Assembly (NCBI RefSeq): GCF_900660745.1
Contig: NZ_LR215048.1
Location: 1,302,001 to 1,366,000, forward strand
Direction of reading: 5' to 3'
Length of the DNA: 64,000 bases
From: Haploplasma axanthum
GTDB taxonomy: Bacteria; Bacillota_I; Bacilli_A; Acholeplasmatales; Acholeplasmataceae
Shown here: positions 1-64,000 of the stretch, piece by piece
Layout: each line of letters opens with the position of its first letter
How positions within the stretch are numbered: position 1 is the stretch's first letter
Position numbers and translations under genes: made by a program
The notes under the pieces: model-generated
The model's database searches: none
What the model saw: the letters and a program-made list of their open reading frames with translations, nothing else
Told to the model about the DNA's origin: nothing

Positions 1-143
1 ATCGTTTTTTCTATATCTTCAAGTTTTTCACCATTATCAAGTCTATCATTAATCATTTCAACATAATATGAAATAATATCTTCTTTCTCTTCACTTCTTA
101 AACCTCTGAGCTCATGCTCAATTTTTTTAATAATTTTTTTCAT
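1..143 (-). CDS. DUF1700/HAAS-type membrane protein, N-terminal part only
   Basis: Only the first 47 codons are in the window; the gene continues past the left edge. The N-terminus starts MKKIIKKIEHELRGL and continues with an acidic helix containing DIISYYVEMINDR. This is typical of the HAAS/DUF1700 domain found just downstream of PadR-type regulators in Bacillota. The start is the ATG at 143-141, seven bases behind an AAAGGTG ribosome site; the ATG at 148 hits a stop after two codons. It begins right after the padR stop, so the two form an operon. Such proteins usually have membrane segments further on, outside the window. Family assignment rests on a short stretch. Confidence 0.7.
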   Translation of the reverse strand, partial: MKKIIKKIEHELRGLRSEEKEDIISYYVEMINDRLDNGEKLEDIEKT

Positions 144-144
144 T

Positions 145-453
145 TCATTCACCTTTCACAATCTTGTGATATGTAATCATGATTTCTTCCCATGATGTTA
201 CAAACTCATTTATATGATCTATTCCTTTTGGTTTTATCTTATAATATTTTCTATTTCTTCCATTATGAATAACATTATATGTTTCCAATTCATCAGCTTC
301 TTCTAGTCTTCTTAATATTGGATATAATGTTGATTCTGATATTAGAATATATTTTGAAAGATTTGAAACTATTTCGTAACCATATGATTCTTTTTTTGAA
401 AGTTCAGCTAGTACATAAATTTCAATAACACCCTTTTTTAATTGCACCTGCAA
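145..453 (-). CDS. PadR family transcriptional regulator
   Basis: A 102-residue winged-helix repressor. The core reads LKKGVIEIYVLAEL, then KESYGYEIVSNL, then the recognition helix ISESTLYPILRRLEEADEL and the wing GRNRKYYKIKPKG, all standard for compact PadR proteins, which bind effectors at a dimer interface. I place the start at the TTG at 453 (giving MQVQLKKG), behind AGGTGGG. An upstream ATG at 495 would put the promoter -10 box inside the gene. It shares an operon with the HAAS-like membrane protein, the usual PadR arrangement. A PadR-type palindrome overlaps its promoter, suggesting autorepression. Confidence 0.9.
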   Translation of the reverse strand: MQVQLKKGVIEIYVLAELSKKESYGYEIVSNLSKYILISESTLYPILRRLEEADELETYNVIHNGRNRKYYKIKPKGIDHINEFVTSWEEIMITYHKIVKGE

Positions 454-481
454 ACATCCCACCTGCTTCCTTACGCATAAT

Positions 482-511
482 ATTATACAATGCATAGTAT
501 AAGGTTGTCAA
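482..511 (-). promoter_or_regulatory. padR promoter with PadR-type operator
   Basis: Minus strand: -35 TTGACA (511-506), 18-bp spacer, -10 TATAAT (487-482). A near-palindrome ATAC-N8-GTAT with a symmetric ATGCAT centre covers 485-500, overlapping the -10. It matches the ATAC/GTAT half-site pattern described for PadR-family operators. The promoter is seen directly; autorepression is inferred. Confidence 0.75.
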
Positions 512-525
512 TAGTATTGATTATA

Positions 526-560
526 AAAATAAAAAGACTTCTAAATATTAGTAGAAGTCC
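526..560 (-). terminator. Intrinsic terminator after the AAA ATPase gene
   Basis: Minus strand stem GACTTCT/AGAAGTC with a short loop, followed by TCTTTTTATTTTT. It separates the ATPase gene from the padR promoter. Confidence 0.8.
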
Positions 561-582
561 TTAATTACTTATGAGATCATAT

Positions 583-1350
583 TCATTCTTCTTCATCAAA
601 CAAATACTTCATATACCGTGTAGGTGAACTTAAAAACGATGTATAATCTCTAACTATTGGGTGATTTTCATACTCAGTAATGCTAATTTTATCTGAAAAA
701 TGATATATTAATGCATTTGGATATGCTAATAATATTGGTGAATGCGTACAAATAATAAACTGACTACCTTCATCAACATATTTTTTTATTAGTGAAATTA
801 AGGTTAGTTGATTTTGAAATGATAACGGTGTTTCTGGTTCATCTAATAAATAGAGAGTCTTGCCTCTAAGTTTAGAAGAAAAAAAACTTATATAACCTTC
901 TCCATGTGATGCCATCTTAAACTTGGAAACCATCGACTTCATTTTTTCAACATTTCCTTCATGCAATCCAATTTCTAGTATTTTCCCGAATGACTCTCTA
1001 TTTCCATGTTTTTTTATTGATTGATTCAACAAATCCTTATTTTCTTGTTCTTCTTTTTCAATCCAACTTAAAAATGTATAAAAATCTTCGCTTTGAAAAT
1101 AATAACCTCGCTTTAACTTAGTATTCCATGAAACAGAAAATCCCTTATACTTTTCAAATCTATAATCAATATTTTTAGAAACATTAATACTATTTGTTAA
1201 TTGACTTATTATTCTTAATATCGTTGATTTCCCAGATCCATTTTCACCTGTGAAAAACACAACAGGTGCATTTAAATCTAAAGATTTAAACGCTATTGTA
1301 CTATATGGATATTCATTTTTATCAATATCTTTCACTAGTTTTATTAGCAT
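583..1350 (-). CDS. AAA/ABC-type ATPase (predicted ATPase, COG3910-like)
   Basis: A soluble 255-residue ATPase of the RecF/SMC-like head type. Walker A is GENGSGKST near residue 37, Walker B is TLYLLDEPETPLS near 167, and a switch histidine lies in FIICTHSPILLAYP near 200. There is no membrane segment and no permease nearby, so it is not a transporter subunit. Single-domain members like this are annotated only as predicted ATPases; related proteins act in DNA repair, toxin-antitoxin or defence modules, but nothing here selects one. The ATG at 1350 has an AAGGAGT site; a strong terminator follows. It sits between two terminators and is probably monocistronic. Confidence 0.8.
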   Translation of the reverse strand: MLIKLVKDIDKNEYPYSTIAFKSLDLNAPVVFFTGENGSGKSTILRIISQLTNSINVSKNIDYRFEKYKGFSVSWNTKLKRGYYFQSEDFYTFLSWIEKEEQENKDLLNQSIKKHGNRESFGKILEIGLHEGNVEKMKSMVSKFKMASHGEGYISFFSSKLRGKTLYLLDEPETPLSFQNQLTLISLIKKYVDEGSQFIICTHSPILLAYPNALIYHFSDKISITEYENHPIVRDYTSFLSSPTRYMKYLFDEEE

Positions 1351-1380
1351 AATATTACTCCTTGTTTAAACATTTATATA

Positions 1381-1413
1381 TAATAAAAGATTCCTAAATT
1401 AATAGAAATCTTT
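1381..1413 (-). terminator. Probable terminator of the parE operon
   Basis: Stem AAAGATT/AATCTTT around a 14-base loop, followed on the minus strand by TTTTATTATA. The U tract is interrupted, so efficiency is uncertain. Confidence 0.5.
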
Positions 1414-1422
1414 TAATCTTAT

Positions 1423-2472
1423 TTATTCATCAAAGATGGAAATTTGTGAAAAATCCTTTTCTTGATCAACTAATACTTGCCATTTAGAACTTCTTCCACT
1501 TCCAATTGGCATTATTTTTCTTTCATCACGTAATCTTTGAAGGGTTCTATTAATTGTAGAATCACTAACTGTCGGATGCGCTTCACGTAAATCTTCTTTT
1601 GAAAATAATCTTTTGAATTTTAAAATAGTATTTTCCAAATTATCAGATTTATTTAAATTCCGTTCAAACTCATATTGATGTGCAATTTCATCTATTTCAT
1701 TATAACTATCCATTAAGATCTTATAAACAATTTCCGTTAAATTATCAGTTTGTGAAAACTGACTTGCCCAATTATAGTTGGCTTGATTTAATGCGTATTG
1801 CCATGGCTCTTGATATTTAGCAAAGTAATGAAAAAATGAAACATATTTAAATATAGGGAAAGTTTGAAAAAGCATTGTATATAACAACATTAAAGCAATC
1901 AGTTCATTGTAATTATCAAATATTTTCATGTTAATAAAATCAACATAAAAGTTAGTTATTAATGTCGTTAATTCATATTTTTTTTCTTTAACAAGTTTTT
2001 TATATTGAACTATTAATTGTTCTAAATCTTCTCTTGTTAAACGAAACTTATTAGAAGCTAATAAACCGCCCTCATCAATTTTGTTTTTAGTCCAATTGAT
2101 ACTTGTATGGTCTTTACCTAACATTTTTGATAATTCTTGTGCCTCGTTAGTAATAAGTTCAAAACTATTATAACTTTTTTGAATTCGATCAACAATTCTC
2201 TTAACATTTAATAATAATTGCTCGTCTTTATTTTTTGGAACAAAATCTCTTTTAGAACATAATTTAATTCTTGCTTCAGTTAAATCTATTTTCAATATTT
2301 TAACAAGTTCAGTAACATCCTTCTCAAGGGTGTTATTAGTAAAAGCATCAATTTCTTTACTAAACAAATCATCATAGTAAAAAGTTTTTCCTTTTGATTC
2401 ATAAAGATCAAGTAATAACATTAATGTTTCATTACGAACTTGTAGTCTATTGATATTTGCTAATGCTTTCAT
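1423..2472 (-). CDS. Uncharacterised protein with C-terminal winged helix
   Basis: A 349-residue soluble, mostly helical protein I do not recognise with confidence. Residues about 290-335 (KEDLREAHPTVSDSTINRTL, then a short wing GSGRSSKW) look like a winged-helix domain of the kind seen at the C-terminus of Fic-related and Rrf2-like proteins. A helix-rich middle (about 165-235) is aromatic. There is no Fic HPFxxGNGR motif, so AMPylation should not be assumed. It starts two bases after the nucleoside kinase stop with no good ribosome site, implying translational coupling as the last gene of the parE-parC-kinase operon. A regulatory or nucleic-acid role is inference. Confidence 0.7.
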   Translation of the reverse strand: MKALANINRLQVRNETLMLLLDLYESKGKTFYYDDLFSKEIDAFTNNTLEKDVTELVKILKIDLTEARIKLCSKRDFVPKNKDEQLLLNVKRIVDRIQKSYNSFELITNEAQELSKMLGKDHTSINWTKNKIDEGGLLASNKFRLTREDLEQLIVQYKKLVKEKKYELTTLITNFYVDFINMKIFDNYNELIALMLLYTMLFQTFPIFKYVSFFHYFAKYQEPWQYALNQANYNWASQFSQTDNLTEIVYKILMDSYNEIDEIAHQYEFERNLNKSDNLENTILKFKRLFSKEDLREAHPTVSDSTINRTLQRLRDERKIMPIGSGRSSKWQVLVDQEKDFSQISIFDE

Positions 2473-2474
2473 TA

Positions 2475-4118
2475 TTACTCAGCGAAACTAGATCCACCGA
2501 TAAATTCACGTAAAAGAGAATTAACAGGAACCAGTTCATCTTCAATATCTTTAAAGTATTTTAAGAATTTCAATAATCTATTTGCTGTAATAAAATGTTT
2601 ACTACTTGATTCAACTGATCTCAATTGTTTAACCGCATGTTTTTTTAAAACACCAAATTCATATGTTAATTCACTATTAAAGACATAGTTAGCTTCTTTT
2701 TGGTATGGATAAATCCATTTGAATTCACCTTTTCTAACACTTGGCCACATATCAAATGTATCTTCAGCACTAGAATTACGATATTTTTGATCTCTAACTA
2801 GTCTTCTTAATAATCTTAAGTCTGTAATTGAAATTGGGTTTTGATTATCAATATGAAGTTGAGTTTGTGGAGCAATATAAACTTTAAACTTTTGATGATT
2901 TGGAATGCTCTTTGTAAGTAAACTGTTTAGAGCATGAATACCTTCAATAATAATTATTTCATCATGTTTAACTTTAACTTTTTTACCTTTTTCACGAGCA
3001 TTCTTTGAGAAATTAAATTTAGGTAATTCAACTTCTTCGCCTCTAATTAAAGCTGCCATATCTTTGTTGAATAATTCAACATCTAATGCATTAATATGTT
3101 CTAAATCTGGTGAACCATCAGGATTTTTTGGTGCTTGATGCTTACCTAAATAGTAATCATCAATTGAAATCATGATTGGTTTTATACCTCTTGTTTTTAA
3201 TTCGATACGTAATCTATTTGAAAAAGTTGTTTTACCACTTGATGAAGGTCCAGCAATTGCAATTAATCTAATATCATCTTTATTATCACTAATTAATTTT
3301 CCTAATTCAACAAGTTGTTGATTATGTTTAGTTTCACACATATTGACAAAATCAACTAAATCGTGATGTGTTTTTGAGAAACTATTAATTGCTGGAATCG
3401 TGTTTCCACCGATTGTTTGCCCCCATTGAGCAACTTTTCTTAATGCACCACCAAATACTGGTTCATCAATAAACTCTGGGATTTTACCACCAAATTCTGC
3501 TCTTGGATATTGAATTAAGAACCCTGGATTATATAAAAACATATTGTAAGTCTTTAAATAACCTGTTTCAGGTAACATATAACCAAACATATAGTTATAA
3601 TACCCATCACATTCATAAAGGTTAACATATTCTTCTTCACGATATTTTAAAATTTCCACTTTATCGTGCATATTAAATTTAGTATATAGGCGTGTTGCTT
3701 CACCAACAGAAATTCTTCTTCGTTCGATTTTATAATTTGTTTTAATAATTCGATCAACTTCTGTTTTAATAGCTAAAAGAATATCATCATCTAATGGAAA
3801 ACCAAGCCCATCAATTTCAGCTAGGATAGATCTAGATACACTATAACTAAATTTAACTTCTGATTTCGGATATAAATTATGAACAGCTTTAGCAATTACA
3901 TATCTTAGAGTTGTTTCATAAATTCTAACTGCATCACTAGAATCATATCCTAAAAATTTAACATCAGCATCGTCACTTAACACATAATTCAATTCACGTA
4001 ATCTTGAGTTAACATTTGCCGCTAAAACATTGTTTAGTTTAGCATCTTTTGCAACTTCCTCAAGTGTTGGTGGAACACTGTACTCAAATTTTTTTTCATT
4101 CACAGTAACATTTATCAT
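2475..4118 (-). CDS. Nucleoside kinase with TGS and ThrRS-like domains
   Basis: A 547-residue protein of the uridine-kinase-like nucleoside kinase family. It has an N-terminal TGS ubiquitin-like domain (about residues 1-60), a threonyl-tRNA-synthetase-like second domain (about 65-230) and a C-terminal PRK/uridine kinase domain. Walker A AGPSSSGKTTFSNRL lies near residue 290, and IIIIEGIHALN forms the Walker B strand. The likely reaction is ATP-dependent phosphorylation of a nucleoside; substrate specificity cannot be read from sequence. AAAGGAGGAAATGA sits before the ATG. It follows parC by 13 bases, so it is part of the topoisomerase IV operon. Confidence 0.85.
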   Translation of the reverse strand: MINVTVNEKKFEYSVPPTLEEVAKDAKLNNVLAANVNSRLRELNYVLSDDADVKFLGYDSSDAVRIYETTLRYVIAKAVHNLYPKSEVKFSYSVSRSILAEIDGLGFPLDDDILLAIKTEVDRIIKTNYKIERRRISVGEATRLYTKFNMHDKVEILKYREEEYVNLYECDGYYNYMFGYMLPETGYLKTYNMFLYNPGFLIQYPRAEFGGKIPEFIDEPVFGGALRKVAQWGQTIGGNTIPAINSFSKTHHDLVDFVNMCETKHNQQLVELGKLISDNKDDIRLIAIAGPSSSGKTTFSNRLRIELKTRGIKPIMISIDDYYLGKHQAPKNPDGSPDLEHINALDVELFNKDMAALIRGEEVELPKFNFSKNAREKGKKVKVKHDEIIIIEGIHALNSLLTKSIPNHQKFKVYIAPQTQLHIDNQNPISITDLRLLRRLVRDQKYRNSSAEDTFDMWPSVRKGEFKWIYPYQKEANYVFNSELTYEFGVLKKHAVKQLRSVESSSKHFITANRLLKFLKYFKDIEDELVPVNSLLREFIGGSSFAE

Positions 4119-4131
4119 TCATTTCCTCCTT

Positions 4132-6711
4132 TTAATCATCTTCAAATAAATCTAATCTTGAGAGATGAATTTTTTTATTTTTATTTATAATTTTTTCTTC
4201 TTCAACTACAGCATTTATTTCATCAAAAATAATCTTTTCAGGCTTTTTTTTGATAACTACCGGTACTTCATCAATAGCATCTTCTATAAAGATTTTATAT
4301 CCTTTTTCAACATTTTCATCAAACATTTTCTTACCATACTTATTATAACTGTATTTATATTCTGAAACAGTAACTTCGTATGTTTGTTTTGTTGATGTAA
4401 GTAATGATTTAACATTTTCTTTTTCTTGATATTTTGATAATCTTGCTGCAGAAACTATGTAATGAGGATTACTCTTCAAGTTTTCAACAATTCGAATTCC
4501 TTTACGATTTCTACTATATACTGTTAATTCTGAAACATTATCCTTGATAATATGACCACGAACTGTAAGCATTACAAAATCATCGCTATCAAAAGCATAA
4601 AATGCTTCAACCAGTTCATCATCATCGCTAATCATCATTCCTTGGACACCACCAGCAGAACTTCCATATTCTGGTAAGTCAGCAGTTTTAAATCTAAGAG
4701 CATATCCTTGCTTACTTAAACCAATGATATTTTCTTTTTGATTCATATTGACACTAACTAATTCATCATCTTTTTGAAGTCTCATACCTCTAATTGCTTT
4801 TGAATATCTAGAAACTTCGAAATCTTTAAGTTTAGTTTGTTTCATATAACCATTTTTGGTTGCTAGTAATAGATTAATATCTTCATTGAATTCTCTAACA
4901 TTAATAACTGATATTATTCGCTCACTTGCTTCAACCGGAACAATATTGCCAATATATACACCTAAGTCACGCCATCTTTGATCATCAATTTTATAGACTG
5001 GAACATAAATGTAATTACCTAAATTTGTAAATATTAGTAATGTATCTAAATTAGATATTTCACGATGGAAGATAAGTCCATCATCAGTTTTTAAACCAAT
5101 TGTTTGACTTGCTTGATAGCTTCTTAGACTTGATCTTTTTACATATCCATCTTTCGTAACACCAATAATAACATTCTCATCACTAATTAGATCACGTTCA
5201 TCAATCTTGATTGACTCAATCTCGTCTTCAATTGTTGTTTTACGTTTTTGACCAAGTTTTTCTTTACTAAATTGCAATTCTTCTTTAATAACTTCTTTTA
5301 AAACTCGTTCATCACTCAAGATTTCATTTAAGAATCTAATTTTCTTAGCTAACTCACCTGCTTCAGCTTGTAATGCTAATATATCTGTATTTGATAAACG
5401 ATATAGTTGTAGTGTTACAATTGCTTCAGCTTGTAAGTCTGTAAATCCAAAACGTTTTTGAATATTTTCTTTTGAATCTGCTTTATTACTTGATTTACGA
5501 ATAATCTTAATAATTTCTTCTAATACAGAAACCATTTTAATTAAACCTTCAACGATATGTTCACGTTTTTTAGCTTTATCTAATTCAAAGTTTGAACGAT
5601 TAGTAATAACTTCTTTTTGATGGTCAATATAAGCTTTTAATAACGGTTTAACCCCAACTTGATATGGACGTCTATTCAAGATAGCTGTCATATTATAGTT
5701 ATATGAGATTTGTAAATCAGTTGATTTGTATAGATAGTTTAAAATAAAGTTTGCATCAGCACCTTTTTTTAGTTCAATTGCAATTCTCATTCCTTGTTGA
5801 TCAGTTTCATCTCTAACTTCTAAAATATCATCTATTTTTTTATCAACTCTTAACATATCAATTGAGCGAACAAGTTCTGCTTTATTTAATTCATATGGTA
5901 TTTCAGTAATAACAATTCTCTCTTGATTTCTCGCCATTTCTTCAATAAATGTACGAGCACGGATAATAATTTTGCCACTACCAGTTTTTAATGCTTCTTT
6001 AATACCTTCTTTTCCTTGAACAATACCACCAGTTGGAAAATCAGGTCCTTTAATATATGAAATAAGTTTCGAATCACTTATCTCTTCATCATCTAAAAAT
6101 GCAATTGTTGCATTAACTACTTCATTTAAGTTATGAGGAGGAATGTTGGTTGCATATCCAGCACTAATTCCTTTTGAACCATTAACTAAAATATTTGGAA
6201 ATTTACTTGGTAATACTGTTGGTTCCAATTCTTCATCATCAAAATTTGGAACAAATGGAACAGTTTTTTTATCGATATCTTTAAGTAAATACTCAGCTGC
6301 TAATGATAATCTTGCTTCTGTATAACGCATTGCTGCGGCACTATCACCATCAATTGATCCATTATTACCATGCATATCAATTAATGGAACAAGCATTTTA
6401 AAATCCTGACTCATTCTAACCATAGCATCATAAATACTTGAATCTCCATGAGGATGGTATTTACCCATAACTTCACCGGCTATTCTAGCACTTTTTTTGT
6501 ATGGTTTATTATGTTGCATTCCAAGTTCATTCATTGCAAATAAAATTCTTCTTTGAACAGGTTTTAAACCATCTCTGGCATCAGGTAATGCACGATCTTG
6601 AATAATATACTTAGAATATCTTGCAAAGCGCTCTGAAACTATATGTTCTAGGGGTTCATTAACTATTTTTTCTAAATATTCAGTAATTTTTTTAATGTTT
6701 TTACTTGCCAT
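4132..6711 (-). CDS. parC: DNA topoisomerase IV subunit A
   Basis: An 859-residue breakage-reunion subunit of the type IIA topoisomerase that decatenates chromosomes. The catalytic tyrosine is in [12 protein letters not shown] near residue 123, after the quinolone-region helix [15 protein letters not shown]. The [12 protein letters not shown] stretch is typical of ParC rather than GyrA, and the beta-pinwheel C-terminus has no QRRGGKG GyrA box. A charged tail follows. Its ATG overlaps the parE stop by one base (TAATG), so the subunits are translationally coupled. The parE-parC order next to plsY is the usual Bacillota arrangement and supports topoisomerase IV over gyrase. Confidence 0.93.
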
Positions 6712-8657
6712 TATTTAGTTTCCCCTTTCTCAATATCAAAATCATCGACTACTTCAAAGTCAACGTAAGATTCAATCCAATCACGTCTAGGCTCAACCTT
6801 ATCACCCATTAAGACTTCAATTTTCTTATCTGAAGCCGCTAAATCATCAATATTAACTTGAATAAGTGTACGTTTAGCTGGATTCATTGTTGTTTCCCAA
6901 AGTTCATTAGCGTTCATTTCACCAAGACCTTTATAACGTTGAATTGTATAATTCTTTTTACTTAAATATTCTTGCATTTCCTCATTACTCCAAGCATAAA
7001 TAATCTCTTTACCGCTTGTTAATTTGTAGAGAGGAGGAAGAGCAATATATAATCTATTATCTTTAATTAAATCTTGCATAAATCTAAAAAAGAATGTTAA
7101 TAATAAGACTTGAATATGTGCTCCGTCGGTATCAGCATCGGTCATTATAATTACTTTACCGTAATTAGCTTTTTTAACATCAAAATCATTTCCAAATTCC
7201 GCACCGATTGTATGGATAATTGTGTTTATTTCTTCATTCTTTAAAACTTGTTCGACATTTGTTTTTTCAGTATTAACAACTTTACCACGAAGAGGCAATA
7301 TAGCTTGGAATTTACGATCTCTTGCTTGTTTAGCTGAACCACCAGCAGAATCTCCTTCGACTAAAAATAATTCATTAAGAATTTTATCTTTGCCTTGAGC
7401 AGGTGTAAGTTTTCCTGATAATGTTACTTCACCTTTATTTTTAGTTTTACCATTTCTTGCAGCTTCTCTTGCTTTTCTAGCTGCTTCTCTTGCTTTTTGA
7501 GCTGAAAATGCACGGTCAATTATTGTTTCAGCAAACTTTCTATTTTCTTCTAAATACGTTGTAAAGTAATCATAAACTAGTGCATCTGTTGCTGTTCTAG
7601 CATCTGGTGTACCTAGTTTACCTTTCGTTTGTCCTTCAAACTCTAAAATATTTTCAGGTATTCTTAAAGAAACGATTGCTGTTATTCCCTCACGAATATC
7701 AGAACCATCTAAATTGCTATCTTTTTCTTTTAAGAAATTATATTTTCTTGCAAAATCATTAGTTGCTCTTGTTAATCCTGTCTTTAAACCAACTTCATGT
7801 GATCCACCATCATTGGTTCTAACATTATTTACAAATGAAATAATCTTTTCATTATAACTCTTTGTAAATTGAATAGCAGCATCAACTTCAATAACACTTT
7901 TACTAGTTGTTTTATAACTAGATGTTATTAAATATGTTTCATTAATTGATTCTTTACCATCGTTAATAAAAGCAACATATTCTTTAATACCATCTTTGTA
8001 ACAAAAAATATCTTTAACTTTATTTCTTTCATCTATTAATGTAATTTTTAATCCTGAAATCAAAAATGCTGATTGCCTTACACGCTCTTTAATAGTATCA
8101 TATTGGAATAATGTTGTTGAAAAAATCTTTGGATCTGGTTTAAACCAAACACTCGTACCTGTCTTATTTGTATTTCCAATTTTTTCAAGTTTACCAATCT
8201 TTTTACCACCATTTTCAAATCTTTGGCGCCAAATAAAACCATCTCGATGGATGGTTACTTCTAAGAACTGTGATAGTGCATTAACAACAGAGGAACCAAC
8301 TCCATGAAGACCTCCTGATACTTTATATCCACCATCTTCACTAAATTTACCACCAGCGTGAAGTTTAGTAAAAATAATCTCAGTTGTTGGTACTCCTGAC
8401 TCATGCATTTTATATGGAACTCCACGTCCACTATCAGTTATTATTATACTATTATCATTTTTTATTACTATTTCTATTTCTTTACCATAACCGGCAAGTA
8501 CCTCATCAATACCATTATCAACGATTTCCCATACAAGATGGTGTAGTCCTTTTCCATCCGTTGATCCAATATACATCCCCGGTCTTTTTCTAACCGCTTC
8601 TAGACCCTCTAGGATCTGAATCGATTTCTCATTATACTCATTATTTTTTTTGCTCAT
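6711..8657 (-). CDS. parE: DNA topoisomerase IV subunit B
   Basis: A 648-residue ATPase subunit. The GHKL fold shows [13 protein letters not shown], the DSGRGVP loop and [14 protein letters not shown]. The TOPRIM domain shows [13 protein letters not shown] and [11 protein letters not shown], the metal-binding acidic residues. I start at the ATG at 8657 ([14 protein letters not shown]), the conserved ParE N-terminus; an in-frame ATG at 8684 lies directly against the -10 box and would be leaderless. First gene of the operon parE-parC-kinase-winged helix; divergent from plsY. Confidence 0.93.
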
Positions 8658-8684
8658 TAAATCACCACTTACTTTGTTTCTCAT

Positions 8685-8713
8685 ATTATACCAAAAAAGG
8701 AGATTATATTCAA
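8685..8713 (-). promoter_or_regulatory. parE promoter
   Basis: Minus strand -35 TTGAAT (8713-8708), 17-bp spacer, -10 TATAAT (8690-8685). It abuts the upstream in-frame ATG and so decides the parE start in favour of 8657. Confidence 0.75.
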
Positions 8714-8759
8714 ATATTAATCTTTGTATAAATAACCTTTCTTTTTATTTTTTTTATTG

Positions 8760-8765
8760 TATAAT
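8760..8765 (+). promoter_or_regulatory. plsY -10 box
   Basis: TATAAT about 21 bases before the plsY start, with GGAGGG at 8776-8780 as the ribosome site. I see no convincing -35. Confidence 0.55.
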
Positions 8766-8786
8766 ATTATGCATGGAGGGTTAAAG

Positions 8787-9470
8787 ATGAATTTACTTAT
8801 TATAATTATCCTTGGCATTCTTTCATATTTACTAGGTTCAATTCCTAGTGGATATCTAATTGCTAAAATTGTAAGAAAAATTGATATAAGAAAATTAGGT
8901 TCAAACAGCACTGGAGCGACAAACACTTCAAGAGTATTAGGTTTCAAATATGGACTTCTTGCATTATTCTTTGATGCATTAAAAGGTATTATCATAATGG
9001 CTATTTTAGTTATTTTTAAATTAGATCAATATTACATCGTTAATATTTTTGATAATCCAACTAACATCTTAGCAATATACGGTTTAATATCTGTAATTGG
9101 TCATATTTATCCAATATTTCTTAATTTCAAAGGTGGAAAAGCAGTTGCAACATCATTTGGTGTGGTTTTATTCCTAACGCCATTACTAGCTTTAATGGGT
9201 GTTTTTATATTAGTTAGTATCGTTTATATAACTAAATATGTTTCACTTGCTTCAATTATTACAGGTGTTTCAATTTTCTTAGTTAGCATCTTCTTCGCAA
9301 TTTTTAATGTTAATATAATGAAAGATATGGCAACACCAGGTTTACCACTCATACCAATTGAATATGCCATTGTTTATGGTCTTATGGCTTCAATAATAAT
9401 TTTAAAACATAAACAAAATATTATAAGATTAATAAGCGGTGAAGAAAATAAATTTAGTATAAAAAAATGA
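8787..9470 (+). CDS. plsY: Glycerol-3-phosphate acyltransferase PlsY
   Basis: A 227-residue polytopic membrane protein that moves the acyl group from acyl-phosphate to glycerol-3-phosphate, the first step of phosphatidic acid synthesis. The three PlsY motifs are visible: GSIPSGYLIAK near residue 17, the motif-1/2 stretch LGSNSTGATNTSRVLG near 37, and GHIYPIFLNFKGGKAVATSFG near 105. There are about six hydrophobic segments. The ATG at 8787 has GGAGGG at the right distance; an upstream in-frame ATG overlaps the -10 region. It needs PlsX for acyl-phosphate, which is not in the window. Confidence 0.93.
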   Translation: MNLLIIIILGILSYLLGSIPSGYLIAKIVRKIDIRKLGSNSTGATNTSRVLGFKYGLLALFFDALKGIIIMAILVIFKLDQYYIVNIFDNPTNILAIYGLISVIGHIYPIFLNFKGGKAVATSFGVVLFLTPLLALMGVFILVSIVYITKYVSLASIITGVSIFLVSIFFAIFNVNIMKDMATPGLPLIPIEYAIVYGLMASIIILKHKQNIIRLISGEENKFSIKK

Positions 9471-9491
9471 GAATTTACTCTCATTTTTTTT
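9467..9491 (+). terminator. plsY terminator
   Basis: Stem ATGAGA/TCTCAT followed by eight T. The plsY stop codon lies inside the first arm. A-rich flank on the other side could let it work in both directions. Confidence 0.8.
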
Positions 9492-9532
9492 ATATTCTTT
9501 TAAGTTTTATGTAAATAATCTTAATTAAAGAT

Positions 9533-9559
9533 TAATAAAAAATACGAGTTTCCTCGTAT
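9533..9559 (-). terminator. yneF terminator
   Basis: Minus strand perfect stem ATACGAG-GAAA-CTCGTAT followed by TTTTTATT. Confidence 0.85.
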
Positions 9560-9570
9560 TCATACATTCA

Positions 9571-9801
9571 TTATTTATATTGATTCATTGAATTTAAAAT
9601 TTGTTTAACTTGACGTTCTGATGGTGTTCTTCCCATTTGACGCATCATTTCACGAATCATTTGTTCATTAACTGGTGGATTTTTAGCCAAGTAACGTTTA
9701 AACCATGCTCTTGCTAAAAAGAAACCAACAACTAGTCCTAACACCAAAGCGATAGCACCAATTCCAATAGCCCATCCTGTTGCAACTGCTAATATTAACA
9801 T
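9571..9801 (-). CDS. yneF: YneF family (UPF0154) small membrane protein
   Basis: A 76-residue protein with one N-terminal membrane helix (residues about 2-28, IGIGAIALVLGLVVGFFLAR), then a basic segment and the family signature PVNEQMIREMMRQMGRTPSE. YneF proteins are widely conserved in Bacillota; their molecular role is not established. The ATG at 9801 is chosen because GGGAGGTAG sits just before it; an in-frame ATG eight codons upstream has no such site. Monocistronic or tail of the copper/rsmD operon. Confidence 0.88.
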   Translation of the reverse strand: MLILAVATGWAIGIGAIALVLGLVVGFFLARAWFKRYLAKNPPVNEQMIREMMRQMGRTPSERQVKQILNSMNQYK

Positions 9802-9872
9802 ATAAACTACCTCCCTCTTACACATTTTAATTTTACTAGATTATCGCCTTAAATACAAGTGATAATTTATAA

Positions 9873-10412
9873 TTAGTCAGAATTATTACTATAGATTACA
9901 ATTTTCTTGATTCCATACGTTTTATTTTTAATGATTATAAAATCATTGAATGCTTCTGGTATATTAGTTTTTTTATCAGTTTCAAGAATTATTTTAGCAT
10001 TTTTTGTAGTTTGATTTGAAATTTTTTCTAATAGTTTATCATAACTATTAAAGTTATATGGTGGATCTAAAAAAACTAAATCAAATTTTTCAGTATTTAT
10101 TTTTAAAAATGTTTCATAATCTTTATTGTATATTTTCACATTGTTTAAAATATTTAATTTTAATGCATTATCATTTAAAACTGCACAGGCTCTTTTATTA
10201 ACATCAACTAATGTAAGTTCACTAGCTCCAAGCGATAAAGCTGTAAAACCATATGATCCTGAGCCACCAAACAAATCAAGTACATTACCATTTATTTGGT
10301 ATAGACTATTAAAAACAGCCTCTCTAACCATTGAGGCTGTTTCTCTTGTTGAATCAATTCCAACACGCTTGATTGAATTACCTTTAAATTTACCAGCGTG
10401 AATTCTTATCAT
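9873..10412 (-). CDS. rsmD: 16S rRNA (guanine-966 N2)-methyltransferase
   Basis: A 179-residue SAM-dependent methyltransferase for G966 (E. coli numbering) of 16S rRNA. Signature elements: MIRIHAGKFKGNSI at the N-terminus, STRETASMVREAVFNSL, the SAM loop VLDLFGGSGSYG near residue 47, and the catalytic LVFLDPPYNF near 113. Its ATG overlaps the copZ stop (ATGA), so it is translationally coupled to copper genes, an odd partnership since rsmD is more often beside coaD. It would therefore be induced together with copA-copZ unless an internal promoter exists. Confidence 0.92.
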   Translation of the reverse strand: MIRIHAGKFKGNSIKRVGIDSTRETASMVREAVFNSLYQINGNVLDLFGGSGSYGFTALSLGASELTLVDVNKRACAVLNDNALKLNILNNVKIYNKDYETFLKINTEKFDLVFLDPPYNFNSYDKLLEKISNQTTKNAKIILETDKKTNIPEAFNDFIIIKNKTYGIKKIVIYSNNSD

Positions 10413-10594
10413 ATTTCTGGTGTAAAACCTGCTGCTTTAATTGCTTCTACAGCAGTATTAATATCTCTTTCATTTACTTCAACTTCATGATTCATTAAAT
10501 CAATATTTCCATCAACACCATTTGCTAATAAAGATGTTTGAATTTTTTTAACACAGTGCATACATGACATATCATTTACTTTAATTGTTTTCAT
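10409..10594 (-). CDS. copZ: CopZ-like copper chaperone (HMA domain)
   Basis: A 61-residue heavy-metal-associated domain protein, shorter than the usual 68-70 residues. The metal site is MSCMHCVKKIQ near residues 9-19, with the M-x-C-x2-C pattern. CopZ proteins bind Cu(I) and hand it to the ATPase CopA, which is encoded immediately upstream. GAGAGG precedes the ATG; the gene overlaps the end of copA by 14 bases and rsmD by 4. Confidence 0.88.
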   Translation of the reverse strand: MKTIKVNDMSCMHCVKKIQTSLLANGVDGNIDLMNHEVEVNERDINTAVEAIKAAGFTPEI

Positions 10595-12749
10595 TTTTTA
10601 TTTCCTCTCTATATTTAAATTTCCATAATTTTAAACTAAGTGCATTTAATACAACCATAATACTACTAAATGCCATTCCAAAACCCGCTAACATCGGATT
10701 AAACAATCCTAGAGCAGCAAGTGGAATCATGACTATATTATATATGAAAGCCCAAAAAAAGTTAAGATAAATATTCCTTAAAGTGGCTTTTGATAAATCT
10801 ATTGCATATAAAACAGTTTTTAAATCATTATTCATTAATGTTACATCTGCAGTATCGATTGCTATATCTGCTCCTGTTCCAATTGCAAACCCAACATCTG
10901 CCATTTTTAGTGCTGGTGCATCGTTAATTCCATCACCAACAAATGCAACAACTTTTTCATGTTTTTGAATATCTTGGATAATATTTGCTTTTTCATGTGG
11001 TAAGACTTTTGCATATATTTTTTCAATACCTAATAATCCAGCAATATATTTAGCAGTTTTTTCTTGATCTCCAGTAATCATATATGGAGTTATATTTCTT
11101 CTTTTTAACTCTTTGATTAAGGCAAATGAACTTGGTTTCAATTCATCTGCAACAGCAATCATATTAACAATTTCATTATCAATAACTGTAAAAAAAACTG
11201 TTTTTCCTTCTTCTTGATATTTCTCATACTCCATAAATTCATTATTTAGTTTCAAGTTTTTTTCATTAATATAACTAATTGAAACAACATAAACTTGTTT
11301 TTTATTAATTATTCCTTTTATTCCATATCCAATTAACGTTTCAAAATTTTTAACATCTAAAAATTCATCTTTATAATACTTTGTTATTGAAGTTGCTATT
11401 GGATGATTTGAATGTTTTTCTAGTGATGCTGTATATTTTAAATACTCTTCATTTCCTAAGTAATTTGTAACATTTGGTTTACCATTTGTAAGAGTTCCTG
11501 TTTTATCAAATGCGATTGCTGTTATTTTATTAGCAATTTCAAAAAATTCTCCACCTTTATATAAAACACCTTCTTTAAATGCCATACCACTTGAAACACT
11601 AATACTTGTTGGTGTTGCTAGTCCAAGTGCACATGGACATGAAACTACTAAAACAGCGATTGCAGGAGATATTGCTCCACTAAATGTTTCTTTTGAAATA
11701 ACTAAATACCCAATTAATACTAAAGCACTTAGTATAACAACAATTGGAACAAAAATACTTGAGATTTTGTCAGCAATTCTTTGTGCTTTTGGTTTTATAA
11801 GTGAAGTTTCTTCAACAGTTTGAATTATTTTCGCTAAAACTGTTTCACTTCCAATTTTTGTAACTTTTATTTTAATTGTTTCCATAATATTCATTGATGA
11901 TCCTATTACCTCATCACCTTGTTTTTTAACAACTGGCATCGATTCACCCGTTAACATAGATTCATCAACATAAGTTTTTCCTTCAATGATTATTCCGTCA
12001 ACAGGGATTTTATCATATCCTTTAACAATAACAATATCATCAATTACTACATCATCAATTGGAATTGTTACTTCTATTCCATTTCTAATAACAATCGCTT
12101 CCTTAGCACCTAAGCTTAAGAGTCCTGTTAGGGTCGCACTTGTTTTTGCTTTAATTCTGTTTTCAAAATAGTTCCCAATTAAGACCATTAAAATAATTAC
12201 TGCTGTCGTTTCAAAATAAAGATCATGAGTATGACCATGATTCTTGATAGTTGTAAATATGCTATATAAATATGCACTTGTTGTACCTATAACAACTAAA
12301 GAATCCATTCCTAAGTTTCTTGCTTTAACTGAATGCCAAGTGGCATTAAAAAATCTTCTTCCTGAAATAAATAAAACTGGTGTTGCCATTATCCATTGAA
12401 AATATCCATTCATGAAAATACTTGGAACTTTTATAAAAGTGGCTCCAAGATGCTCAAACATTGTAAATAAAAGTGGAATAGTAAAAATAATTGCAATCAC
12501 TAAATCAATTAAATCTTTTCTTTTTGATTTTTTTTCTTTTTCATCATCTTTAATTCCATAATAACCAATTTGTAATAATTGATCAAATAAAAAATCTTCA
12601 TTATACTTTGATTCGTCATATGTGAATATTACTGCGCTTGATGTTACTAAAACTTTTGCGTTAATATCTGTCATTTTATTGAAATGTTGTTCAATTGTTT
12701 TGGCACAATTAGTACATGTTATATTGCTTACTTTTATTCTTTTACGCAT
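10581..12749 (-). CDS. copA: Copper-exporting P1B-type ATPase
   Basis: A 722-residue P1B ATPase. One N-terminal HMA domain (CTNCAKTI near residue 13), about eight membrane segments, the actuator loop LTGESMPV, the membrane CPC metal site in VVSCPCALGLATPTS, the phosphorylation site DKTGTLT, the HP motif SNHPIA and the hinge GDGINDAPAL. TM7 YN and TM8 MAFSSIMVVLNAL match Cu(I)-type (P1B-1) pumps. I start at the ATG at 12749 behind AAGGTG; a GTG three codons earlier is in frame. Second gene of arsR-copA-copZ-rsmD, overlapping arsR by eight bases. Confidence 0.92.
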   Translation of the reverse strand: MRKRIKVSNITCTNCAKTIEQHFNKMTDINAKVLVTSSAVIFTYDESKYNEDFLFDQLLQIGYYGIKDDEKEKKSKRKDLIDLVIAIIFTIPLLFTMFEHLGATFIKVPSIFMNGYFQWIMATPVLFISGRRFFNATWHSVKARNLGMDSLVVIGTTSAYLYSIFTTIKNHGHTHDLYFETTAVIILMVLIGNYFENRIKAKTSATLTGLLSLGAKEAIVIRNGIEVTIPIDDVVIDDIVIVKGYDKIPVDGIIIEGKTYVDESMLTGESMPVVKKQGDEVIGSSMNIMETIKIKVTKIGSETVLAKIIQTVEETSLIKPKAQRIADKISSIFVPIVVILSALVLIGYLVISKETFSGAISPAIAVLVVSCPCALGLATPTSISVSSGMAFKEGVLYKGGEFFEIANKITAIAFDKTGTLTNGKPNVTNYLGNEEYLKYTASLEKHSNHPIATSITKYYKDEFLDVKNFETLIGYGIKGIINKKQVYVVSISYINEKNLKLNNEFMEYEKYQEEGKTVFFTVIDNEIVNMIAVADELKPSSFALIKELKRRNITPYMITGDQEKTAKYIAGLLGIEKIYAKVLPHEKANIIQDIQKHEKVVAFVGDGINDAPALKMADVGFAIGTGADIAIDTADVTLMNNDLKTVLYAIDLSKATLRNIYLNFFWAFIYNIVMIPLAALGLFNPMLAGFGMAFSSIMVVLNALSLKLWKFKYREEIKNENN

Positions 12750-13110
12750 TTTTTTCACCTTGAATGAATTTATTTACACTATTAATGATTGTTGAAACAT
12801 TTTCATCATTTAGTTTATAATAAACCATTTTTCCTTTTTTTGTTGATGTAACTAAATTATATTTCTTTAATGTCTTCATTTGATGTGAAACTGCACTTTT
12901 AGTTACACCTAACAAATGACCTAAGTCACAAACGCATAGTTCGTGATCTTTAATTGCTTCTAAAATTTTAACTCTTGTAAAATCTGCCATTATTTTAAAA
13001 AAATCACTTATCTCATTAATTTTTTGATTACTTAATATTTGTTCCTCTACCTCATTTAAAACATCTTCATGAAATATCGTACAATTACAATTATCGCCAC
13101 AAGTCTTCAT
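12742..13110 (-). CDS. ArsR/SmtB family metal sensor, CadC-like
   Basis: A 122-residue winged-helix repressor with a cysteine-rich N-terminus (MKTCGDNCNC) and the alpha-3 metal motif ELCVCDLGHLLG near residues 56-67, followed by the recognition helix TKSAVSHQMKTL. This N-terminal plus alpha-3 thiolate arrangement is the CadC type, known for Cd/Pb/Zn and, in the cyanobacterial BxmR branch, also Cu. Since it heads an operon with a Cu(I)-type ATPase and CopZ, copper sensing is a reasonable inference. The start at 13110 follows AAAGGTGG. Confidence 0.88.
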   Translation of the reverse strand: MKTCGDNCNCTIFHEDVLNEVEEQILSNQKINEISDFFKIMADFTRVKILEAIKDHELCVCDLGHLLGVTKSAVSHQMKTLKKYNLVTSTKKGKMVYYKLNDENVSTIINSVNKFIQGEKNA

Positions 13111-13124
13111 AATTACCACCTTTC

Positions 13125-13173
13125 AGTTGAATGATTACTCAACTATTATATAACCATAATTTACTTTTGTCAA
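13125..13173 (-). promoter_or_regulatory. Consensus promoter and operator of the copper operon
   Basis: Minus strand -35 TTGACA (13173-13168), exactly 17 bp, -10 TATAAT (13150-13145). Directly after the -10 lies an inverted repeat AGTTGA-N8-TCAACT (13144-13125) resembling ArsR/CadC operators. A repressor bound there would cover the transcription start. Confidence 0.85.
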
Positions 13174-13195
13174 TAAAAAAACAGCCTAAGCTGTT
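13174..13195 (-). terminator. Terminator of the ABC-F gene
   Basis: Minus strand stem AACAGC-TTAG-GCTGTT and T7, ending one base before the -35 of the copper operon. Confidence 0.85.
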
Positions 13196-13196
13196 T

Positions 13197-14789
13197 CTAT
13201 TTCTTCATTTGAATTTCTAGATATTCATCATATGTCATTGGTTGATCAATGATTGTTCCATCTTCTTTAATTTCAATTATACGGTTAGCTGTTGTTTGAA
13301 CTAACTCATGGTCAGTCGATGAAAATAAAACAACTCCCTCAAAAGAACTCATACCTTTATTTAAAGATGTTATTGATTCCATATCTAAATGGTGTGTTGG
13401 TTCGTCAAAAATCATTAAGTTTGAACCTTCAAGCATCATTCTAGATAATAAAACACGTACCTTTTCTCCACCTGATAATACTTTAATCTCTTTAAACACA
13501 TCATCACCTGAGAACAACATTCTTCCTAAGAATCCTCTTAAAAATGCAACTTCCTTATTTTCAGTATAATTTGATAACCAATCAATGATTTTGTCATTTC
13601 GAACAAATATTTTTGAATTATCGCGTGGGAAATATGACTTTGAAACAGTTTCACCAAATTTAAATGATCCTGAATAATTTGCATCATTGCCTAGTAAAAT
13701 TTCAAATAGTGCAGTTTTTGCTTTTTCGTTGTCTCCAACAAAAGCTACTTTATCGTTTTTACCTAATACAAATGATACATTATTAAGAAGTTTTTTCCCA
13801 TTTTCTTCTTTAGTTAGTTTTTCAACTGTTAAAATATCATCACCAAGTTTTTTGAAAGCTTGGAAATTAACATATGGATATCTTCTTGTTGATGGCTTTA
13901 TCTCTGAAACTTCAATCTTATCAAGTAATTTTTTTCTTGATGTTGCTTGTTTTGATTTTGATGCATTCGCACTAAATCTTGCAATAAAATCTTGTAATTC
14001 TTTAATTTTTTCTTCTGATTTTTTATTAGCATCTTTAGCTTGTTTAAGCATCAATTGACTTGATTCATACCAGAAATCATAATTACCAGCATAAAGTCTA
14101 ATTTCTTTATAATCAATATCTGCTATATGCGTACATACTTTATTTAAAAAATATCGATCGTGAGAAACAATAATTAATGTATTTTTAAATTCAATCAAGA
14201 ATTCTTCTAACCATCTAATCGCTGCTATATCCAAATTGTTTGTTGGTTCGTCTAATAATAAAACATCTGGATTACCAAACAATGCTTGTGCTAATAAAAC
14301 TTTAACTTTCAGTTTACTATCAAGATTTGCCATTTGTTCATAATGATATTCTGTTGATAGTCCTAAACCATTTAGTAAGACTGCAGCATCAAACTCTGCA
14401 TCCCATCCGCCTAAATGATCAAAAATTTCTTCAAGTTTTCCTGCTCTAATTCCATCTTCATCATTAAAGTCTGGTTTAGCATATATTGCATCTTTTTCTT
14501 TCATTACTTGATATAGTTTTGTATTTCCCATAATTACGGTTTCTAAAACAGTGTAGTCATCGTAAGCATGATGATCTTGTTTTAAAAAGGAAAGTCTTCT
14601 GCTACTTTCAATAAATACTGTTCCGTGTGTTGGCTCAATCTCTTTTGATAATACTTTTAAAAAAGTAGATTTTCCACTTCCATTTGCACCAATAATGCCA
14701 TATGCATTACCTTCTGTAAATTTAATTGAAACATTTTCAAATAAAATTTCTTTTCCTAATTGTACTGTCAACTTATTTGTTGATAACAT
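13197..14789 (-). CDS. ABC-F ATPase, YkpA/YbiT-like
   Basis: A 530-residue soluble protein with two ABC domains and no membrane segment, as in ABC-F factors that act on ribosomes. Domain 1: Walker A GANGSGKST near residue 36 and Walker B VLLLDEPTNNLD. Between the domains is the charged helical linker. Domain 2: LSGGEKVRVLLSRMM and LMIFDEPTHHLD. Two oddities: the first signature is LDSKLKVK in place of LSGG, and the second Walker A reads GDNEKAKTA, lacking the glycine before the lysine. Degeneracy at these sites is, as far as I recall, common in this subfamily. ATG with GAGGTGA site. Confidence 0.88.
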   Translation of the reverse strand: MLSTNKLTVQLGKEILFENVSIKFTEGNAYGIIGANGSGKSTFLKVLSKEIEPTHGTVFIESSRRLSFLKQDHHAYDDYTVLETVIMGNTKLYQVMKEKDAIYAKPDFNDEDGIRAGKLEEIFDHLGGWDAEFDAAVLLNGLGLSTEYHYEQMANLDSKLKVKVLLAQALFGNPDVLLLDEPTNNLDIAAIRWLEEFLIEFKNTLIIVSHDRYFLNKVCTHIADIDYKEIRLYAGNYDFWYESSQLMLKQAKDANKKSEEKIKELQDFIARFSANASKSKQATSRKKLLDKIEVSEIKPSTRRYPYVNFQAFKKLGDDILTVEKLTKEENGKKLLNNVSFVLGKNDKVAFVGDNEKAKTALFEILLGNDANYSGSFKFGETVSKSYFPRDNSKIFVRNDKIIDWLSNYTENKEVAFLRGFLGRMLFSGDDVFKEIKVLSGGEKVRVLLSRMMLEGSNLMIFDEPTHHLDMESITSLNKGMSSFEGVVLFSSTDHELVQTTANRIIEIKEDGTIIDQPMTYDEYLEIQMKK

Positions 14790-14807
14790 TTTAAATCACC
14801 TCATATA

Positions 14808-14850
14808 ATCCTTACTATGATATCATATTTAAATGATATTTGGTAGGGAT
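14808..14850 (-). promoter_or_regulatory. Hairpin in the ABC-F leader
   Basis: Inner stem ATATCAT/ATGATAT with a six-base loop, extended by ATCCCTAC/GTAAGGAT, ending about 10 bases before the GAGGTGA site. Some ABC-F genes are controlled by leader attenuation; here only the hairpin is seen. Confidence 0.45.
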
Positions 14851-14873
14851 TTTACACCTTATTTATTGTTAAA

Positions 14874-14917
14874 GAAACAAAAAAAGGCATTTATTACCTT
14901 TAAAAGTAAAACGCCTT
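14874..14917 (-). terminator. Terminator of the PLD-like gene
   Basis: Minus strand AAGGC...GCCTT stem with an AU-rich extension, then T7GTTTC. Confidence 0.65.
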
Positions 14918-14921
14918 ATAT

Positions 14922-16001
14922 TTAACTGAAAATTGATTCAAAAAAAGCTTTTATTTTAGAGTACTTAAAATCTTTAACTTTGGCTTTTACACATTTAGAT
15001 TTTAATATTTTGTATTGTAAAGACCATTCATCAACGATACTTTCGTTTTTAATTGAAATAACTGATTGTCTAAATTTTATTCCTCTTTTAGTAATTTGAG
15101 TAGAGCCTATTATTACTTTATTATCAAGCAAAAAAGTATTTGCTGTTATTCGTCTATCACTTAAGTAAACATTAACATCTTTATTAACTAATTTTTTTAA
15201 TATTTTAAGATTCAAATTTGTTAGATATCGTGTCTTTCGATTAGTAATAATCTCAATTTTTATTCCTCTTTTTTGAGCTTTTAATATTTCTTTAAGTATC
15301 GACTTATTTGCGAAATGCTCAGTAACTAGGTACATTTTTTCAGTAGTTCTATAAATAAGATCAATCATAACTTTTTTCATATTTCTTTTTTTATTAAAAA
15401 TGAAATCTAGTTTCTTTTCAAAATCAAATGAACTATCATCATTAAGTCGCTTTTCAAAAAATTTAATTGTTTCTAAATCAATAATTTTGATCATATAATT
15501 TTGATTTTCTTCATATTCATTATTGTCTTCATATTCTCTGTCTTCAATACCCATGCCACCAAGAGTAAGGACTTTTTGATCAATTAAATAGAAACATGAA
15601 CAATCCTTAGATAATGTTGTGTCAACACTAACGTTTGGGTAAGACAAAAGTTCTCGCAAATTATCATTATATACTTGCTTATTTTTATTTAGCGTATAAG
15701 GCTCACGATAACCTGAATTAGCATAAAAAAATGATTTTAAAGTAAGTTTCCAAGGTATTTCTTTATGAAATAAACTTGCTTTATCATCACTACTTTTTTC
15801 AAAAACTGAACCATATAAATCTTTATATATAGTAATATCCACATTACGTTTTGCTGCATTAATTAAATGTTTTAAAACCAAATTCCCTACATAATCATCA
15901 CGCCATATGAACATCTTTATTATTACTTCATTTTTAGCATTATCAATTGACTCACATATTATATTAAAGGTATCTTTTCCATTAGCAAGCAAATTATACA
16001 T
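14922..16001 (-). CDS. Phospholipase D-like protein lacking HKD residues
   Basis: A 359-residue protein with the cardiolipin synthase/PLD fold: IIKMFIWRDDYVGNLVLKHL near the N-terminus and two repeats ending in FYLIDQKVLTLGGMG (near residue 140) and FLLDNKVIIGSTQ (near 305). In both repeats the H and K of HxKxxxxD are replaced (CSCFYLID and TANTFLLD), so the usual phosphohistidine chemistry should be impossible. No clear membrane helix. It is either a non-catalytic paralogue or uses other chemistry. The start has AGGTGATGAA before it, and TATAAT lies about 40 bases upstream (16018-16023); the IS3 element has landed just beyond. Confidence 0.75.
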   Translation of the reverse strand: MYNLLANGKDTFNIICESIDNAKNEVIIKMFIWRDDYVGNLVLKHLINAAKRNVDITIYKDLYGSVFEKSSDDKASLFHKEIPWKLTLKSFFYANSGYREPYTLNKNKQVYNDNLRELLSYPNVSVDTTLSKDCSCFYLIDQKVLTLGGMGIEDREYEDNNEYEENQNYMIKIIDLETIKFFEKRLNDDSSFDFEKKLDFIFNKKRNMKKVMIDLIYRTTEKMYLVTEHFANKSILKEILKAQKRGIKIEIITNRKTRYLTNLNLKILKKLVNKDVNVYLSDRRITANTFLLDNKVIIGSTQITKRGIKFRQSVISIKNESIVDEWSLQYKILKSKCVKAKVKDFKYSKIKAFFESIFS

Positions 16002-16148
16002 TTCATCACCTACAACATATTATAGGCATATAATACCACAAAATAAAAAAAGAAACTATTGGAACTGACCCAAAGGGTTGGGACTAAATAAAAAAAATAC
16101 ACTTCTATTAGTTTCATTGTAAAATGAAATTAATGGAGGTGTTTTTTA

Positions 16149-16457
16149 ATGTCTAAAAATAAGAATACATTTTATACAGAAGATATAAAACTTAAAGCAA
16201 TAGAAATGAAAGCTGAGGGTATACCTGTAAAAGTTATAAAGGAAAAGTTAGGTATTAAATCAGATTCTCAAGTCTATACTTGGTGGTATTGGTTTAGGGA
16301 TGGTGAACTAAATAGATTGAAACAACCAATTGGTAAACAGTATAGTTTTGGTCATGGACCTAAACTAACAACAGATGATAAGTTATCACAACTCGAGGCA
16401 CAAAATAAAATACTAAAAAAGTATATAAGTTTGAAGGGAGGATTGATCAAAAAATAG
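16149..16457 (+). CDS. IS3-family transposase OrfA
   Basis: A 102-residue DNA-binding subunit with a helix-turn-helix (VKVIKEKLGIKSDSQVYTWW) and a C-terminal coiled segment (KLSQLEAQNKILKK). GGAGGTG precedes the ATG. At 16415-16421 the slippery heptamer AAAAAAG occurs in the coiled-coil region. A -1 shift there joins OrfA to the orfB frame (reading LKKVYKFEGRIDQK) to give the OrfAB transposase. Confidence 0.9.
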   Translation: MSKNKNTFYTEDIKLKAIEMKAEGIPVKVIKEKLGIKSDSQVYTWWYWFRDGELNRLKQPIGKQYSFGHGPKLTTDDKLSQLEAQNKILKKYISLKGGLIKK

Positions 16458-16489
16458 TCATTGATGTAGTTAATCATTTTAAAGATAAA

Positions 16490-17293
16490 ATGACTAGAAA
16501 GACGATTTTAGATACATTAGGAGTAAGTAAATCAACTTATTATCGCTGGCTAAACAACAAATCAGATAATGTTTTAAGTGATTTAGAATTAGCAATAATT
16601 GAACTTTGTAAGAAAACAAAGTTCAGATATGGTTATAGAAAAATTCACCAACTAATTAACAAAGATTTCAGTGCATCAAAGAATACAGTCCAAAAGTATA
16701 TGCAAAAACATAACTCACAGTGTCGTGTTAAAGTTAAAAAGTATCGTAAAACTGGTGAACCAATAGTTACCGTAGAGAATATAATTAATAGAGATTTCAC
16801 CGCAACAAGACCTTTTGAAAAATTAGTAACAGATATTACATATTTACCGTTTGGTTCAAAAATGCAATATCTATCAAGTATTATCGATGTATATAATGGT
16901 GAGATAGTCGCTTATACAATATCGGACAAACAAAACTTAGATCTGGTGTTTGATACGTTAAATCAATTACCTGAACTAACTGATGATTGTATATTACATA
17001 GTGATCAAGGTTCGGTATACACTTCAGGTCAATATCAATACAAGGTAAAAGAAAAAGGCATCATCATGAGTATGTCCCGAAAGGGAAATCCTGCTGACAA
17101 TGCCTTGATCGAATGTTTTCATGGTAACTTGAAGCATGAAACATTCTATTTAGAACCCCATCTACAAAGTTCTAATGAAATTGTATCACAAACTGTGATA
17201 GAATATATAAAATTTTATAATGAAACTAGAATACAAGCGAAACTTAATTACTTATCACCTATTGATTATAGGTTGATTAATAATTATGTTTAA
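16490..17293 (+). CDS. IS3-family transposase OrfB (integrase domain)
   Basis: A 267-residue DDE catalytic part: first D in LVTDITYLPFG, second in ILHSDQGSVYTS, glutamate in NPADNALIECFHGNLKHE. The frame is open upstream to the A6G site at 16415, so the working enzyme is the -1 frameshift fusion of about 377 residues. Complete, with no internal stops. Confidence 0.92.
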   Translation: MTRKTILDTLGVSKSTYYRWLNNKSDNVLSDLELAIIELCKKTKFRYGYRKIHQLINKDFSASKNTVQKYMQKHNSQCRVKVKKYRKTGEPIVTVENIINRDFTATRPFEKLVTDITYLPFGSKMQYLSSIIDVYNGEIVAYTISDKQNLDLVFDTLNQLPELTDDCILHSDQGSVYTSGQYQYKVKEKGIIMSMSRKGNPADNALIECFHGNLKHETFYLEPHLQSSNEIVSQTVIEYIKFYNETRIQAKLNYLSPIDYRLINNYV

Positions 17294-17331
17294 ATTCTTT
17301 TTATTCATTCCCATTAGTTTGGGTCAGTTCC

Positions 17332-17351
17332 ATTGTTTTGTCAATAATTTC
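17332..17351 (-). terminator. Half of an M42 gene terminator split by the IS3 element
   Basis: Removing the IS restores a hairpin: on the plus strand GAAACTATTG (16052-16060 plus 17335), loop TTTTGT, CAATAATTTC (17342-17351). On the minus strand this is a 10-bp stem with one U-G wobble followed by T7 (16051-16045). The insertion lies inside the first arm, leaving the peptidase gene without this terminator. Confidence 0.7.
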
Positions 17352-17362
17352 AAGTTTTTTTA

Positions 17363-18427
17363 TTATTCAAAATCAAATAAAATCTTATTTACTGTTTCAG
17401 CATTCAATCTTCTTAATACTTCAGTCATTAGTTTAACCGTATTTTGGAAGTCTTCATAATGAATTACCGAAGTATGTGAATGCATATAGCGTGTTGGAAT
17501 ACAAATTGAAAGTGCAGCAGCTCCACTATGTGATAAGTGCATTTCTCCAGCATCTGTTCTTCCACCATTTATAACGCCTTCTTGGTATGGAATGTTTAAT
17601 TCTTTAGCAATATCAATTACAAACTTTCTTAATCCTCGATGTGCTATTAAACCACCATCGAAAAGTAGGATTTGTGGTCCCTTACCTAATGTTTGTTCTT
17701 CAGAAACTGAACCTGGAACATCATTCCCAAACCCTGTGTCGATTGCAAATGCTATTTGTGGCTCAACAACATATGAAGTTGTTTTGGCTCCTCTTAATCC
17801 TACTTCTTCTTGGACAGTAAATGCACCAAATAATTTATTATCAAGTTTTGTATCTTTTAAATTTTTCAAAACTTCAATAACAACAGCACTACCAATTCTA
17901 TTGTCCCATGCTTTACCTAATAAATAGTTTTTATTACCTAATTCACGGAACTCTTGAAGCGGAGTAATCATATTCCCTGGTTCAATACCAAGTTTAATTG
18001 CTTCTTCTTTTGAAGATACACCAACATCTAAGAACATATCATCAATGTTAGCAGCTTCTTTTCTTTTTTCTAGTGGAATAATATGTGGTGGTTTTGATCC
18101 TGTTACACCAATAACAATTCCCTTTTTAGTTGTTATTTGCCATTCTTGAGCAAGCATTACTTGTGAATACCATCCACCAAGGGTTTGAAACTTAATAAAA
18201 CCTTCATTAGTAATCCCTTTGACCATTAAACCTACTTCATCCATATGACCACCAATTAAAATATGTGGTCCATTTCCTTCTTTTACTCCAATAACAGAAC
18301 CTAAATTATCTTTTTTTATTTCTGTTACCAATGGTTTAATTTCTTTTTCAATTAATCTAGCAACTTGAAATTCGTTTCCAGGAACTCCATTTGCTTCAGA
18401 TAGTTTTTTTAATAATTCTTTTGACAT
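17363..18427 (-). CDS. M42 family metallopeptidase (glutamyl aminopeptidase type)
   Basis: A 354-residue cytosolic di-zinc aminopeptidase. Metal ligands and catalytic residues are visible in order: GGHMDEVG (His, catalytic Asp), KAWDNRIGSA (bridging Asp), VQEEVGLRGA (catalytic Glu and Glu ligand), AIDTG and RYMHSHTSVIH. The length matches M42 enzymes, which form dodecameric tetrahedral particles that trim peptides. AGCAGGAAT precedes the ATG. It follows the membrane protein gene by three bases, so they are co-transcribed. Confidence 0.9.
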   Translation of the reverse strand: MSKELLKKLSEANGVPGNEFQVARLIEKEIKPLVTEIKKDNLGSVIGVKEGNGPHILIGGHMDEVGLMVKGITNEGFIKFQTLGGWYSQVMLAQEWQITTKKGIVIGVTGSKPPHIIPLEKRKEAANIDDMFLDVGVSSKEEAIKLGIEPGNMITPLQEFRELGNKNYLLGKAWDNRIGSAVVIEVLKNLKDTKLDNKLFGAFTVQEEVGLRGAKTTSYVVEPQIAFAIDTGFGNDVPGSVSEEQTLGKGPQILLFDGGLIAHRGLRKFVIDIAKELNIPYQEGVINGGRTDAGEMHLSHSGAAALSICIPTRYMHSHTSVIHYEDFQNTVKLMTEVLRRLNAETVNKILFDFE

Positions 18428-18429
18428 TT

Positions 18430-18999
18430 TTATTCCTGCTTTCTATCCTTACTTGGTTTTTTTAAATGAATTAATCCTACAACTAATAAATATAGCCCAG
18501 TTAATACTAGAGCTGCGAATGTCGCAATTTTAATGTTTGAATCAATAAAGTTTTTTGCATAAATCCATGTCCCCATAATTGTGGATACAAAATATGCTAA
18601 AAATCTCCATCCTCGTGCACTTACTTTACCTTCAGTACCTAAGTATAATCCAATTCCACCATCCATAACAAGTGCAATACCAAACCAAAGTGATCCATTA
18701 CCTAAGTTAACGATATTTTCACCAAATAATGGTAAGATAAATCCAAGAATAGCTGCTACTAATAAAATAATGAACTCTGTTGTTCTTAATGTTTTTGATA
18801 ATTTACTTACATTTTTACTTATTTTAGGTAGTACAAATAAAACTGCAAAAACAATTAATCCAACTGCAATAACAATATTTCCAACCGTTGTTGTTAATGA
18901 GAAAACTCCTTTATCTACCATATAAGAAATAAATCCATAAAGTAATAATAATGAACCTAATACAATTGATACCCATGGTACTTTTTTAAATATTTTCAT
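18430..18999 (-). CDS. Uncharacterised membrane protein, DUF308/HdeD-like
   Basis: A 189-residue integral membrane protein with about six hydrophobic segments arranged in pairs (residues about 9-30, 38-58, 72-92, 100-120, 128-147, 157-180), a pattern like DUF308/HdeD proteins. No catalytic motif seen. GAGGGG lies before the ATG at 18999. First gene of a two-gene operon with the M42 peptidase; a TATAAT at 19025-19030 (minus) could serve as its -10. Confidence 0.65.
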   Translation of the reverse strand: MKIFKKVPWVSIVLGSLLLLYGFISYMVDKGVFSLTTTVGNIVIAVGLIVFAVLFVLPKISKNVSKLSKTLRTTEFIILLVAAILGFILPLFGENIVNLGNGSLWFGIALVMDGGIGLYLGTEGKVSARGWRFLAYFVSTIMGTWIYAKNFIDSNIKIATFAALVLTGLYLLVVGLIHLKKPSKDRKQE

Positions 19000-19050
19000 A
19001 TAAGCCCCTCTTTCATTTTGACTAAATATATTATACTACAATTTTAGTAT

Positions 19051-19200
19051 AAAAAAAACTTAGGAAGATTGTGAGAACGAATAAATTTAAAGTGGGTATT
19101 TCCTTTTCTATATTTCGGGATTCCAATAAATGGCCTTCACACCTATATAGTTTAAATTCCCGTTCCAAAGCTTTGGGTTCCACTGGTTTCTTCCTAAGGT
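19051..19200 (-). ncRNA. Unassigned structured RNA, about 150 nt
   Basis: Minus strand transcript unit with a promoter (-35 TTGACA 19235-19230, 17 bp, TAAAGT 19212-19207), predicted start near 19200, and an end at T8 (19058-19051). The 5' and 3' ends pair as a 9-bp stem (CUUAGGAAG 19198-19190 with CUUCCUAAG 19067-19059), which doubles as the terminator. Inside is GUGGAAC/GUUC-U-CAC (19183-19177 with 19078-19071), a CCAAAGCUUUGG hairpin, and competing helices CGGGA/UCCCG and CUAUAU/AUAUAG. No open reading frame fits. It does not match SRP RNA, tmRNA, RNase P RNA, T-box or riboswitch cores known to me; a 6S-like rod is possible. Confidence 0.7.
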
Positions 19201-19206
19201 AATATT

Positions 19207-19235
19207 ACTTTATCATTTAGGATTAATTTTGTCAA
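19207..19235 (-). promoter_or_regulatory. Promoter of the structured RNA
   Basis: TTGACA, 17-bp spacer, TAAAGT on the minus strand. It lies between the stop of the 483-residue membrane protein gene and the RNA. Confidence 0.75.
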
Positions 19236-19245
19236 GAATTTTTGC

Positions 19246-20697
19246 TTAATAATACACTGAAATTCTTACATATGATCCTCTATTTATCATTAGTTCTAAT
19301 AATAAATCTCTAACTTTTGATTCAATAATGTAATCAACATTATTGACTCTCATGTCAATTCTAACTGTATAAATATTTTCCATATCTAAATCTGGAATTC
19401 TTGTAACAGAGTATTTATCACTAATATTATTAATATCTTCTAAACTATTAAAATAAGCGACCATACTGATGATAATATTTGACTTTATTTCTAGTTTTTT
19501 TAACAACTCTGCTAAATAAACAGTTCTTGCTATTATATATCCATCATTATGAAAGAAATTTTTTTCATAATTTTGTTTTTCTTTATCCATATCAACATTG
19601 TATGTAACTTGATTTTCAAATAATGATTCCAAGTAATCCGCAAATTTTCCAATTCTTTTTTCATCGTTATAATGGAAATCAGTATATATTGTAACTTCAT
19701 TTTGATTATACGTATATGCAGTAATAAAAAATCTATAAATATCTGCATATACAATAATGTTATGAAATACCTTATTAAAATTATTATTATTAGTTTTAAT
19801 TTTAAAAACAGCATTCAAATAAAATGCATCACTATATACAAACGGTTCAAATAATGCATTAGCATGCACGTGAACTTGTCTATCATTATCATAGTAATAA
19901 TAATCTTCGTAAACAATTCTGCTTCTAAAACTGAAATATTGATAAATTCCTGCAGCAATTCCTAGTATTATTGTTCCAGTTCCTAAAATAACTCCTAGGT
20001 ATTCTGGTTTCACTATAAAATACATTGAATATGCTACTGGTGGGAAAACTGATACAGTTAATAAATTAAGCATTGATTGAAATCCTTTTTTATATAGAAT
20101 AACTGTTAAGAAAACTAAAATGATTACACTATATGAGGTTGCAAAGAATGTATGTATATCAAAATTTTTAAGTAAATTCACTAGATTATTTACTTCTCTA
20201 AGTAATAAAAATACTGCTACCATTGCCATTATTATTGAAATTGCTTGTCGAAGTTTTAAATAACTAGACTTAGTATAAATTTTTCTTGTTTGTGGTAAAT
20301 GGTAATAACTCTTAATTTCCTTACGATATTCATAATATGGTGCATATGATCCTCTTATATGACCAATAATTGATCCTTCTTCTGGAAATCTTTTTTCAAT
20401 TATATTTTCAAAATCTGCTAAAGGATTTAAAACAAATAAAAATGTTCCAATAACGATTAATGCACTATCATATTCTGTAAATAAAACTAATAATATTGCT
20501 AAAAACATTCCGTAAATTAATGAACTAACTAATTTGCCTAATCCACCAAAAACATAAACAAGCACATAAGTTACAAAAATAAGCTCAATCGCAAGAATTA
20601 TTCTTCTTTGATTTAAGCCGCCACTAAAAAAACCAACAAAAAATGTTAGCAACATAATAACTAATGTAATTATTAAGATATTTAGTCTTTTCTTCAT
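19246..20697 (-). CDS. Uncharacterised membrane protein, 483 residues
   Basis: Not recognised. The N-terminal part (residues 1-105) has about four membrane segments including a GLNQRRI loop. A cytosolic linker follows (ENIIEKRFPEEGSIIGHIRG), then a second membrane block (about 155-265) and a soluble C-terminal domain of about 220 residues rich in aromatic beta strands (ARTVYLAELLKKLEIKSNI). The start at 20697 is chosen because GAGAGGTG precedes it; an in-frame ATG at 20745 lies inside the rplT terminator. It follows infC-rpmI-rplT, from which it is separated by that terminator. Confidence 0.7.
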   Translation of the reverse strand: MKKRLNILIITLVIMLLTFFVGFFSGGLNQRRIILAIELIFVTYVLVYVFGGLGKLVSSLIYGMFLAILLVLFTEYDSALIVIGTFLFVLNPLADFENIIEKRFPEEGSIIGHIRGSYAPYYEYRKEIKSYYHLPQTRKIYTKSSYLKLRQAISIIMAMVAVFLLLREVNNLVNLLKNFDIHTFFATSYSVIILVFLTVILYKKGFQSMLNLLTVSVFPPVAYSMYFIVKPEYLGVILGTGTIILGIAAGIYQYFSFRSRIVYEDYYYYDNDRQVHVHANALFEPFVYSDAFYLNAVFKIKTNNNNFNKVFHNIIVYADIYRFFITAYTYNQNEVTIYTDFHYNDEKRIGKFADYLESLFENQVTYNVDMDKEKQNYEKNFFHNDGYIIARTVYLAELLKKLEIKSNIIISMVAYFNSLEDINNISDKYSVTRIPDLDMENIYTVRIDMRVNNVDYIIESKVRDLLLELMINRGSYVRISVYY

Positions 20698-20718
20698 TAT
20701 GCACCTCTCTATATCATT

Positions 20719-20750
20719 ATAAAACAAAAGCGCGGATTTTTCCACGCTTT
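20719..20750 (-). terminator. rplT operon terminator
   Basis: Minus strand stem AAAGCGTGGA/TCCGCGCTTT (one G-U pair), loop AAAA, then TTTTGTTTT. Confidence 0.85.
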
Positions 20751-20756
20751 AGGTCA

Positions 20757-21125
20757 TTATTTACTTGCTTTTGTAATTGCTTTTTGTGCAACTTTTACAT
20801 ATTCTGCAAAGTCTTTTGGTTCATTAACTGCTAAATCAGCTAACATTTTACGGTTTACATCAACACCAGCTAATGCTAATCCATGAATTAATTGTGAATA
20901 TTTAATATTATTTAAACGTGCAGCTGCATTAATTCTTGTAATCCATAATTTTCTGAAATCTCTCTTACGACGTTTACGGTCACGGTATGCATAAGCACGT
21001 GAACGCATAACTTGTTCATGAGCTGTTTTATAAATTGTTCCTTTTGAAACAAAATATCCTTTAGCTGCTTTAATTATTTTTTTACGACGACGTCTTGTTA
21101 CTACTGTATTTTTTACTCTAGCCAT
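20757..21125 (-). CDS. rplT: 50S ribosomal protein L20
   Basis: A 122-residue basic protein, slightly longer than the usual 117-119. The N-terminus [19 protein letters not shown] and [17 protein letters not shown] are L20 signatures. It is an early 23S rRNA assembly protein and, in Bacillota, the autogenous repressor of infC-rpmI-rplT through the mRNA leader. GGGAGG precedes the ATG; 15 bases after rpmI. Confidence 0.97.
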
Positions 21126-21140
21126 TTTTATTCCTCCCGA

Positions 21141-21341
21141 TTATAACATATTTGAAATAAGGCGTTTAATTCTTTTTTCATCGGATGGATGTACCAATGT
21201 AGTGCCTCTCAATTGTCTATTTTGTTTTGTTGTTTTTGATTCTGCTAAGTGATTTTTATAAGCGTGTCCTCTTTTAATTTTTCCTGTAGCAGTAATTTTA
21301 ATACGTTTTTTTAAACCACTATGTGTTTTAGTTTTTGGCAT
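21141..21341 (-). CDS. rpmI: 50S ribosomal protein L35
   Basis: A 66-residue basic protein with the L35 start MPKTKTHSGLKKRIK and RGHAYKNHLAESKTTKQNR. Middle gene of infC-rpmI-rplT, spaced 24 bases from infC. Confidence 0.97.
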   Translation of the reverse strand: MPKTKTHSGLKKRIKITATGKIKRGHAYKNHLAESKTTKQNRQLRGTTLVHPSDEKRIKRLISNML

Positions 21342-21365
21342 ATTATTTTTACCTCTTTCTTCTTA

Positions 21366-21893
21366 TTAGTTATTATTAATTGGTGCAACAACTGCAACCA
21401 TTTGTGAGCCTTCTAGTTTTGGTTTAGCTTCAACCAATACCATATCTCCAAGTGCATCGATAAATTTTTCGACAACTTCGCCACCTAACTGACTATGTGT
21501 AATCATTCTACCTCTAAAGCGTAAAGTTATTTTTACTTTATCACCTTTTTGGATAAACTTTTTCGCATTGTTTAGTTTAGTATTAAAATCATGTTCCCCA
21601 ATTGTTGGACTTAATCTAATTTCTTTTACGTCAACTATATGCTGATTTTTCTTCATTTCACGCAATTTTCTTTGTTGTTCGTAACGATACTTAGAATAAT
21701 CCATCATCTTTGCAACCATTACTTTTGCTTCTGGTGCTACGACTACTAAATCTAAATCTTTTTCATATGATAATTTAATAGCTTTGTCTCTTAGCATTTT
21801 ACCAAGGTTATTGCCTTCATTATCAATTACTAAAAGTTCTACATTTGGAATGTTCTCATTAACTAGTTCTGTGTTTTTTTTAGTTACTCTAAT
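21366..21893 (-). CDS. infC: Translation initiation factor IF-3, AUU start
   Basis: 175 residues when read from an ATT codon at 21893, eight bases after AGGAGG. From there the frame reads (I/M)RVTKKNTELVNENIP and ELLVIDNEGNNLGKM, the full IF-3 N-domain; the first ATG (21797) would cut off 32 conserved residues. The C-domain shows KEIRLSPTIGEHDFNTKLN and RFRGRMITH. Using AUU is the classic infC trait that lets IF-3 sense its own level by rejecting non-canonical starts. First gene of the operon behind an L20-type leader. Confidence 0.95.
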   Translation of the reverse strand: MRVTKKNTELVNENIPNVELLVIDNEGNNLGKMLRDKAIKLSYEKDLDLVVVAPEAKVMVAKMMDYSKYRYEQQRKLREMKKNQHIVDVKEIRLSPTIGEHDFNTKLNNAKKFIQKGDKVKITLRFRGRMITHSQLGGEVVEKFIDALGDMVLVEAKPKLEGSQMVAVVAPINNN

Positions 21894-22047
21894 GGAATTC
21901 GCCTCCTATTTTTTTTAGAATAAAAAGAAAAGTGAGTACCACAAGGACCCACTAAAAAAAATGCTACATTGTTTTTTGTGCCATTTTGCCCATGAATGAA
22001 TCATCAGGCGAGAGGGATCTCTTCTTTCCACTTATTCAATTTATACC
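21894..22047 (-). promoter_or_regulatory. L20-type attenuator leader of infC-rpmI-rplT
   Basis: About 154 nt of untranslated leader between the promoter and the infC ribosome site. It contains a GA-rich stretch followed by CCCUCUCGCCUGAUGA and a 3' hairpin (AGUGGGUCC paired with GGUACUCACU, 21931-21953) followed by TTTCTTTTT, an intrinsic terminator. The arrangement fits the Bacillota L20 leader, where L20 binding favours termination. Exact covariance match not checked. Confidence 0.75.
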
Positions 22048-22053
22048 TATGTA

Positions 22054-22081
22054 ATTTTACCACATATTTATTAAATGTCAA
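22054..22081 (-). promoter_or_regulatory. infC operon promoter
   Basis: Minus strand -35 TTGACA (22081-22076), 16-bp spacer, -10 TAAAAT (22059-22054). Confidence 0.8.
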
Positions 22082-22205
22082 GTATAACTAAATACTTTTG
22101 TTCGTTTTTATATCTTTAAAAGAAAAAAACTAAATCTTTCTCTTTTATTTCTTGTATTGTAAATCCTCACTAGATCCTAAGTTAATTTATATGATTAAAC
22201 TTATT

Positions 22206-22922
22206 TTACTGGAAAGTTGAGAATTCAACAATCGCACAGTTTTCATCTTCTTTATTTTTTAAAACAAATATATATTTACCATCTTCTTCAATTAAATATA
22301 TTTTAACTAAGTCACCAAGTTGAAATGATTTCATATACTCTGCTCTAATTCGGTTAAAACTAATATCTTCATCAATACTATCAAGAGCAAATGTTATATA
22401 ATGTGCATTGTTAACATGATGGTATCTATCTATATGAGATTTTTTAATTTGTAATTGGTCAATATATTTTTCTGTTCCAGTTTGGTATTTTATTTTTCTC
22501 GGTAAATGTTCAAAAGTTTCATCTGCCAAACCATCACCAATTGTTTTTAATATTTCTTTAGGAAGTCTGTTTGGTATATATGTTTCTAAGTTAACATACG
22601 CACCAAATGCATTTGTCTTAATAATTTTTTCGCCCTTTTCATTAACTAAATAAATGTGTCTATAACCACTTAAAATATTTGTATTATATGGATATGTTGC
22701 TACAAATACTTTTTCACCAAATTTTGGTTTCTTCAAAATATCAATTTGTCGATATAACAAAAAAACACCTAAATTATTATCCATTAGATATTTTGTAAAT
22801 TCTTTCAAACTTAAAATGTGCATTCCTTCAACATCTTGAAGAGCATTAATGATCGCAGTTTCTTTCATTTCCCCATTGTTATCAACATGACTATTTGAAA
22901 TTAATAATTCAATATTATACAT
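22206..22922 (-). CDS. Acyl-ACP thioesterase
   Basis: A 238-residue double-hotdog enzyme that hydrolyses acyl-ACP to free fatty acid. N-terminal hotdog about 1-125; C-terminal hotdog with the conserved IDRYHHVNNAHYITFAL near residue 165, where the N and H are catalytic in plant FatA/FatB. Bacterial members occur in Bacillota and acholeplasmas and may set membrane acyl chain length. AGGTGATAAG precedes the ATG. Its -10 box (22944-22939) lies inside the end of the upstream nucleotidase frame. Confidence 0.88.
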   Translation of the reverse strand: MYNIELLISNSHVDNNGEMKETAIINALQDVEGMHILSLKEFTKYLMDNNLGVFLLYRQIDILKKPKFGEKVFVATYPYNTNILSGYRHIYLVNEKGEKIIKTNAFGAYVNLETYIPNRLPKEILKTIGDGLADETFEHLPRKIKYQTGTEKYIDQLQIKKSHIDRYHHVNNAHYITFALDSIDEDISFNRIRAEYMKSFQLGDLVKIYLIEEDGKYIFVLKNKEDENCAIVEFSTFQ

Positions 22923-22926
22923 CTTA

Positions 22927-25017
22927 TCACCTAAAGTAATTATAACATATAAAAAGAAAAAACCCTTTAAAAAAAGGATTTTTTTGGTTAACTAATATCT
23001 CACTTTCGGAACTAAAATGTGTTTCACCGTTCGCTTTTAATTTCTTTAAAACTTCATACATATCACCGTAATCTTGTTCGTTTTTATATGTGTAATCAAC
23101 AAATTCACTATAACTATAGAATACATAATCATTAGTTGTAACTCGGTATATTTCATTATCATTGATATTCAATAAATCATTTGATGCATATAAACTTTGA
23201 TTTTTAAGTATTTTTCTTAACTCTGATCCTTTAACATCAAAACCTATTACACGATTATCAAAAGGAAATATTTGGAATATATCTGCAGCCGTTATTTCTT
23301 GACCTCGATAAAGTTCACTTCTTGTTCCACCGCTATTTTGAAATCCAACTACTGCTCCAGCTTTTTCTTTCATAACTTTACTTATGTAATTTGCAAGTAC
23401 ATCCCTAGACATATTTTCACCAGCAATCAAAACAACTTCTTCATACAAATGTTTAACTTGATTATAGTATCTATCAACTATTTTTTTAACTTCTACGTCT
23501 TCCGCTTCTAATAACTGTTCATTATATTGATCTAACATTTCATTTGTTTGACTATTAACAAAAATATTTTCATTTTCTATTTTGTATTTAAAGTTTATAT
23601 TAGAAACATAATAACCATTTGCTCCTGCTTGTGCATACTGAACTTTTTGATAATCGTTTCTATTAATCTCTCCATAGTATTTTTGATGTGTATGGGCATT
23701 ATATATTAAATGAACCTTATCAAGATTTGCAAGATTCTCCATAAGTCCTTGACCTAATGTATAACCATGTACTGATACCACAATCATATCAACTTGATCT
23801 TTAATAATATCAACATACTTTTGTGCTTCTTGATATACATTTGAAAAATAATAATCGTTTACGCGTTGTTTGGCAATACTAGTTTCAAGACCATCACCCA
23901 TTAATCCAATTATACCAACTTTAATATTACCTTTATTTACAATAGTGTAGGCATCAAGAAATTCCGGCATTTCATCAGTACTTTTTAATTTAACATTAGC
24001 CCCTAAAATTGGAAAATTAGCTTTAACTCCTGATGTTTTAGGATTGAAATATTTTAAAATTGTTTCTAATCCCCAATCAAACTCATGATTACCAATAACA
24101 AAAGCATCTAAATTCATTGAATTTAATGATTCAACAATAACAGCACCACGATTATCATTTGATATTAATTGCCCCTGAAACATATCTCCACCAGTAATAA
24201 AGACTGTATTATCTGGATTTTCTAATTTTTTAGATTTAATTAAATTAGCAATTTTCGCTACACCCATCTCATTTTCTTTATTTAAAACAGCACCATGAGT
24301 ATCATTAATATAATAAAAATCTAACATATTAGTAACTTCTTGATTATTAATTCGTTCATATTTAGCTGTTAATGTAATATCATTGTTAGCTGGTTTTGAA
24401 TTATCATATTTAATTCCATCAACTGTCCAATAAAGAAATTTATATCCAATTTTATTTGGAGCATCAATTAATTTAAGAATTTTACCTTCACTAACTCTTG
24501 TTATTCTATGTACATTATTATCTATATAATACTTTACTTCATGACCAACTTCAGTATATTTTGCCACTAAAACTAAATCATTAGAAATTATTGTTTCAAA
24601 TGAAAATTTTTCATTATCATTCATCCAATATTCGAATTGATAACCATCTCTTTCTGGTCCATCAACAAATTCAAGTTTCTTCCCCTTAATTACTTGCTTA
24701 ACAATAAATTCTTCACCATCTACTAAAAACTTTACATTAAAATATTCTTCATTCTTTGCAAACTTAGCATCCAATCTTATGTTTTTAGTTATTATCGTAT
24801 CTTCCTCAAATTTTTCTTCACCTTCAAGCCAATACTCAAATGTATAACCATCTTTTTTTGGAGTATCAACCTTTTCGATAGTTTCTTTATCCAAGATATA
24901 TTGTGTTTTATATAATTCACTATCAACATAAAACTCAACTTTATGCTTTTTAGGTACACAACCAACTATTACTATTGCAGTAACTAGAAAAAGCATTGTC
25001 ATTAAAATTTTCTTCAT
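22927..25017 (-). CDS. Lipoprotein 5'-nucleotidase with three InlB-type B repeats
   Basis: A 696-residue surface enzyme. Signal peptide with lipobox IVG-C near residue 20. Three B-repeats of the Listeria/Bacteroides type follow, each with GYxFxYW (GYTFEYW, GYQFEYW, GYKFLYW) and ending in AKF/AKY, about residues 50-235. Then a metallophosphoesterase domain (YINDTHGA, TGGDMFQG, GNHEFDWG, VSVHGY, NAHTHQ) and a 5'-nucleotidase C-terminal domain (FQNSGGTRSEL, FPFDN). It probably hydrolyses extracellular nucleotides to salvage nucleosides. Odd: the last 12 or so codons run through a terminator hairpin and the next gene's promoter. The start at 25017 is preferred for its distance from GGGAG. Confidence 0.88.
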   Translation of the reverse strand: MKKILMTMLFLVTAIVIVGCVPKKHKVEFYVDSELYKTQYILDKETIEKVDTPKKDGYTFEYWLEGEEKFEEDTIITKNIRLDAKFAKNEEYFNVKFLVDGEEFIVKQVIKGKKLEFVDGPERDGYQFEYWMNDNEKFSFETIISNDLVLVAKYTEVGHEVKYYIDNNVHRITRVSEGKILKLIDAPNKIGYKFLYWTVDGIKYDNSKPANNDITLTAKYERINNQEVTNMLDFYYINDTHGAVLNKENEMGVAKIANLIKSKKLENPDNTVFITGGDMFQGQLISNDNRGAVIVESLNSMNLDAFVIGNHEFDWGLETILKYFNPKTSGVKANFPILGANVKLKSTDEMPEFLDAYTIVNKGNIKVGIIGLMGDGLETSIAKQRVNDYYFSNVYQEAQKYVDIIKDQVDMIVVSVHGYTLGQGLMENLANLDKVHLIYNAHTHQKYYGEINRNDYQKVQYAQAGANGYYVSNINFKYKIENENIFVNSQTNEMLDQYNEQLLEAEDVEVKKIVDRYYNQVKHLYEEVVLIAGENMSRDVLANYISKVMKEKAGAVVGFQNSGGTRSELYRGQEITAADIFQIFPFDNRVIGFDVKGSELRKILKNQSLYASNDLLNINDNEIYRVTTNDYVFYSYSEFVDYTYKNEQDYGDMYEVLKKLKANGETHFSSESEILVNQKNPFFKGFFLFICYNYFR
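22939..22944 (-). promoter_or_regulatory. Thioesterase -10 box
   Basis: TATAAT on the minus strand between the terminator-like hairpin and the AGGTGA ribosome site; no clear -35. Confidence 0.5.
22951..22980 (-). terminator. Terminator hairpin inside the nucleotidase 3' end
   Basis: Minus strand AATCCTTT-loop-AAAGGGTT followed by TTTTCTTTTT. It lies in frame within the last codons of the nucleotidase gene. Confidence 0.7.
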
Positions 25018-25031
25018 AATCATAGTCTCCC

Positions 25032-25055
25032 TTATCTTATCATAAGATAATTATA
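25032..25055 (-). promoter_or_regulatory. Nucleotidase extended -10 and 19-bp perfect palindrome
   Basis: Extended -10 TGCTATAAT on the minus strand (TATAAT at 25055-25050), followed directly by TTATCTTA-TGA-TAAGATAA (25050-25032). The palindrome would occupy the transcript start just before GGGAG. It could be an operator or a 5' mRNA hairpin. Confidence 0.65.
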
Positions 25056-25109
25056 GCATTTAAAACCTTATTATTACTTATTAATTTCTTATTTAATAGT
25101 GTTTTGTTG

Positions 25110-25115
25110 TATAAT
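25110..25115 (+). promoter_or_regulatory. -10 box of the acyltransferase gene
   Basis: TATAAT 16 bases before AAAGGTGA. No clear -35. Divergent from the nucleotidase promoter. Confidence 0.55.
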
Positions 25116-25142
25116 AATAGACAGTTAAGTAAAGGTGATATG

Positions 25143-26420
25143 ATGCAAAAGACTCGTTATTGGCATAAATTAGATAATGCCGCAAAAGTATTTCCTGCTG
25201 TTTCTAAGAAAGCTCGAAGTAATGTGTTTAGACTTTCTTTCTATTTAACATCAGATATTAATCCTGACATTCTAGAGGAATCAGTTAATCTAACTTTAAA
25301 AAGATTTCAAGTTTTTAATATTCAATTAAAGAATGGAATTTTTTGGAATTATTTCTCAGAAAATAAAAAAACATTTAAAGTTGAAGAAGAACCTAGTCAG
25401 GTATGTAAATTTTTTAAATTCAATAAAAATAATGGATATTTATTTAAAGTCTATTATTTAAAAAATAAAATAACCCTTGAAACATTTCATTCATTAACAG
25501 ATGGAACTGGAGCAATTAACTTTTTAAAATCAATAACCTATAAATATTTAAAACTTATGGGTCATTATTTTGATCATGAAAGTTTGATTTTAAGTGAAAT
25601 GCCTTTTTCAAACAAAGAAAATGAAGATTCTTTTGGAGCAAATTATAATCCAAAAATTAAAAAAAATCTAAAAGAAGAAAAAGCATATCATCTAAAAGGT
25701 GATGTTTTTAAAGATTACTGGTCACTAGTATTTAAAATACGAATTAACACAAAAGATTTTTTAACAGTGATTAAAGAAAAATATAAATGTACAGTTACTG
25801 AATATGTTTCTGCACTAATTGCTTATGGTATTTATGATGAAGGTATTGATGTTAAAAATAGTAAAAAACCTATAAAAATGTTTATTCCTGTTAACTTAAG
25901 ACCATTATTTAATTCAACTTCATTAAGAAATTTTTCTTTATATATAAAATCCACTTTTGAACTTAGTAAAGAATGGACTTTTGAAGAAATGATTGAACAC
26001 ACAAAACTAGAGTTTAAGGATCAAATAGTTAAAGAAAAAATTCATATGAGATTAGGAGCTCTTGTTTCATTAGAAAAGAATCCTTTTGTTAGATTTGTTC
26101 CATTGTTTATAAAAAATGTGTTTTTTAGAGTTGGGTATTATTTATTAGGTGAATCAATTAACACTTCTTCACTTTCAAATATGGGAATTGTAAGTCTACC
26201 ATCAGAAATGAAACAATATATTAAAGATGTTGATTTTATCAATAGTGGTAAAGGTATAAATACAACAATTGTGAGTTATGGAGAACATACAAATATAACT
26301 TTTAATAGTATTATTAAGGATGTTAGTGTCATTAAAACTTTTGTTTATCAACTACGTAGTGATAACATTGAAGTAATTGTTGATACAAATTACGAGGAGG
26401 GGTATGATGAAATCTTGTAA
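25143..26420 (+). CDS. Condensation-fold acyltransferase (alcohol acetyltransferase-like)
   Basis: A 425-residue protein of the condensation/alcohol acetyltransferase superfamily (COG4908-like). The catalytic motif HxxxDG is present as FHSLTDGTGA near residue 122; a second conserved region NLRPLFNSTSLRNFS near 265 resembles the DFGWG-type latch area. Members transfer acyl groups from CoA or carrier proteins to hydroxyl or amine acceptors; the substrate is unknown. Start at 25143 chosen over 25140 for spacing to AAAGGTGA. It overlaps the next gene by 14 bases, so the two products probably work together. Confidence 0.78.
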   Translation: MQKTRYWHKLDNAAKVFPAVSKKARSNVFRLSFYLTSDINPDILEESVNLTLKRFQVFNIQLKNGIFWNYFSENKKTFKVEEEPSQVCKFFKFNKNNGYLFKVYYLKNKITLETFHSLTDGTGAINFLKSITYKYLKLMGHYFDHESLILSEMPFSNKENEDSFGANYNPKIKKNLKEEKAYHLKGDVFKDYWSLVFKIRINTKDFLTVIKEKYKCTVTEYVSALIAYGIYDEGIDVKNSKKPIKMFIPVNLRPLFNSTSLRNFSLYIKSTFELSKEWTFEEMIEHTKLEFKDQIVKEKIHMRLGALVSLEKNPFVRFVPLFIKNVFFRVGYYLLGESINTSSLSNMGIVSLPSEMKQYIKDVDFINSGKGINTTIVSYGEHTNITFNSIIKDVSVIKTFVYQLRSDNIEVIVDTNYEEGYDEIL

Positions 26421-27069
26421 AAATTGCGATATAAAATATGATTCACCCGTTGAATATTGCCTCCTTTGTCATAATGAACTTCATGAAGATGGAACACCTA
26501 CTGAATATCATTTTCAACCTTATAAAAAGAGTAAATCATCAATTAGTCTTTTATTTAGAATTTTTATTTTAATTAATTTAGCATCTATTATCATTACTTC
26601 TTTTGTAAACTACTCTTTATCAAGAAAACTTGATTGGAGCCTAATCGTTAGTGTTTCAAATATTTATTTAATTATATTATTATGGATAATCCTTTATAGT
26701 CCTAAATTCGTTATTAAACTATTAGGATTTATAGTCTTAACGACTATTGAAATACTAGCTATTGGATTCTTGATTAAAGATCATCATTGGGCAATTGATA
26801 TTGTTCTTCCATTTTCACTTATTAGTTCAACTTTATTATTAACAATTGTTTTACTGTCAAAGAAAAACAAATGGCAAGATTACATATCTTTCTTGTTAAC
26901 TTCAATTGGATTTAATCTATTAGTTATCCTTTTAAATATTTTTAAAATTACTCAAATTAAATGGGCAATAACAGCATCTTTCTTCTATGGTTTACTAACA
27001 CTTATTGGTTTAATAATTTTTTCACCTAAAGAAGTTAAAGAAGAATTTATGAGAAGATTTCATATTTAA
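26407..27069 (+). CDS. DUF6320-like membrane protein with zinc ribbon
   Basis: A 220-residue protein with an N-terminal zinc ribbon CKNCDIKYDSPVEYCLLC (two CxxC pairs) and about six membrane helices (from about residue 45 on). This matches, as I recall, the DUF6320-type proteins that sit beside condensation-fold acyltransferases in Bacillota. AGGAGG lies six bases before the ATG at 26407, within the end of the upstream gene. A membrane partner or anchor for the acyltransferase is inference. Confidence 0.72.
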   Translation: MKSCKNCDIKYDSPVEYCLLCHNELHEDGTPTEYHFQPYKKSKSSISLLFRIFILINLASIIITSFVNYSLSRKLDWSLIVSVSNIYLIILLWIILYSPKFVIKLLGFIVLTTIEILAIGFLIKDHHWAIDIVLPFSLISSTLLLTIVLLSKKNKWQDYISFLLTSIGFNLLVILLNIFKITQIKWAITASFFYGLLTLIGLIIFSPKEVKEEFMRRFHI

Positions 27070-27105
27070 CCAAATAGTTAAAACTTATTGGCATGATTTT
27101 ATTAG

Positions 27106-27140
27106 AGAGACTTTCTATTTATATAGTTAGTCTCTTTTTT
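27106..27140 (+). terminator. Terminator of the acyltransferase operon
   Basis: AGAGACT...AGTCTCT stem followed by TTTTT. Confidence 0.75.
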
Positions 27141-27267
27141 CGAATATTTCCATAAACATTCAATACTTTTTTACTACTCAAAGTTTCAAGTTATTAATAA
27201 TTTTTTTAGAGAAGTATCAAATTAATGTTTTATAACATTATAATAAGTTTTCATAAAATGAAGAGTA

Positions 27268-27293
27268 TATAAAAAAATGCCCAATAGGCATTT
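27268..27293 (-). terminator. recD2 terminator
   Basis: Minus strand AAATGCC-TATTG-GGCATTT followed by TTTTATAT. Confidence 0.8.
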
Positions 27294-27294
27294 T

Positions 27295-29457
27295 CTAACT
27301 TTGTAGTCTTAACTTAAGTGTTGTTTTTCTTTTCTCTGATAAATGATTTGCTGCATATACTAATAAATTTATATCTCCTATTATTATTAAATAGTTCTTT
27401 GCTCTTGTAATTGCAGTATATAGCAATTCTTTTTTTAACATATGTGTATATTGTTTGATGAGTGGTAGTATAACTATTTTATATTCACTGCCTTGAGATT
27501 TATGAATGCTCATTGCATAAGCTAAATTCAATGAGTCTAAATCATTTTTTTCATAAAAGACTTCATTTCCATCAAAATCAACTACTAAGTAATCTTTGTT
27601 ATCAACAGTCTTACTAATTCTTTTAATATAACCAATATCACCATTCATAACAAAATTTTTTGGATCATTAACTAGTTGAATTACTTTATCTTTTTCAAAA
27701 TATTTTTTATCACCATATTCAATATATGGTTTATTTAGATCATTAAAATTCTCTTGTAACAAAAGGTTTATTGCATCAATACCAATATCACCTTTATATG
27801 TTGGTATTAAGATTTGAATATCATTAATCATATCATAACCTTGATCTAATGCACCTTTAATTTGTTCTAAAATAATCTTTTTGATATTATTAGGAAACTC
27901 ATTTCTAACGAATAAATCATTACCACTTTCAAGTCTTTGCATATCAAGTTTTTGCATATTGACGGCATTTGCTAATTTAATAATATTTGAATTTTTAGCT
28001 TGTCTATGAATCTCAGTCAGTTTTACAACAGGTATAATCTTTGATTCAATAATATCTTTTAAAACTGTACCTGGTGATACAGATGGTAATTGATCCACAT
28101 CTCCAACAATAATTACTTGAGCATCTGAATCGATGGCTTCAAGTAATTTTCTAGCTAAAAATATATCAATCATTGAAGATTCATCAATAATTATTAATTT
28201 TTGAGGCATTTTTTTATCTGCATCATATGTAAAAACACCATCATATCCATAGCCTAATTGCCTGTGAATTGTTTTAGCTGGAAGACCTAAAACTTCTTCC
28301 ATTCTTTTAGCTGCTCTACCAGTAGGAGCCATTAATCCAATTTTTTCATCAATTTCTGGATTAGATAAGTTTATTTTAAAATAAGAAGCATATATTTCAA
28401 TTATTCCATCGATAATTGTTGTTTTACCTGTACCAGGTCCACCAGTAATTACTGAAACCTTACTTGTTAATGAGCTTAAAATTGCTGATTTTTGAAGTTC
28501 TGTATATTCAATATTTTTTTGAATTTGAACCATCTCTAATAATGATGATAAATAATCATAATCAGTTAGTTCAGAAGGTTCATTTTTTAATCTTTTAAGT
28601 TCAGTAGCAACACTATTTTCTGCAAAATATGAATTATATAAATAATATCTATCTTCTTCTAGAATTATTTCATTTTCTAAAACTAAACTATCTAGGACTG
28701 GTTTAACATCTATTTCAAAACCTAAAATAGACTCAGTATATTTTTTCAAATCAATTGCACTTAAATATGTATCACCATTTTGGAAAGAGTATGTTTTCAT
28801 AGAAAAAAGAACTGCAGCTTCAATGCGTCTTGGATCATTATTTTCAATTCCCATTTTTTGAGCTAATTCATCTGCTTTTATAAATCCAATTCCTTCAATA
28901 TCGTTGATTAATTGATATGGATTTTCTTCTAATTTATCTAATGTTAATAATCCATAAAAATTAAGAATTTTCATTGCTGTTTTACCAGCAATATTATATC
29001 CGTATAAGTTAACCAAAATATGTTCATTTGTTTGATTATCAAGTAATTGTTGATAAAGTTTTTCAATTTTTGAATCTGAAAAATTAAATTGTTTTAAAAT
29101 ATCTTTATTTGAAAGAATTATTTTTATCGCGTCAACACCAAGTTCTTCAACTATTTTTTGAGCAGTTACTGGACCTATTCCAGTAAAATATGAGCTTGAT
29201 AAATAACTAACTACTCCTTCAACACTTTGAGTATTACTTTTTGTATATGTTTCAACTTGAAATTGTTTTCCGTATTTATCATGACTTATCCATTTTCCTA
29301 AAAACTCATAAAAAATATCCTCACTAAGGATAGGAATATAGCCAACAATAGTTAAATCCTCATTATTCTCATTTATTACTCTAACAATTGAATAAGAGTT
29401 ATCATTATTGTGATATACGTATCGATTAATTTTCGCTGTTATTCTCTCTAAACTCAA
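27295..29457 (-). CDS. recD2: SF1B helicase RecD2
   Basis: A 720-residue 5'-3' DNA helicase of the RecD2 (YrrC) type. N-terminal OB-like domain, a HhH region (GIGPVTAQKIVEELG near residue 95), motif I GGPGTGKTT near 340, motif II IIDESSMIDI, motif III VGDVDQLPSVSPG, and the C-terminal UvrD-like AMSIHKSQGSEY and LLYTAITRAKN. RecD2 acts outside RecBCD in Bacillota, helping fork progression and repair. The start is the TTG at 29457 (MSLERITAKINRY) behind AGAGGAAG; there is no early ATG. TGATATAAT upstream is an extended -10. Confidence 0.92.
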   Translation of the reverse strand: MSLERITAKINRYVYHNNDNSYSIVRVINENNEDLTIVGYIPILSEDIFYEFLGKWISHDKYGKQFQVETYTKSNTQSVEGVVSYLSSSYFTGIGPVTAQKIVEELGVDAIKIILSNKDILKQFNFSDSKIEKLYQQLLDNQTNEHILVNLYGYNIAGKTAMKILNFYGLLTLDKLEENPYQLINDIEGIGFIKADELAQKMGIENNDPRRIEAAVLFSMKTYSFQNGDTYLSAIDLKKYTESILGFEIDVKPVLDSLVLENEIILEEDRYYLYNSYFAENSVATELKRLKNEPSELTDYDYLSSLLEMVQIQKNIEYTELQKSAILSSLTSKVSVITGGPGTGKTTIIDGIIEIYASYFKINLSNPEIDEKIGLMAPTGRAAKRMEEVLGLPAKTIHRQLGYGYDGVFTYDADKKMPQKLIIIDESSMIDIFLARKLLEAIDSDAQVIIVGDVDQLPSVSPGTVLKDIIESKIIPVVKLTEIHRQAKNSNIIKLANAVNMQKLDMQRLESGNDLFVRNEFPNNIKKIILEQIKGALDQGYDMINDIQILIPTYKGDIGIDAINLLLQENFNDLNKPYIEYGDKKYFEKDKVIQLVNDPKNFVMNGDIGYIKRISKTVDNKDYLVVDFDGNEVFYEKNDLDSLNLAYAMSIHKSQGSEYKIVILPLIKQYTHMLKKELLYTAITRAKNYLIIIGDINLLVYAANHLSEKRKTTLKLRLQS

Positions 29458-29561
29458 GCTTACACTTCCTCTTTAAATCCTATATTTTATTATATCATAT
29501 TAATAGTTTCTTATTGATTTTATTAGTAAGTTAATAATATATTTTTCAGTTTTTAAAATTT

Positions 29562-29600
29562 TAGTAAACTTTTACTAGATTGATGGTATAATTATATTAT
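29562..29600 (+). promoter_or_regulatory. LacI/GalR-type operator and promoter of the gal operon
   Basis: TAGTAAA-CT-TTTACTA (29562-29577), a perfect 7-bp dyad with the 2-bp centre typical of LacI/GalR sites, lies just upstream of TATAAT (29587-29592) and TATTAT (29595-29600). Repression by the encoded regulator is inferred. Confidence 0.75.
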
Positions 29601-29632
29601 ATTAAGAATATTCTTTATTTTAGGAGGTAAAA

Positions 29633-30616
29633 ATGTCAAATGTAACACTAAAAAACATCGCTGATAAAGCAAAAGTGTCTGTATCAACTGTTTCAAGAAT
29701 TTTAAATAATGACTCAACTTTGAATGTTAGTGAACAAACACGTAGTACAGTTTTGGAAATTGCGGAAACATTATCTTATAAAGGTCCAAAAACAAGAAAA
29801 AATCAAACCGAATATACGATTGCTTTAATACACTGGTATACAAGAAGTGAGGAACTTGAAGATAATTATTACTTAGCAATTAGGCTTGGAATTGAAAATG
29901 CTTGTCATGAAAAAAATATAAAAATGACTAAGATTTTTTATGATGACCTAAATACTCTAATTACTCCTGCTGATGGGGCGATTGCTGTCGGTAAGTTCGA
30001 TCAAAAAGAAATTGATCTTTTCAATAAATACTATAAGAACATTGTTTTTGTTGATTCATCACCAAATGAACAACTCTATGATAGTGTTGTTATTGACTTT
30101 GAAAGTGCCTACTTAGAAGCAATTCATTACTTAGAATCATTAGGTTTTAGTGATATTGGTTATATCGGTGGTAGAGAATATACTCATACCCAAAAACAAC
30201 TAATTGGTGAACGCCGTGAAATCTTCTTTAGAAACTATTTTAAAGATCAAACAAAAATTCATGTTGGAAAATTTTCAATTGATAGTGGCTATCAATTAAT
30301 GAAGGAAGCAATTGCTACTAATGATCTAGCTGAGGCATACTTAATTGCTAGTGATGCAATGGCAATTGGTGCATTACGTGCTTTATATGAAGCAGGAATT
30401 AAAGTTCCTGATGATGTATCAATCTTAGGTTTTAATGATATACCTCAAAGTGCCTATACAATACCACCTCTTTCAACTATTAAAGTGTATAAAGAACATA
30501 TGGGTGAAAAAGCCGTAGATTTATTATTAGAAGCAATTGATGGTAGGGATATAAAACAAAAAGTTCTTATTTCTACCAAACTTATCGTTAGAGAAAGTAC
30601 AAAAAAGGTGATTTAA
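29633..30616 (+). CDS. LacI/GalR family repressor of the gal operon
   Basis: A 327-residue regulator. N-terminal helix-turn-helix LKNIADKAKVSVSTVSRILN, hinge near residue 50, then a periplasmic-binding-protein-like effector domain (IGYIGGREYTHTQ, LIASDAMAIGALRAL, VSILGFNDIPQSAYTIPPLST). TTAGGAGG precedes the ATG. It directly abuts galT, so it probably controls its own operon from the 29562 operator and responds to galactose or a galactoside. Confidence 0.92.
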   Translation: MSNVTLKNIADKAKVSVSTVSRILNNDSTLNVSEQTRSTVLEIAETLSYKGPKTRKNQTEYTIALIHWYTRSEELEDNYYLAIRLGIENACHEKNIKMTKIFYDDLNTLITPADGAIAVGKFDQKEIDLFNKYYKNIVFVDSSPNEQLYDSVVIDFESAYLEAIHYLESLGFSDIGYIGGREYTHTQKQLIGERREIFFRNYFKDQTKIHVGKFSIDSGYQLMKEAIATNDLAEAYLIASDAMAIGALRALYEAGIKVPDDVSILGFNDIPQSAYTIPPLSTIKVYKEHMGEKAVDLLLEAIDGRDIKQKVLISTKLIVRESTKKVI

Positions 30617-32095
30617 ATGAAACAACATATTGAAAACTTAATTAATTTTGAAATTGAAAACAATGTAATAACTAAACGTGATTATTTATATGTTAGAAAT
30701 CAACTCTATAATCTTTTAGGCATTATACCTAATGATGATTATCTAGTTCCAAATCCAATTAACACTCCTGCTGATGCTCTTAATCCTATTCTTGATAACC
30801 TAATAAAGAATAAACAAATTGAAGATTCTATAATAGAAAGAGATTTATTTGATTCAAAAATTATGAATGTTTTTGTTAATTTACCATCTGTGATTCAAGA
30901 TAAATTTGATTTATTAGCTAATAATAATAAAAAAACAGCTACTTCTTGGTTCTATAACCACTCAAAAGCTGTGAATTATATTAGAACTGATCGTATTGAA
31001 AAAAATATTGCTTTTGAAGAAAAAACTAAATATGGAAATCTTCAAATAACAATTAACCTTTCTAAGCCTGAAAAAGATCCAAAAAGTATTGCTCTCGCTG
31101 CTAAAAACCAATCATCTTCATACCCAAAATGCGTATTATGTAAAGAAAATGAAGGTTTTGCCGGTAATTATCAAAGAGATTCAAGAAATCAACATCGTTT
31201 AATCAACTTTAAACTTTTTGATAATGATTGGTTCTTTCAATTTTCTCCTTATATTTACTACAATGAACATGCGATTGTTTTTTCTAAAGAACATGTAAGT
31301 ATGTCTATTCAAAATCAAACATTTAAAAATCTACTTGAATTAACCGACATTTTTGATGGTTACTTCTTTGGCTCTAATGCTGATTTACCAATTGTTGGTG
31401 GTTCAATTCTATCCCATGAGCACTATCAAGGTGGAAATCATATTTTTCCAATTCAACTTGCTAATGTTCTTCATGAAGAACATCTTAATAACATTAAAAT
31501 TCAATTATTAGAATGGCCATTATCAACAGTTAGACTTGTTTCTAGTGACAAATCTCTGATTAGTAAATATGCAAATAAATTTTTATCTTATTGGAAAAAA
31601 TATAACAATGAAGAATTAAATATTCGTGCATTTACAGATGAGACGCCACATCATACAATAACACCTATTGCTAGAAAAAATGATAATCTTTATGAACTTG
31701 ATTTAATTCTAAGAGATAATCAAACAAGTATTGAACATCCTTCTGGAATATTCCATCCTCATGAAGATAAATGGAATATCAAAAAAGAGAATATTGGTCT
31801 TATTGAAGCAATCGGTTTAGCTATTCTTCCAGGAAGATTAAAAACTGAACTCCAAAGTGTTAAAGATTATGTTCTTAATAATAAAGAACTTGATAATGAT
31901 GCAATCAAACATAAAACATGGGCTGATAAATGGAAACATAAAGCTACTTCTTCTAACATTGATAAATTAATCAATATTGAACTTGCAAAAACTTTTGAAG
32001 AAATTCTTGAAGATTGTGGTGTTTTCAAACAAAATAGTATTGGTATTAAAAATTTTAAAAAATTTATTAATGAGGTTATTGAATATGAAAAATAG
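30617..32095 (+). CDS. galT: UTP/UDP-glucose-hexose-1-phosphate uridylyltransferase, class II
   Basis: A 492-residue GalT of the Bacillota type, longer than and unlike the 350-residue E. coli form. Recognisable stretches: SYPKCVLCKENEGFAGNYQRD, FSPYIYYNEHAIVF and ETPHHTITPIARK with the histidines expected at the nucleotide-transfer site. It converts galactose-1-phosphate and UDP-glucose to UDP-galactose and glucose-1-phosphate in the Leloir pathway. Directly follows the repressor stop; overlaps galK by 11 bases. Confidence 0.93.
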   Translation: MKQHIENLINFEIENNVITKRDYLYVRNQLYNLLGIIPNDDYLVPNPINTPADALNPILDNLIKNKQIEDSIIERDLFDSKIMNVFVNLPSVIQDKFDLLANNNKKTATSWFYNHSKAVNYIRTDRIEKNIAFEEKTKYGNLQITINLSKPEKDPKSIALAAKNQSSSYPKCVLCKENEGFAGNYQRDSRNQHRLINFKLFDNDWFFQFSPYIYYNEHAIVFSKEHVSMSIQNQTFKNLLELTDIFDGYFFGSNADLPIVGGSILSHEHYQGGNHIFPIQLANVLHEEHLNNIKIQLLEWPLSTVRLVSSDKSLISKYANKFLSYWKKYNNEELNIRAFTDETPHHTITPIARKNDNLYELDLILRDNQTSIEHPSGIFHPHEDKWNIKKENIGLIEAIGLAILPGRLKTELQSVKDYVLNNKELDNDAIKHKTWADKWKHKATSSNIDKLINIELAKTFEEILEDCGVFKQNSIGIKNFKKFINEVIEYEK

Positions 32096-33236
32096 TTTAA
32101 AAGAAAATTTTACAAAAATATTTGGAATAAAACCTGAGAAAGTCTACTTTTCTCCAGGAAGAGTAAACCTAATAGGTGAACATATTGATTATAATGGTGG
32201 TTTTGTTATGCCTTGTGCTCTTTCATATGGAACATATGGAGTAATCTCACTTAGAAGCGATAATTTAGTAAGAGTTTATTCTGAAGGATTTACAGATGAA
32301 ATATATGAGTTTGAAATTAACGATATAACTAAAGATTCAAAGAATAGTTGGGCTGATTATGTAAAAGGTGTTTTTTCAGTAATGAAAAATAGAAAATATA
32401 AAATAGATCATGGATTTAATCTATACTTATATAATACAATGCCAACAAATGCTGGACTTTCTTCAAGTGCTTCACTTGAATCGCTAATTGTTTATATCTT
32501 AAATGATATTTTTGATTTAAATATTGATATTACAAACATGGCTTTAATCGGTAAAGAGTCTGAAAACAACTTTGTTGGTGTTAATTCAGGTATTATGGAT
32601 CAATTTGCAATTGTTGCTGGAAAAAAAGAACATGCAATTCTTCTTAACACCCAAACACTTGACTATAAATATATTCCGCTAATTCTTAATGATTATAGTT
32701 TACTTGTTATTAATACTAATAAAAAGCGTGGACTTGCAGATTCTAAATACAACGAACGTTTTAATGAATGTCAAGAATCTCTTGAAATTCTTAAAAAGCA
32801 CTATGATGTAAAAGACTTATGCAGTATTAGTGTTAACGAACTTCCTAAAATTAAAAAACTTTTATCACCAATTTTATATAAGCGTGTTAAACATGTAATC
32901 ACTGAACAAGATCGAACAATTAAATCAGCACAAGCATTAAAAGACAACAAAATTATAGAATTTGCAGAATACTTAAATGAATCTCACAAATCACTTCAAT
33001 ATGATTATGAAGTTACTGGTATTGAACTTGATACTTTGGTTAATGAAACAATTAAAGCCGGTGCCATAGGAGCGAGAATGACTGGTGCAGGATTTGGTGG
33101 TTGTATTGTTGCAATTATTAAATCAAAAGATATTGATAATCTTATTCCGAAAGTAAAAACAAACTATACTAATCTAATAGGTTATGAACCATCATTCTAT
33201 GTTGTTACACCAAGTGATGGTCCAATTGAATTATAA
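32085..33236 (+). CDS. galK: Galactokinase
   Basis: A 383-residue GHMP kinase. Signature GRVNLIGEHIDYNGGF near residue 23, the ATP-binding LSSSASLES near 125, the catalytic-region MDQFAIVAGKKEHA and motif 3 GARMTGAGFGGCIVA near 337. Phosphorylates galactose at C1 for GalT. The start is the ATG at 32085 inside the galT tail (translational coupling). Confidence 0.95.
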   Translation: MKNSLKENFTKIFGIKPEKVYFSPGRVNLIGEHIDYNGGFVMPCALSYGTYGVISLRSDNLVRVYSEGFTDEIYEFEINDITKDSKNSWADYVKGVFSVMKNRKYKIDHGFNLYLYNTMPTNAGLSSSASLESLIVYILNDIFDLNIDITNMALIGKESENNFVGVNSGIMDQFAIVAGKKEHAILLNTQTLDYKYIPLILNDYSLLVINTNKKRGLADSKYNERFNECQESLEILKKHYDVKDLCSISVNELPKIKKLLSPILYKRVKHVITEQDRTIKSAQALKDNKIIEFAEYLNESHKSLQYDYEVTGIELDTLVNETIKAGAIGARMTGAGFGGCIVAIIKSKDIDNLIPKVKTNYTNLIGYEPSFYVVTPSDGPIEL

Positions 33237-34989
33237 TCATGAACAATTATTAACACCCTATGGAAAGAATATTGATCCAAACAATCTTCTCTCTGATTAT
33301 CCAAGACCTCAACTTAAAAGAAATAGTTATTTAAATTTGAATGGATATTGGTTTTATGATATAACACAAGGTGAAAGACCATCAACATTCAATAAAACTA
33401 TTTTAGTACCATTTTCACCTGAAACTTATTTATCAACTGTTAATAAGATTTTAATGCCAAGCGAAACACTTTTCTATTACCGTGAAGTGTTTCTTCCAAA
33501 AGATTTTAAAAAAGATTCTTTAATCATTCATTTTGGAGCAATTGATCAAACATCTGAAATCTATATTAATGATGAATATGTATATAAACATATTGGTGGT
33601 TATACTCCTTTTTCAATTGATATTACGAAGTATATTAGTGGTAATAGTTTTACAATTTTAATTAAAGTTACTGATCTAACTGATACTTCATATCATTTAG
33701 TTGGTAAACAACGAATTAAAAGAGGAGGAATATTTTATACACCTCAATCTGGAATCTGGCAAACTGTTTGGCTTGAAAGTGTTCCAAAAGATTATATTAA
33801 AAGTCTAAAAATGAAAACTGATATAAATGGATATATTGATTTTTTTGTTGATAAAACTGGAAGTCTAGATATAGATGTGAAAGTTTACTTCAATTCCATG
33901 CTTGTTGGTAACATTATAACTAAGAATGATAATTTTACATTAAATTTATCACTTGTCAATCTTTGGTCACCTGAAAATCCTAATCTCTATGATATAGAAA
34001 TTTCATATGGTGATGATAGTATTACATCATACATTGGCTTAAGAAAAGTTGAAAGAAAAATGTTAAATGATAAAATGCTATTCTTCTTAAACAATGAACC
34101 TTATTTTGTTAATGGTCTTCTTGATCAAGCATACTATCCTGATGGTTTACTTACCCCTCCAAGCTATGAAATAATTAGAGATGATATTATAAAAATGAAG
34201 TCATTAGGTTTTAATATGTTAAGAATGCATATTAAGATTTCTCCATATAAATTTTATGAGTATTGTGATAAAATTGGAATGCTAGTTTTTCAAGACATGA
34301 TTAATAGCAATGCCACTAACATCAAACTCCATCATGGACTTAATTTAATTGGGATACATCTAAACGATAGAAATCATCGTTTGTTTGGTAGAAAAAATGA
34401 AATTGGTCGAAGATTATATGAAAAAGATTTAAAAGTAATGATTGATTATTTATATAATGTCACTTCACTTATTACTTGGGTTCCATTTAATGAAGGGTGG
34501 GGACAATTTGACTCTATACGAATTACCGAATTACTCAAAAATCTTGATGATACAAGACTAATTGATCATGCAAGTGGATGGGCTGATCAAAAAGTTGGTG
34601 ATTATTGTAGTAGACATATTTATTTTAAAAAGATTAATTTTAGTAAAAAGGACTCTAAAAAAAGAATCCTTGCTTTAACAGAATTTGGTGGATATAGTTA
34701 TCCAATTGAAAATCATCGTTTTAATCCAAATAAAATCTTTGGATATAAAATATTTAATACTAAAGATGAACTTCAAAAGGCTTATAAAAATCTTCTTATA
34801 AATGAAGTTAAACCACAAATTAAAAAAGGTCTTTCAGTACTTATCTATACTCAAGTAACTGATGTTGAGGATGAAGTGAATGGACTACTTACCTATGACC
34901 GCAAACTATTGAAAATGGATGAAGATTTTTTAACTTCAATCAATCAAGAACTTCAAACTGAATTTAATACTTATTTAGCTAAAAAGTGA
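33217..34989 (+). CDS. Glycoside hydrolase family 2 protein
   Basis: A GH2 enzyme of about 590 residues: sugar-binding jelly roll (about 20-185; NLNGYWFYDI, QSGIWQTVWLES), immunoglobulin-like domain, then a TIM barrel with acid/base glutamate in WVPFNEGWGQFD and nucleophile in LTEFGGYSYP. There is no signal peptide, so it is cytosolic and would act on an imported galactoside or glucuronide. Placement after galK suggests beta-galactosidase-like activity. The start is uncertain: ATG 33217 or TTG 33226, both overlapping galK and without a good ribosome site. Confidence 0.82.
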   Translation: MVQLNYNHEQLLTPYGKNIDPNNLLSDYPRPQLKRNSYLNLNGYWFYDITQGERPSTFNKTILVPFSPETYLSTVNKILMPSETLFYYREVFLPKDFKKDSLIIHFGAIDQTSEIYINDEYVYKHIGGYTPFSIDITKYISGNSFTILIKVTDLTDTSYHLVGKQRIKRGGIFYTPQSGIWQTVWLESVPKDYIKSLKMKTDINGYIDFFVDKTGSLDIDVKVYFNSMLVGNIITKNDNFTLNLSLVNLWSPENPNLYDIEISYGDDSITSYIGLRKVERKMLNDKMLFFLNNEPYFVNGLLDQAYYPDGLLTPPSYEIIRDDIIKMKSLGFNMLRMHIKISPYKFYEYCDKIGMLVFQDMINSNATNIKLHHGLNLIGIHLNDRNHRLFGRKNEIGRRLYEKDLKVMIDYLYNVTSLITWVPFNEGWGQFDSIRITELLKNLDDTRLIDHASGWADQKVGDYCSRHIYFKKINFSKKDSKKRILALTEFGGYSYPIENHRFNPNKIFGYKIFNTKDELQKAYKNLLINEVKPQIKKGLSVLIYTQVTDVEDEVNGLLTYDRKLLKMDEDFLTSINQELQTEFNTYLAKK

Positions 34990-35007
34990 GACTACTCACT
35001 TTTTTTA
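34981..35007. terminator. Bidirectional terminator between GH2 and SDR genes
   Basis: AAGTGAG-ACTA-CTCACTT with T7 on the plus side and T5 on the minus side. The stops of both convergent genes lie in or next to the stem. Confidence 0.85.
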
Positions 35008-35927
35008 TTGTCGATAAAATATTTTGTAGTTTCATATATAGCATCTTCAATACTTTCAAGCCTAAAACCAGGATATCTAGAAATAAACTTTGAATATGAC
35101 AATATATAATCATTTTCAAATTGATATCTCATTTCATACACTTCTTTTAAAATCGGGATAAATAAACTTAAAAATCTATGAATACTTTTAGGAATAATTC
35201 TTAAACGATATTTTTTATTCAAATTTTTAGTATATAAATTAAAGATTTCATAGATATTATTAGTTTGATATGATGGAAGATTCCACTCTTGATTATAAGT
35301 TTGATCATCTAAAGCTAATAAAACTGTTGCACGTGCTAAATCAATTGTATATCCATAACTATGTTTTTTGTTTGGATTACCTAGAAATAGTGGATTTTTA
35401 CCTTTAATCATATTTTCTAGAAACGCTGTATGAATAATACTTCCTTTTGCCATTGGTCCAAAAAAATCTGGAGCACGCACAATTAAAATATCAATTGAAC
35501 CCATATTACTTTTTAGTTTTTTGAAAAGTTCTAATCTTATTCTTCCTTTTCTACTATTAGGCTTTTTCAAACTATCTTCAAAAATAATTGAACTACTATT
35601 TCCATATAAATATATATTATCAAAGAAGATTATCTTAAACTTGTTTATTCTTGCTGCTAAAATAAGATTATCAATAATGATTGGCCAATTCTTAGCCCAT
35701 ACTTTTGTACTATATTCTAAACCAATTGTTAGGTAAACGTGTGTAGCATTTTTAGTAACTAATTCAATATCTTTTTGATTTGTTGCATCAGCTTTAAGAT
35801 AATCACTTTCCTTAATATCTGTTCTACCTACTCTTATTACTGTTTTATTTACTCGTCTTAATTCATTATAAATACTAGTTCCTATTGGTCCGTTGGCTCC
35901 AATAATTACATGTAATTCTTTTTTCAT
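34992..35927 (-). CDS. NAD(P)-dependent epimerase/dehydratase-like protein
   Basis: A 311-residue extended-SDR-like protein. The Rossmann loop is VIIGANGPIGTSIYNEL at the N-terminus, and DATNQKDIELVTKNATHVYLT resembles the adenine-binding region. At the usual catalytic position the sequence is NIYLYGNSSS, where the YxxxK lysine is missing, so classic SDR chemistry is doubtful. Substrate unknown. It follows the MerR gene by two bases behind GAGGTG and is probably its target. Confidence 0.75.
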   Translation of the reverse strand: MKKELHVIIGANGPIGTSIYNELRRVNKTVIRVGRTDIKESDYLKADATNQKDIELVTKNATHVYLTIGLEYSTKVWAKNWPIIIDNLILAARINKFKIIFFDNIYLYGNSSSIIFEDSLKKPNSRKGRIRLELFKKLKSNMGSIDILIVRAPDFFGPMAKGSIIHTAFLENMIKGKNPLFLGNPNKKHSYGYTIDLARATVLLALDDQTYNQEWNLPSYQTNNIYEIFNLYTKNLNKKYRLRIIPKSIHRFLSLFIPILKEVYEMRYQFENDYILSYSKFISRYPGFRLESIEDAIYETTKYFIDNKKSE

Positions 35928-35929
35928 TT

Positions 35930-36358
35930 TTACACCTCAATCTTTTCATATAAATCATTAACAATCATGTATAATTTTTCATCAAAAAAAGTTTTATTTT
36001 CCTTATATTCAATGTGATTATTTGCTAGTGGAACACTATTAATTAATTTTATAATCGTTTGATAATTATTTATATGATCAAGTAGCATTTTAATTTTACT
36101 TTTTATAATTATACCAATCTTTTCATTACATTCAGGTGAAGCTTCAAGTTCAAGACTCTCTAAAATTACTTTAATCTCTTTCAAATCAAACATCGCATAC
36201 TGCAAAACTTTGATTAGCTTTAATTTTAACAAATCTGATTCTTGAAATATCCGATATTTACTCTCTAAACGTGTTGGTTTTAATAATCCAATCTCTTCAT
36301 AATATCTAATAGTATAAGCTTTTATACCGCTTGCTTTTGATAATTCTTTTATTTTCAT
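35930..36358 (-). CDS. MerR family transcriptional regulator
   Basis: A 142-residue regulator: helix-turn-helix MKIKELSKASGIKAYTIRYY, EEIGLLKPTR and YRIFQESDLLKL, then a coiled-coil dimerisation helix and a short effector tail. Only one cysteine (PECNE), so a cysteine-cluster metal sensor is unlikely. The ATG at 36358 has GGAGGTTG before it. It controls the SDR gene through a textbook MerR promoter. Confidence 0.9.
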   Translation of the reverse strand: MKIKELSKASGIKAYTIRYYEEIGLLKPTRLESKYRIFQESDLLKLKLIKVLQYAMFDLKEIKVILESLELEASPECNEKIGIIIKSKIKMLLDHINNYQTIIKLINSVPLANNHIEYKENKTFFDEKLYMIVNDLYEKIEV

Positions 36359-36378
36359 AAATATCAACCTCCATATAG

Positions 36379-36409
36379 ATTTTAACATTCAAGTTAACTT
36401 TAATGTCAA
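36379..36409 (-). promoter_or_regulatory. MerR-type promoter with 19-bp spacer and 22-bp palindrome
   Basis: Minus strand -35 TTGACA (36409-36404), 19-bp spacer, -10 TAAAAT (36384-36379). A 22-bp dyad (36406-36385) with centre AAGTTAACTT and one symmetric mismatch fills the spacer. Over-long spacers with a central dyad are the hallmark of MerR-activated promoters. Confidence 0.88.
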
Positions 36410-36412
36410 GTA

Positions 36413-36442
36413 AAAAAAACGATATTATAAAAATATCGTTTA
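36413..36442 (-). terminator. mnmA operon terminator
   Basis: Minus strand AAACGATATT-loop-AATATCGTTT followed by T5. Confidence 0.85.
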
Positions 36443-37570
36443 TGAATAAATTCTTTCTTCATCATTAAAGAATACTTGATCAATAAATCCAGCTCCTAAA
36501 CAAACATCACCATCATAAAAAACAGCTGCTTGTCCAGGTGTTACTGCTTTAACATTGTTATATTCAACGATTGCTTTAGTATCATCAATCCATGTTAGAT
36601 TAATATCAATATCTTTTTGACGATATCTAAACTTAGCACTCATTTTTCCTGATTTTTTTGCTCCACGCCATTTAATATCTGTAATAATTGCCTTATTACT
36701 AAACAAATGAGGATGATCTTTATCTGGTTCAACATATAACGTGTTCGTTTTTAAATCTTTTCCTACTACATACCATGCGTCTAATGAATCTTGGCTTCCA
36801 CCAATACCCAATCCTTTTCTTTGTCCGATTGTGTAATTCATTAATCCATAATGTTCTTTTACATAGGTTCCATCTAATCTGCGCATATCACCTTTTTTAG
36901 CAGGTAAGTAATTACTTAAAAAACCACTAAAGTTTCTTTCACCAATAAAACAGATTCCTGTTGAATCTTTTTTATCTGCAGTTGCTAGATCTTGCTCGTG
37001 AGCAATTTTTCTTACTTCTTCTTTTTCTAATTCTCCAATTGGAAATAAAACATTTCTTAATTGACTTGTTTCTAATTGTGATAAGAAATATGTTTGATCT
37101 TTATTATTATCTTTTGCACGTAAAAGCATGGGATCAGTTGAATCATGATTTATTCTTGCATAATGACCCATAGCAATATAATCATAATCAAGCGTTTTTG
37201 CATATTTAACAAATGCTTTAAACTTAATTTCATTGTTACATAAAATATCTGGATTAGGTGTACGATTCTTCTTATATTCATCAAGGAAATATGTAAATAC
37301 TTCATCCCAATATTCTTTTATAAAATCGACTTTATGTAACTTAATACCTAATTTATCAGCAACTTTTTTTGCGTCTCGATAATCTTTTTCTTGTTCACAG
37401 ACTTCATCAAAAGCAGTTGGATTTCCTTTGAAATCTTGGTTAGTTGCACTATCCCAATTTCTCATAAAAACTGCTTCTACATCATATCCATCTTTTAATA
37501 ACAGGTATGCAGCGACACTTGAGTCTACTCCACCTGATAATCCTACTATAACTTTTTCTTTTTTCTTCAT
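36440..37570 (-). CDS. mnmA: tRNA-specific 2-thiouridylase
   Basis: A 376-residue enzyme making the 2-thio group of s2U34 in Lys, Glu and Gln tRNAs. PP-loop GLSGGVDSSVAAYLL near residue 8, first catalytic cysteine in NPDILCNNEIKF near 102, second in DSTGICFIGERNF near 200, and a C-terminal beta-barrel (TPGQAAVFYDGDVCLGAGFI). It sits four bases behind nadE, so nadD-nadE-mnmA are one transcript. A cysteine desulfurase would be needed and is not in the window. Confidence 0.95.
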   Translation of the reverse strand: MKKKEKVIVGLSGGVDSSVAAYLLLKDGYDVEAVFMRNWDSATNQDFKGNPTAFDEVCEQEKDYRDAKKVADKLGIKLHKVDFIKEYWDEVFTYFLDEYKKNRTPNPDILCNNEIKFKAFVKYAKTLDYDYIAMGHYARINHDSTDPMLLRAKDNNKDQTYFLSQLETSQLRNVLFPIGELEKEEVRKIAHEQDLATADKKDSTGICFIGERNFSGFLSNYLPAKKGDMRRLDGTYVKEHYGLMNYTIGQRKGLGIGGSQDSLDAWYVVGKDLKTNTLYVEPDKDHPHLFSNKAIITDIKWRGAKKSGKMSAKFRYRQKDIDINLTWIDDTKAIVEYNNVKAVTPGQAAVFYDGDVCLGAGFIDQVFFNDEERIYS

Positions 37571-37574
37571 TTCA

Positions 37575-39422
37575 TCACTTTCTTACTATATCTGAAGGCA
37601 TCCTATATGATATTCTTGGAGATAAGCTTAAATCAAATAGTTTTGGTCCTTCTGGCATTGTTGTTCTTTTAAATTGTTGACTATAGAATCGTTTTATAAA
37701 ACGATTTACATAAGTCGTTGCTTCTGAATTTGAAAGAGTAAATACCTTCTCTACTAACCAAATAAGTTTTGGTTCATCTAATCCTGAATTTAAATGATAG
37801 TGCATAATAAAATCATTTATTAAATATGTCCCAATCATTGCTTCTGACTCTTGACCATCTAATAATTCAGGTGAAATTTTCTTTTCAACAATTCTTGTTA
37901 AAACATCTTTTATATGTTTATATTTATTATTTGAATAATATGTAATTAATGCTTGAATTAATGTTTTTGGTAAACCAGAGTTAATTCCATACATACTCAT
38001 CTGATCACCATTATAAGTCATAAATCCTAATGCTATTTCTGACAAGTCACCAGTACCTAAAACAATTCCTTTGTATTTATTTGCTAAATCCATTAAAACA
38101 AGTGTTCTCATTCTTGCTTGAGCATTTTCAAATGTTACATCTTTTGTATCATGATTAATCTCTTTCAAATGTTTATTAACACTTTCTTCAATATTAATTA
38201 CTAAAGGCTCTAATCCTAAACCTTTAGCAAGTTCTTCAGCATCAAGCATACTCTTAGAAGTTGATGCATGTGCCGGTAAAATAACTGCATATAAATCTGC
38301 TAATGGTAGATTCATCATTTTAAACGCATTATACGCTATTATTAAAGCATGCGCTGAATCTAATCCTCCAGATAATCCCAAAATAATTTTTCTACTATCT
38401 ACTGGTAGAGTTGAAAGTTTTTTTATTAGACTAGCTGTTAGAATATTATATGTCTTTTCTAATTCTTTCTTCTCAGGTACAAAAGGTTTCTGATTTACTT
38501 TATTCGAGAAATAAAAATTATTATTCTCTTTTAATGTAAAATTAACTTCGTGGTACTTTATTTCATTTTTAAAAATACTCTCTCGATAATTACTATCTTG
38601 TCTTCTACGATAGTTAATCATTGTAACATTAATATCTGCTATTAATTCATCTGCTTCAAAACTAACACTTTCACTTTCTGATACCATTTCACCCAAGCTA
38701 GCAATCATTTTATGTGAGCTAAATAACGCTTCAGAGCTTGATTCAAACATTCCTGTTGTTGTATATAGGTATGCAGCCATTTGTTTTCTTGAATGGTCTA
38801 AGACAGCATGTCTTCTAATACTATCTTTGTTTATAAGTTCTGTTGAAGCCGAAAGATTTAAAATTATATTTGCTCCTGCCATTGCTAAATCATCTGCAGG
38901 TGTTTTAATACTCCATAAATCTTGACAAATTTCAACTCCAATAGCAACCTTTTTCTCTTCTTCAATAAAAATAATACTTCCAAATGGTACTTCTTTTCCA
39001 AAAAGCTTTACAACATTAAAATTTGCTTCATGTCCAGATAAGAACCATCTTTTTTCTTGAAATTCTTGATTGTTTGGTAAAAAGTATTTTGGAACAATTC
39101 CTAAGACTTCATTTTTTTGAATTATTGCAGCAACATTAAATAAACCACCTTTAATATCTAATGGTATTCCAATTGCAGCAATACCCTCATGTTTATTATT
39201 TTTCAATATTAATCTTAGTGAATCAAGTGCTTCATCTAATGTACGTTCTTGGTAAAAAAGATCAGATGTTGTATACCCAGTTAATGTTAACTCAGGAAAA
39301 ACAACAACACTAGCATCAGTGTTATTTAAAACATTTAAAATCTCTTGTTCATTATTTTTAATATCTCCTGCAATTATTTTTGGAGTTGCAGTCATTACTT
39401 TTAAGAAACCATTTTTATACAT
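37575..39422 (-). CDS. nadE: Glutamine-dependent NAD+ synthetase
   Basis: A 615-residue two-domain enzyme. The N-terminal nitrilase-fold glutaminase has Glu in VFPELTLTGYTTSDLF near residue 45, a lysine in the middle and Cys in VGVEICQDLWS near 165. The C-terminal synthetase has the PP-loop LGLSGGLDSAHALI near 350 and GTGDLSEIALGFMTYNGD. It amidates deamido-NAD with ammonia channelled from glutamine. The ATG at 39422 (MYKNGFLKV) is chosen for its GGAG site; an in-frame ATG at 39446 lies within nadD. Confidence 0.94.
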   Translation of the reverse strand: MYKNGFLKVMTATPKIIAGDIKNNEQEILNVLNNTDASVVVFPELTLTGYTTSDLFYQERTLDEALDSLRLILKNNKHEGIAAIGIPLDIKGGLFNVAAIIQKNEVLGIVPKYFLPNNQEFQEKRWFLSGHEANFNVVKLFGKEVPFGSIIFIEEEKKVAIGVEICQDLWSIKTPADDLAMAGANIILNLSASTELINKDSIRRHAVLDHSRKQMAAYLYTTTGMFESSSEALFSSHKMIASLGEMVSESESVSFEADELIADINVTMINYRRRQDSNYRESIFKNEIKYHEVNFTLKENNNFYFSNKVNQKPFVPEKKELEKTYNILTASLIKKLSTLPVDSRKIILGLSGGLDSAHALIIAYNAFKMMNLPLADLYAVILPAHASTSKSMLDAEELAKGLGLEPLVINIEESVNKHLKEINHDTKDVTFENAQARMRTLVLMDLANKYKGIVLGTGDLSEIALGFMTYNGDQMSMYGINSGLPKTLIQALITYYSNNKYKHIKDVLTRIVEKKISPELLDGQESEAMIGTYLINDFIMHYHLNSGLDEPKLIWLVEKVFTLSNSEATTYVNRFIKRFYSQQFKRTTMPEGPKLFDLSLSPRISYRMPSDIVRK

Positions 39423-39426
39423 TATT

Positions 39427-39990
39427 TCACGCTCCATATAATTCATTATCTTTTATATATTGATATACATTTCTATCTAACCAGTCTTTATGTTCATGAA
39501 CATTATTTCTGATTGCTGTTGAATTAGCTTCATTGTTAAATTCAATCACTTGATACTTCGGTTTTAAATATAGATATTTTTTAATTAATTCATTTACATC
39601 TTGTTTATTTCTTTTAATAATTATTAATGGATATTTTTTTAATATTTCTTCATAATTAATCCACTTATCAAAATTCACTAAATTATCTGCACCAATAACA
39701 AGATGAAGATTTTCATAAACTTGTTCTAGACTCAAAAGAGTTTTTAAGGTTCCATCAAAAGGTTTATAATACTCAATATCATTAATTTCAACATTAGGAT
39801 TAGTATTAAAAACTATTTTTAACATTTCTTTCCTAATTTTAAAATCAATTAATTCTTTTTTGAAATATGTATCTCCAACAGGAACAATAATAACTTTAGA
39901 ATCTCTAAACTCATTCAATAATTTCTTTACTATTTCATAATGCGCTTTTGTTGGAGGATTAAACGAACCTCCATAAACTATATTTATCAT
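39427..39990 (-). CDS. nadD: Nicotinate-nucleotide adenylyltransferase
   Basis: A 187-residue nucleotidyltransferase: GGSFNPPTKAHYEI at the N-terminus ((H/T)xGH-type loop as TKAH), GADNLVNFDKW in the middle and NSTAIRNNV (SSTxIR motif) near the C-terminus. It makes deamido-NAD from nicotinate mononucleotide, feeding the next gene nadE. A TATAAT box and GGTGG lie upstream of the ATG. Confidence 0.93.
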   Translation of the reverse strand: MINIVYGGSFNPPTKAHYEIVKKLLNEFRDSKVIIVPVGDTYFKKELIDFKIRKEMLKIVFNTNPNVEINDIEYYKPFDGTLKTLLSLEQVYENLHLVIGADNLVNFDKWINYEEILKKYPLIIIKRNKQDVNELIKKYLYLKPKYQVIEFNNEANSTAIRNNVHEHKDWLDRNVYQYIKDNELYGA

Positions 39991-40021
39991 ATAACCACCA
40001 TTAATATTATATCACTTTTTA

Positions 40022-40037
40022 TTATAATACATTATAA
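40022..40037. promoter_or_regulatory. Per-box-like palindrome between nadD and fur
   Basis: TTATAAT-AC-ATTATAA. It differs from the B. subtilis PerR box only by a 2-bp rather than 1-bp centre, and lies between the divergent nadD and Fur-family genes. Such AT-rich dyads also arise by chance. Confidence 0.4.
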
Positions 40038-40080
40038 TAAGACTATTTAGAGTATTTCACTTCTTTTTTGTTGATATGCT

Positions 40081-40089
40081 TGTTATAAT
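40081..40089 (+). promoter_or_regulatory. Extended -10 of the Fur-family gene
   Basis: TGTTATAAT, an extended -10 that could compensate for the lack of a clear -35. AAAAGGAG follows before the ATG at 40121. Confidence 0.6.
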
Positions 40090-40120
40090 CTTTATAGATA
40101 AGACTAAAAGGAGTACCAAA

Positions 40121-40546
40121 ATGGATATCAAAGAGAAATATTACGATAAAATCAGAGGTATGGGTCATAGATTAACTAATAACCGTATCGCTATGATTGA
40201 AATATTAGAAAACCAACATTTAACATTTAAAGAAATTCAAAAAGAACTTTTTAAGAGAGGTTATAATAACGTTGCCTCTATTTACAATAATTTAGAGTTT
40301 TTAGTCAAAGAAAAAGTTGTCGTTGAATTATACATTGGAAACAGAAAATATTATGATTTAGCAATGGATAATCCCGGACACAGTAACGAAAGTCATATCC
40401 ATATTAGTTTAAAGGATACTGAAGAAATTACAGAGATTAATGATCCAGATATTTTCGAATTTATTAGTAAACATCCGAAACTTGAAGGTTACGACTTAGA
40501 ATACATCAGAATAATTATTGGAGCGAAAAATAAAGATGCTAATTAG
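40121..40546 (+). CDS. Fur family regulator without cysteines
   Basis: A 141-residue Fur/PerR-like protein: winged helix RLTNNRIAMIEILENQHLTF and NNVASIYNNLEFL, then a dimerisation domain with a metal-ligand-like NESHIHISLKDTEEITEINDPDI. It has no cysteine at all, so the structural Cys4 zinc site of PerR and most Fur proteins is absent. The His cluster could still bind Fe or Mn. AAGGAG precedes the ATG at 40121. Its stop overlaps that of convergent rsmH. Confidence 0.85.
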   Translation: MDIKEKYYDKIRGMGHRLTNNRIAMIEILENQHLTFKEIQKELFKRGYNNVASIYNNLEFLVKEKVVVELYIGNRKYYDLAMDNPGHSNESHIHISLKDTEEITEINDPDIFEFISKHPKLEGYDLEYIRIIIGAKNKDAN

Positions 40547-41445
40547 GCATCTATTTTTTTTGCAACTCTCATCTTAGCTGATTTACTTCTTGAATTATTT
40601 TCTAATTCTTCATCACTAGGATATACCGGTTTTTTTGTAACTATCTCTAAATCCATTTTAGGAATATTAATTAATGGTAAGTTTTTAGGAACATTTATTT
40701 CCGATTTTTCTTTAAAGAAATGCTTAACAATCCGATCTTCTAATGAATGGAAAGTAATAATAACAATTCTACCTTGATCATTTAATAATTCAACAGAATC
40801 ATTTAATAATTGTTCTAAAACACCGATTTCATTATTAACAGCAATTCTTAATGCTTGGAAAACTTTTTTAGACGAATGACCTTTTCTTTTAAAATTAATT
40901 TTATCACATATGGCAACCAAATCAGAGGTAGTCTTTAATGGTCTTCTTCTAATTATTTCATTAACAATTTTATAACTATTCTCTTCATCACCATATTTAA
41001 AGAATATTTTTGCAAGTTCATCTTTATCATAAGTATTAACCATTTCTTCAGCTGTTAAACTACTTTCTTGATTCATACGCATATCAAGTTTTGCATCTTT
41101 CAAATATGTAAATCCTCTTGATTCATCATCAATTTGAAATGATGACATTCCTAAGTCAAGTAAAATACCATCTACTTTTGAAATTCCAAGTTCATTTAAT
41201 CGTTTTTTCATGTTAGCAAAATTATCATGAATTATCGTTTTATTAGAATATGATTCTAACTTTTTACTTGCAACATCAATCGCATACAAGTCTTGATCAA
41301 AAGCATATAAATGACCTGCACTTAAATTCTTTAAAATAAGTTCACTATGTCCAGCACCACCTAGTGTACCATCAACATATATTCCATCTTTTTTGATGTT
41401 TAAATATTCAATTGCCTCATTAAGTAATACTGTCACATGTTTCAT
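40543..41445 (-). CDS. rsmH: 16S rRNA (cytosine-1402 N4)-methyltransferase
   Basis: A 300-residue methyltransferase: MKHVTVLLNEAIEYLNI, SAM loop YVDGTLGGAGHSELIL near residue 25, GILLDLGMSSFQID near 98, RAxRIAVNNEI-type helix and the C-terminal SFHSLEDRIVKHFF. rsmH usually heads the division/cell-wall cluster after mraZ; here it is alone after rpmF, with no ftsL or pbp next to it. GCGAGG precedes the ATG. Confidence 0.95.
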   Translation of the reverse strand: MKHVTVLLNEAIEYLNIKKDGIYVDGTLGGAGHSELILKNLSAGHLYAFDQDLYAIDVASKKLESYSNKTIIHDNFANMKKRLNELGISKVDGILLDLGMSSFQIDDESRGFTYLKDAKLDMRMNQESSLTAEEMVNTYDKDELAKIFFKYGDEENSYKIVNEIIRRRPLKTTSDLVAICDKINFKRKGHSSKKVFQALRIAVNNEIGVLEQLLNDSVELLNDQGRIVIITFHSLEDRIVKHFFKEKSEINVPKNLPLINIPKMDLEIVTKKPVYPSDEELENNSRSKSAKMRVAKKIDA

Positions 41446-41486
41446 ATTTAAATACCTCGCAATATTAATTATATCATACCAAAGAA

Positions 41487-41511
41487 AGAAAAAAGCACCT
41501 CTGTGCTTTTT
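41487..41511 (-). terminator. rpmF terminator
   Basis: Minus strand AAAAGCAC-AGAG-GTGCTTTT followed by TTCTTTCTTT. Confidence 0.8.
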
Positions 41512-41519
41512 CTTTCATC

Positions 41520-41708
41520 TTATTTTTTAGATTCTTTTTTCTCTAAAACAAGTTGACCCTTGTAATAACCACTATTTGGTGTTACACGGTGTGGTAAAGT
41601 AAATTCACCTGTTTGTGGGCATACAACTAATGTTGGTGCTTGTAACTTTTGGTGAGTACGACGTTTTCTTTTCGCTGTTTTACCCGTTCTTCTAAATGGA
41701 ACTGCCAT
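41520..41708 (-). CDS. rpmF: 50S ribosomal protein L32
   Basis: A 62-residue basic protein starting [19 protein letters not shown]. Of the usual zinc-ribbon cysteines only one remains (VVCPQTGEF), i.e. a C-minus type L32 that does not need zinc. AGGAGGTGA precedes the ATG; follows yceD by 12 bases. Confidence 0.95.
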
Positions 41709-41720
41709 TTATGTCACCTC

Positions 41721-42149
41721 CTATATTTTCCAATCTTTTAATTCTTTAAAAGCTGGATTAATACCTTTCTCTTCTTCTTCATCTTTTGGTTTTTCATCTG
41801 GTAAAAAGATTGTTAATGGTTTCTCTAATAAAATATGAGCAAAAACTATTTCTTCTAAATCAATTTCATTAGAAAGTACAAAATCTGCTTCTTTACCATT
41901 GCCAAAGTTTAAAGCCAAATTAAAACTTAAATGATGATTAACAGGTTTTAATGATCTTGAGCTTGCAAGAACTAAATCAACATTAACGTCAATATTTAAA
42001 TCTAATTCTTCATATCCAGGAATTATAGAACCTGTTACATGACATTCTCCTATTTCTAGAATATCATTCTTTTTATCGATTAAATTTGAAAAATCGAAGT
42101 ATTTATCAATTTTTATTATTCCGTCGATTTGTGATGTATATATTTTCAT
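41721..42149 (-). CDS. yceD: YceD/DUF177 family protein
   Basis: A 142-residue protein with the DUF177 pattern: ECHVTGSIIPGYEELDLNIDVNVDLVLASSRSL in the middle and EEIVFAHILLEKP near residue 100, ending in an acidic KDEEEEKGINPAFKELKDW. YceD is widely found next to rpmF and has been linked to 23S rRNA accumulation. The ATG at 42149 follows AGGTGG; an in-frame GTG at 42158 is less likely. Confidence 0.9.
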   Translation of the reverse strand: MKIYTSQIDGIIKIDKYFDFSNLIDKKNDILEIGECHVTGSIIPGYEELDLNIDVNVDLVLASSRSLKPVNHHLSFNLALNFGNGKEADFVLSNEIDLEEIVFAHILLEKPLTIFLPDEKPKDEEEEKGINPAFKELKDWKI

Positions 42150-42202
42150 TTTATCCACCTATGCTATTATACAAATTTGTGTTGCATTTGTCAAACAAAA
42201 GT

Positions 42203-42229
42203 TTAAAAAAACAACCCTAAAAGGGTCAT
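42203..42229 (-). terminator. Terminator of the 191-residue gene
   Basis: Minus strand GACCC-TTTTA-GGGTT followed by GTTTTTTT. Confidence 0.7.
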
Positions 42230-42231
42230 TT

Positions 42232-42807
42232 TTACAAACGAATTGCTTTTTGAATTGTTTGAATAACTAATCTTTCTTTTTCTGTTAAAACATCTGGATA
42301 ATTATATCCATCAAATAAGAAATGATCTCTCAGTGAAAAAGCAATTGAATTACCACCAGTTAGATCTAATCTTAATGTCAAATTTGAAACTTTTGGTTCT
42401 TTAGGATCGTCATAATCAATTTTAACTTGTAAGTGTTTAATATCATTTAATTTAATCACACCAGCAAAATCAACATCAACATGACCTGTAATATAGTTAA
42501 CTTCTGCTTTATGATAAAACAATGTATTTTCATCAAAGAAAATTGTTGTTAGAATTGCATTATTATAATCAATACGGTGTTCCTTATTAACTTCCGTCAC
42601 TCTAAATTTTAGTTTACTACTATGATTTAGATTTGGTGCTGAAATCACTAAAGGTTTTGAAACTTTGTGATTTTCAATACATAATACTTTCTTCGCTCTT
42701 TCAAGCGCTCTTGTTGTTGTCTCATTTATTAGACCTTCAACTTTATTATTTTCTTTACCTTTTAATTTACGAAAATACTTTTTCATTATCTTAATTCTGT
42801 TTTCCAT
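42232..42807 (-). CDS. Uncharacterised 191-residue cytosolic protein
   Basis: Not recognised. The basic helical N-terminus (RIKIMKKYFRKLKGKENNK) is followed by a beta-rich region with alternating hydrophobic strands (SKLKFRVTEV, ILTTIFFDENTLFYHKAEVNYITG, LRLDLTGGNSIAFSLRDHF), which could be a PH-like or GRAM-like fold, and a short terminal helix. No signal peptide or membrane segment. The ATG at 42807 has GGTGGGAG before it. Lies alone between lplA and yceD-rpmF, on its own transcript judging by its terminator. Confidence 0.6.
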   Translation of the reverse strand: MENRIKIMKKYFRKLKGKENNKVEGLINETTTRALERAKKVLCIENHKVSKPLVISAPNLNHSSKLKFRVTEVNKEHRIDYNNAILTTIFFDENTLFYHKAEVNYITGHVDVDFAGVIKLNDIKHLQVKIDYDDPKEPKVSNLTLRLDLTGGNSIAFSLRDHFLFDGYNYPDVLTEKERLVIQTIQKAIRL

Positions 42808-42890
42808 TATGTTCTCCCACCTTTCCACCTATTCTTATTTTATCAAATTATTAGCAACATAGTCAAATATAATAAGTTTTTTTAACGATA

Positions 42891-43871
42891 TTAGACTATT
42901 CCTGAAACCAATAAATCAATTATTTCACTTTTTTTAATATCTAAGATAATTTGTTCAACATTAACCTTGTCAATTGCTGAAATAATATCTTCTTTTTTAT
43001 ACGGAATATTTGTTAATGCTTTTTCTAAAATTTCGATAGGTAATAAATCAAAAAAATCACCATTAATCTTAATCTTTTCAATTATTCCATGATTTAAATC
43101 AAGTTGAATGTCAAACAATCCTCCAGCTATTTTTTTAGTAAGTTTCTTCGTATATGCTGGTTGGATTCTGTATCGCCAATCATCTGATTCATATTTCTTA
43201 GACATTTCATTAATTATTGATATTTCATCTGCTGATAAAATATATTCTTTCGTTGTTATTTCTTTTTCTAAATGTCTAATGAGTTCATTTTCTGATAGAC
43301 CGTTCAAATGTGGTTTCAAGTTCGCAACTCGACTTCTTACACTATCAATTCCTTTAGATATAAGTTTTTCATTGTTTGGAGTTATCGTTCTAATCATGGT
43401 TTCAACATCAACATCATACATAAAAGTTCCATGAATTAAAACTCCATATTTATTTTGTAAGAAAGCCACTCCACTTATTTTTTTACCTTCATATAATAAA
43501 TCGTTTCTACCACTAAACGTTATTTCTAATCCAAGTTTTTTTATAGCCTCAATAACAAGTTCTAAATATGGTTTAAATGAAAAATTATTGGTTTTTTTAG
43601 TAATCATTGTATACATAGTATTATTCTCATCTGCGTATACAGCACCACCACCAGTTGGTCTTCTAAATACTTCAATACCATTGCTTTTTAAGTAATCAAG
43701 ATTAACTTCATTTTCAAGTACTTGATTCTTACCAATCACAACACCTTTAATTTTCCAAGTAAAAAAATAAGCTTCATCATCTTTTAAAACATTTTTTAAA
43801 ATATACTCTTCTAGTGCCCAATAAAAATATGGTTTTAAATTTCCTTCATTATTATGTTTAACTAATATCAT
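42891..43871 (-). CDS. lplA: Lipoate-protein ligase
   Basis: A 326-residue ligase of the LplA family: RRPTGGGAVYAD near residue 70 (lipoyl-AMP site), GRNDLLYEGKKISGVA near 120 with the catalytic lysine, GVLIHGTFMYDVD near 143, and a C-terminal accessory domain of about 90 residues that supports activation of free lipoate. It attaches scavenged lipoate to 2-oxoacid dehydrogenase or GcvH lipoyl domains. AGGAGAATG precedes the ATG. Confidence 0.92.
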   Translation of the reverse strand: MILVKHNNEGNLKPYFYWALEEYILKNVLKDDEAYFFTWKIKGVVIGKNQVLENEVNLDYLKSNGIEVFRRPTGGGAVYADENNTMYTMITKKTNNFSFKPYLELVIEAIKKLGLEITFSGRNDLLYEGKKISGVAFLQNKYGVLIHGTFMYDVDVETMIRTITPNNEKLISKGIDSVRSRVANLKPHLNGLSENELIRHLEKEITTKEYILSADEISIINEMSKKYESDDWRYRIQPAYTKKLTKKIAGGLFDIQLDLNHGIIEKIKINGDFFDLLPIEILEKALTNIPYKKEDIISAIDKVNVEQIILDIKKSEIIDLLVSGIV

Positions 43872-43907
43872 AAAATCATTCTCCTATTTAAACTTATTAT
43901 ACCACTA

Positions 43908-43938
43908 AAATAATAAAATGGGATTCATCATCCCACTT
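43908..43938 (-). terminator. dnaJ operon terminator
   Basis: Minus strand AGTGGGAT-GATGA-ATCCCATT followed by TTATTATTTT. Confidence 0.7.
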
Positions 43939-43951
43939 TATAAACCATATT

Positions 43952-45082
43952 TTATTTGAATAAGTTTTTAAACTTAGTCCACATAGAATCATTTTCTTTT
44001 TGTTCAAGCTCAGCTAACTCTTCATATAATTTCTTTTCTTTTGGAGAAAGCTTTTTAGGTGCTTTAACTTCAACAATAACAAATTGGTCACCTTTACGTT
44101 TAGATCTAACAGATGCAACACCTTTTTCACGCATACGTAATTGTGTTCCTGGTTCAATTCCTGCTGGAATTTTAAGTGATACTTCACCATAAATAGTTGG
44201 AACATCTTTAGTAGTTCCAAGTGCTGCTTCAGTAAAGCTTATTGGAACATTTAGATAAATATCATCTTCTCGACGTTCAAAGACTTTATGAGGTCTTACT
44301 CTAAATGTGATTAATAAATCACCATGTGGTCCACCTTTAATTCCACCATTACCGTATCCTGCAACACGTAATGTCATATTATTATCTATTCCTGCTGGAA
44401 TATTTACTTCGACAGTCTTAGAAACTTTAACTCTACCTATACCACCACATGTTGTACATTTATTTTTGATTTCTTTTCCTGTACCACCACATACTGAACA
44501 AGTTTGTTGACTTCTCATTGTTCCAAGAATTGTTCTTTGATCAACATTAACATAACCCTTACCTTGACAGTGAGAACATGTTTTAATATCATCTTTACTC
44601 TTAGCTCCAGTACCTTTACAATCAGGACAATCTTCTTCTACTTCAACTTTCACGGTTTTCTTAGTTCCAAGTGCTGCTTCCATAAAATCTATTGTCATAT
44701 ATTTTTCAATATCTGATCCACGTTGTGGTCCATTATATGCTTCTTGACGTTGCTGTCTTCCACCACCAAATAAGTCACTAAAGATGTCACCAAATCCACC
44801 AAAGCCACTAAATCCTTCGAATCCACCGCCAAAGCCACTTGATCCGCCTTGTCCAAATGGATTACCAGCATGACCATATTGATCATATGCAGCTCTTTTA
44901 TTTTGATCACTTAGTGTTTCATATGCTTCTTGAACTTCTTTAAATTTTTCTTCTGCATTTTCTTCTTTAGAAACATCTGGGTGATATTGTTTTGCTTTTT
45001 TGCGGTATGCTTTATCTATTTCATCCTTAGCTGCTGTTTTTTCAACTCCAAGGACCTCATAATAATCTCTTTTATTAGCCAT
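43952..45082 (-). CDS. dnaJ: Chaperone DnaJ
   Basis: A 376-residue type I Hsp40. J domain with HPD (KQYHPDVS near residue 34), a Gly/Phe-rich linker ([14 protein letters not shown]), four CxxCxGxG zinc repeats ([32 protein letters not shown]) and a C-terminal substrate-binding part. Stimulates DnaK ATPase. Last gene of hrcA-grpE-dnaK-dnaJ. ACAGGAG precedes the ATG; a hairpin lies in the dnaK-dnaJ gap. Confidence 0.97.
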
Positions 45083-45104
45083 CTTACAACTCCTGTAATA
45101 AAGT

Positions 45105-45123
45105 TAGGGGCGATTTGCCCCTA
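45105..45123 (-). promoter_or_regulatory. Hairpin between dnaK and dnaJ
   Basis: Perfect 7-bp stem TAGGGGC/GCCCCTA with a 5-base loop and the weak tail ACTTTATT. It looks like an inefficient terminator or processing site that could lower dnaJ relative to dnaK. Confidence 0.55.
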
Positions 45124-45129
45124 TCTTTT

Positions 45130-47536
<2,407 letters not shown>

Positions 47537-47545
47537 TAAATCCAC

Positions 47546-48559
47546 CTACTTCCTGTATAATTTTCCTAAATTTGATGCTATATACTCTAATAGCGGTATT
47601 ACTTTTGAATATTCCATTCTTGTTGGTCCTAAAACGGCTATTGTTCCTTTTTCTTGTTCATTGATACTATATGGTATCGAAATGATACTGAAGTTTTCCA
47701 TTGTTTTTAATTCAATTTCACTTCCAAAGGTAACAGTTAAACCATCATTACCACCGATAAGTTTCACTATTTCTCTTCGATCTAACATATTTACAAAGTT
47801 TTTAACATGATTTATATTAGTAAATTCAGGTTGATCAAAAACATTTGTAATACCCGATAGATAGAAATTATCTTCAGCAAACTTAGAAAATGCATTAATA
47901 AATGATTCAAACAATTGATTTTGATACTCCATGAATGAAGATATTTGTGTTTTAGCAAATTCATTTTTCAGAATCTCACTAGCTTCATCCAATTGGCGAT
48001 TATGTAACAATTCATCTAATGTTTTAATAACTTCTTTTAAATCATCTATTTTCATACCATCAGGAATATTAATATTTTGATGTTGAACATGACCATGATC
48101 AGTAACAATTAAAATTACTGCTTCATTATTTGCAACCGGAATAAAATCAATTTTCTTAATTTTTACTCCTAAATTTGCAGGTCCTACAGCAAGAGCTGTA
48201 TATTTTGTTAAGTCACTTAGTAAATTAATTGCTTCTTCAACAGCAAGTTTTCTTGAATAACTATGTTTTGTTAATATTTCATCAACTAGCGGAAAATCAT
48301 CAATAACATCACTATCTCTAGTAACCAAGTTATTAACATAATAACGATATCCTTTTTGTGATGGAATACGTCCACTTGATGTATGGGTTTTTTCCAAATA
48401 ACCTAATTCTTCTAATCGTGCCATATCATATCTAATGGTAGCACTTGAGTAATTAAGGTAAGGCATTTCTGTTAATAGCTTTGATCCAACTGGTTGAGCG
48501 TCTTCAACATATTGTTCAATTATTGCTTTTAAGATTAACTTTTGGCGACTTGTTAACAT
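47546..48559 (-). CDS. hrcA: Heat-inducible repressor HrcA
   Basis: A 337-residue repressor: winged helix LTSRQKLILKAIIEQYVEDAQ and PVGSKLLTE with YSSATIRYDMARLEELGYLEK, followed by HTSSGRIPSQKGYRYYV and a GAF-like regulatory part. HrcA binds CIRCE elements and needs GroEL to stay active. The ATG at 48559 has GAGGTG; two upstream in-frame ATGs at 48586/48583 fall inside the proximal CIRCE. First gene of the operon. Confidence 0.95.
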   Translation of the reverse strand: MLTSRQKLILKAIIEQYVEDAQPVGSKLLTEMPYLNYSSATIRYDMARLEELGYLEKTHTSSGRIPSQKGYRYYVNNLVTRDSDVIDDFPLVDEILTKHSYSRKLAVEEAINLLSDLTKYTALAVGPANLGVKIKKIDFIPVANNEAVILIVTDHGHVQHQNINIPDGMKIDDLKEVIKTLDELLHNRQLDEASEILKNEFAKTQISSFMEYQNQLFESFINAFSKFAEDNFYLSGITNVFDQPEFTNINHVKNFVNMLDRREIVKLIGGNDGLTVTFGSEIELKTMENFSIISIPYSINEQEKGTIAVLGPTRMEYSKVIPLLEYIASNLGKLYRK

Positions 48560-48572
48560 CCTTTTCACCTCT

Positions 48573-48599
48573 TTGGCACTCATCATATCTGTTTGCTAC
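48573..48599 (-). promoter_or_regulatory. Proximal CIRCE-like element
   Basis: GTAGCAAAC-N9-GAGTGCCAA on the minus strand: 8 of 9 positions in the right arm and 6 of 9 in the left match TTAGCACTC-N9-GAGTGCTAA. It lies between the -10 and the hrcA start. Confidence 0.7.
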
Positions 48600-48603
48600 G
48601 ATT

Positions 48604-48632
48604 ATTTTACTATATTAGTTTGGCACTGTCAA
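48604..48632 (-). promoter_or_regulatory. hrcA operon promoter
   Basis: Minus strand TTGACA (48632-48627), exactly 17 bp, TAAAAT (48609-48604). The -35 lies inside the distal CIRCE. Confidence 0.85.
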
Positions 48633-48646
48633 GTATTATGTGCTAA
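48620..48646 (-). promoter_or_regulatory. Distal CIRCE element
   Basis: TTAGCACAT-N9-CAGTGCCAA on the minus strand, 7 of 9 matches per arm with the correct 9-bp centre. It overlaps the -35 box. Confidence 0.85.
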
Positions 48647-48657
48647 ATTGTTGGAAA

Positions 48658-48684
48658 TAAAAAATAGCCTTTGAAAGCTATTTA
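48658..48684 (-). terminator. Terminator of the GGDEF gene
   Basis: Minus strand AAATAGC-loop-GCTATTT followed by TTTATTTCC. The first arm includes the stop region of the gene. Confidence 0.75.
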
Positions 48685-49811
48685 TTAATTTCGCGATGAT
48701 TTAATGATTTATCTTGATACATTAGAATATCAATATGATGTAGGAAATTATCAAAATTTTTAAACTTACTATCAAATATATCTCCACCAATTGATACTGT
48801 TATTAAATATGGAAGAATATTCTTTTTATTAAATTCATTAATCTCTTCTTTTATTTTTGTACTATACACATTTAATTCTTCATTAGTAGCAACATCTAAT
48901 ATACTAATAAATTCATCACCACCAAGTCTAGCAACAACATTATTTCCAACAATCTTTTTAATGATTACAGTTATTTCAACAATTGCTCTATCTCCAGCAC
49001 TATGTCCATATTGATCGTTGATTTGTTTTAAACAATCAATATCAAAATAAAGCGCACCAAAAATATTTTTCTCATCAAGATTAAATCTTTGCTTAACATA
49101 TTCAAATAATGAACCACGATTCCATACTCCAGTAAGGGCATCATATTGGATCATTTTTTGTTTAATAAATATATATGTAAGTATAAGGGAAAATGCAGTT
49201 GTTGGCCAAATTATTAAATATCCATAAAAAATTGCTTGTGCAATACCACCAATAACAGGGATACACATTGATAAAAGTAATAATACAAAATCATTTGATT
49301 CAAGTTTTTTTCTTTCTACCAACAGAATGATAGTTGCAAATATTGGATAATAATAAATAGCAAATGTTTGATTTATAAATAATTTACCTCTATTATACAT
49401 ATTATTACTATCAATATAAAATACAGCTTTTGTTAATGGAGTTAAAATAATAACAATGATATTTATCAGTTGTATGACAAATAATATTTTTTCAATAGTC
49501 TTATATACATCATTTTTAATTTTAAAAAATCTTTTCATTATTAAATACCAATACAATGATAAAAAAATTGATAGTATAAACATAACAATATATATAAAGT
49601 ATAACAAGGGACCAATTATTTTTCCTGGAGCACCATCCAAAACTGTTGCAATCGATTCAAGAGATAATTGTGTTAATGTTATTATTGCCATTGAAAAAAA
49701 GGTTTTTGTTAGAATATTTTTCTTATCTAAAGTAAATTTAGCAATTATTAGTAAAATAATTATACAGAAAATCATAAACAAGTTTATATCAATTTGGTGT
49801 GTAATTTTCAT
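48678..49811 (-). CDS. Membrane-bound GGDEF protein (probable diguanylate cyclase)
   Basis: A 377-residue protein with about six membrane helices in the first 215 residues and a C-terminal GGDEF domain: DALTGVWNRGSL near residue 220, YFDIDCLKQINDQYGHSAGDRA, and the active site ARLGGDEFISI. The motif is intact, so c-di-GMP synthesis from two GTP is plausible. There is no RxxD inhibitory site before GGDEF. Start at 49811 follows AAAGGAAATTA. No EAL or PilZ partner is in the window. Confidence 0.85.
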   Translation of the reverse strand: MKITHQIDINLFMIFCIIILLIIAKFTLDKKNILTKTFFSMAIITLTQLSLESIATVLDGAPGKIIGPLLYFIYIVMFILSIFLSLYWYLIMKRFFKIKNDVYKTIEKILFVIQLINIIVIILTPLTKAVFYIDSNNMYNRGKLFINQTFAIYYYPIFATIILLVERKKLESNDFVLLLLSMCIPVIGGIAQAIFYGYLIIWPTTAFSLILTYIFIKQKMIQYDALTGVWNRGSLFEYVKQRFNLDEKNIFGALYFDIDCLKQINDQYGHSAGDRAIVEITVIIKKIVGNNVVARLGGDEFISILDVATNEELNVYSTKIKEEINEFNKKNILPYLITVSIGGDIFDSKFKNFDNFLHHIDILMYQDKSLNHREINK

Positions 49812-49894
49812 TAATTTCCTTTCCATGAAAAAGCAAAAAAGTAAATCATTATAAAATCAAATATTTTTGTTTTAATTATAACATATCTGCTTTT

Positions 49895-49924
49895 TAAAAA
49901 AAACAACAGTGCAATGCTGTTGTT
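49895..49924 (-). terminator. Terminator of the yjdM operon
   Basis: Minus strand AACAACAG-CATTGCA-CTGTTGTT followed by TTTTTT. Confidence 0.85.
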
Positions 49925-49926
49925 TA

Positions 49927-50277
49927 TTACTTATTTTCTTTCCTACTTAAAATATAATTTATTGATTCGGAAGCTTTTTTAATATTATCATTCTCATTAT
50001 GAATGAATTTCTTAGATGTTCCATCATAACCAAACTTTAAAAAGAAACTTCCAACTATTAACAGTAAAAAACCTATAAATGTAACAATAAATGTTACGCT
50101 ACTAATTGTTTCAGCATTTGTTTTTTGTACAATTGTATCTTTTTCAATAAACCCATTGAATACATCAAAAAAATTCAATAAAGAATATATTGCTAGAATC
50201 ATTCCAATAATTAATAGTCCATAGCCAAGTAATCGTAAAACTATTTTTCTCTTCTTATCAAAACTTAAATCATCCAT
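49927..50277 (-). CDS. Uncharacterised two-helix membrane protein
   Basis: A 116-residue protein with two membrane segments (about residues 15-33 and 60-83), a short extracytoplasmic loop with FIEKDTIVQKTNAET and a charged tail (HNENDNIKKASESINYILSRKE). I do not recognise a family. It starts eight bases after the yjdM stop and shares its terminator, so it is co-transcribed with yjdM. Confidence 0.65.
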   Translation of the reverse strand: MDDLSFDKKRKIVLRLLGYGLLIIGMILAIYSLLNFFDVFNGFIEKDTIVQKTNAETISSVTFIVTFIGFLLLIVGSFFLKFGYDGTSKKFIHNENDNIKKASESINYILSRKENK

Positions 50278-50285
50278 ATTTTCAC

Positions 50286-50597
50286 TTACGCTTTCTTAAC
50301 AAATTCAGATTTTAAACTCATATTTCCAAATCCTGGTATTCTACAATCAATATTGTGATCTCCATCAACAATTCTTATACTATTAACTTTAGTACCTTGT
50401 TTTAAAGAGTCACTACTTCCTTTAACTTTTAAATCCTTAATGATAATTACTGAGTCACCATCATATAATTTATTACCATTAGCATCTAAAACACTTTTAA
50501 CATCCGACTCTTTTTCCCATTTATATTGACATGCAGAACATACAATCATATTATCTTCTTCATATGTATATTCAAATCCACAACTTGGACAATCCAT
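50286..50597 (-). CDS. yjdM: YjdM/PhnA-type zinc ribbon protein
   Basis: A 103-residue protein: N-terminal zinc ribbon [21 protein letters not shown] and a C-terminal PhnA-like SH3-type domain ([27 protein letters not shown]). Although historically linked to phosphonate use, the role of this family is unclear. The ATG at 50597 has AGGAGTG; an in-frame ATG at 50627 overlaps the -10 region. Its promoter is divergent from that of pgpA. Confidence 0.88.
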
Positions 50598-50626
50598 AAA
50601 ATCACTCCTAAATTTATTCCTAATCA

Positions 50627-50703
50627 ATTTTACTTGATTTAAACAAATAAGTCAAATTATTCTATATCTTCTCATTTGACTTATTAAATTAAAAGTGTAT
50701 AAT
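50627..50703. promoter_or_regulatory. Divergent yjdM/pgpA promoters joined by an inverted repeat
   Basis: Minus: -35 TTGACT (50655-50650), 17 bp, TAAAAT (50632-50627). Plus: -35 TTGACT (50676-50681), 16 bp, TATAAT (50698-50703). Both -35 boxes lie inside a perfect 12-bp inverted repeat AATAAGTCAAAT-N16-ATTTGACTTATT (50646-50685), which extends beyond the hexamers and looks like an operator for both genes. Confidence 0.75.
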
Positions 50704-50769
50704 ATTTATTACTCCCTATTGAAAACGCTTTTCTGTTTTTAAAATAATTATTACGAAAGGAAAAAAAAT

Positions 50770-51300
50770 ATGAAAAAAAACGAAGGAAATTATGTACCAA
50801 TGGATAATAGATTAAACGATGTTACCAAGTACGAAATTGTTAAAGAACGTTTAAGTCAAAGAGGTGTTGAATTATCTGATATTGCTGAAATAACATTTGA
50901 CTTACAAAAACAATATGTTAAAGATATAACAATGGATTTATGTTTAAATCATGTTGAAAGAGTTGTTATGAAACGTGAAGTTCAACATGCTGTTTTAACA
51001 GGATTAGAACTTGATATTCTAGCTGAAGAAGGTAAACTATCTGAACCACTTCTAAGTATGTTACTCGGTGATTATGGTTTATTTGGAATTGATGAAATCC
51101 TTGCATTATCAATTGTTAATGTTTATGGATCAATTGGTTTTACAAATTTTGGTTTTGTAGATAAAACAAAACCCGGAATAATCGGTAAGCTTGATAGTGA
51201 TGGTAAAACAACTAATAAATGTAATACTTTTTTAGATGATATTGTTGGTGCTATCGCTGCTGCTGCTGCAAGTTCAATTGCACATCGTTATTCAGTATAA
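50770..51300 (+). CDS. Phosphatidylglycerophosphatase A family protein (YutG-like)
   Basis: A 176-residue PgpA-family protein. The region ILALSIVNVYGSIGFTNFGFVDKTKPG and the C-terminal TFLDDIVGAIAAAAAS match the family, as does the N-terminal helix pair with KREVQHAVLTGLELDILAE. PgpA removes phosphate from phosphatidylglycerol phosphate; the YutG branch is soluble and its substrate is less certain. GAAAGG precedes the ATG. Monocistronic. Confidence 0.82.
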   Translation: MKKNEGNYVPMDNRLNDVTKYEIVKERLSQRGVELSDIAEITFDLQKQYVKDITMDLCLNHVERVVMKREVQHAVLTGLELDILAEEGKLSEPLLSMLLGDYGLFGIDEILALSIVNVYGSIGFTNFGFVDKTKPGIIGKLDSDGKTTNKCNTFLDDIVGAIAAAAASSIAHRYSV

Positions 51301-51304
51301 ATAA

Positions 51305-51335
51305 CAAAAAAAAGCGAATTAATCGCTTTTTTTAT
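51305..51335. terminator. Bidirectional terminator of pgpA and the P-type ATPase
   Basis: AAAGCGA-ATTAA-TCGCTTT flanked by A and T runs on both sides. Confidence 0.85.
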
Positions 51336-53586
51336 TGTTTAGAGATGCAACAATCCATCTCAATATAAATATATATATTGGATATACAACAAATCCTCCA
51401 AAAATTACTAAAAATGCATTCAATTCTAACCTATAAATAGGCAATATTTCTATTGATTTTGTTATCAAAATTGGCGATAATAAAACTCCTGAAATCATTG
51501 TTATAATTAAACTAATGCTAAATTTAGTATATGGCTTAGATACATTAATTAATACATCTATTAGAATAAGTGCTGTAACATAATAACCAACACTTGCCAT
51601 TGTATCATTTGAGATAATTCCTTTTTTACTTAAAATAAATATTAAAATATGAGCAAATAAAATCAGAAATGATGCTGGTATTGCTCTTTTCAAAATATTC
51701 TTTAAAAAATTTCCTTTAATCCGATTTTTGTTTGGTCTAAATGCTAATATAAATGATGGTGTTCCAATAGCAAAAAAACTAATTACGGATAACTGTAACG
51801 GTATAAAAGGATACTTCTTGAATAAGAATAGAGTAAAAATTGATAATAATATTGAAAAACCAGTTTTAGTTAAAAACAAAGAAGCAACTTTTTCAATATT
51901 ATTAATCACTCTTCGTCCTTCAAAAACAATATCAGGCATATGACTAAAATCATTATCAAGTAAAACTAAGTGACTAACATTTCTAGCAGCTTCACTACCA
52001 GAAGCCATTGCTATTGAGGTATCAGCTTCTTTTAAAGCTAATATATCATTAACTCCATCACCTGTCATAGCAACCTTATGTCCTTGATTTTTAAATGCTT
52101 TAATTAGTACTTGTTTTTGATTTGGGTTTGATCTTCCAAAAACTGTATATTTATCAGCAACTTGAACTAATTCATCATCACTTAAATTAGAAATATCAAT
52201 ATACTTATTAGCATCTTTTATTCCCACTTTTAAACCAATTAATGAAGCTGTTTTTGGAAAATCCCCAGTTATTATTTTCACTTCAACTTCATTTGTTTGA
52301 AAATAGTTAATTGTTTCTGATGCTGTTTTTCTAATATTATCTTCAAATAAAATATATGCTAATGGCTTGTAGTCTTCTGCAAAAAGAATAACTCTGTAAC
52401 CTTGATCAATATACTCTTCTATCTTTTGTTTATAGTCATCGTACTTATCCTTTAAAACTCTATCTGGTGCACCAAGTGATAGAATTTTATTATCAAGAAT
52501 CAATTGACTATATTTGTTTTCACTTGAAAAAGGTATTTCTTTAATTACTTTGTATTCTTTTTTTGTTTTACTATATTTTTTCTTTAAAATTTTAATCATT
52601 CTTGAATCATCACTAGATTTTTTTAAATAAAATGCTAGTAAATCTACTGCTTCATCACTTATGAATTCAGCATTTTTCAAACTTATTTCACCATCAGTTA
52701 AAGTTCCTGTCTTATCAAGACAAATTAAATCTACTCTTGCTAACATTTCTATACAATATAACTCTTGAACTAACGTTTTTTGTTTTGCAAGTTTTACTAC
52801 ACTAACTGCAAGTGCAGTAGTTGTTAATAAAAATAAACCCGATGGAATCATACCAATTAATGCTGCTGCTGTTTGAATTGATGCATCATATATACTATTT
52901 GTTCTTAATGAGAGTAATAATAACAAGCAACCTAACGGAATTATAATAATCCCAATAACTCTCATAATAAGTTTCAAACTATTAAATATTTCTGATTTAG
53001 GTTTTTGATATTTCTTTGCTTCATTAGTTAATTTATTAACATATGTTTCTTGACCTAAATTTGTAACTTTTATATAACCACTACCTTGTGTAACAAAGCT
53101 TCCAGCAAGAACTCTATCGCCAATATTTTTATAGATTCGATCGGCTTCACCAGTTAATAGTGACTCATCACATGCAATATTCCCATCGACTAACACGCCA
53201 TCAACAGCAATTTGCTTTCCAATATTATAATATATCAAATCATCTAAAACTATTTCACTTTGATCTATTTCTACTTCTTTATTATCTCTAACTACCACGG
53301 CTTTTTCTTTTGTTAGTATTTTTAAAGATTCAAGCGTTTTTTTAGCTTTTATTTCTTGAAAAATCCCAATGCTCATATTAATTATTATAACCCCTAAAAA
53401 CAATGTTTGCATATACGCTCCAATAATCCAAAGCCATATTGCAATCCCAAATGTTAAAATATTAAAAAAAGTAAAAATATTACCAAAAAATATATCAAAA
53501 AGTGTCTTGGAGTTTTCATTCTTTACAATATTAACTTTATTCTCATTTATTCTTTCTAAGACTTCTTTTGAAGTTAACCCCTTCAT
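51319..53586 (-). CDS. P-type cation ATPase, CtpE-like
   Basis: A 755-residue P-type ATPase with no N-terminal metal-binding domain. Actuator loop LLTGEADRI, TM4 motif GMIPSGLFLLTT, phosphorylation site LDKTGTLTDG near residue 293, hinge MTGDGVNDILALKEAD, and about ten membrane segments. The IPSGL (in place of PEGL) motif and the LVQELYCIEMLARVD stretch mark the CtpE-like group, which in mycobacteria moves Ca2+. The ion here is not proven. GGAGGTGG precedes the ATG, and TATAAT sits upstream. Confidence 0.85.
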   Translation of the reverse strand: MKGLTSKEVLERINENKVNIVKNENSKTLFDIFFGNIFTFFNILTFGIAIWLWIIGAYMQTLFLGVIIINMSIGIFQEIKAKKTLESLKILTKEKAVVVRDNKEVEIDQSEIVLDDLIYYNIGKQIAVDGVLVDGNIACDESLLTGEADRIYKNIGDRVLAGSFVTQGSGYIKVTNLGQETYVNKLTNEAKKYQKPKSEIFNSLKLIMRVIGIIIIPLGCLLLLLSLRTNSIYDASIQTAAALIGMIPSGLFLLTTTALAVSVVKLAKQKTLVQELYCIEMLARVDLICLDKTGTLTDGEISLKNAEFISDEAVDLLAFYLKKSSDDSRMIKILKKKYSKTKKEYKVIKEIPFSSENKYSQLILDNKILSLGAPDRVLKDKYDDYKQKIEEYIDQGYRVILFAEDYKPLAYILFEDNIRKTASETINYFQTNEVEVKIITGDFPKTASLIGLKVGIKDANKYIDISNLSDDELVQVADKYTVFGRSNPNQKQVLIKAFKNQGHKVAMTGDGVNDILALKEADTSIAMASGSEAARNVSHLVLLDNDFSHMPDIVFEGRRVINNIEKVASLFLTKTGFSILLSIFTLFLFKKYPFIPLQLSVISFFAIGTPSFILAFRPNKNRIKGNFLKNILKRAIPASFLILFAHILIFILSKKGIISNDTMASVGYYVTALILIDVLINVSKPYTKFSISLIITMISGVLLSPILITKSIEILPIYRLELNAFLVIFGGFVVYPIYIFILRWIVASLNNKKSD

Positions 53587-53899
53587 TATTCCACCTCCAA
53601 TATTATATATTTATATTTCTTTCACAAGATCATATCAATTTATATAGATTATTATATTCATTTGTTATCATAAACATTCTTAAATTCAGTTTTTTTGTAT
53701 AACTATTAAAAGTACTTATACTACTCTTATAGTTTATCAAATTATTTACTTTCAAGCAATTAAAGATTATTTTAAAAGTAAAAATATACATACTAAATAA
53801 CCTACTACAAAATTCAAAATATATAAAAAAAACATCTTTCATAGGTCCCTAACATACTTAGTCTAGAAATTGATGTTTAATCTTTTAATTTTATTTGAT
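53587..53899. other. AT-rich spacer at the left edge of the accessory region
   Basis: About 310 bases without a convincing gene. It holds the promoter of the P-type ATPase (TATAAT near 53610) and, at 53825-53878, a minus strand terminator. Likely junction between core chromosome and the mobile-element-rich right part. Confidence 0.5.
53825..53878 (-). terminator. Terminator closing the accessory transcripts
   Basis: Minus strand AAACATC...GATGTTT outer stem with an inner CTAA-GTATG-TTAG hairpin, then T7. Positioned just past repeat array A. Confidence 0.6.
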
Positions 53900-53998
53900 T
53901 GGGTTTGTAGAACTATATTGATACAATTACGCACCCCTATCAAAATCTACGCACCCTTGTGAAATTTTACGCACCCCTGAATTGATGGCTTAGTAATG
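53900..53998 (-). repeat. Array A of phased ACGCACCC repeats (3 units)
   Basis: Core ACGCACCC at 53929, 53949 and 53969 (plus strand), exactly 20 bp apart, with T-rich 12-bp spacers. Preceded by a conserved lead CTATATTGATACAATT and followed by TGATGGCTTAG. Lies directly behind the stop of the 172-residue gene. 53900-53956 is identical to 59194-59250. Confidence 0.9.
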
Positions 53999-54007
53999 GG
54001 GTTCTCT

Positions 54008-54526
54008 CTATTTTCCTTTGGCATTTCTATAAGCTCGGTCGTTAAATTCATCATCAAATGGTTTCTTATGGATGTATGCATCTTCATATAAATTATTAAG
54101 TACTACATCATTAATACCCATATTTTTAATAACCTTCTTTAAGTTACTCCAGCTTATAAGATTTTCAATATATTCATCTTTTGATTTAAAGTAATTATAA
54201 AACTTGCTTAAACTCGAATACTCTGCTCCAAGCTCACAAGCAATTGTCCATATCGTTTTTTTGTTATTAGCCTTTGCAAATCTGTCTTTAAATTCATTAA
54301 AATACTTTTCTCTAAAGTAAGAAACTGCTTTTTCAGTTTTTTTTATTGCAATATTATACCTTTCTTCTTTTAATACTTTTTCTTTATTTTCTTTTTCAAG
54401 GCATTCTTGACACAACATTTCTCTGTGATAAGACGTCTGATTCCAATCATTTGACCCATATGTTTCTTTTACTAATCCTTTACCACAAGGACATGGTTTT
54501 GTTGTTACATTATAATCCCAGCTCAT
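54008..54526 (-). CDS. Uncharacterised accessory protein with N-terminal zinc ribbon
   Basis: 172 residues. The N-terminus has two CxC/CxxC knuckles (KPCPCGKG and LCQECLEKENK), consistent with one zinc ribbon. The rest is helical: RYNIAIKKTEKAVSYFREKYFNEF, then TIWTIACELGAEYSSLSKFYNYF, which could be a helix-turn-helix. No family recognised. AAAGGAG precedes the ATG. It follows the 180-residue membrane protein gene by 18 bases and is followed by repeat array A. Confidence 0.6.
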   Translation of the reverse strand: MSWDYNVTTKPCPCGKGLVKETYGSNDWNQTSYHREMLCQECLEKENKEKVLKEERYNIAIKKTEKAVSYFREKYFNEFKDRFAKANNKKTIWTIACELGAEYSSLSKFYNYFKSKDEYIENLISWSNLKKVIKNMGINDVVLNNLYEDAYIHKKPFDDEFNDRAYRNAKGK

Positions 54527-54544
54527 AAACTGCTTACTCCTTTA

Positions 54545-55087
54545 CTATTCGTTTCGTGTATATTTGCAATTAGGGAAGTTTGAACATCCTAAAAAATTGC
54601 CATATGGACCTTGTCTCTCCACAAGTAACCCTCCACAATAAGGGCATTTTCTTAAATCTCTTTTTATTACATTTTCTGTAATATTTCTTTCATTTTTATC
54701 GTATTCAGGTTTGTCATCAACAAGTTTATTGATTTCTTTATTAACCGGCTTCTTAAATACCTTTAATAAAATAAAAGCTGCTACAATAAGAATAATGATA
54801 CCTATTGAATAATATAGTGCTGGTGGTGTAAAAATCCCTTTGATAAATTCTACTATTTTAGCAATGACATAGGTCAATACAAAAAATAAAATAACTCTAA
54901 TACCCCAATGGAGGTCACTCATAGATTTAGAGTTATATGATCTGGTTGTGTTTGAAATAAAACCTGTTAATCCAAATGCTATTGACCCGCTAATTAAACC
55001 TATAATAGCAAAAATAACCGTGTCAGCTATCGGGTTACCAGTAATATCTATTAAGTTAGAAATTAACTCTATTAACCAAGCCCCCAT
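54545..55087 (-). CDS. Accessory membrane protein with topoisomerase-type zinc finger
   Basis: 180 residues: three or four membrane segments (about 18-45, 70-88, 95-115), then a charged linker and a C-terminal zf-C4 topoisomerase-like finger CPYCGGLLVERQGPYGNFLGC with FPNCKYTRNE. Such fingers bind single-stranded DNA in topoisomerase I but also occur attached to membrane and nuclease domains. The ATG at 55087 follows GAGGTGA. Upstream gene of the pair with the 172-residue protein. Confidence 0.65.
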   Translation of the reverse strand: MGAWLIELISNLIDITGNPIADTVIFAIIGLISGSIAFGLTGFISNTTRSYNSKSMSDLHWGIRVILFFVLTYVIAKIVEFIKGIFTPPALYYSIGIIILIVAAFILLKVFKKPVNKEINKLVDDKPEYDKNERNITENVIKRDLRKCPYCGGLLVERQGPYGNFLGCSNFPNCKYTRNE

Positions 55088-55151
55088 AAAATCACCTCGT
55101 TTATTTTCCAAATCATTTATTTTATATTTTTTTGATATACAAATCCTCTAA

Positions 55152-55182
55152 TAAAAAAGCCATAATTCTTTACTTGAATTAT
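55152..55182 (-). terminator. Terminator after the recombinase pseudogene
   Basis: Minus strand ATAATTC-AAGTAAA-GAATTAT, GGC, TTTTTTATT. Confidence 0.75.
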
Positions 55183-55225
55183 AGCATTTTTGACCCCTAT
55201 TAACAAGAAATTATTTGTTTTTACT

Positions 55226-56579
55226 CTAAATTGGATTGCCATAGAAAATAAACTTAATGTTCTTATCTCTTTGAACGATTGCCTTTTCCACCATTAACAT
55301 CCATATACGTTCATTCCAACTATTAAGCATATCTTCAGATTTATTTAATACAGATAAGAAGGATTTCATTCGAGTTGCTTTATTTTCTTTATCGGTCTTT
55401 TCTTTTAATAGTTTGTTCAGATCAGTGGTTAGTGCTTCATGCCGTTCACTAGGCTTTGATATTTATTTTCATAATCTATACTATCTTCGTTTGATTTGGA
55501 GTTTTCTTTTATTGTTTTTGCAGCAAGTTCAACAACCACAGATAGTTCTGCATTTATTTGCTCTATTCCTTTTTCAAGTTCTGTAGTATCAGTTAATAAA
55601 TTAATCACTTCTTTTAAATCATTAGTGATTCTTTCCTTATCTTCTATTGTTAAGTTATAGGCTTCAATAAACTTTTCTTTAATTTCAGCTTCTGTTAAAT
55701 GTGGGGTTTGACATCTACATTTACCTTTTTGGAACTTGCTGTTATATTGATAAACAAACCTTTCATAAGCGGTATTTGAGTGCCATTTCTTTTTCCCATA
55801 GAAACCACCACAATCTGAACATACCAGCTTTGATGAGAAGATATCTGTGGCTGAATACTTAGCGCCAAGATTATCTCTTCTTTTCATTTCAACTTGTACG
55901 AGTTCCCACATATCACGTTCTATGATTGCTGGATGACTATTTTCCACATAATACTGTGGAACTTGTCCTGTATTTTTACTATGGTTTGATCTAAGTAGTT
56001 CTCAGTAAATGTCTTTTGAAGTAAGGCATCGCCCTTGTATTTTTCATTAGTTAATATTGAAATGATATTATTTGTGGTCCAATTATTATTTTTACCGGAT
56101 GGTGTTTTGATTTCAAGACGCTTTAGTTCTTTTGCGATACCAGTAGGTGTTTTACCTTTAACTAAAAAATCACTATATATTTTTTTAACTATTTCTGCTT
56201 CTTTTTCAACAACAACTATTTTGTCATCTACTTTTTTATATCCCAGAAAATTACTATACGCAAATGATACTTTACCTGATTGAAATGCCACACGTTTTCC
56301 CCATTGAACGTTCTGACTAATCGATCTTGATTCTTCTTGTGCGATTGATGCCATTATTGTAAGTATTAGTTCACTTTTAGAATCAAGCGTCCACAAATTT
56401 TCCTTTTCAAAGAAAACCTCGACACCTTTTTCTTTTAGCTCCCTAACATATGAAATAGTATCTAATGTGTTACGGGCAAATCTTGATATCGATTTAGTAA
56501 TAATTAAGTTTATCTTTCCATCTAGCGCATCTTTAATCATTTTATTAAAGCTGACTCTCCTCTTAGTGTTTGTTCCAGT
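55226..56579 (-). pseudogene. Large serine recombinase, truncated and frameshifted
   Basis: Three reading frames together give a typical large serine recombinase. Frame 1 (56579-about 55985) has TGTNTKRRVSFNKMIKDALDG and ITKSISRFARNTLD, then the recombinase domain. Frame 2 (about 55985-55437) reads NTGQVPQYYVENSHPAIIE and the zinc ribbon CSDCGGFYGKKKW. Frame 3 ends FIFYGNPI at 55226. The first shift falls at a run of A near 55980, the second near 55437. The first 60 or so residues with the catalytic serine are missing; a TGA lies at 56580. It cannot encode an active enzyme. Confidence 0.88.
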
Positions 56580-56683
56580 TCATTCGGGTTATATAAAAAA
56601 TATACAAAAAAACGACTCAACTCAATTAAGAGCTGGGTCGTAATTCATATATTTTGGTACAAAAATCTCATTTAACATTTCTA

Positions 56684-57135
56684 CTAATTAACAATTGCCA
56701 TTCCTTGCACAGCCTTATCAATAAATAAGGATAAAATATAATCCGTTTTGATATTAAAAAACTGCTTATCATAAGACTCCGGAAGATCTGAATCCAATGA
56801 ATCAACAATAGCCGTCCTTACCTTAGAAGTTGTTCTTTCATCCTTATACCAATCAACAACTAATAAATCCTCTTTATCTTGAACAAGCTTGATTAACAGG
56901 TTTTTTGAAGCTAATTTTACTTTTTGATCTTCACTTTGAGTTAGTTTTTTATCCTTAATTAGAAGATCATATATCTCAAGTTCTTCTTCACTAAGTCCTT
57001 CAAGTGATGGCCTTTGTTGTTCTTTCTTTAAATCTTCCATTAATTGTAACAATTGTTCATAATAATGTTCGTTTTCTGATCCACCTGCATTATATCTGTC
57101 GATAATGTTCTTATATCTTTCCGAGAACTTTATTC
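56684..57135 (-). pseudogene. Remnant of type I restriction subunit HsdR (C-terminus)
   Basis: Frame reading FSERYKNIIDRYNAGGSE, LSEEELEIYDLL, then VDWYKDERTTSKVRTAIVDS and ESYDKQFFNIKTDYILSLFI. This is the C-terminal helical domain of HsdR (DUF3387-like), about 145 of some 1000 residues. The motor and nuclease domains, HsdM and HsdS are absent. Its upstream end runs straight into the XRE gene stop, which suggests a deletion joined the two. Confidence 0.75.
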
Positions 57136-57324
57136 TTCCTCGATTTCTATATTATTTTTCTTACAAAACTGCAAAAAAACAAATGTTGCTTTTTTAGTTG
57201 GATTCACTTTCCCATTTTCCCATCTGGAAATAGTTGGTAATGAAACATTTAGTTCTCTGGCTAATTCAGATTGACTTAGATCTAATTTAGCACGAGCAAA
57301 GATAAGTTTATCTTTAAACTCCAT
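57130..57324 (-). CDS. XRE-type helix-turn-helix protein
   Basis: A 64-residue DNA-binding protein, FARAKLDLSQSELARELNVS-LPTISRWENGKVNPTKK, followed by a short helix. Similar small domains occur alone or at the N-terminus of type I modification subunits, so this may be what remains of an hsdM-like gene, or an independent regulator. AGGAG precedes the ATG. A large inverted repeat lies just upstream. Confidence 0.8.
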   Translation of the reverse strand: MEFKDKLIFARAKLDLSQSELARELNVSLPTISRWENGKVNPTKKATFVFLQFCKKNNIEIEEE

Positions 57325-57335
57325 ATTGTTTACTC

Positions 57336-57370
57336 CTAATATATATATGTAGTCCTCATATATACATTAG
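57336..57370 (-). promoter_or_regulatory. 35-bp inverted repeat upstream of the XRE gene
   Basis: Arms CTAATATATATATG (57336-57349) and CATATATACATTAG (57357-57370), 14 bp with one mismatch and a 7-base centre, directly before the ribosome site. Probable XRE operator. On the minus strand AAGGAG lies just upstream of an ATG-TAT-ATA-TGA mini-frame inside the repeat. Confidence 0.6.
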
Positions 57371-57419
57371 ATCTCCTTCTTTTAAGATTTTATAAAGCGG
57401 ACTATATTATAATTAAATT

Positions 57420-57615
57420 ATGATGATATCACAGACTAGTTTTCTTAACTCCTTACAGCATCTATGACTGGTTGAGAAAGGATATAGCTGTGACTTTAAT
57501 TAAATATGGTTATGAGTTGGATACAGCATTTGACTGGTCATTTCCTATTAGGTTACATTCATTAAAGCCCACAGTACTAAGCTTGTATATCAATCATAGA
57601 AAGGCAGGTTTTATT
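57420..57615 (+). ncRNA. IS110 left-end noncoding region, possible bridge RNA locus
   Basis: About 195 bases between the flanking XRE gene control region and the IS110 transposase start. It carries a direct repeat of about 17 bases (ACAGCAT...TGACTGGT near 57465 and 57523) and several short complementary segments (GCTGT/ACAGC). IS110-group elements (IS621) express a bridge RNA from this position that pairs with donor and target DNA. Only the position and length are evidence here; exact RNA ends are unknown. Confidence 0.4.
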
Positions 57616-58797
57616 ATGATTTTAGTAGGTATTGATGTCGCCTCAATTAAACATGACATCGTTATCACCAATCATTTAGGTGAAGTTTTTAATAAACATT
57701 TTACCATTGAAAATTCACGATTAGGATATAAAAAACTCCTTAGCGAAATTTCATTGGCTAAAGAGTTCTTCAAAGATTCTAATGTGCGTATAGGGCTTGA
57801 ATCAACTGGACATTATAGTAGAAATATTCTACACTTTTTAATCCTCGAGGGATACAATGTTATGTTCATTAATCCATTATTAACCAATATGGACCGTAAG
57901 GCTTCTTCAGTTCGTAAAACGAAGACTGATTCTATTGATGCCAAGGCCATTTGTATGTTTCTTATTAGAAATCAAAATGATTTCAAACCCTATACATTAT
58001 CATCATACCATATTGATGAACTAAAAATATTAGTTAGACAAAGAAAATCTTTAAAAAAACAATTAAATAAGACTTCCAATCAACTTAAAGCTTATATTGA
58101 TCAAGCTTTCCCTGAGTACCATAAAATCTTTAAGAATACTCTTTCTAACGCTTCATTAACTCTTTTAGAGTCTTACGCTTCTCTATCCGAGTTAAAACGT
58201 GTTAGAACTAACACTTTAACTGAACTTCTAAAGAAATCTTCAAAAGGTAGACATGGTCTAACTAAGGCTGAAGTGATTAAGGAATTTGTTAAAGCATCTA
58301 TTGGCATTGATAGCGAATCTCTTTCACTATCAATTAAACAATCTGTTCAAACAATTAAAAGTATTGAACTTCAAGTAAGTCAAATTAATGATTTACTAGA
58401 ACATCATCTCAACCAATCTAAAACAACACTTCTAACGATTCCTGGTATTGGTATTCAAACTGGTGCCATTATTTTAGCTGAGATTGGTGATATTAATCGT
58501 TTCAAGTCTGATGATGCCTTACTAGCTTTCGCTGGTCTTGACCCTTCTGTTTATCAATCTGGTAAGTATGAAGGCAGTTTTAAAATCTCTAAGCGTGGCT
58601 CATCCATCCTTAGATGGGCTATATTTCAAGCTGCAAAAATAACTGTTATGCATGACCCTATTTTTAATGCTTATTTTCTAAAGAAAAAATCTCAAGGTAA
58701 GCATTATTTAACGATTATTGGTCACGTTACTAAAAAGTTACTTAGAGTCATTCGTTCTATTTTAAAGAACAATAGTGTTTATACTGTTTCTCATTAA
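57616..58797 (+). CDS. IS110-family transposase
   Basis: A 393-residue recombinase. N-terminal RuvC-like DEDD domain: MILVGIDVASIKHDI, LESTGHYSRN and KTDSIDAKAI. Coiled-coil middle (LKKQLNKTSNQLKAYID). C-terminal Tnp domain with PGIGIQTGAIILAEIGDI, FAGLDPSVYQSG and KRGSSILRWAIFQAA containing the catalytic serine region. The ATG at 57616 follows AAAGGCAGG and gives the standard N-terminus; the 144 open bases upstream are not coding. Intact, so possibly active. IS110 elements lack clear inverted repeats, and I could not fix the ends. Confidence 0.92.
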   Translation: MILVGIDVASIKHDIVITNHLGEVFNKHFTIENSRLGYKKLLSEISLAKEFFKDSNVRIGLESTGHYSRNILHFLILEGYNVMFINPLLTNMDRKASSVRKTKTDSIDAKAICMFLIRNQNDFKPYTLSSYHIDELKILVRQRKSLKKQLNKTSNQLKAYIDQAFPEYHKIFKNTLSNASLTLLESYASLSELKRVRTNTLTELLKKSSKGRHGLTKAEVIKEFVKASIGIDSESLSLSIKQSVQTIKSIELQVSQINDLLEHHLNQSKTTLLTIPGIGIQTGAIILAEIGDINRFKSDDALLAFAGLDPSVYQSGKYEGSFKISKRGSSILRWAIFQAAKITVMHDPIFNAYFLKKKSQGKHYLTIIGHVTKKLLRVIRSILKNNSVYTVSH

Positions 58798-59078
58798 CCG
58801 TATTTAATTATCAAAGATCTAAATTCTGATGTTTCATAGACATCTTTTTTAGCATGTCACTATATCAATTCAACTATTTTTTATTAAATACTTGACTTTC
58901 ATCTAATAGTTGGCTTTCTTTGCATTCTTGAACATTTATAATCATATTTTATCATTTTAACCTATTATAATCTATCATATTTTAGAAAATTTTTTCATTT
59001 TTAAACTAACATAGTTCTAATTTCCCAATTATTTATCAAATTTACCAGTGACGCAACTTTTTAACTATTTATATATAA

Positions 59079-59105
59079 CAAAAAAAACCACCACAGTACA
59101 TGGTG
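59079..59105 (-). terminator. Minus-strand terminator downstream of array B
   Basis: CACCA-TGTACTG-TGGTG followed by GTTTTTTTTG on the minus strand. Confidence 0.65.
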
Positions 59106-59147
59106 ACACAGATTCCTTTCACATCTTAAAATAGCTCTATTACGATA

Positions 59148-59180
59148 TAAAAAAGGTTCGATACCTAATTGTATCAAACC
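59148..59180 (-). terminator. Minus-strand terminator next to array B
   Basis: GGTTTGATAC-AATTAG-GTATCGAACC (one U-G pair) followed by T6. It starts 14 bases past the end of array B1 in the direction of transcription. Confidence 0.8.
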
Positions 59181-59193
59181 TATGCTTTCAATA

Positions 59194-59314
59194 TGGGTTT
59201 GTAGAACTATATTGATACAATTACGCACCCCTATCAAAATCTACGCACCCCTGTGTTTTTTTACGCACCCCTGCTAAAAAGTTACGCACCCCCTAGAATA
59301 TGATGCTTAATGTT
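59194..59314 (-). repeat. Array B1 of phased ACGCACCC repeats (4 units)
   Basis: Cores at 59223, 59243, 59263 and 59284 (plus strand); spacings 20, 20, 21. Lead CTATATTGATACAATT and trailing ATGATGCTTAATG. First 57 bases identical to array A. Confidence 0.9.
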
Positions 59315-59340
59315 AGAGTTCAAATCTCATTATCTCCGTT

Positions 59341-59442
59341 GTGTAATACTACCTATTTTGATACAAATTAGCACCCCATGTTTTTTTTTAGCACCCTTAA
59401 CATAATTTTTAGCACCCTTAAGTAATTTTACGCACCGTTAAA
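59341..59442 (-). repeat. Array B2, diverged TAGCACCC repeats (4 units)
   Basis: Lead CTATTTTGATACAAATT, then TAGCACCC cores near 59369, 59389, 59410 and a final ACGCACCG near 59430, spaced about 20 bp. Same layout as B1 but the core has lost one base. Lies between B1 and the stop of the lipoprotein gene. Confidence 0.85.
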
Positions 59443-59476
59443 AAACAAGTCGTTCATATAACTTTTCTAAACCTAA

Positions 59477-60031
59477 CTACTCATATACAAAATGGAAGGT
59501 ATCTTTAGGAAAGTCATGACTACTTATAGAAATATTTGTTATTGTACTTATTGCGATAACTTCAGTATCACCATGCTCAGGAAGAGTTTCAAGTCTAATA
59601 ATCATGTGCATGATATTTCGATATAAAGTCTCACTCGATATTTTAAACTCTGAAGGGAAAATGAATTCAATGATCATTTTTGAAGTATCTGATTCATGCC
59701 AATCTCCTATATCACTCGAGTTTTCATTAACAAATTGATTTAAATTTATGTGAATAACCTTATCATTTTTTTCGTCTAATCTTTCTAAAATCTTTATAAG
59801 GTCGATCCTAACTTCTCTTCTTGTTAAATTCTTCCAAATCAATACTTCTTGAACTATCATTTCGTTTTCTTCGAAGACTCTAAAAGAAAGCATTGCATCA
59901 CTTTCCTTTACTTCATCAACAATTATTTGATCAGAAAACAGAGATGATTCAAATTCAATATTTGATTCAATTTTATTGCAACCAGCTAGCAAAATAATGA
60001 GCATCAGCAACACCACAAATTTATAGCGCAT
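59477..60031 (-). CDS. Small accessory lipoprotein
   Basis: 184 residues. Signal peptide MRYKFVVLLMLIILLAGC with a lipobox LLAGC, so lipid-anchored outside the cytoplasm. The mature part is beta-rich and acidic (SDQIIVDEVKESDAMLSFRV, MIVQEVLIWKNLTRREVRID) with no family I recognise. The ATG at 60031 has AAGGAG; an in-frame start 12 codons upstream is in the leader. A TATAAT box at 60094-60089 provides its own promoter. Followed by arrays B2 and B1. Confidence 0.7.
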   Translation of the reverse strand: MRYKFVVLLMLIILLAGCNKIESNIEFESSLFSDQIIVDEVKESDAMLSFRVFEENEMIVQEVLIWKNLTRREVRIDLIKILERLDEKNDKVIHINLNQFVNENSSDIGDWHESDTSKMIIEFIFPSEFKISSETLYRNIMHMIIRLETLPEHGDTEVIAISTITNISISSHDFPKDTFHFVYE

Positions 60032-60088
60032 TAAAAATTCTCCTTCTTTATATATAAAAATCTTCAATATATTTTAATGATTATTTAA

Positions 60089-60094
60089 ATTATA
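60089..60094 (-). promoter_or_regulatory. Lipoprotein gene -10 box
   Basis: TATAAT on the minus strand, with a TTAAAT 17 bp upstream as a possible weak -35. The spacer contains TGTATGG twice, 11 bp apart. Confidence 0.5.
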
Positions 60095-60137
60095 CCATAC
60101 AGAGACCATACATTTAAGGTGAGCGTTTTTGACTTTT

Positions 60138-60248
60138 GTGTAATGATATCTATATCGATACATTTGCGCACCCTTACTGCAGTTTTACGCACCCTTGTGT
60201 TATTTTACGCACCCCTGTGTTTTTTACGCACCCCTAAATTATGGCTTA
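60138..60248 (-). repeat. Array C of phased ACGCACCC repeats (4 units)
   Basis: Cores at 60166 (GCGCACCC), 60187, 60207 and 60226; spacings 21, 20, 19. Lead CTATATCGATACATTT and trailing TTATGGCTTAAC. Lies between the stop of the 118-residue gene and the lipoprotein promoter. Confidence 0.9.
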
Positions 60249-60263
60249 ACAAGGCTGTCAATA

Positions 60264-60620
60264 TCAATTAGTTGTGTTTTTTATTGACTCAATGATTAAA
60301 TCTATAGCAACACCAATATCGATCATATGGATCAGATCCTTTTCGTACACTCTAAGAGTCATTGTTCTATCTTTCATGGTTACATATCCAACTTCAATCC
60401 AGTAAAAACAAAACATAAATATGTCAGGTAGATTGTGCTCTTCAGGCATCTCCAACTGGATAAAGATTGGTGTTGATGCATTCCAATCATCAATGTTCTG
60501 ATTATCAATATCCTCTTTAATACGTAATGAATAGACTCCATTTCTGAAAAAGTAATGTCTTGACTTAATCTGATTTTTTTTAAGATAAGAGATCAATTTG
60601 CTGTCATTTATACTTTTCAA
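60264..60620 (-). CDS. Uncharacterised accessory protein, 118 residues
   Basis: Beta-rich small protein (RHYFFRNGVYSLRIKEDID, STPIFIQLEMPEEHNLPDIF, VTMKDRTMTLRVYEKDL) ending in an amphipathic helix; no family recognised. The only in-frame start is a TTG at 60620 with poor ribosome-site spacing. Upstream an ATG at 60641 is followed by CA9; one extra A would fuse it in frame, so a slipped homopolymer may hide the true start. It is followed by array C and preceded by the gene that IS21 disrupted. Confidence 0.55.
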   Translation of the reverse strand: MKSINDSKLISYLKKNQIKSRHYFFRNGVYSLRIKEDIDNQNIDDWNASTPIFIQLEMPEEHNLPDIFMFCFYWIEVGYVTMKDRTMTLRVYEKDLIHMIDIGVAIDLIIESIKNTTN

Positions 60621-60655
60621 GCACTCTATATCGTTTTTTTTTGCATAACTTTATT

Positions 60656-60991
60656 TTACTTGCTTAATTTTGATTTTTCTAAGTTTTTCTTTTCAATCAT
60701 TTTTTTCAATTTACGATATGCAGATTTACAATTTAATCTTGCATTATCATATGCCCACATTCTCGTTAGAGTGTTTTCCACAAACAACTTATCATTTTCA
60801 CTTTTTTTAATTATATCTTCAAATTTATACCAAATTAAGTATTTATTTGTTAAATCTTCCTTTAACGTTTTATTCTTAGGTAGATTAACAAACTCTTCGT
60901 TCTCAGATAAATATTCATTTAATTTCAGAATTTCTTCTTTAATTTTTCTAAGCCAATACTTACTATCATTTGACTCAGATAACCATATAAA
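60656..60991 (-). pseudogene. 3' part of a gene interrupted by IS21
   Basis: Open frame from the IS boundary: FIWLSESNDSKYWLRK, EEILKLNEYLSENEEF, NKYLIWYKFEDIIKK, TLTRMWAYDNARLN and a lysine-rich end at the TAA 60656-60658. No start codon of its own. Its 5' part is at 63132-63335; excising the element restores one frame of 177 codons. Function unknown; the whole is helical and basic. Confidence 0.85.
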
Positions 60992-61099
60992 TGGTTAAAT
61001 AAGAGTACCCAATAGTGTGCAAATAAGAATCCCCAATTCTTAACACTAAGAGGTACTCTTTTTTGTTAGAATAGTTATTAACGAAAGGTTGATGATATT

Positions 61100-62353
61100 A
61101 TGACAAAAATAATACTAGAACAAATAACAAATATAAAAGATTTACTACTATTTAGTAGAGCATACAAGGAGGGCTTAATAAAATTGAATATTAGCAAACT
61201 ATCAAAAGAGTTAAATAAAGATAGAAAAACAATTAAGAAATACTTAAACGGTGAAGTTCCAAAGGAAACTAGAAAGAGAGTTAAATATTTAGATGAACAT
61301 AGAAAATATATACTAGAAGTCTTAACTGATAAATATCAGAGTTTCGACTACATTGATCACTTGTTTAAATATCTAAAAAGAGAAAAAAATATAACTTGCT
61401 CAAGAACAAGTTTAAATAGATATATTAGAAATGATAATGAGTTAAATAAACTATTTAAAAGAAAAAAGGATATGAGTTTTACAGAAAGATTTGAAACAAA
61501 TCCAGGGATACAAGCACAGTTTGATATGAAGGAGAAAGTAAAACTTATTGATAAAAACAATAATGAAACAGTTATAACAATACCAACATTAACATTATCA
61601 TGGTCTAGGTATAATGTAAGAAAACTAATATTAGATACTAAAACAGAAAACTTATTAGAGTTTTTAGCTTTAAGCTTTGAAGAAATAGGTGGGGTACCAC
61701 ATGAACTCGTTATTGATAACTTAAAACAATTCGTAGAAAAACCAAGATATAAAGATAATGAAGCAATCATTACCAATAAACTAGTAGAGTTCGCTAAGGA
61801 TTACAATATTAAGATTAAACCATGTATGCCATATAGACCACAAACTAAAGGAAAAACAGAAACACAAAATAAAATAGTTGACCAACTAAAAAACTATAAT
61901 GGTAAGTATAAGGATATCTATGAAATGCATGAAAAACTAGAAATAATTCATAAGGAAGATAATGATAATATCAGTCAAGCTACTAAACTACCAAGAAGGT
62001 TTCTATTAGAAAAAGAAAAAGGTGACTTAAGCCCACTCCCTAGAAAAGAAATCAGACAAAAGTATCACCTTAGTTTAAAAGAGGTTCATGTAACAAATGA
62101 ATCACTAATATCCTATAAATCTAATAAATACTCTGTCCCTAGAAAATTTATTGGTTTAAAAGTAGGATTAACAGTTATCAAAGGAAATGAACTCCATATT
62201 TATTATAAAGGAAAAATCATAACAATCCACAAAATAACGGATAAATTATTAAATATTAAAGATGAACATGATTTAAAATACGAAAAAGAAATAAAAACAA
62301 AAGAAAGAACAACTATTATAAACAATGAGATGAGGAATATAAAATATGATTAA
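61100..62353 (+). CDS. istA: IS21-family transposase IstA
   Basis: A 417-residue DDE transposase: N-terminal helix-turn-helix (NISKLSKELNKDRKTIKKYL), catalytic aspartates in IQAQFDMKEK and HELVIDNLKQF, glutamate in RPQTKGKTETQNKIVDQL, and a C-terminal SH3-like end (SLISYKSNKYSVP). Complete. Its stop overlaps istB by eight bases (ATGATTAA), the usual coupling. Confidence 0.93.
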   Translation: MTKIILEQITNIKDLLLFSRAYKEGLIKLNISKLSKELNKDRKTIKKYLNGEVPKETRKRVKYLDEHRKYILEVLTDKYQSFDYIDHLFKYLKREKNITCSRTSLNRYIRNDNELNKLFKRKKDMSFTERFETNPGIQAQFDMKEKVKLIDKNNNETVITIPTLTLSWSRYNVRKLILDTKTENLLEFLALSFEEIGGVPHELVIDNLKQFVEKPRYKDNEAIITNKLVEFAKDYNIKIKPCMPYRPQTKGKTETQNKIVDQLKNYNGKYKDIYEMHEKLEIIHKEDNDNISQATKLPRRFLLEKEKGDLSPLPRKEIRQKYHLSLKEVHVTNESLISYKSNKYSVPRKFIGLKVGLTVIKGNELHIYYKGKIITIHKITDKLLNIKDEHDLKYEKEIKTKERTTIINNEMRNIKYD

Positions 62354-63098
62354 CGAAGTACTTAATCAATTAACATATCTAAAACTTAAAAGTGCATATA
62401 CATATTTAAAAGAACTGCATATTAATGATGAGATAACAAATACTGATTTAAAAGGAATTCATAAGATATTGAATAAAGAGGTTTTAGCTAAGGAAGAAAA
62501 TAATAAATTATACAATGTTAAAGTAGCAGGTTTCCCGTTTCTTCGAACTATTGATGAATATGATTTTAGTTTTCAACCAGGTGTTAATGAAGAAAAAATA
62601 AGAGGAATCATTGAATCAACCTTCTATGAAGAAGCAATTAATATATGCTTAATTGGTAACCCTGGTGTTGGTAAAACACATTTAGCTATATCAATAGCGT
62701 ACTCAGTCGCTATAAGACGTAATAGTGTATATTTTATTAAGTTTAACAAACTAATAACAATCCTTAAAAACGCTTATAATGATGGAACATTTAATCGAAG
62801 ACTAGGTCACTTCTTTAAATACAAACTACTTATCATTGATGAAGTGGGATTTAATGAAATAACACCTTTGGAAGCAAAGTTATTCTTTCAATTAATTGAT
62901 TTACGATATACAAAAAGATCAACAATATTTACATCTAATATGACTTTTGATAAGTGGCCTCAAATATTAGGTAATGATGAAATGATAACAAAAGCTATAT
63001 TAGATAGAATTATTCATCAGTCTTATTTGTTTAATATTATTGGTCCTTCTTATAGACTTAAAGATAAACTTGAACTGAATCAAACTGAGGAATCTTAA
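62346..63098 (+). CDS. istB: IS21-family ATPase IstB
   Basis: A 250-residue AAA+ helper of IstA, DnaC-like: Walker A GNPGVGKTHLAISIAY near residue 103, Walker B LLIIDEVGFNEI near 160 and sensor-1 region STIFTSNMTF. It assembles on target DNA and recruits IstA. Complete. Confidence 0.93.
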   Translation: MINEVLNQLTYLKLKSAYTYLKELHINDEITNTDLKGIHKILNKEVLAKEENNKLYNVKVAGFPFLRTIDEYDFSFQPGVNEEKIRGIIESTFYEEAINICLIGNPGVGKTHLAISIAYSVAIRRNSVYFIKFNKLITILKNAYNDGTFNRRLGHFFKYKLLIIDEVGFNEITPLEAKLFFQLIDLRYTKRSTIFTSNMTFDKWPQILGNDEMITKAILDRIIHQSYLFNIIGPSYRLKDKLELNQTEES

Positions 63099-63131
63099 AT
63101 GCACACTTTTGTCCATTCTTATATTGACATT

Positions 63132-63335
63132 TATAAACCACGTCTTTACTTTCATACCATAAACAATTTGTTGATTAAGTTTCTTATGTTTTAAATTGGT
63201 TTCTAAAGTTTCTATGTCTTCTAATTCAAGGTCAAGTCTTACCACATCTTCATATGTTAGTTTTTTATAATTTAAAGCTAATGAATAATAGTAATTTATA
63301 ATCTCATCTGATAAATACTCTTTGTATAATCTCAT
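63132..63335 (-). pseudogene. 5' part of the gene interrupted by IS21
   Basis: 68 codons from ATG 63335 (AAAGGGA site) reading MRLYKEYLSDEIINYYYSLA, LTYEDVVRLDLELEDIETLE and VYGMKVKTWFI, then into the IS. It continues in frame as WLSESNDSKYW at 60985 once the element and one TATAAA copy are removed. An acidic helix-rich N-terminus; family unknown. Confidence 0.82.
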
Positions 63336-63518
63336 ACTTATTCCCTTTCATATTTGAATTAATAATATTTTTATCTTTAAACAAAGTATAAATTTCTAAT
63401 TATCTTTTTATATTTTCTTAAATGCTCGTAAAGCCTTATTCTATGTGCTTTCGAGTATTTTTACTGTAGGAAGATACTTCACGTTTCTTTGCATATTTCC
63501 TCATGTCTTAGCTGTCAG

Positions 63519-63540
63519 AAGTGGTAAATAAGTAGTAAAT
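63519..63540. repeat. Tandem 11-bp repeats next to the integrase 3' end
   Basis: AAGTGGTAAAT and AAGTAGTAAAT directly adjacent, about 12 bases past the int stop. Short direct repeats at this position are typical arm-type binding sites of Tn916-like integrases, so an element end or its remnant may lie here. Confidence 0.5.
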
Positions 63541-63552
63541 TCATTTGTACTA

Positions 63553-64000
63553 CTAAGCAACAAGACGCTCCTGTTGCTTCTCTTTATTCAAGCGTTTCAT
63601 TTCTGCCATTGCAGAATCGAATGTTGCATGTGCGTAATAGTTCAGCGTCATGGCTATATTAGCATGTCCCATAATGTACTGTAATGCCTTTGGATTCATT
63701 CCTGCATTTGCATAGTTGGTACAGAATGTATGTCGCAAACTATGTGGAGTGATGTGTGGCAATTTATCCTCGTTATACTTATTGTATTTCTTAACAAGAC
63801 CTTTCATCATGCCGTTGTAATCACTTGCCACTTTTGGATAGTTCTTTCTATTAAGAAAGAGGAAATCACTATATCCATCAATCTCAACACGCTTATCATT
63901 CTTTCGATTCGCTAACACTCGCTTAAATGCTTGATAGGCTTCTTCAACCATAGGAACTTGACGTTCGCCACTTTTGGTCTTTGGTGTTTCAATGTAGTAC
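63553..64000 (-). CDS. int: Tn916-type tyrosine integrase, C-terminal part
   Basis: About 149 codons; the gene runs off the right edge. Catalytic domain residues visible: HSLRHTFCTNYANAG (H-x-x-R), GHANIAMTLNYYAHAT (H and the nucleophile Tyr), preceded by YIETPKTKSGERQVPM and DGYSDFLFLNRKNYPKVASD. This is very like integrases of Tn916-family conjugative elements. Its base composition is clearly less AT-rich than its surroundings, pointing to recent transfer. Whether the element extends to the right or is only a remnant cannot be seen. Confidence 0.9.
   Translation of the reverse strand, partial: YYIETPKTKSGERQVPMVEEAYQAFKRVLANRKNDKRVEIDGYSDFLFLNRKNYPKVASDYNGMMKGLVKKYNKYNEDKLPHITPHSLRHTFCTNYANAGMNPKALQYIMGHANIAMTLNYYAHATFDSAMAEMKRLNKEKQQERLVA

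Follow-up and report, generated by a model that had tools for sequence, protein, structure and literature searches.

The window, that is, the whole stretch of 64,000 nucleotides that was analyzed, carries on its minus strand an RNA gene of about 150 nt (19051-19200), the 5' end of which we placed at about position 19200. Directly upstream lies a promoter (19207-19235, minus strand) formed by a -35 box, TTGACA (19235-19230), and a -10 box, TAAAGT (19212-19207), separated by a 17-bp spacer, with a TG preceding the -10 box. The transcript would end in a U8 tract (19058-19051, minus strand). The original prediction had proposed such a 150-nt minus strand unit, with a consensus -35, a 17-bp spacer, a -10 and a U8 end, and these elements are present and conserved: among 21 homologues, TTGAC(A/T) occurs at the -35 position in 18, while a -10-like hexamer and a T-rich terminal tract are kept in all 21. 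When the 750-base neighbourhood was compared, conservation peaked inside the RNA. These observations point to a stand-alone gene with its own promoter and 3' end, whose boundaries are indicated by conservation.

Upstream of the RNA, the window contains a membrane-like frame of 499 codons (19246-20745, minus strand), as well as genes that, from their sequences, we take to be L20-, L35- and IF3-like. Downstream are a second membrane-like frame, of 189 codons (18430-18999, minus strand), and a gene for an M42 peptidase; neither membrane-like frame has a Pfam match. Beside the M42 peptidase gene lies an IS3-type insertion sequence (16149-17293, plus strand) with two frames, a helix-turn-helix frame and an integrase-core frame, the second of which matches Pfam rve, rve_2 and HTH_21.

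We also considered that the locus might be coding. A GTG-started frame runs for 50 codons without a stop in the window RNA; it is interrupted in most homologues, and codon periodicity is absent. The coding reading was therefore dropped, and the earlier statement that the unit has no credible reading frame stands.

A blastn search of 61 genomes revealed clear homologues in about 20, at 71-79% identity; almost all of these genomes belong to the same family. The window's genome has a single copy. We aligned 21 homologues (alignment A1), including one (L028, from genome G034) that is apparently from Acholeplasma laidlawii, and built a covariance model, R1, from this alignment only. R1 scores the window locus at 154 bits and finds matches in 107 of 160 genomes of the order. 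It also reports a plus-strand match at the window locus (28 bits), which is explained by the long rod being nearly self-complementary. In a pattern search, the named records carrying the motif included A. laidlawii, A. granularum, A. equifetale and Peloplasma aerotolerans.

Folded as a single sequence, the window RNA yields the closing helix (CUUAGGAAGA/UCUUCCUAAG) and the GUGGAAC/GUUCUCAC helix. Its folding energy is barely better than that of shuffled sequences (z -1.55, with 15 of 200 shuffles equally good), so we did not take it as proof on its own and turned to comparative evidence. Alignment A1 folds into a single rod. With this structure held fixed across the 21 homologues, its 36 pairs are formed in 95.6% of cells and 22 of them show double, compensatory changes; none of 500 shuffles reached either value, and shifting the partners by one to three columns lowered pairing to 29-52%.

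The rod consists of a closing stem, a large central bubble and a terminal arm, the architecture of 6S RNA. The closing stem comprises P1 (19189-19198 with 19059-19068, minus strand, as are all elements of the rod), where six of ten pairs show compensatory changes, and P2, in which GUGGAA (19178-19183) faces UUCUCAC (19071-19077), with 96% pairing and two compensatory pairs. Covariation thus bears out two helices of the original prediction, the one at the RNA start that is closed by its own 3' end and the long-range GUGGAAC helix with GUUC-U-CAC. The bubble strands are 16 nt each and unpaired in the consensus: the 5' strand (19162-19177) has invariant columns containing CCCAAA, which align with the CCGAC of established 6S RNAs and form the predicted template of a product RNA, and the 3' strand (19078-19093) lies opposite. 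In the terminal arm, P3 (19154-19161 with 19094-19101) has compensatory changes in six of eight pairs and P4 (CUAUAU, 19145-19150, with AUAUAG, 19108-19113) in all six. The apical part, GGUGUGAAGGCC...GGAAUCCC (19117-19143), is the most 6S-like sequence block; it falls within the match to the Rfam 6S family and corresponds to GUGUUGAA.GCC..GGAAUCCUAAA in established 6S RNAs. Two mutually exclusive or pseudoknotted pairings had also been suggested. One of them, CUAUAU/AUAUAG, is P4; covariation of the other, CGGGA/UCCCG, does not exceed that of shuffles, and we discarded it. Similarly, the second half of a proposed small palindromic hairpin, CCAAAGCUUUGG, is not kept in relatives.

A search of the window against Rfam gave no matches at the gathering score. 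At a relaxed threshold, the best match of the 150-letter stretch was the 6S RNA family, RF00013 (20 bits, E 0.046); this lies below the gathering score of 46.4, a curation threshold rather than a biological feature, which homologues from the class outside the order do pass. PreQ1, snoRNA and mir-36 matches at the relaxed threshold had E values of 1 or more and were regarded as chance. With the genome-search pre-filter switched on, RF00013 reported nothing across the window's whole genome; the family model by itself is therefore not enough to prove 6S identity. It exceeded its cut-off in none of 150 genomes of the order. Nine sub-threshold RF00013 matches were found in relatives, and eight of them (in G037, G064, G041, G009, G032, G013, G114 and G141) fall on the R1 locus of the same genome.

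Reciprocal searches tied the R1 loci to the 6S family. Among 346 genomes sampled from the class, R1 matched 118, including 86 outside the order, and RF00013 passed its cut-off in 91 of the same 346. For 43 of the 86 out-of-order genomes a match of both models was listed, and place and strand agreed in 42, with 31 of these 42 loci above the Rfam cut-off; at R1 E values below 1e-5, the agreement was 30 of 30. In the opposite direction, 14 established 6S RNAs above the RF00013 cut-off, taken from other families and with the window's relatives not among them, served to build a model, R2; two of the 14 (L119 and L122), and two more (L105 and L117), are also R1 matches, all selected by RF00013 and not by R1. 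In the window's 1.88-Mb genome, R2 gave one match at E values up to 10, at 1321068-1321182 on the minus strand, inside the RNA (33 bits, E 9.4e-4). Across the 15 genomes tried, its best match fell on the homologous locus in 12, with E below 0.003 in 11 of these. Sequence blocks are also shared with established 6S RNAs: the apical arm carries GGUGUGAA-GCC and GGAAUCC, and CCCAC lies at the bubble. Because the reciprocal models match the same loci, homology settles membership of the 6S family despite the score below the Rfam cut-off. Judged from its sequence, the 150-letter stretch is a real stand-alone RNA gene of this family, unannotated and divergent.

The original prediction had named a rod-like 6S-type regulator and a new sRNA class as its main options, and the reciprocal searches support the former. 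A new structured class, resembling 6S RNA in its rod shape only, could account for scores below the Rfam cut-off across the order and for a bubble reading CCCAAA, not CCGAC. However, the models agree in both directions and the agreement includes the blocks named above, not shape alone; moreover, a second, better RF00013 locus was looked for in the same genomes and none was found. We therefore consider this reading largely refuted and very improbable.

We conclude with high confidence that the locus is a single 6S RNA gene (of the ssrS/bsrA type) of an Acholeplasmatales-like bacterium, transcribed from its own promoter and producing a rod that presumably sequesters polymerase and would be released by product RNA. 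What is new here is only the lineage and the divergence, as the family is known. Like the 6S RNAs SsrS and BsrA, the RNA comes from a stand-alone gene, has the same closing stem, central bubble and terminal arm, and carries the apical GGUGUG.A.GCC / GGAAUCC and CCCAC blocks. It differs from them in several respects: it measures about 150 nt, compared with a usual length of ~180 nt, which is still at the short end of the 150-200 nt range; CCCAAA takes the place of the CCGAC bubble motif; the whole order scores below the Rfam cut-off; the closing stem continues directly into the U-tract; and the 3'-bubble hairpin of many members is missing.

6S RNAs resemble an open promoter and bind the holoenzyme of the primary sigma factor; they come off it once the bubble has been copied into product RNAs about 13 nt long or longer (PMC11077062, PMC8414754). 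By analogy with the family, we expect the RNA described here to sequester sigma-A RNA polymerase until product-RNA synthesis releases it, and to play a role linked to growth phase. Our model has the RNA transcribed from a sigma-A-type promoter of its own and folded into a rod made of the closing stem P1 and P2, the open central bubble and the terminal arm P3 to P6, with the U-tract at its end. As the U-tract follows the closing stem immediately, the two together probably act as a terminator, and folding and termination are probably coupled. By mimicking a melted promoter, the rod would bind the housekeeping sigma-A holoenzyme and so reduce transcription when growth slows. Once nucleotides are back, the polymerase would copy a short product RNA off the 5' bubble strand; the invariant CCCAAA template predicts a product of the form ...UUUGGGUUCC..., which would open the closing stem and free the enzyme. 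The invariant CCC would place a GG at about positions 4-7 of the product, depending on the assumed start, and a GG near positions 4-6 is a hallmark of product RNAs (PMC8414754).

A comparable outline is found in the actinobacterial Ms1 RNA, which is also stand-alone and polymerase-associated but binds core polymerase (PMC11077062). By analogy, the common overall shape would allow the window RNA to work in the same way; the homology, however, is to 6S RNAs of the Bacilli type, whose partner in B. subtilis is the sigma-A holoenzyme (PMC11077062), and the window RNA has no Rfam match to an Ms1-like family. We give this mode of action an even smaller chance than the new class, and retain a 6S RNA that presumably acts on the holoenzyme.

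The surroundings of the gene bear on how it acts. Many relatives encode a homologue of the 499-aa protein upstream of the RNA, and in many the M42 peptidase gene comes next after the RNA; other families of the order have a DEAD-box helicase-like gene in this place, or one for an RsmD-like methyltransferase. In the class, a ThiF-family gene is often adjacent, which is reminiscent of B. subtilis, where bsrA and the ThiF-family gene yrvM are neighbours. The flanks of B. subtilis bsrA are aspS and yrvM (PMC11077062). Four 6S RNAs from other families of the class (L105, L107, L108 and L117) lie just upstream of a ThiF-like gene. That the neighbours vary while the RNA persists favours a trans-acting RNA. 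The RNA might instead act in cis, as a leader or attenuator of the gene downstream; for this one could cite the M42 peptidase gene that directly follows in many relatives, with about 25 nt from the U-tract to the start codon in some. It is the least credible reading and can practically be set aside, since the 18430-18999 gene intervenes in the window's genus, the downstream gene varies among families of the order and class, and the terminator is built with the RNA's own 5' end, with no conserved anti-terminator.

A 6S RNA at this locus fills a gap in the 6S RNA map, in a wall-less order that includes A. laidlawii and in which the standard annotation model misses the RNA. In the titles and abstract openings returned by our literature search, there was no report of a 6S RNA for Mollicutes, Tenericutes, Acholeplasma or Mycoplasma, and the excerpt of PMC8632094 describes none for Acholeplasma. 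The alignment and the model could extend Rfam, and as A. laidlawii is culturable, it offers a way to test what 6S RNA does in a reduced bacterium.

Within the order, the RNA varies in its bubble and in its presence. A switch of the GAAC/GUUC type in the 3' bubble strand is thought to aid release of 6S RNA. About half of the homologues have a GAAC in this strand that could pair with the GUUC of P2; a stable hairpin of this type was not found in the window RNA or its two genus-mates. R1 found nothing better than E 0.1 in genomes of one genus (g7), 0.3-0.9 Mb in size, and a deeper search of 11 of them gave the same result. These genomes (G008, G021, G030, G061, G066, G071 and others) are rich in DUF2963, a phytoplasma family. 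Phytoplasma-like genomes thus seem to lack 6S RNA, apparently through loss. A broader scenario, in which the 6S RNA of this lineage was remodelled so that the closing stem became the terminator, lost the 3'-bubble release hairpin in the window's genus, came to be released differently from what is modelled for E. coli and B. subtilis, and was then dropped from phytoplasma-like genomes, is conceivable, but we consider it unlikely. In another genus (g23), R1 gave weak matches only. One of these (L155, G116:C19:11289-11451; E 9.6e-4) lies upstream of a DEAD-box helicase-like gene and, in a genus otherwise without matches, is probably a further diverged copy of the 6S RNA.
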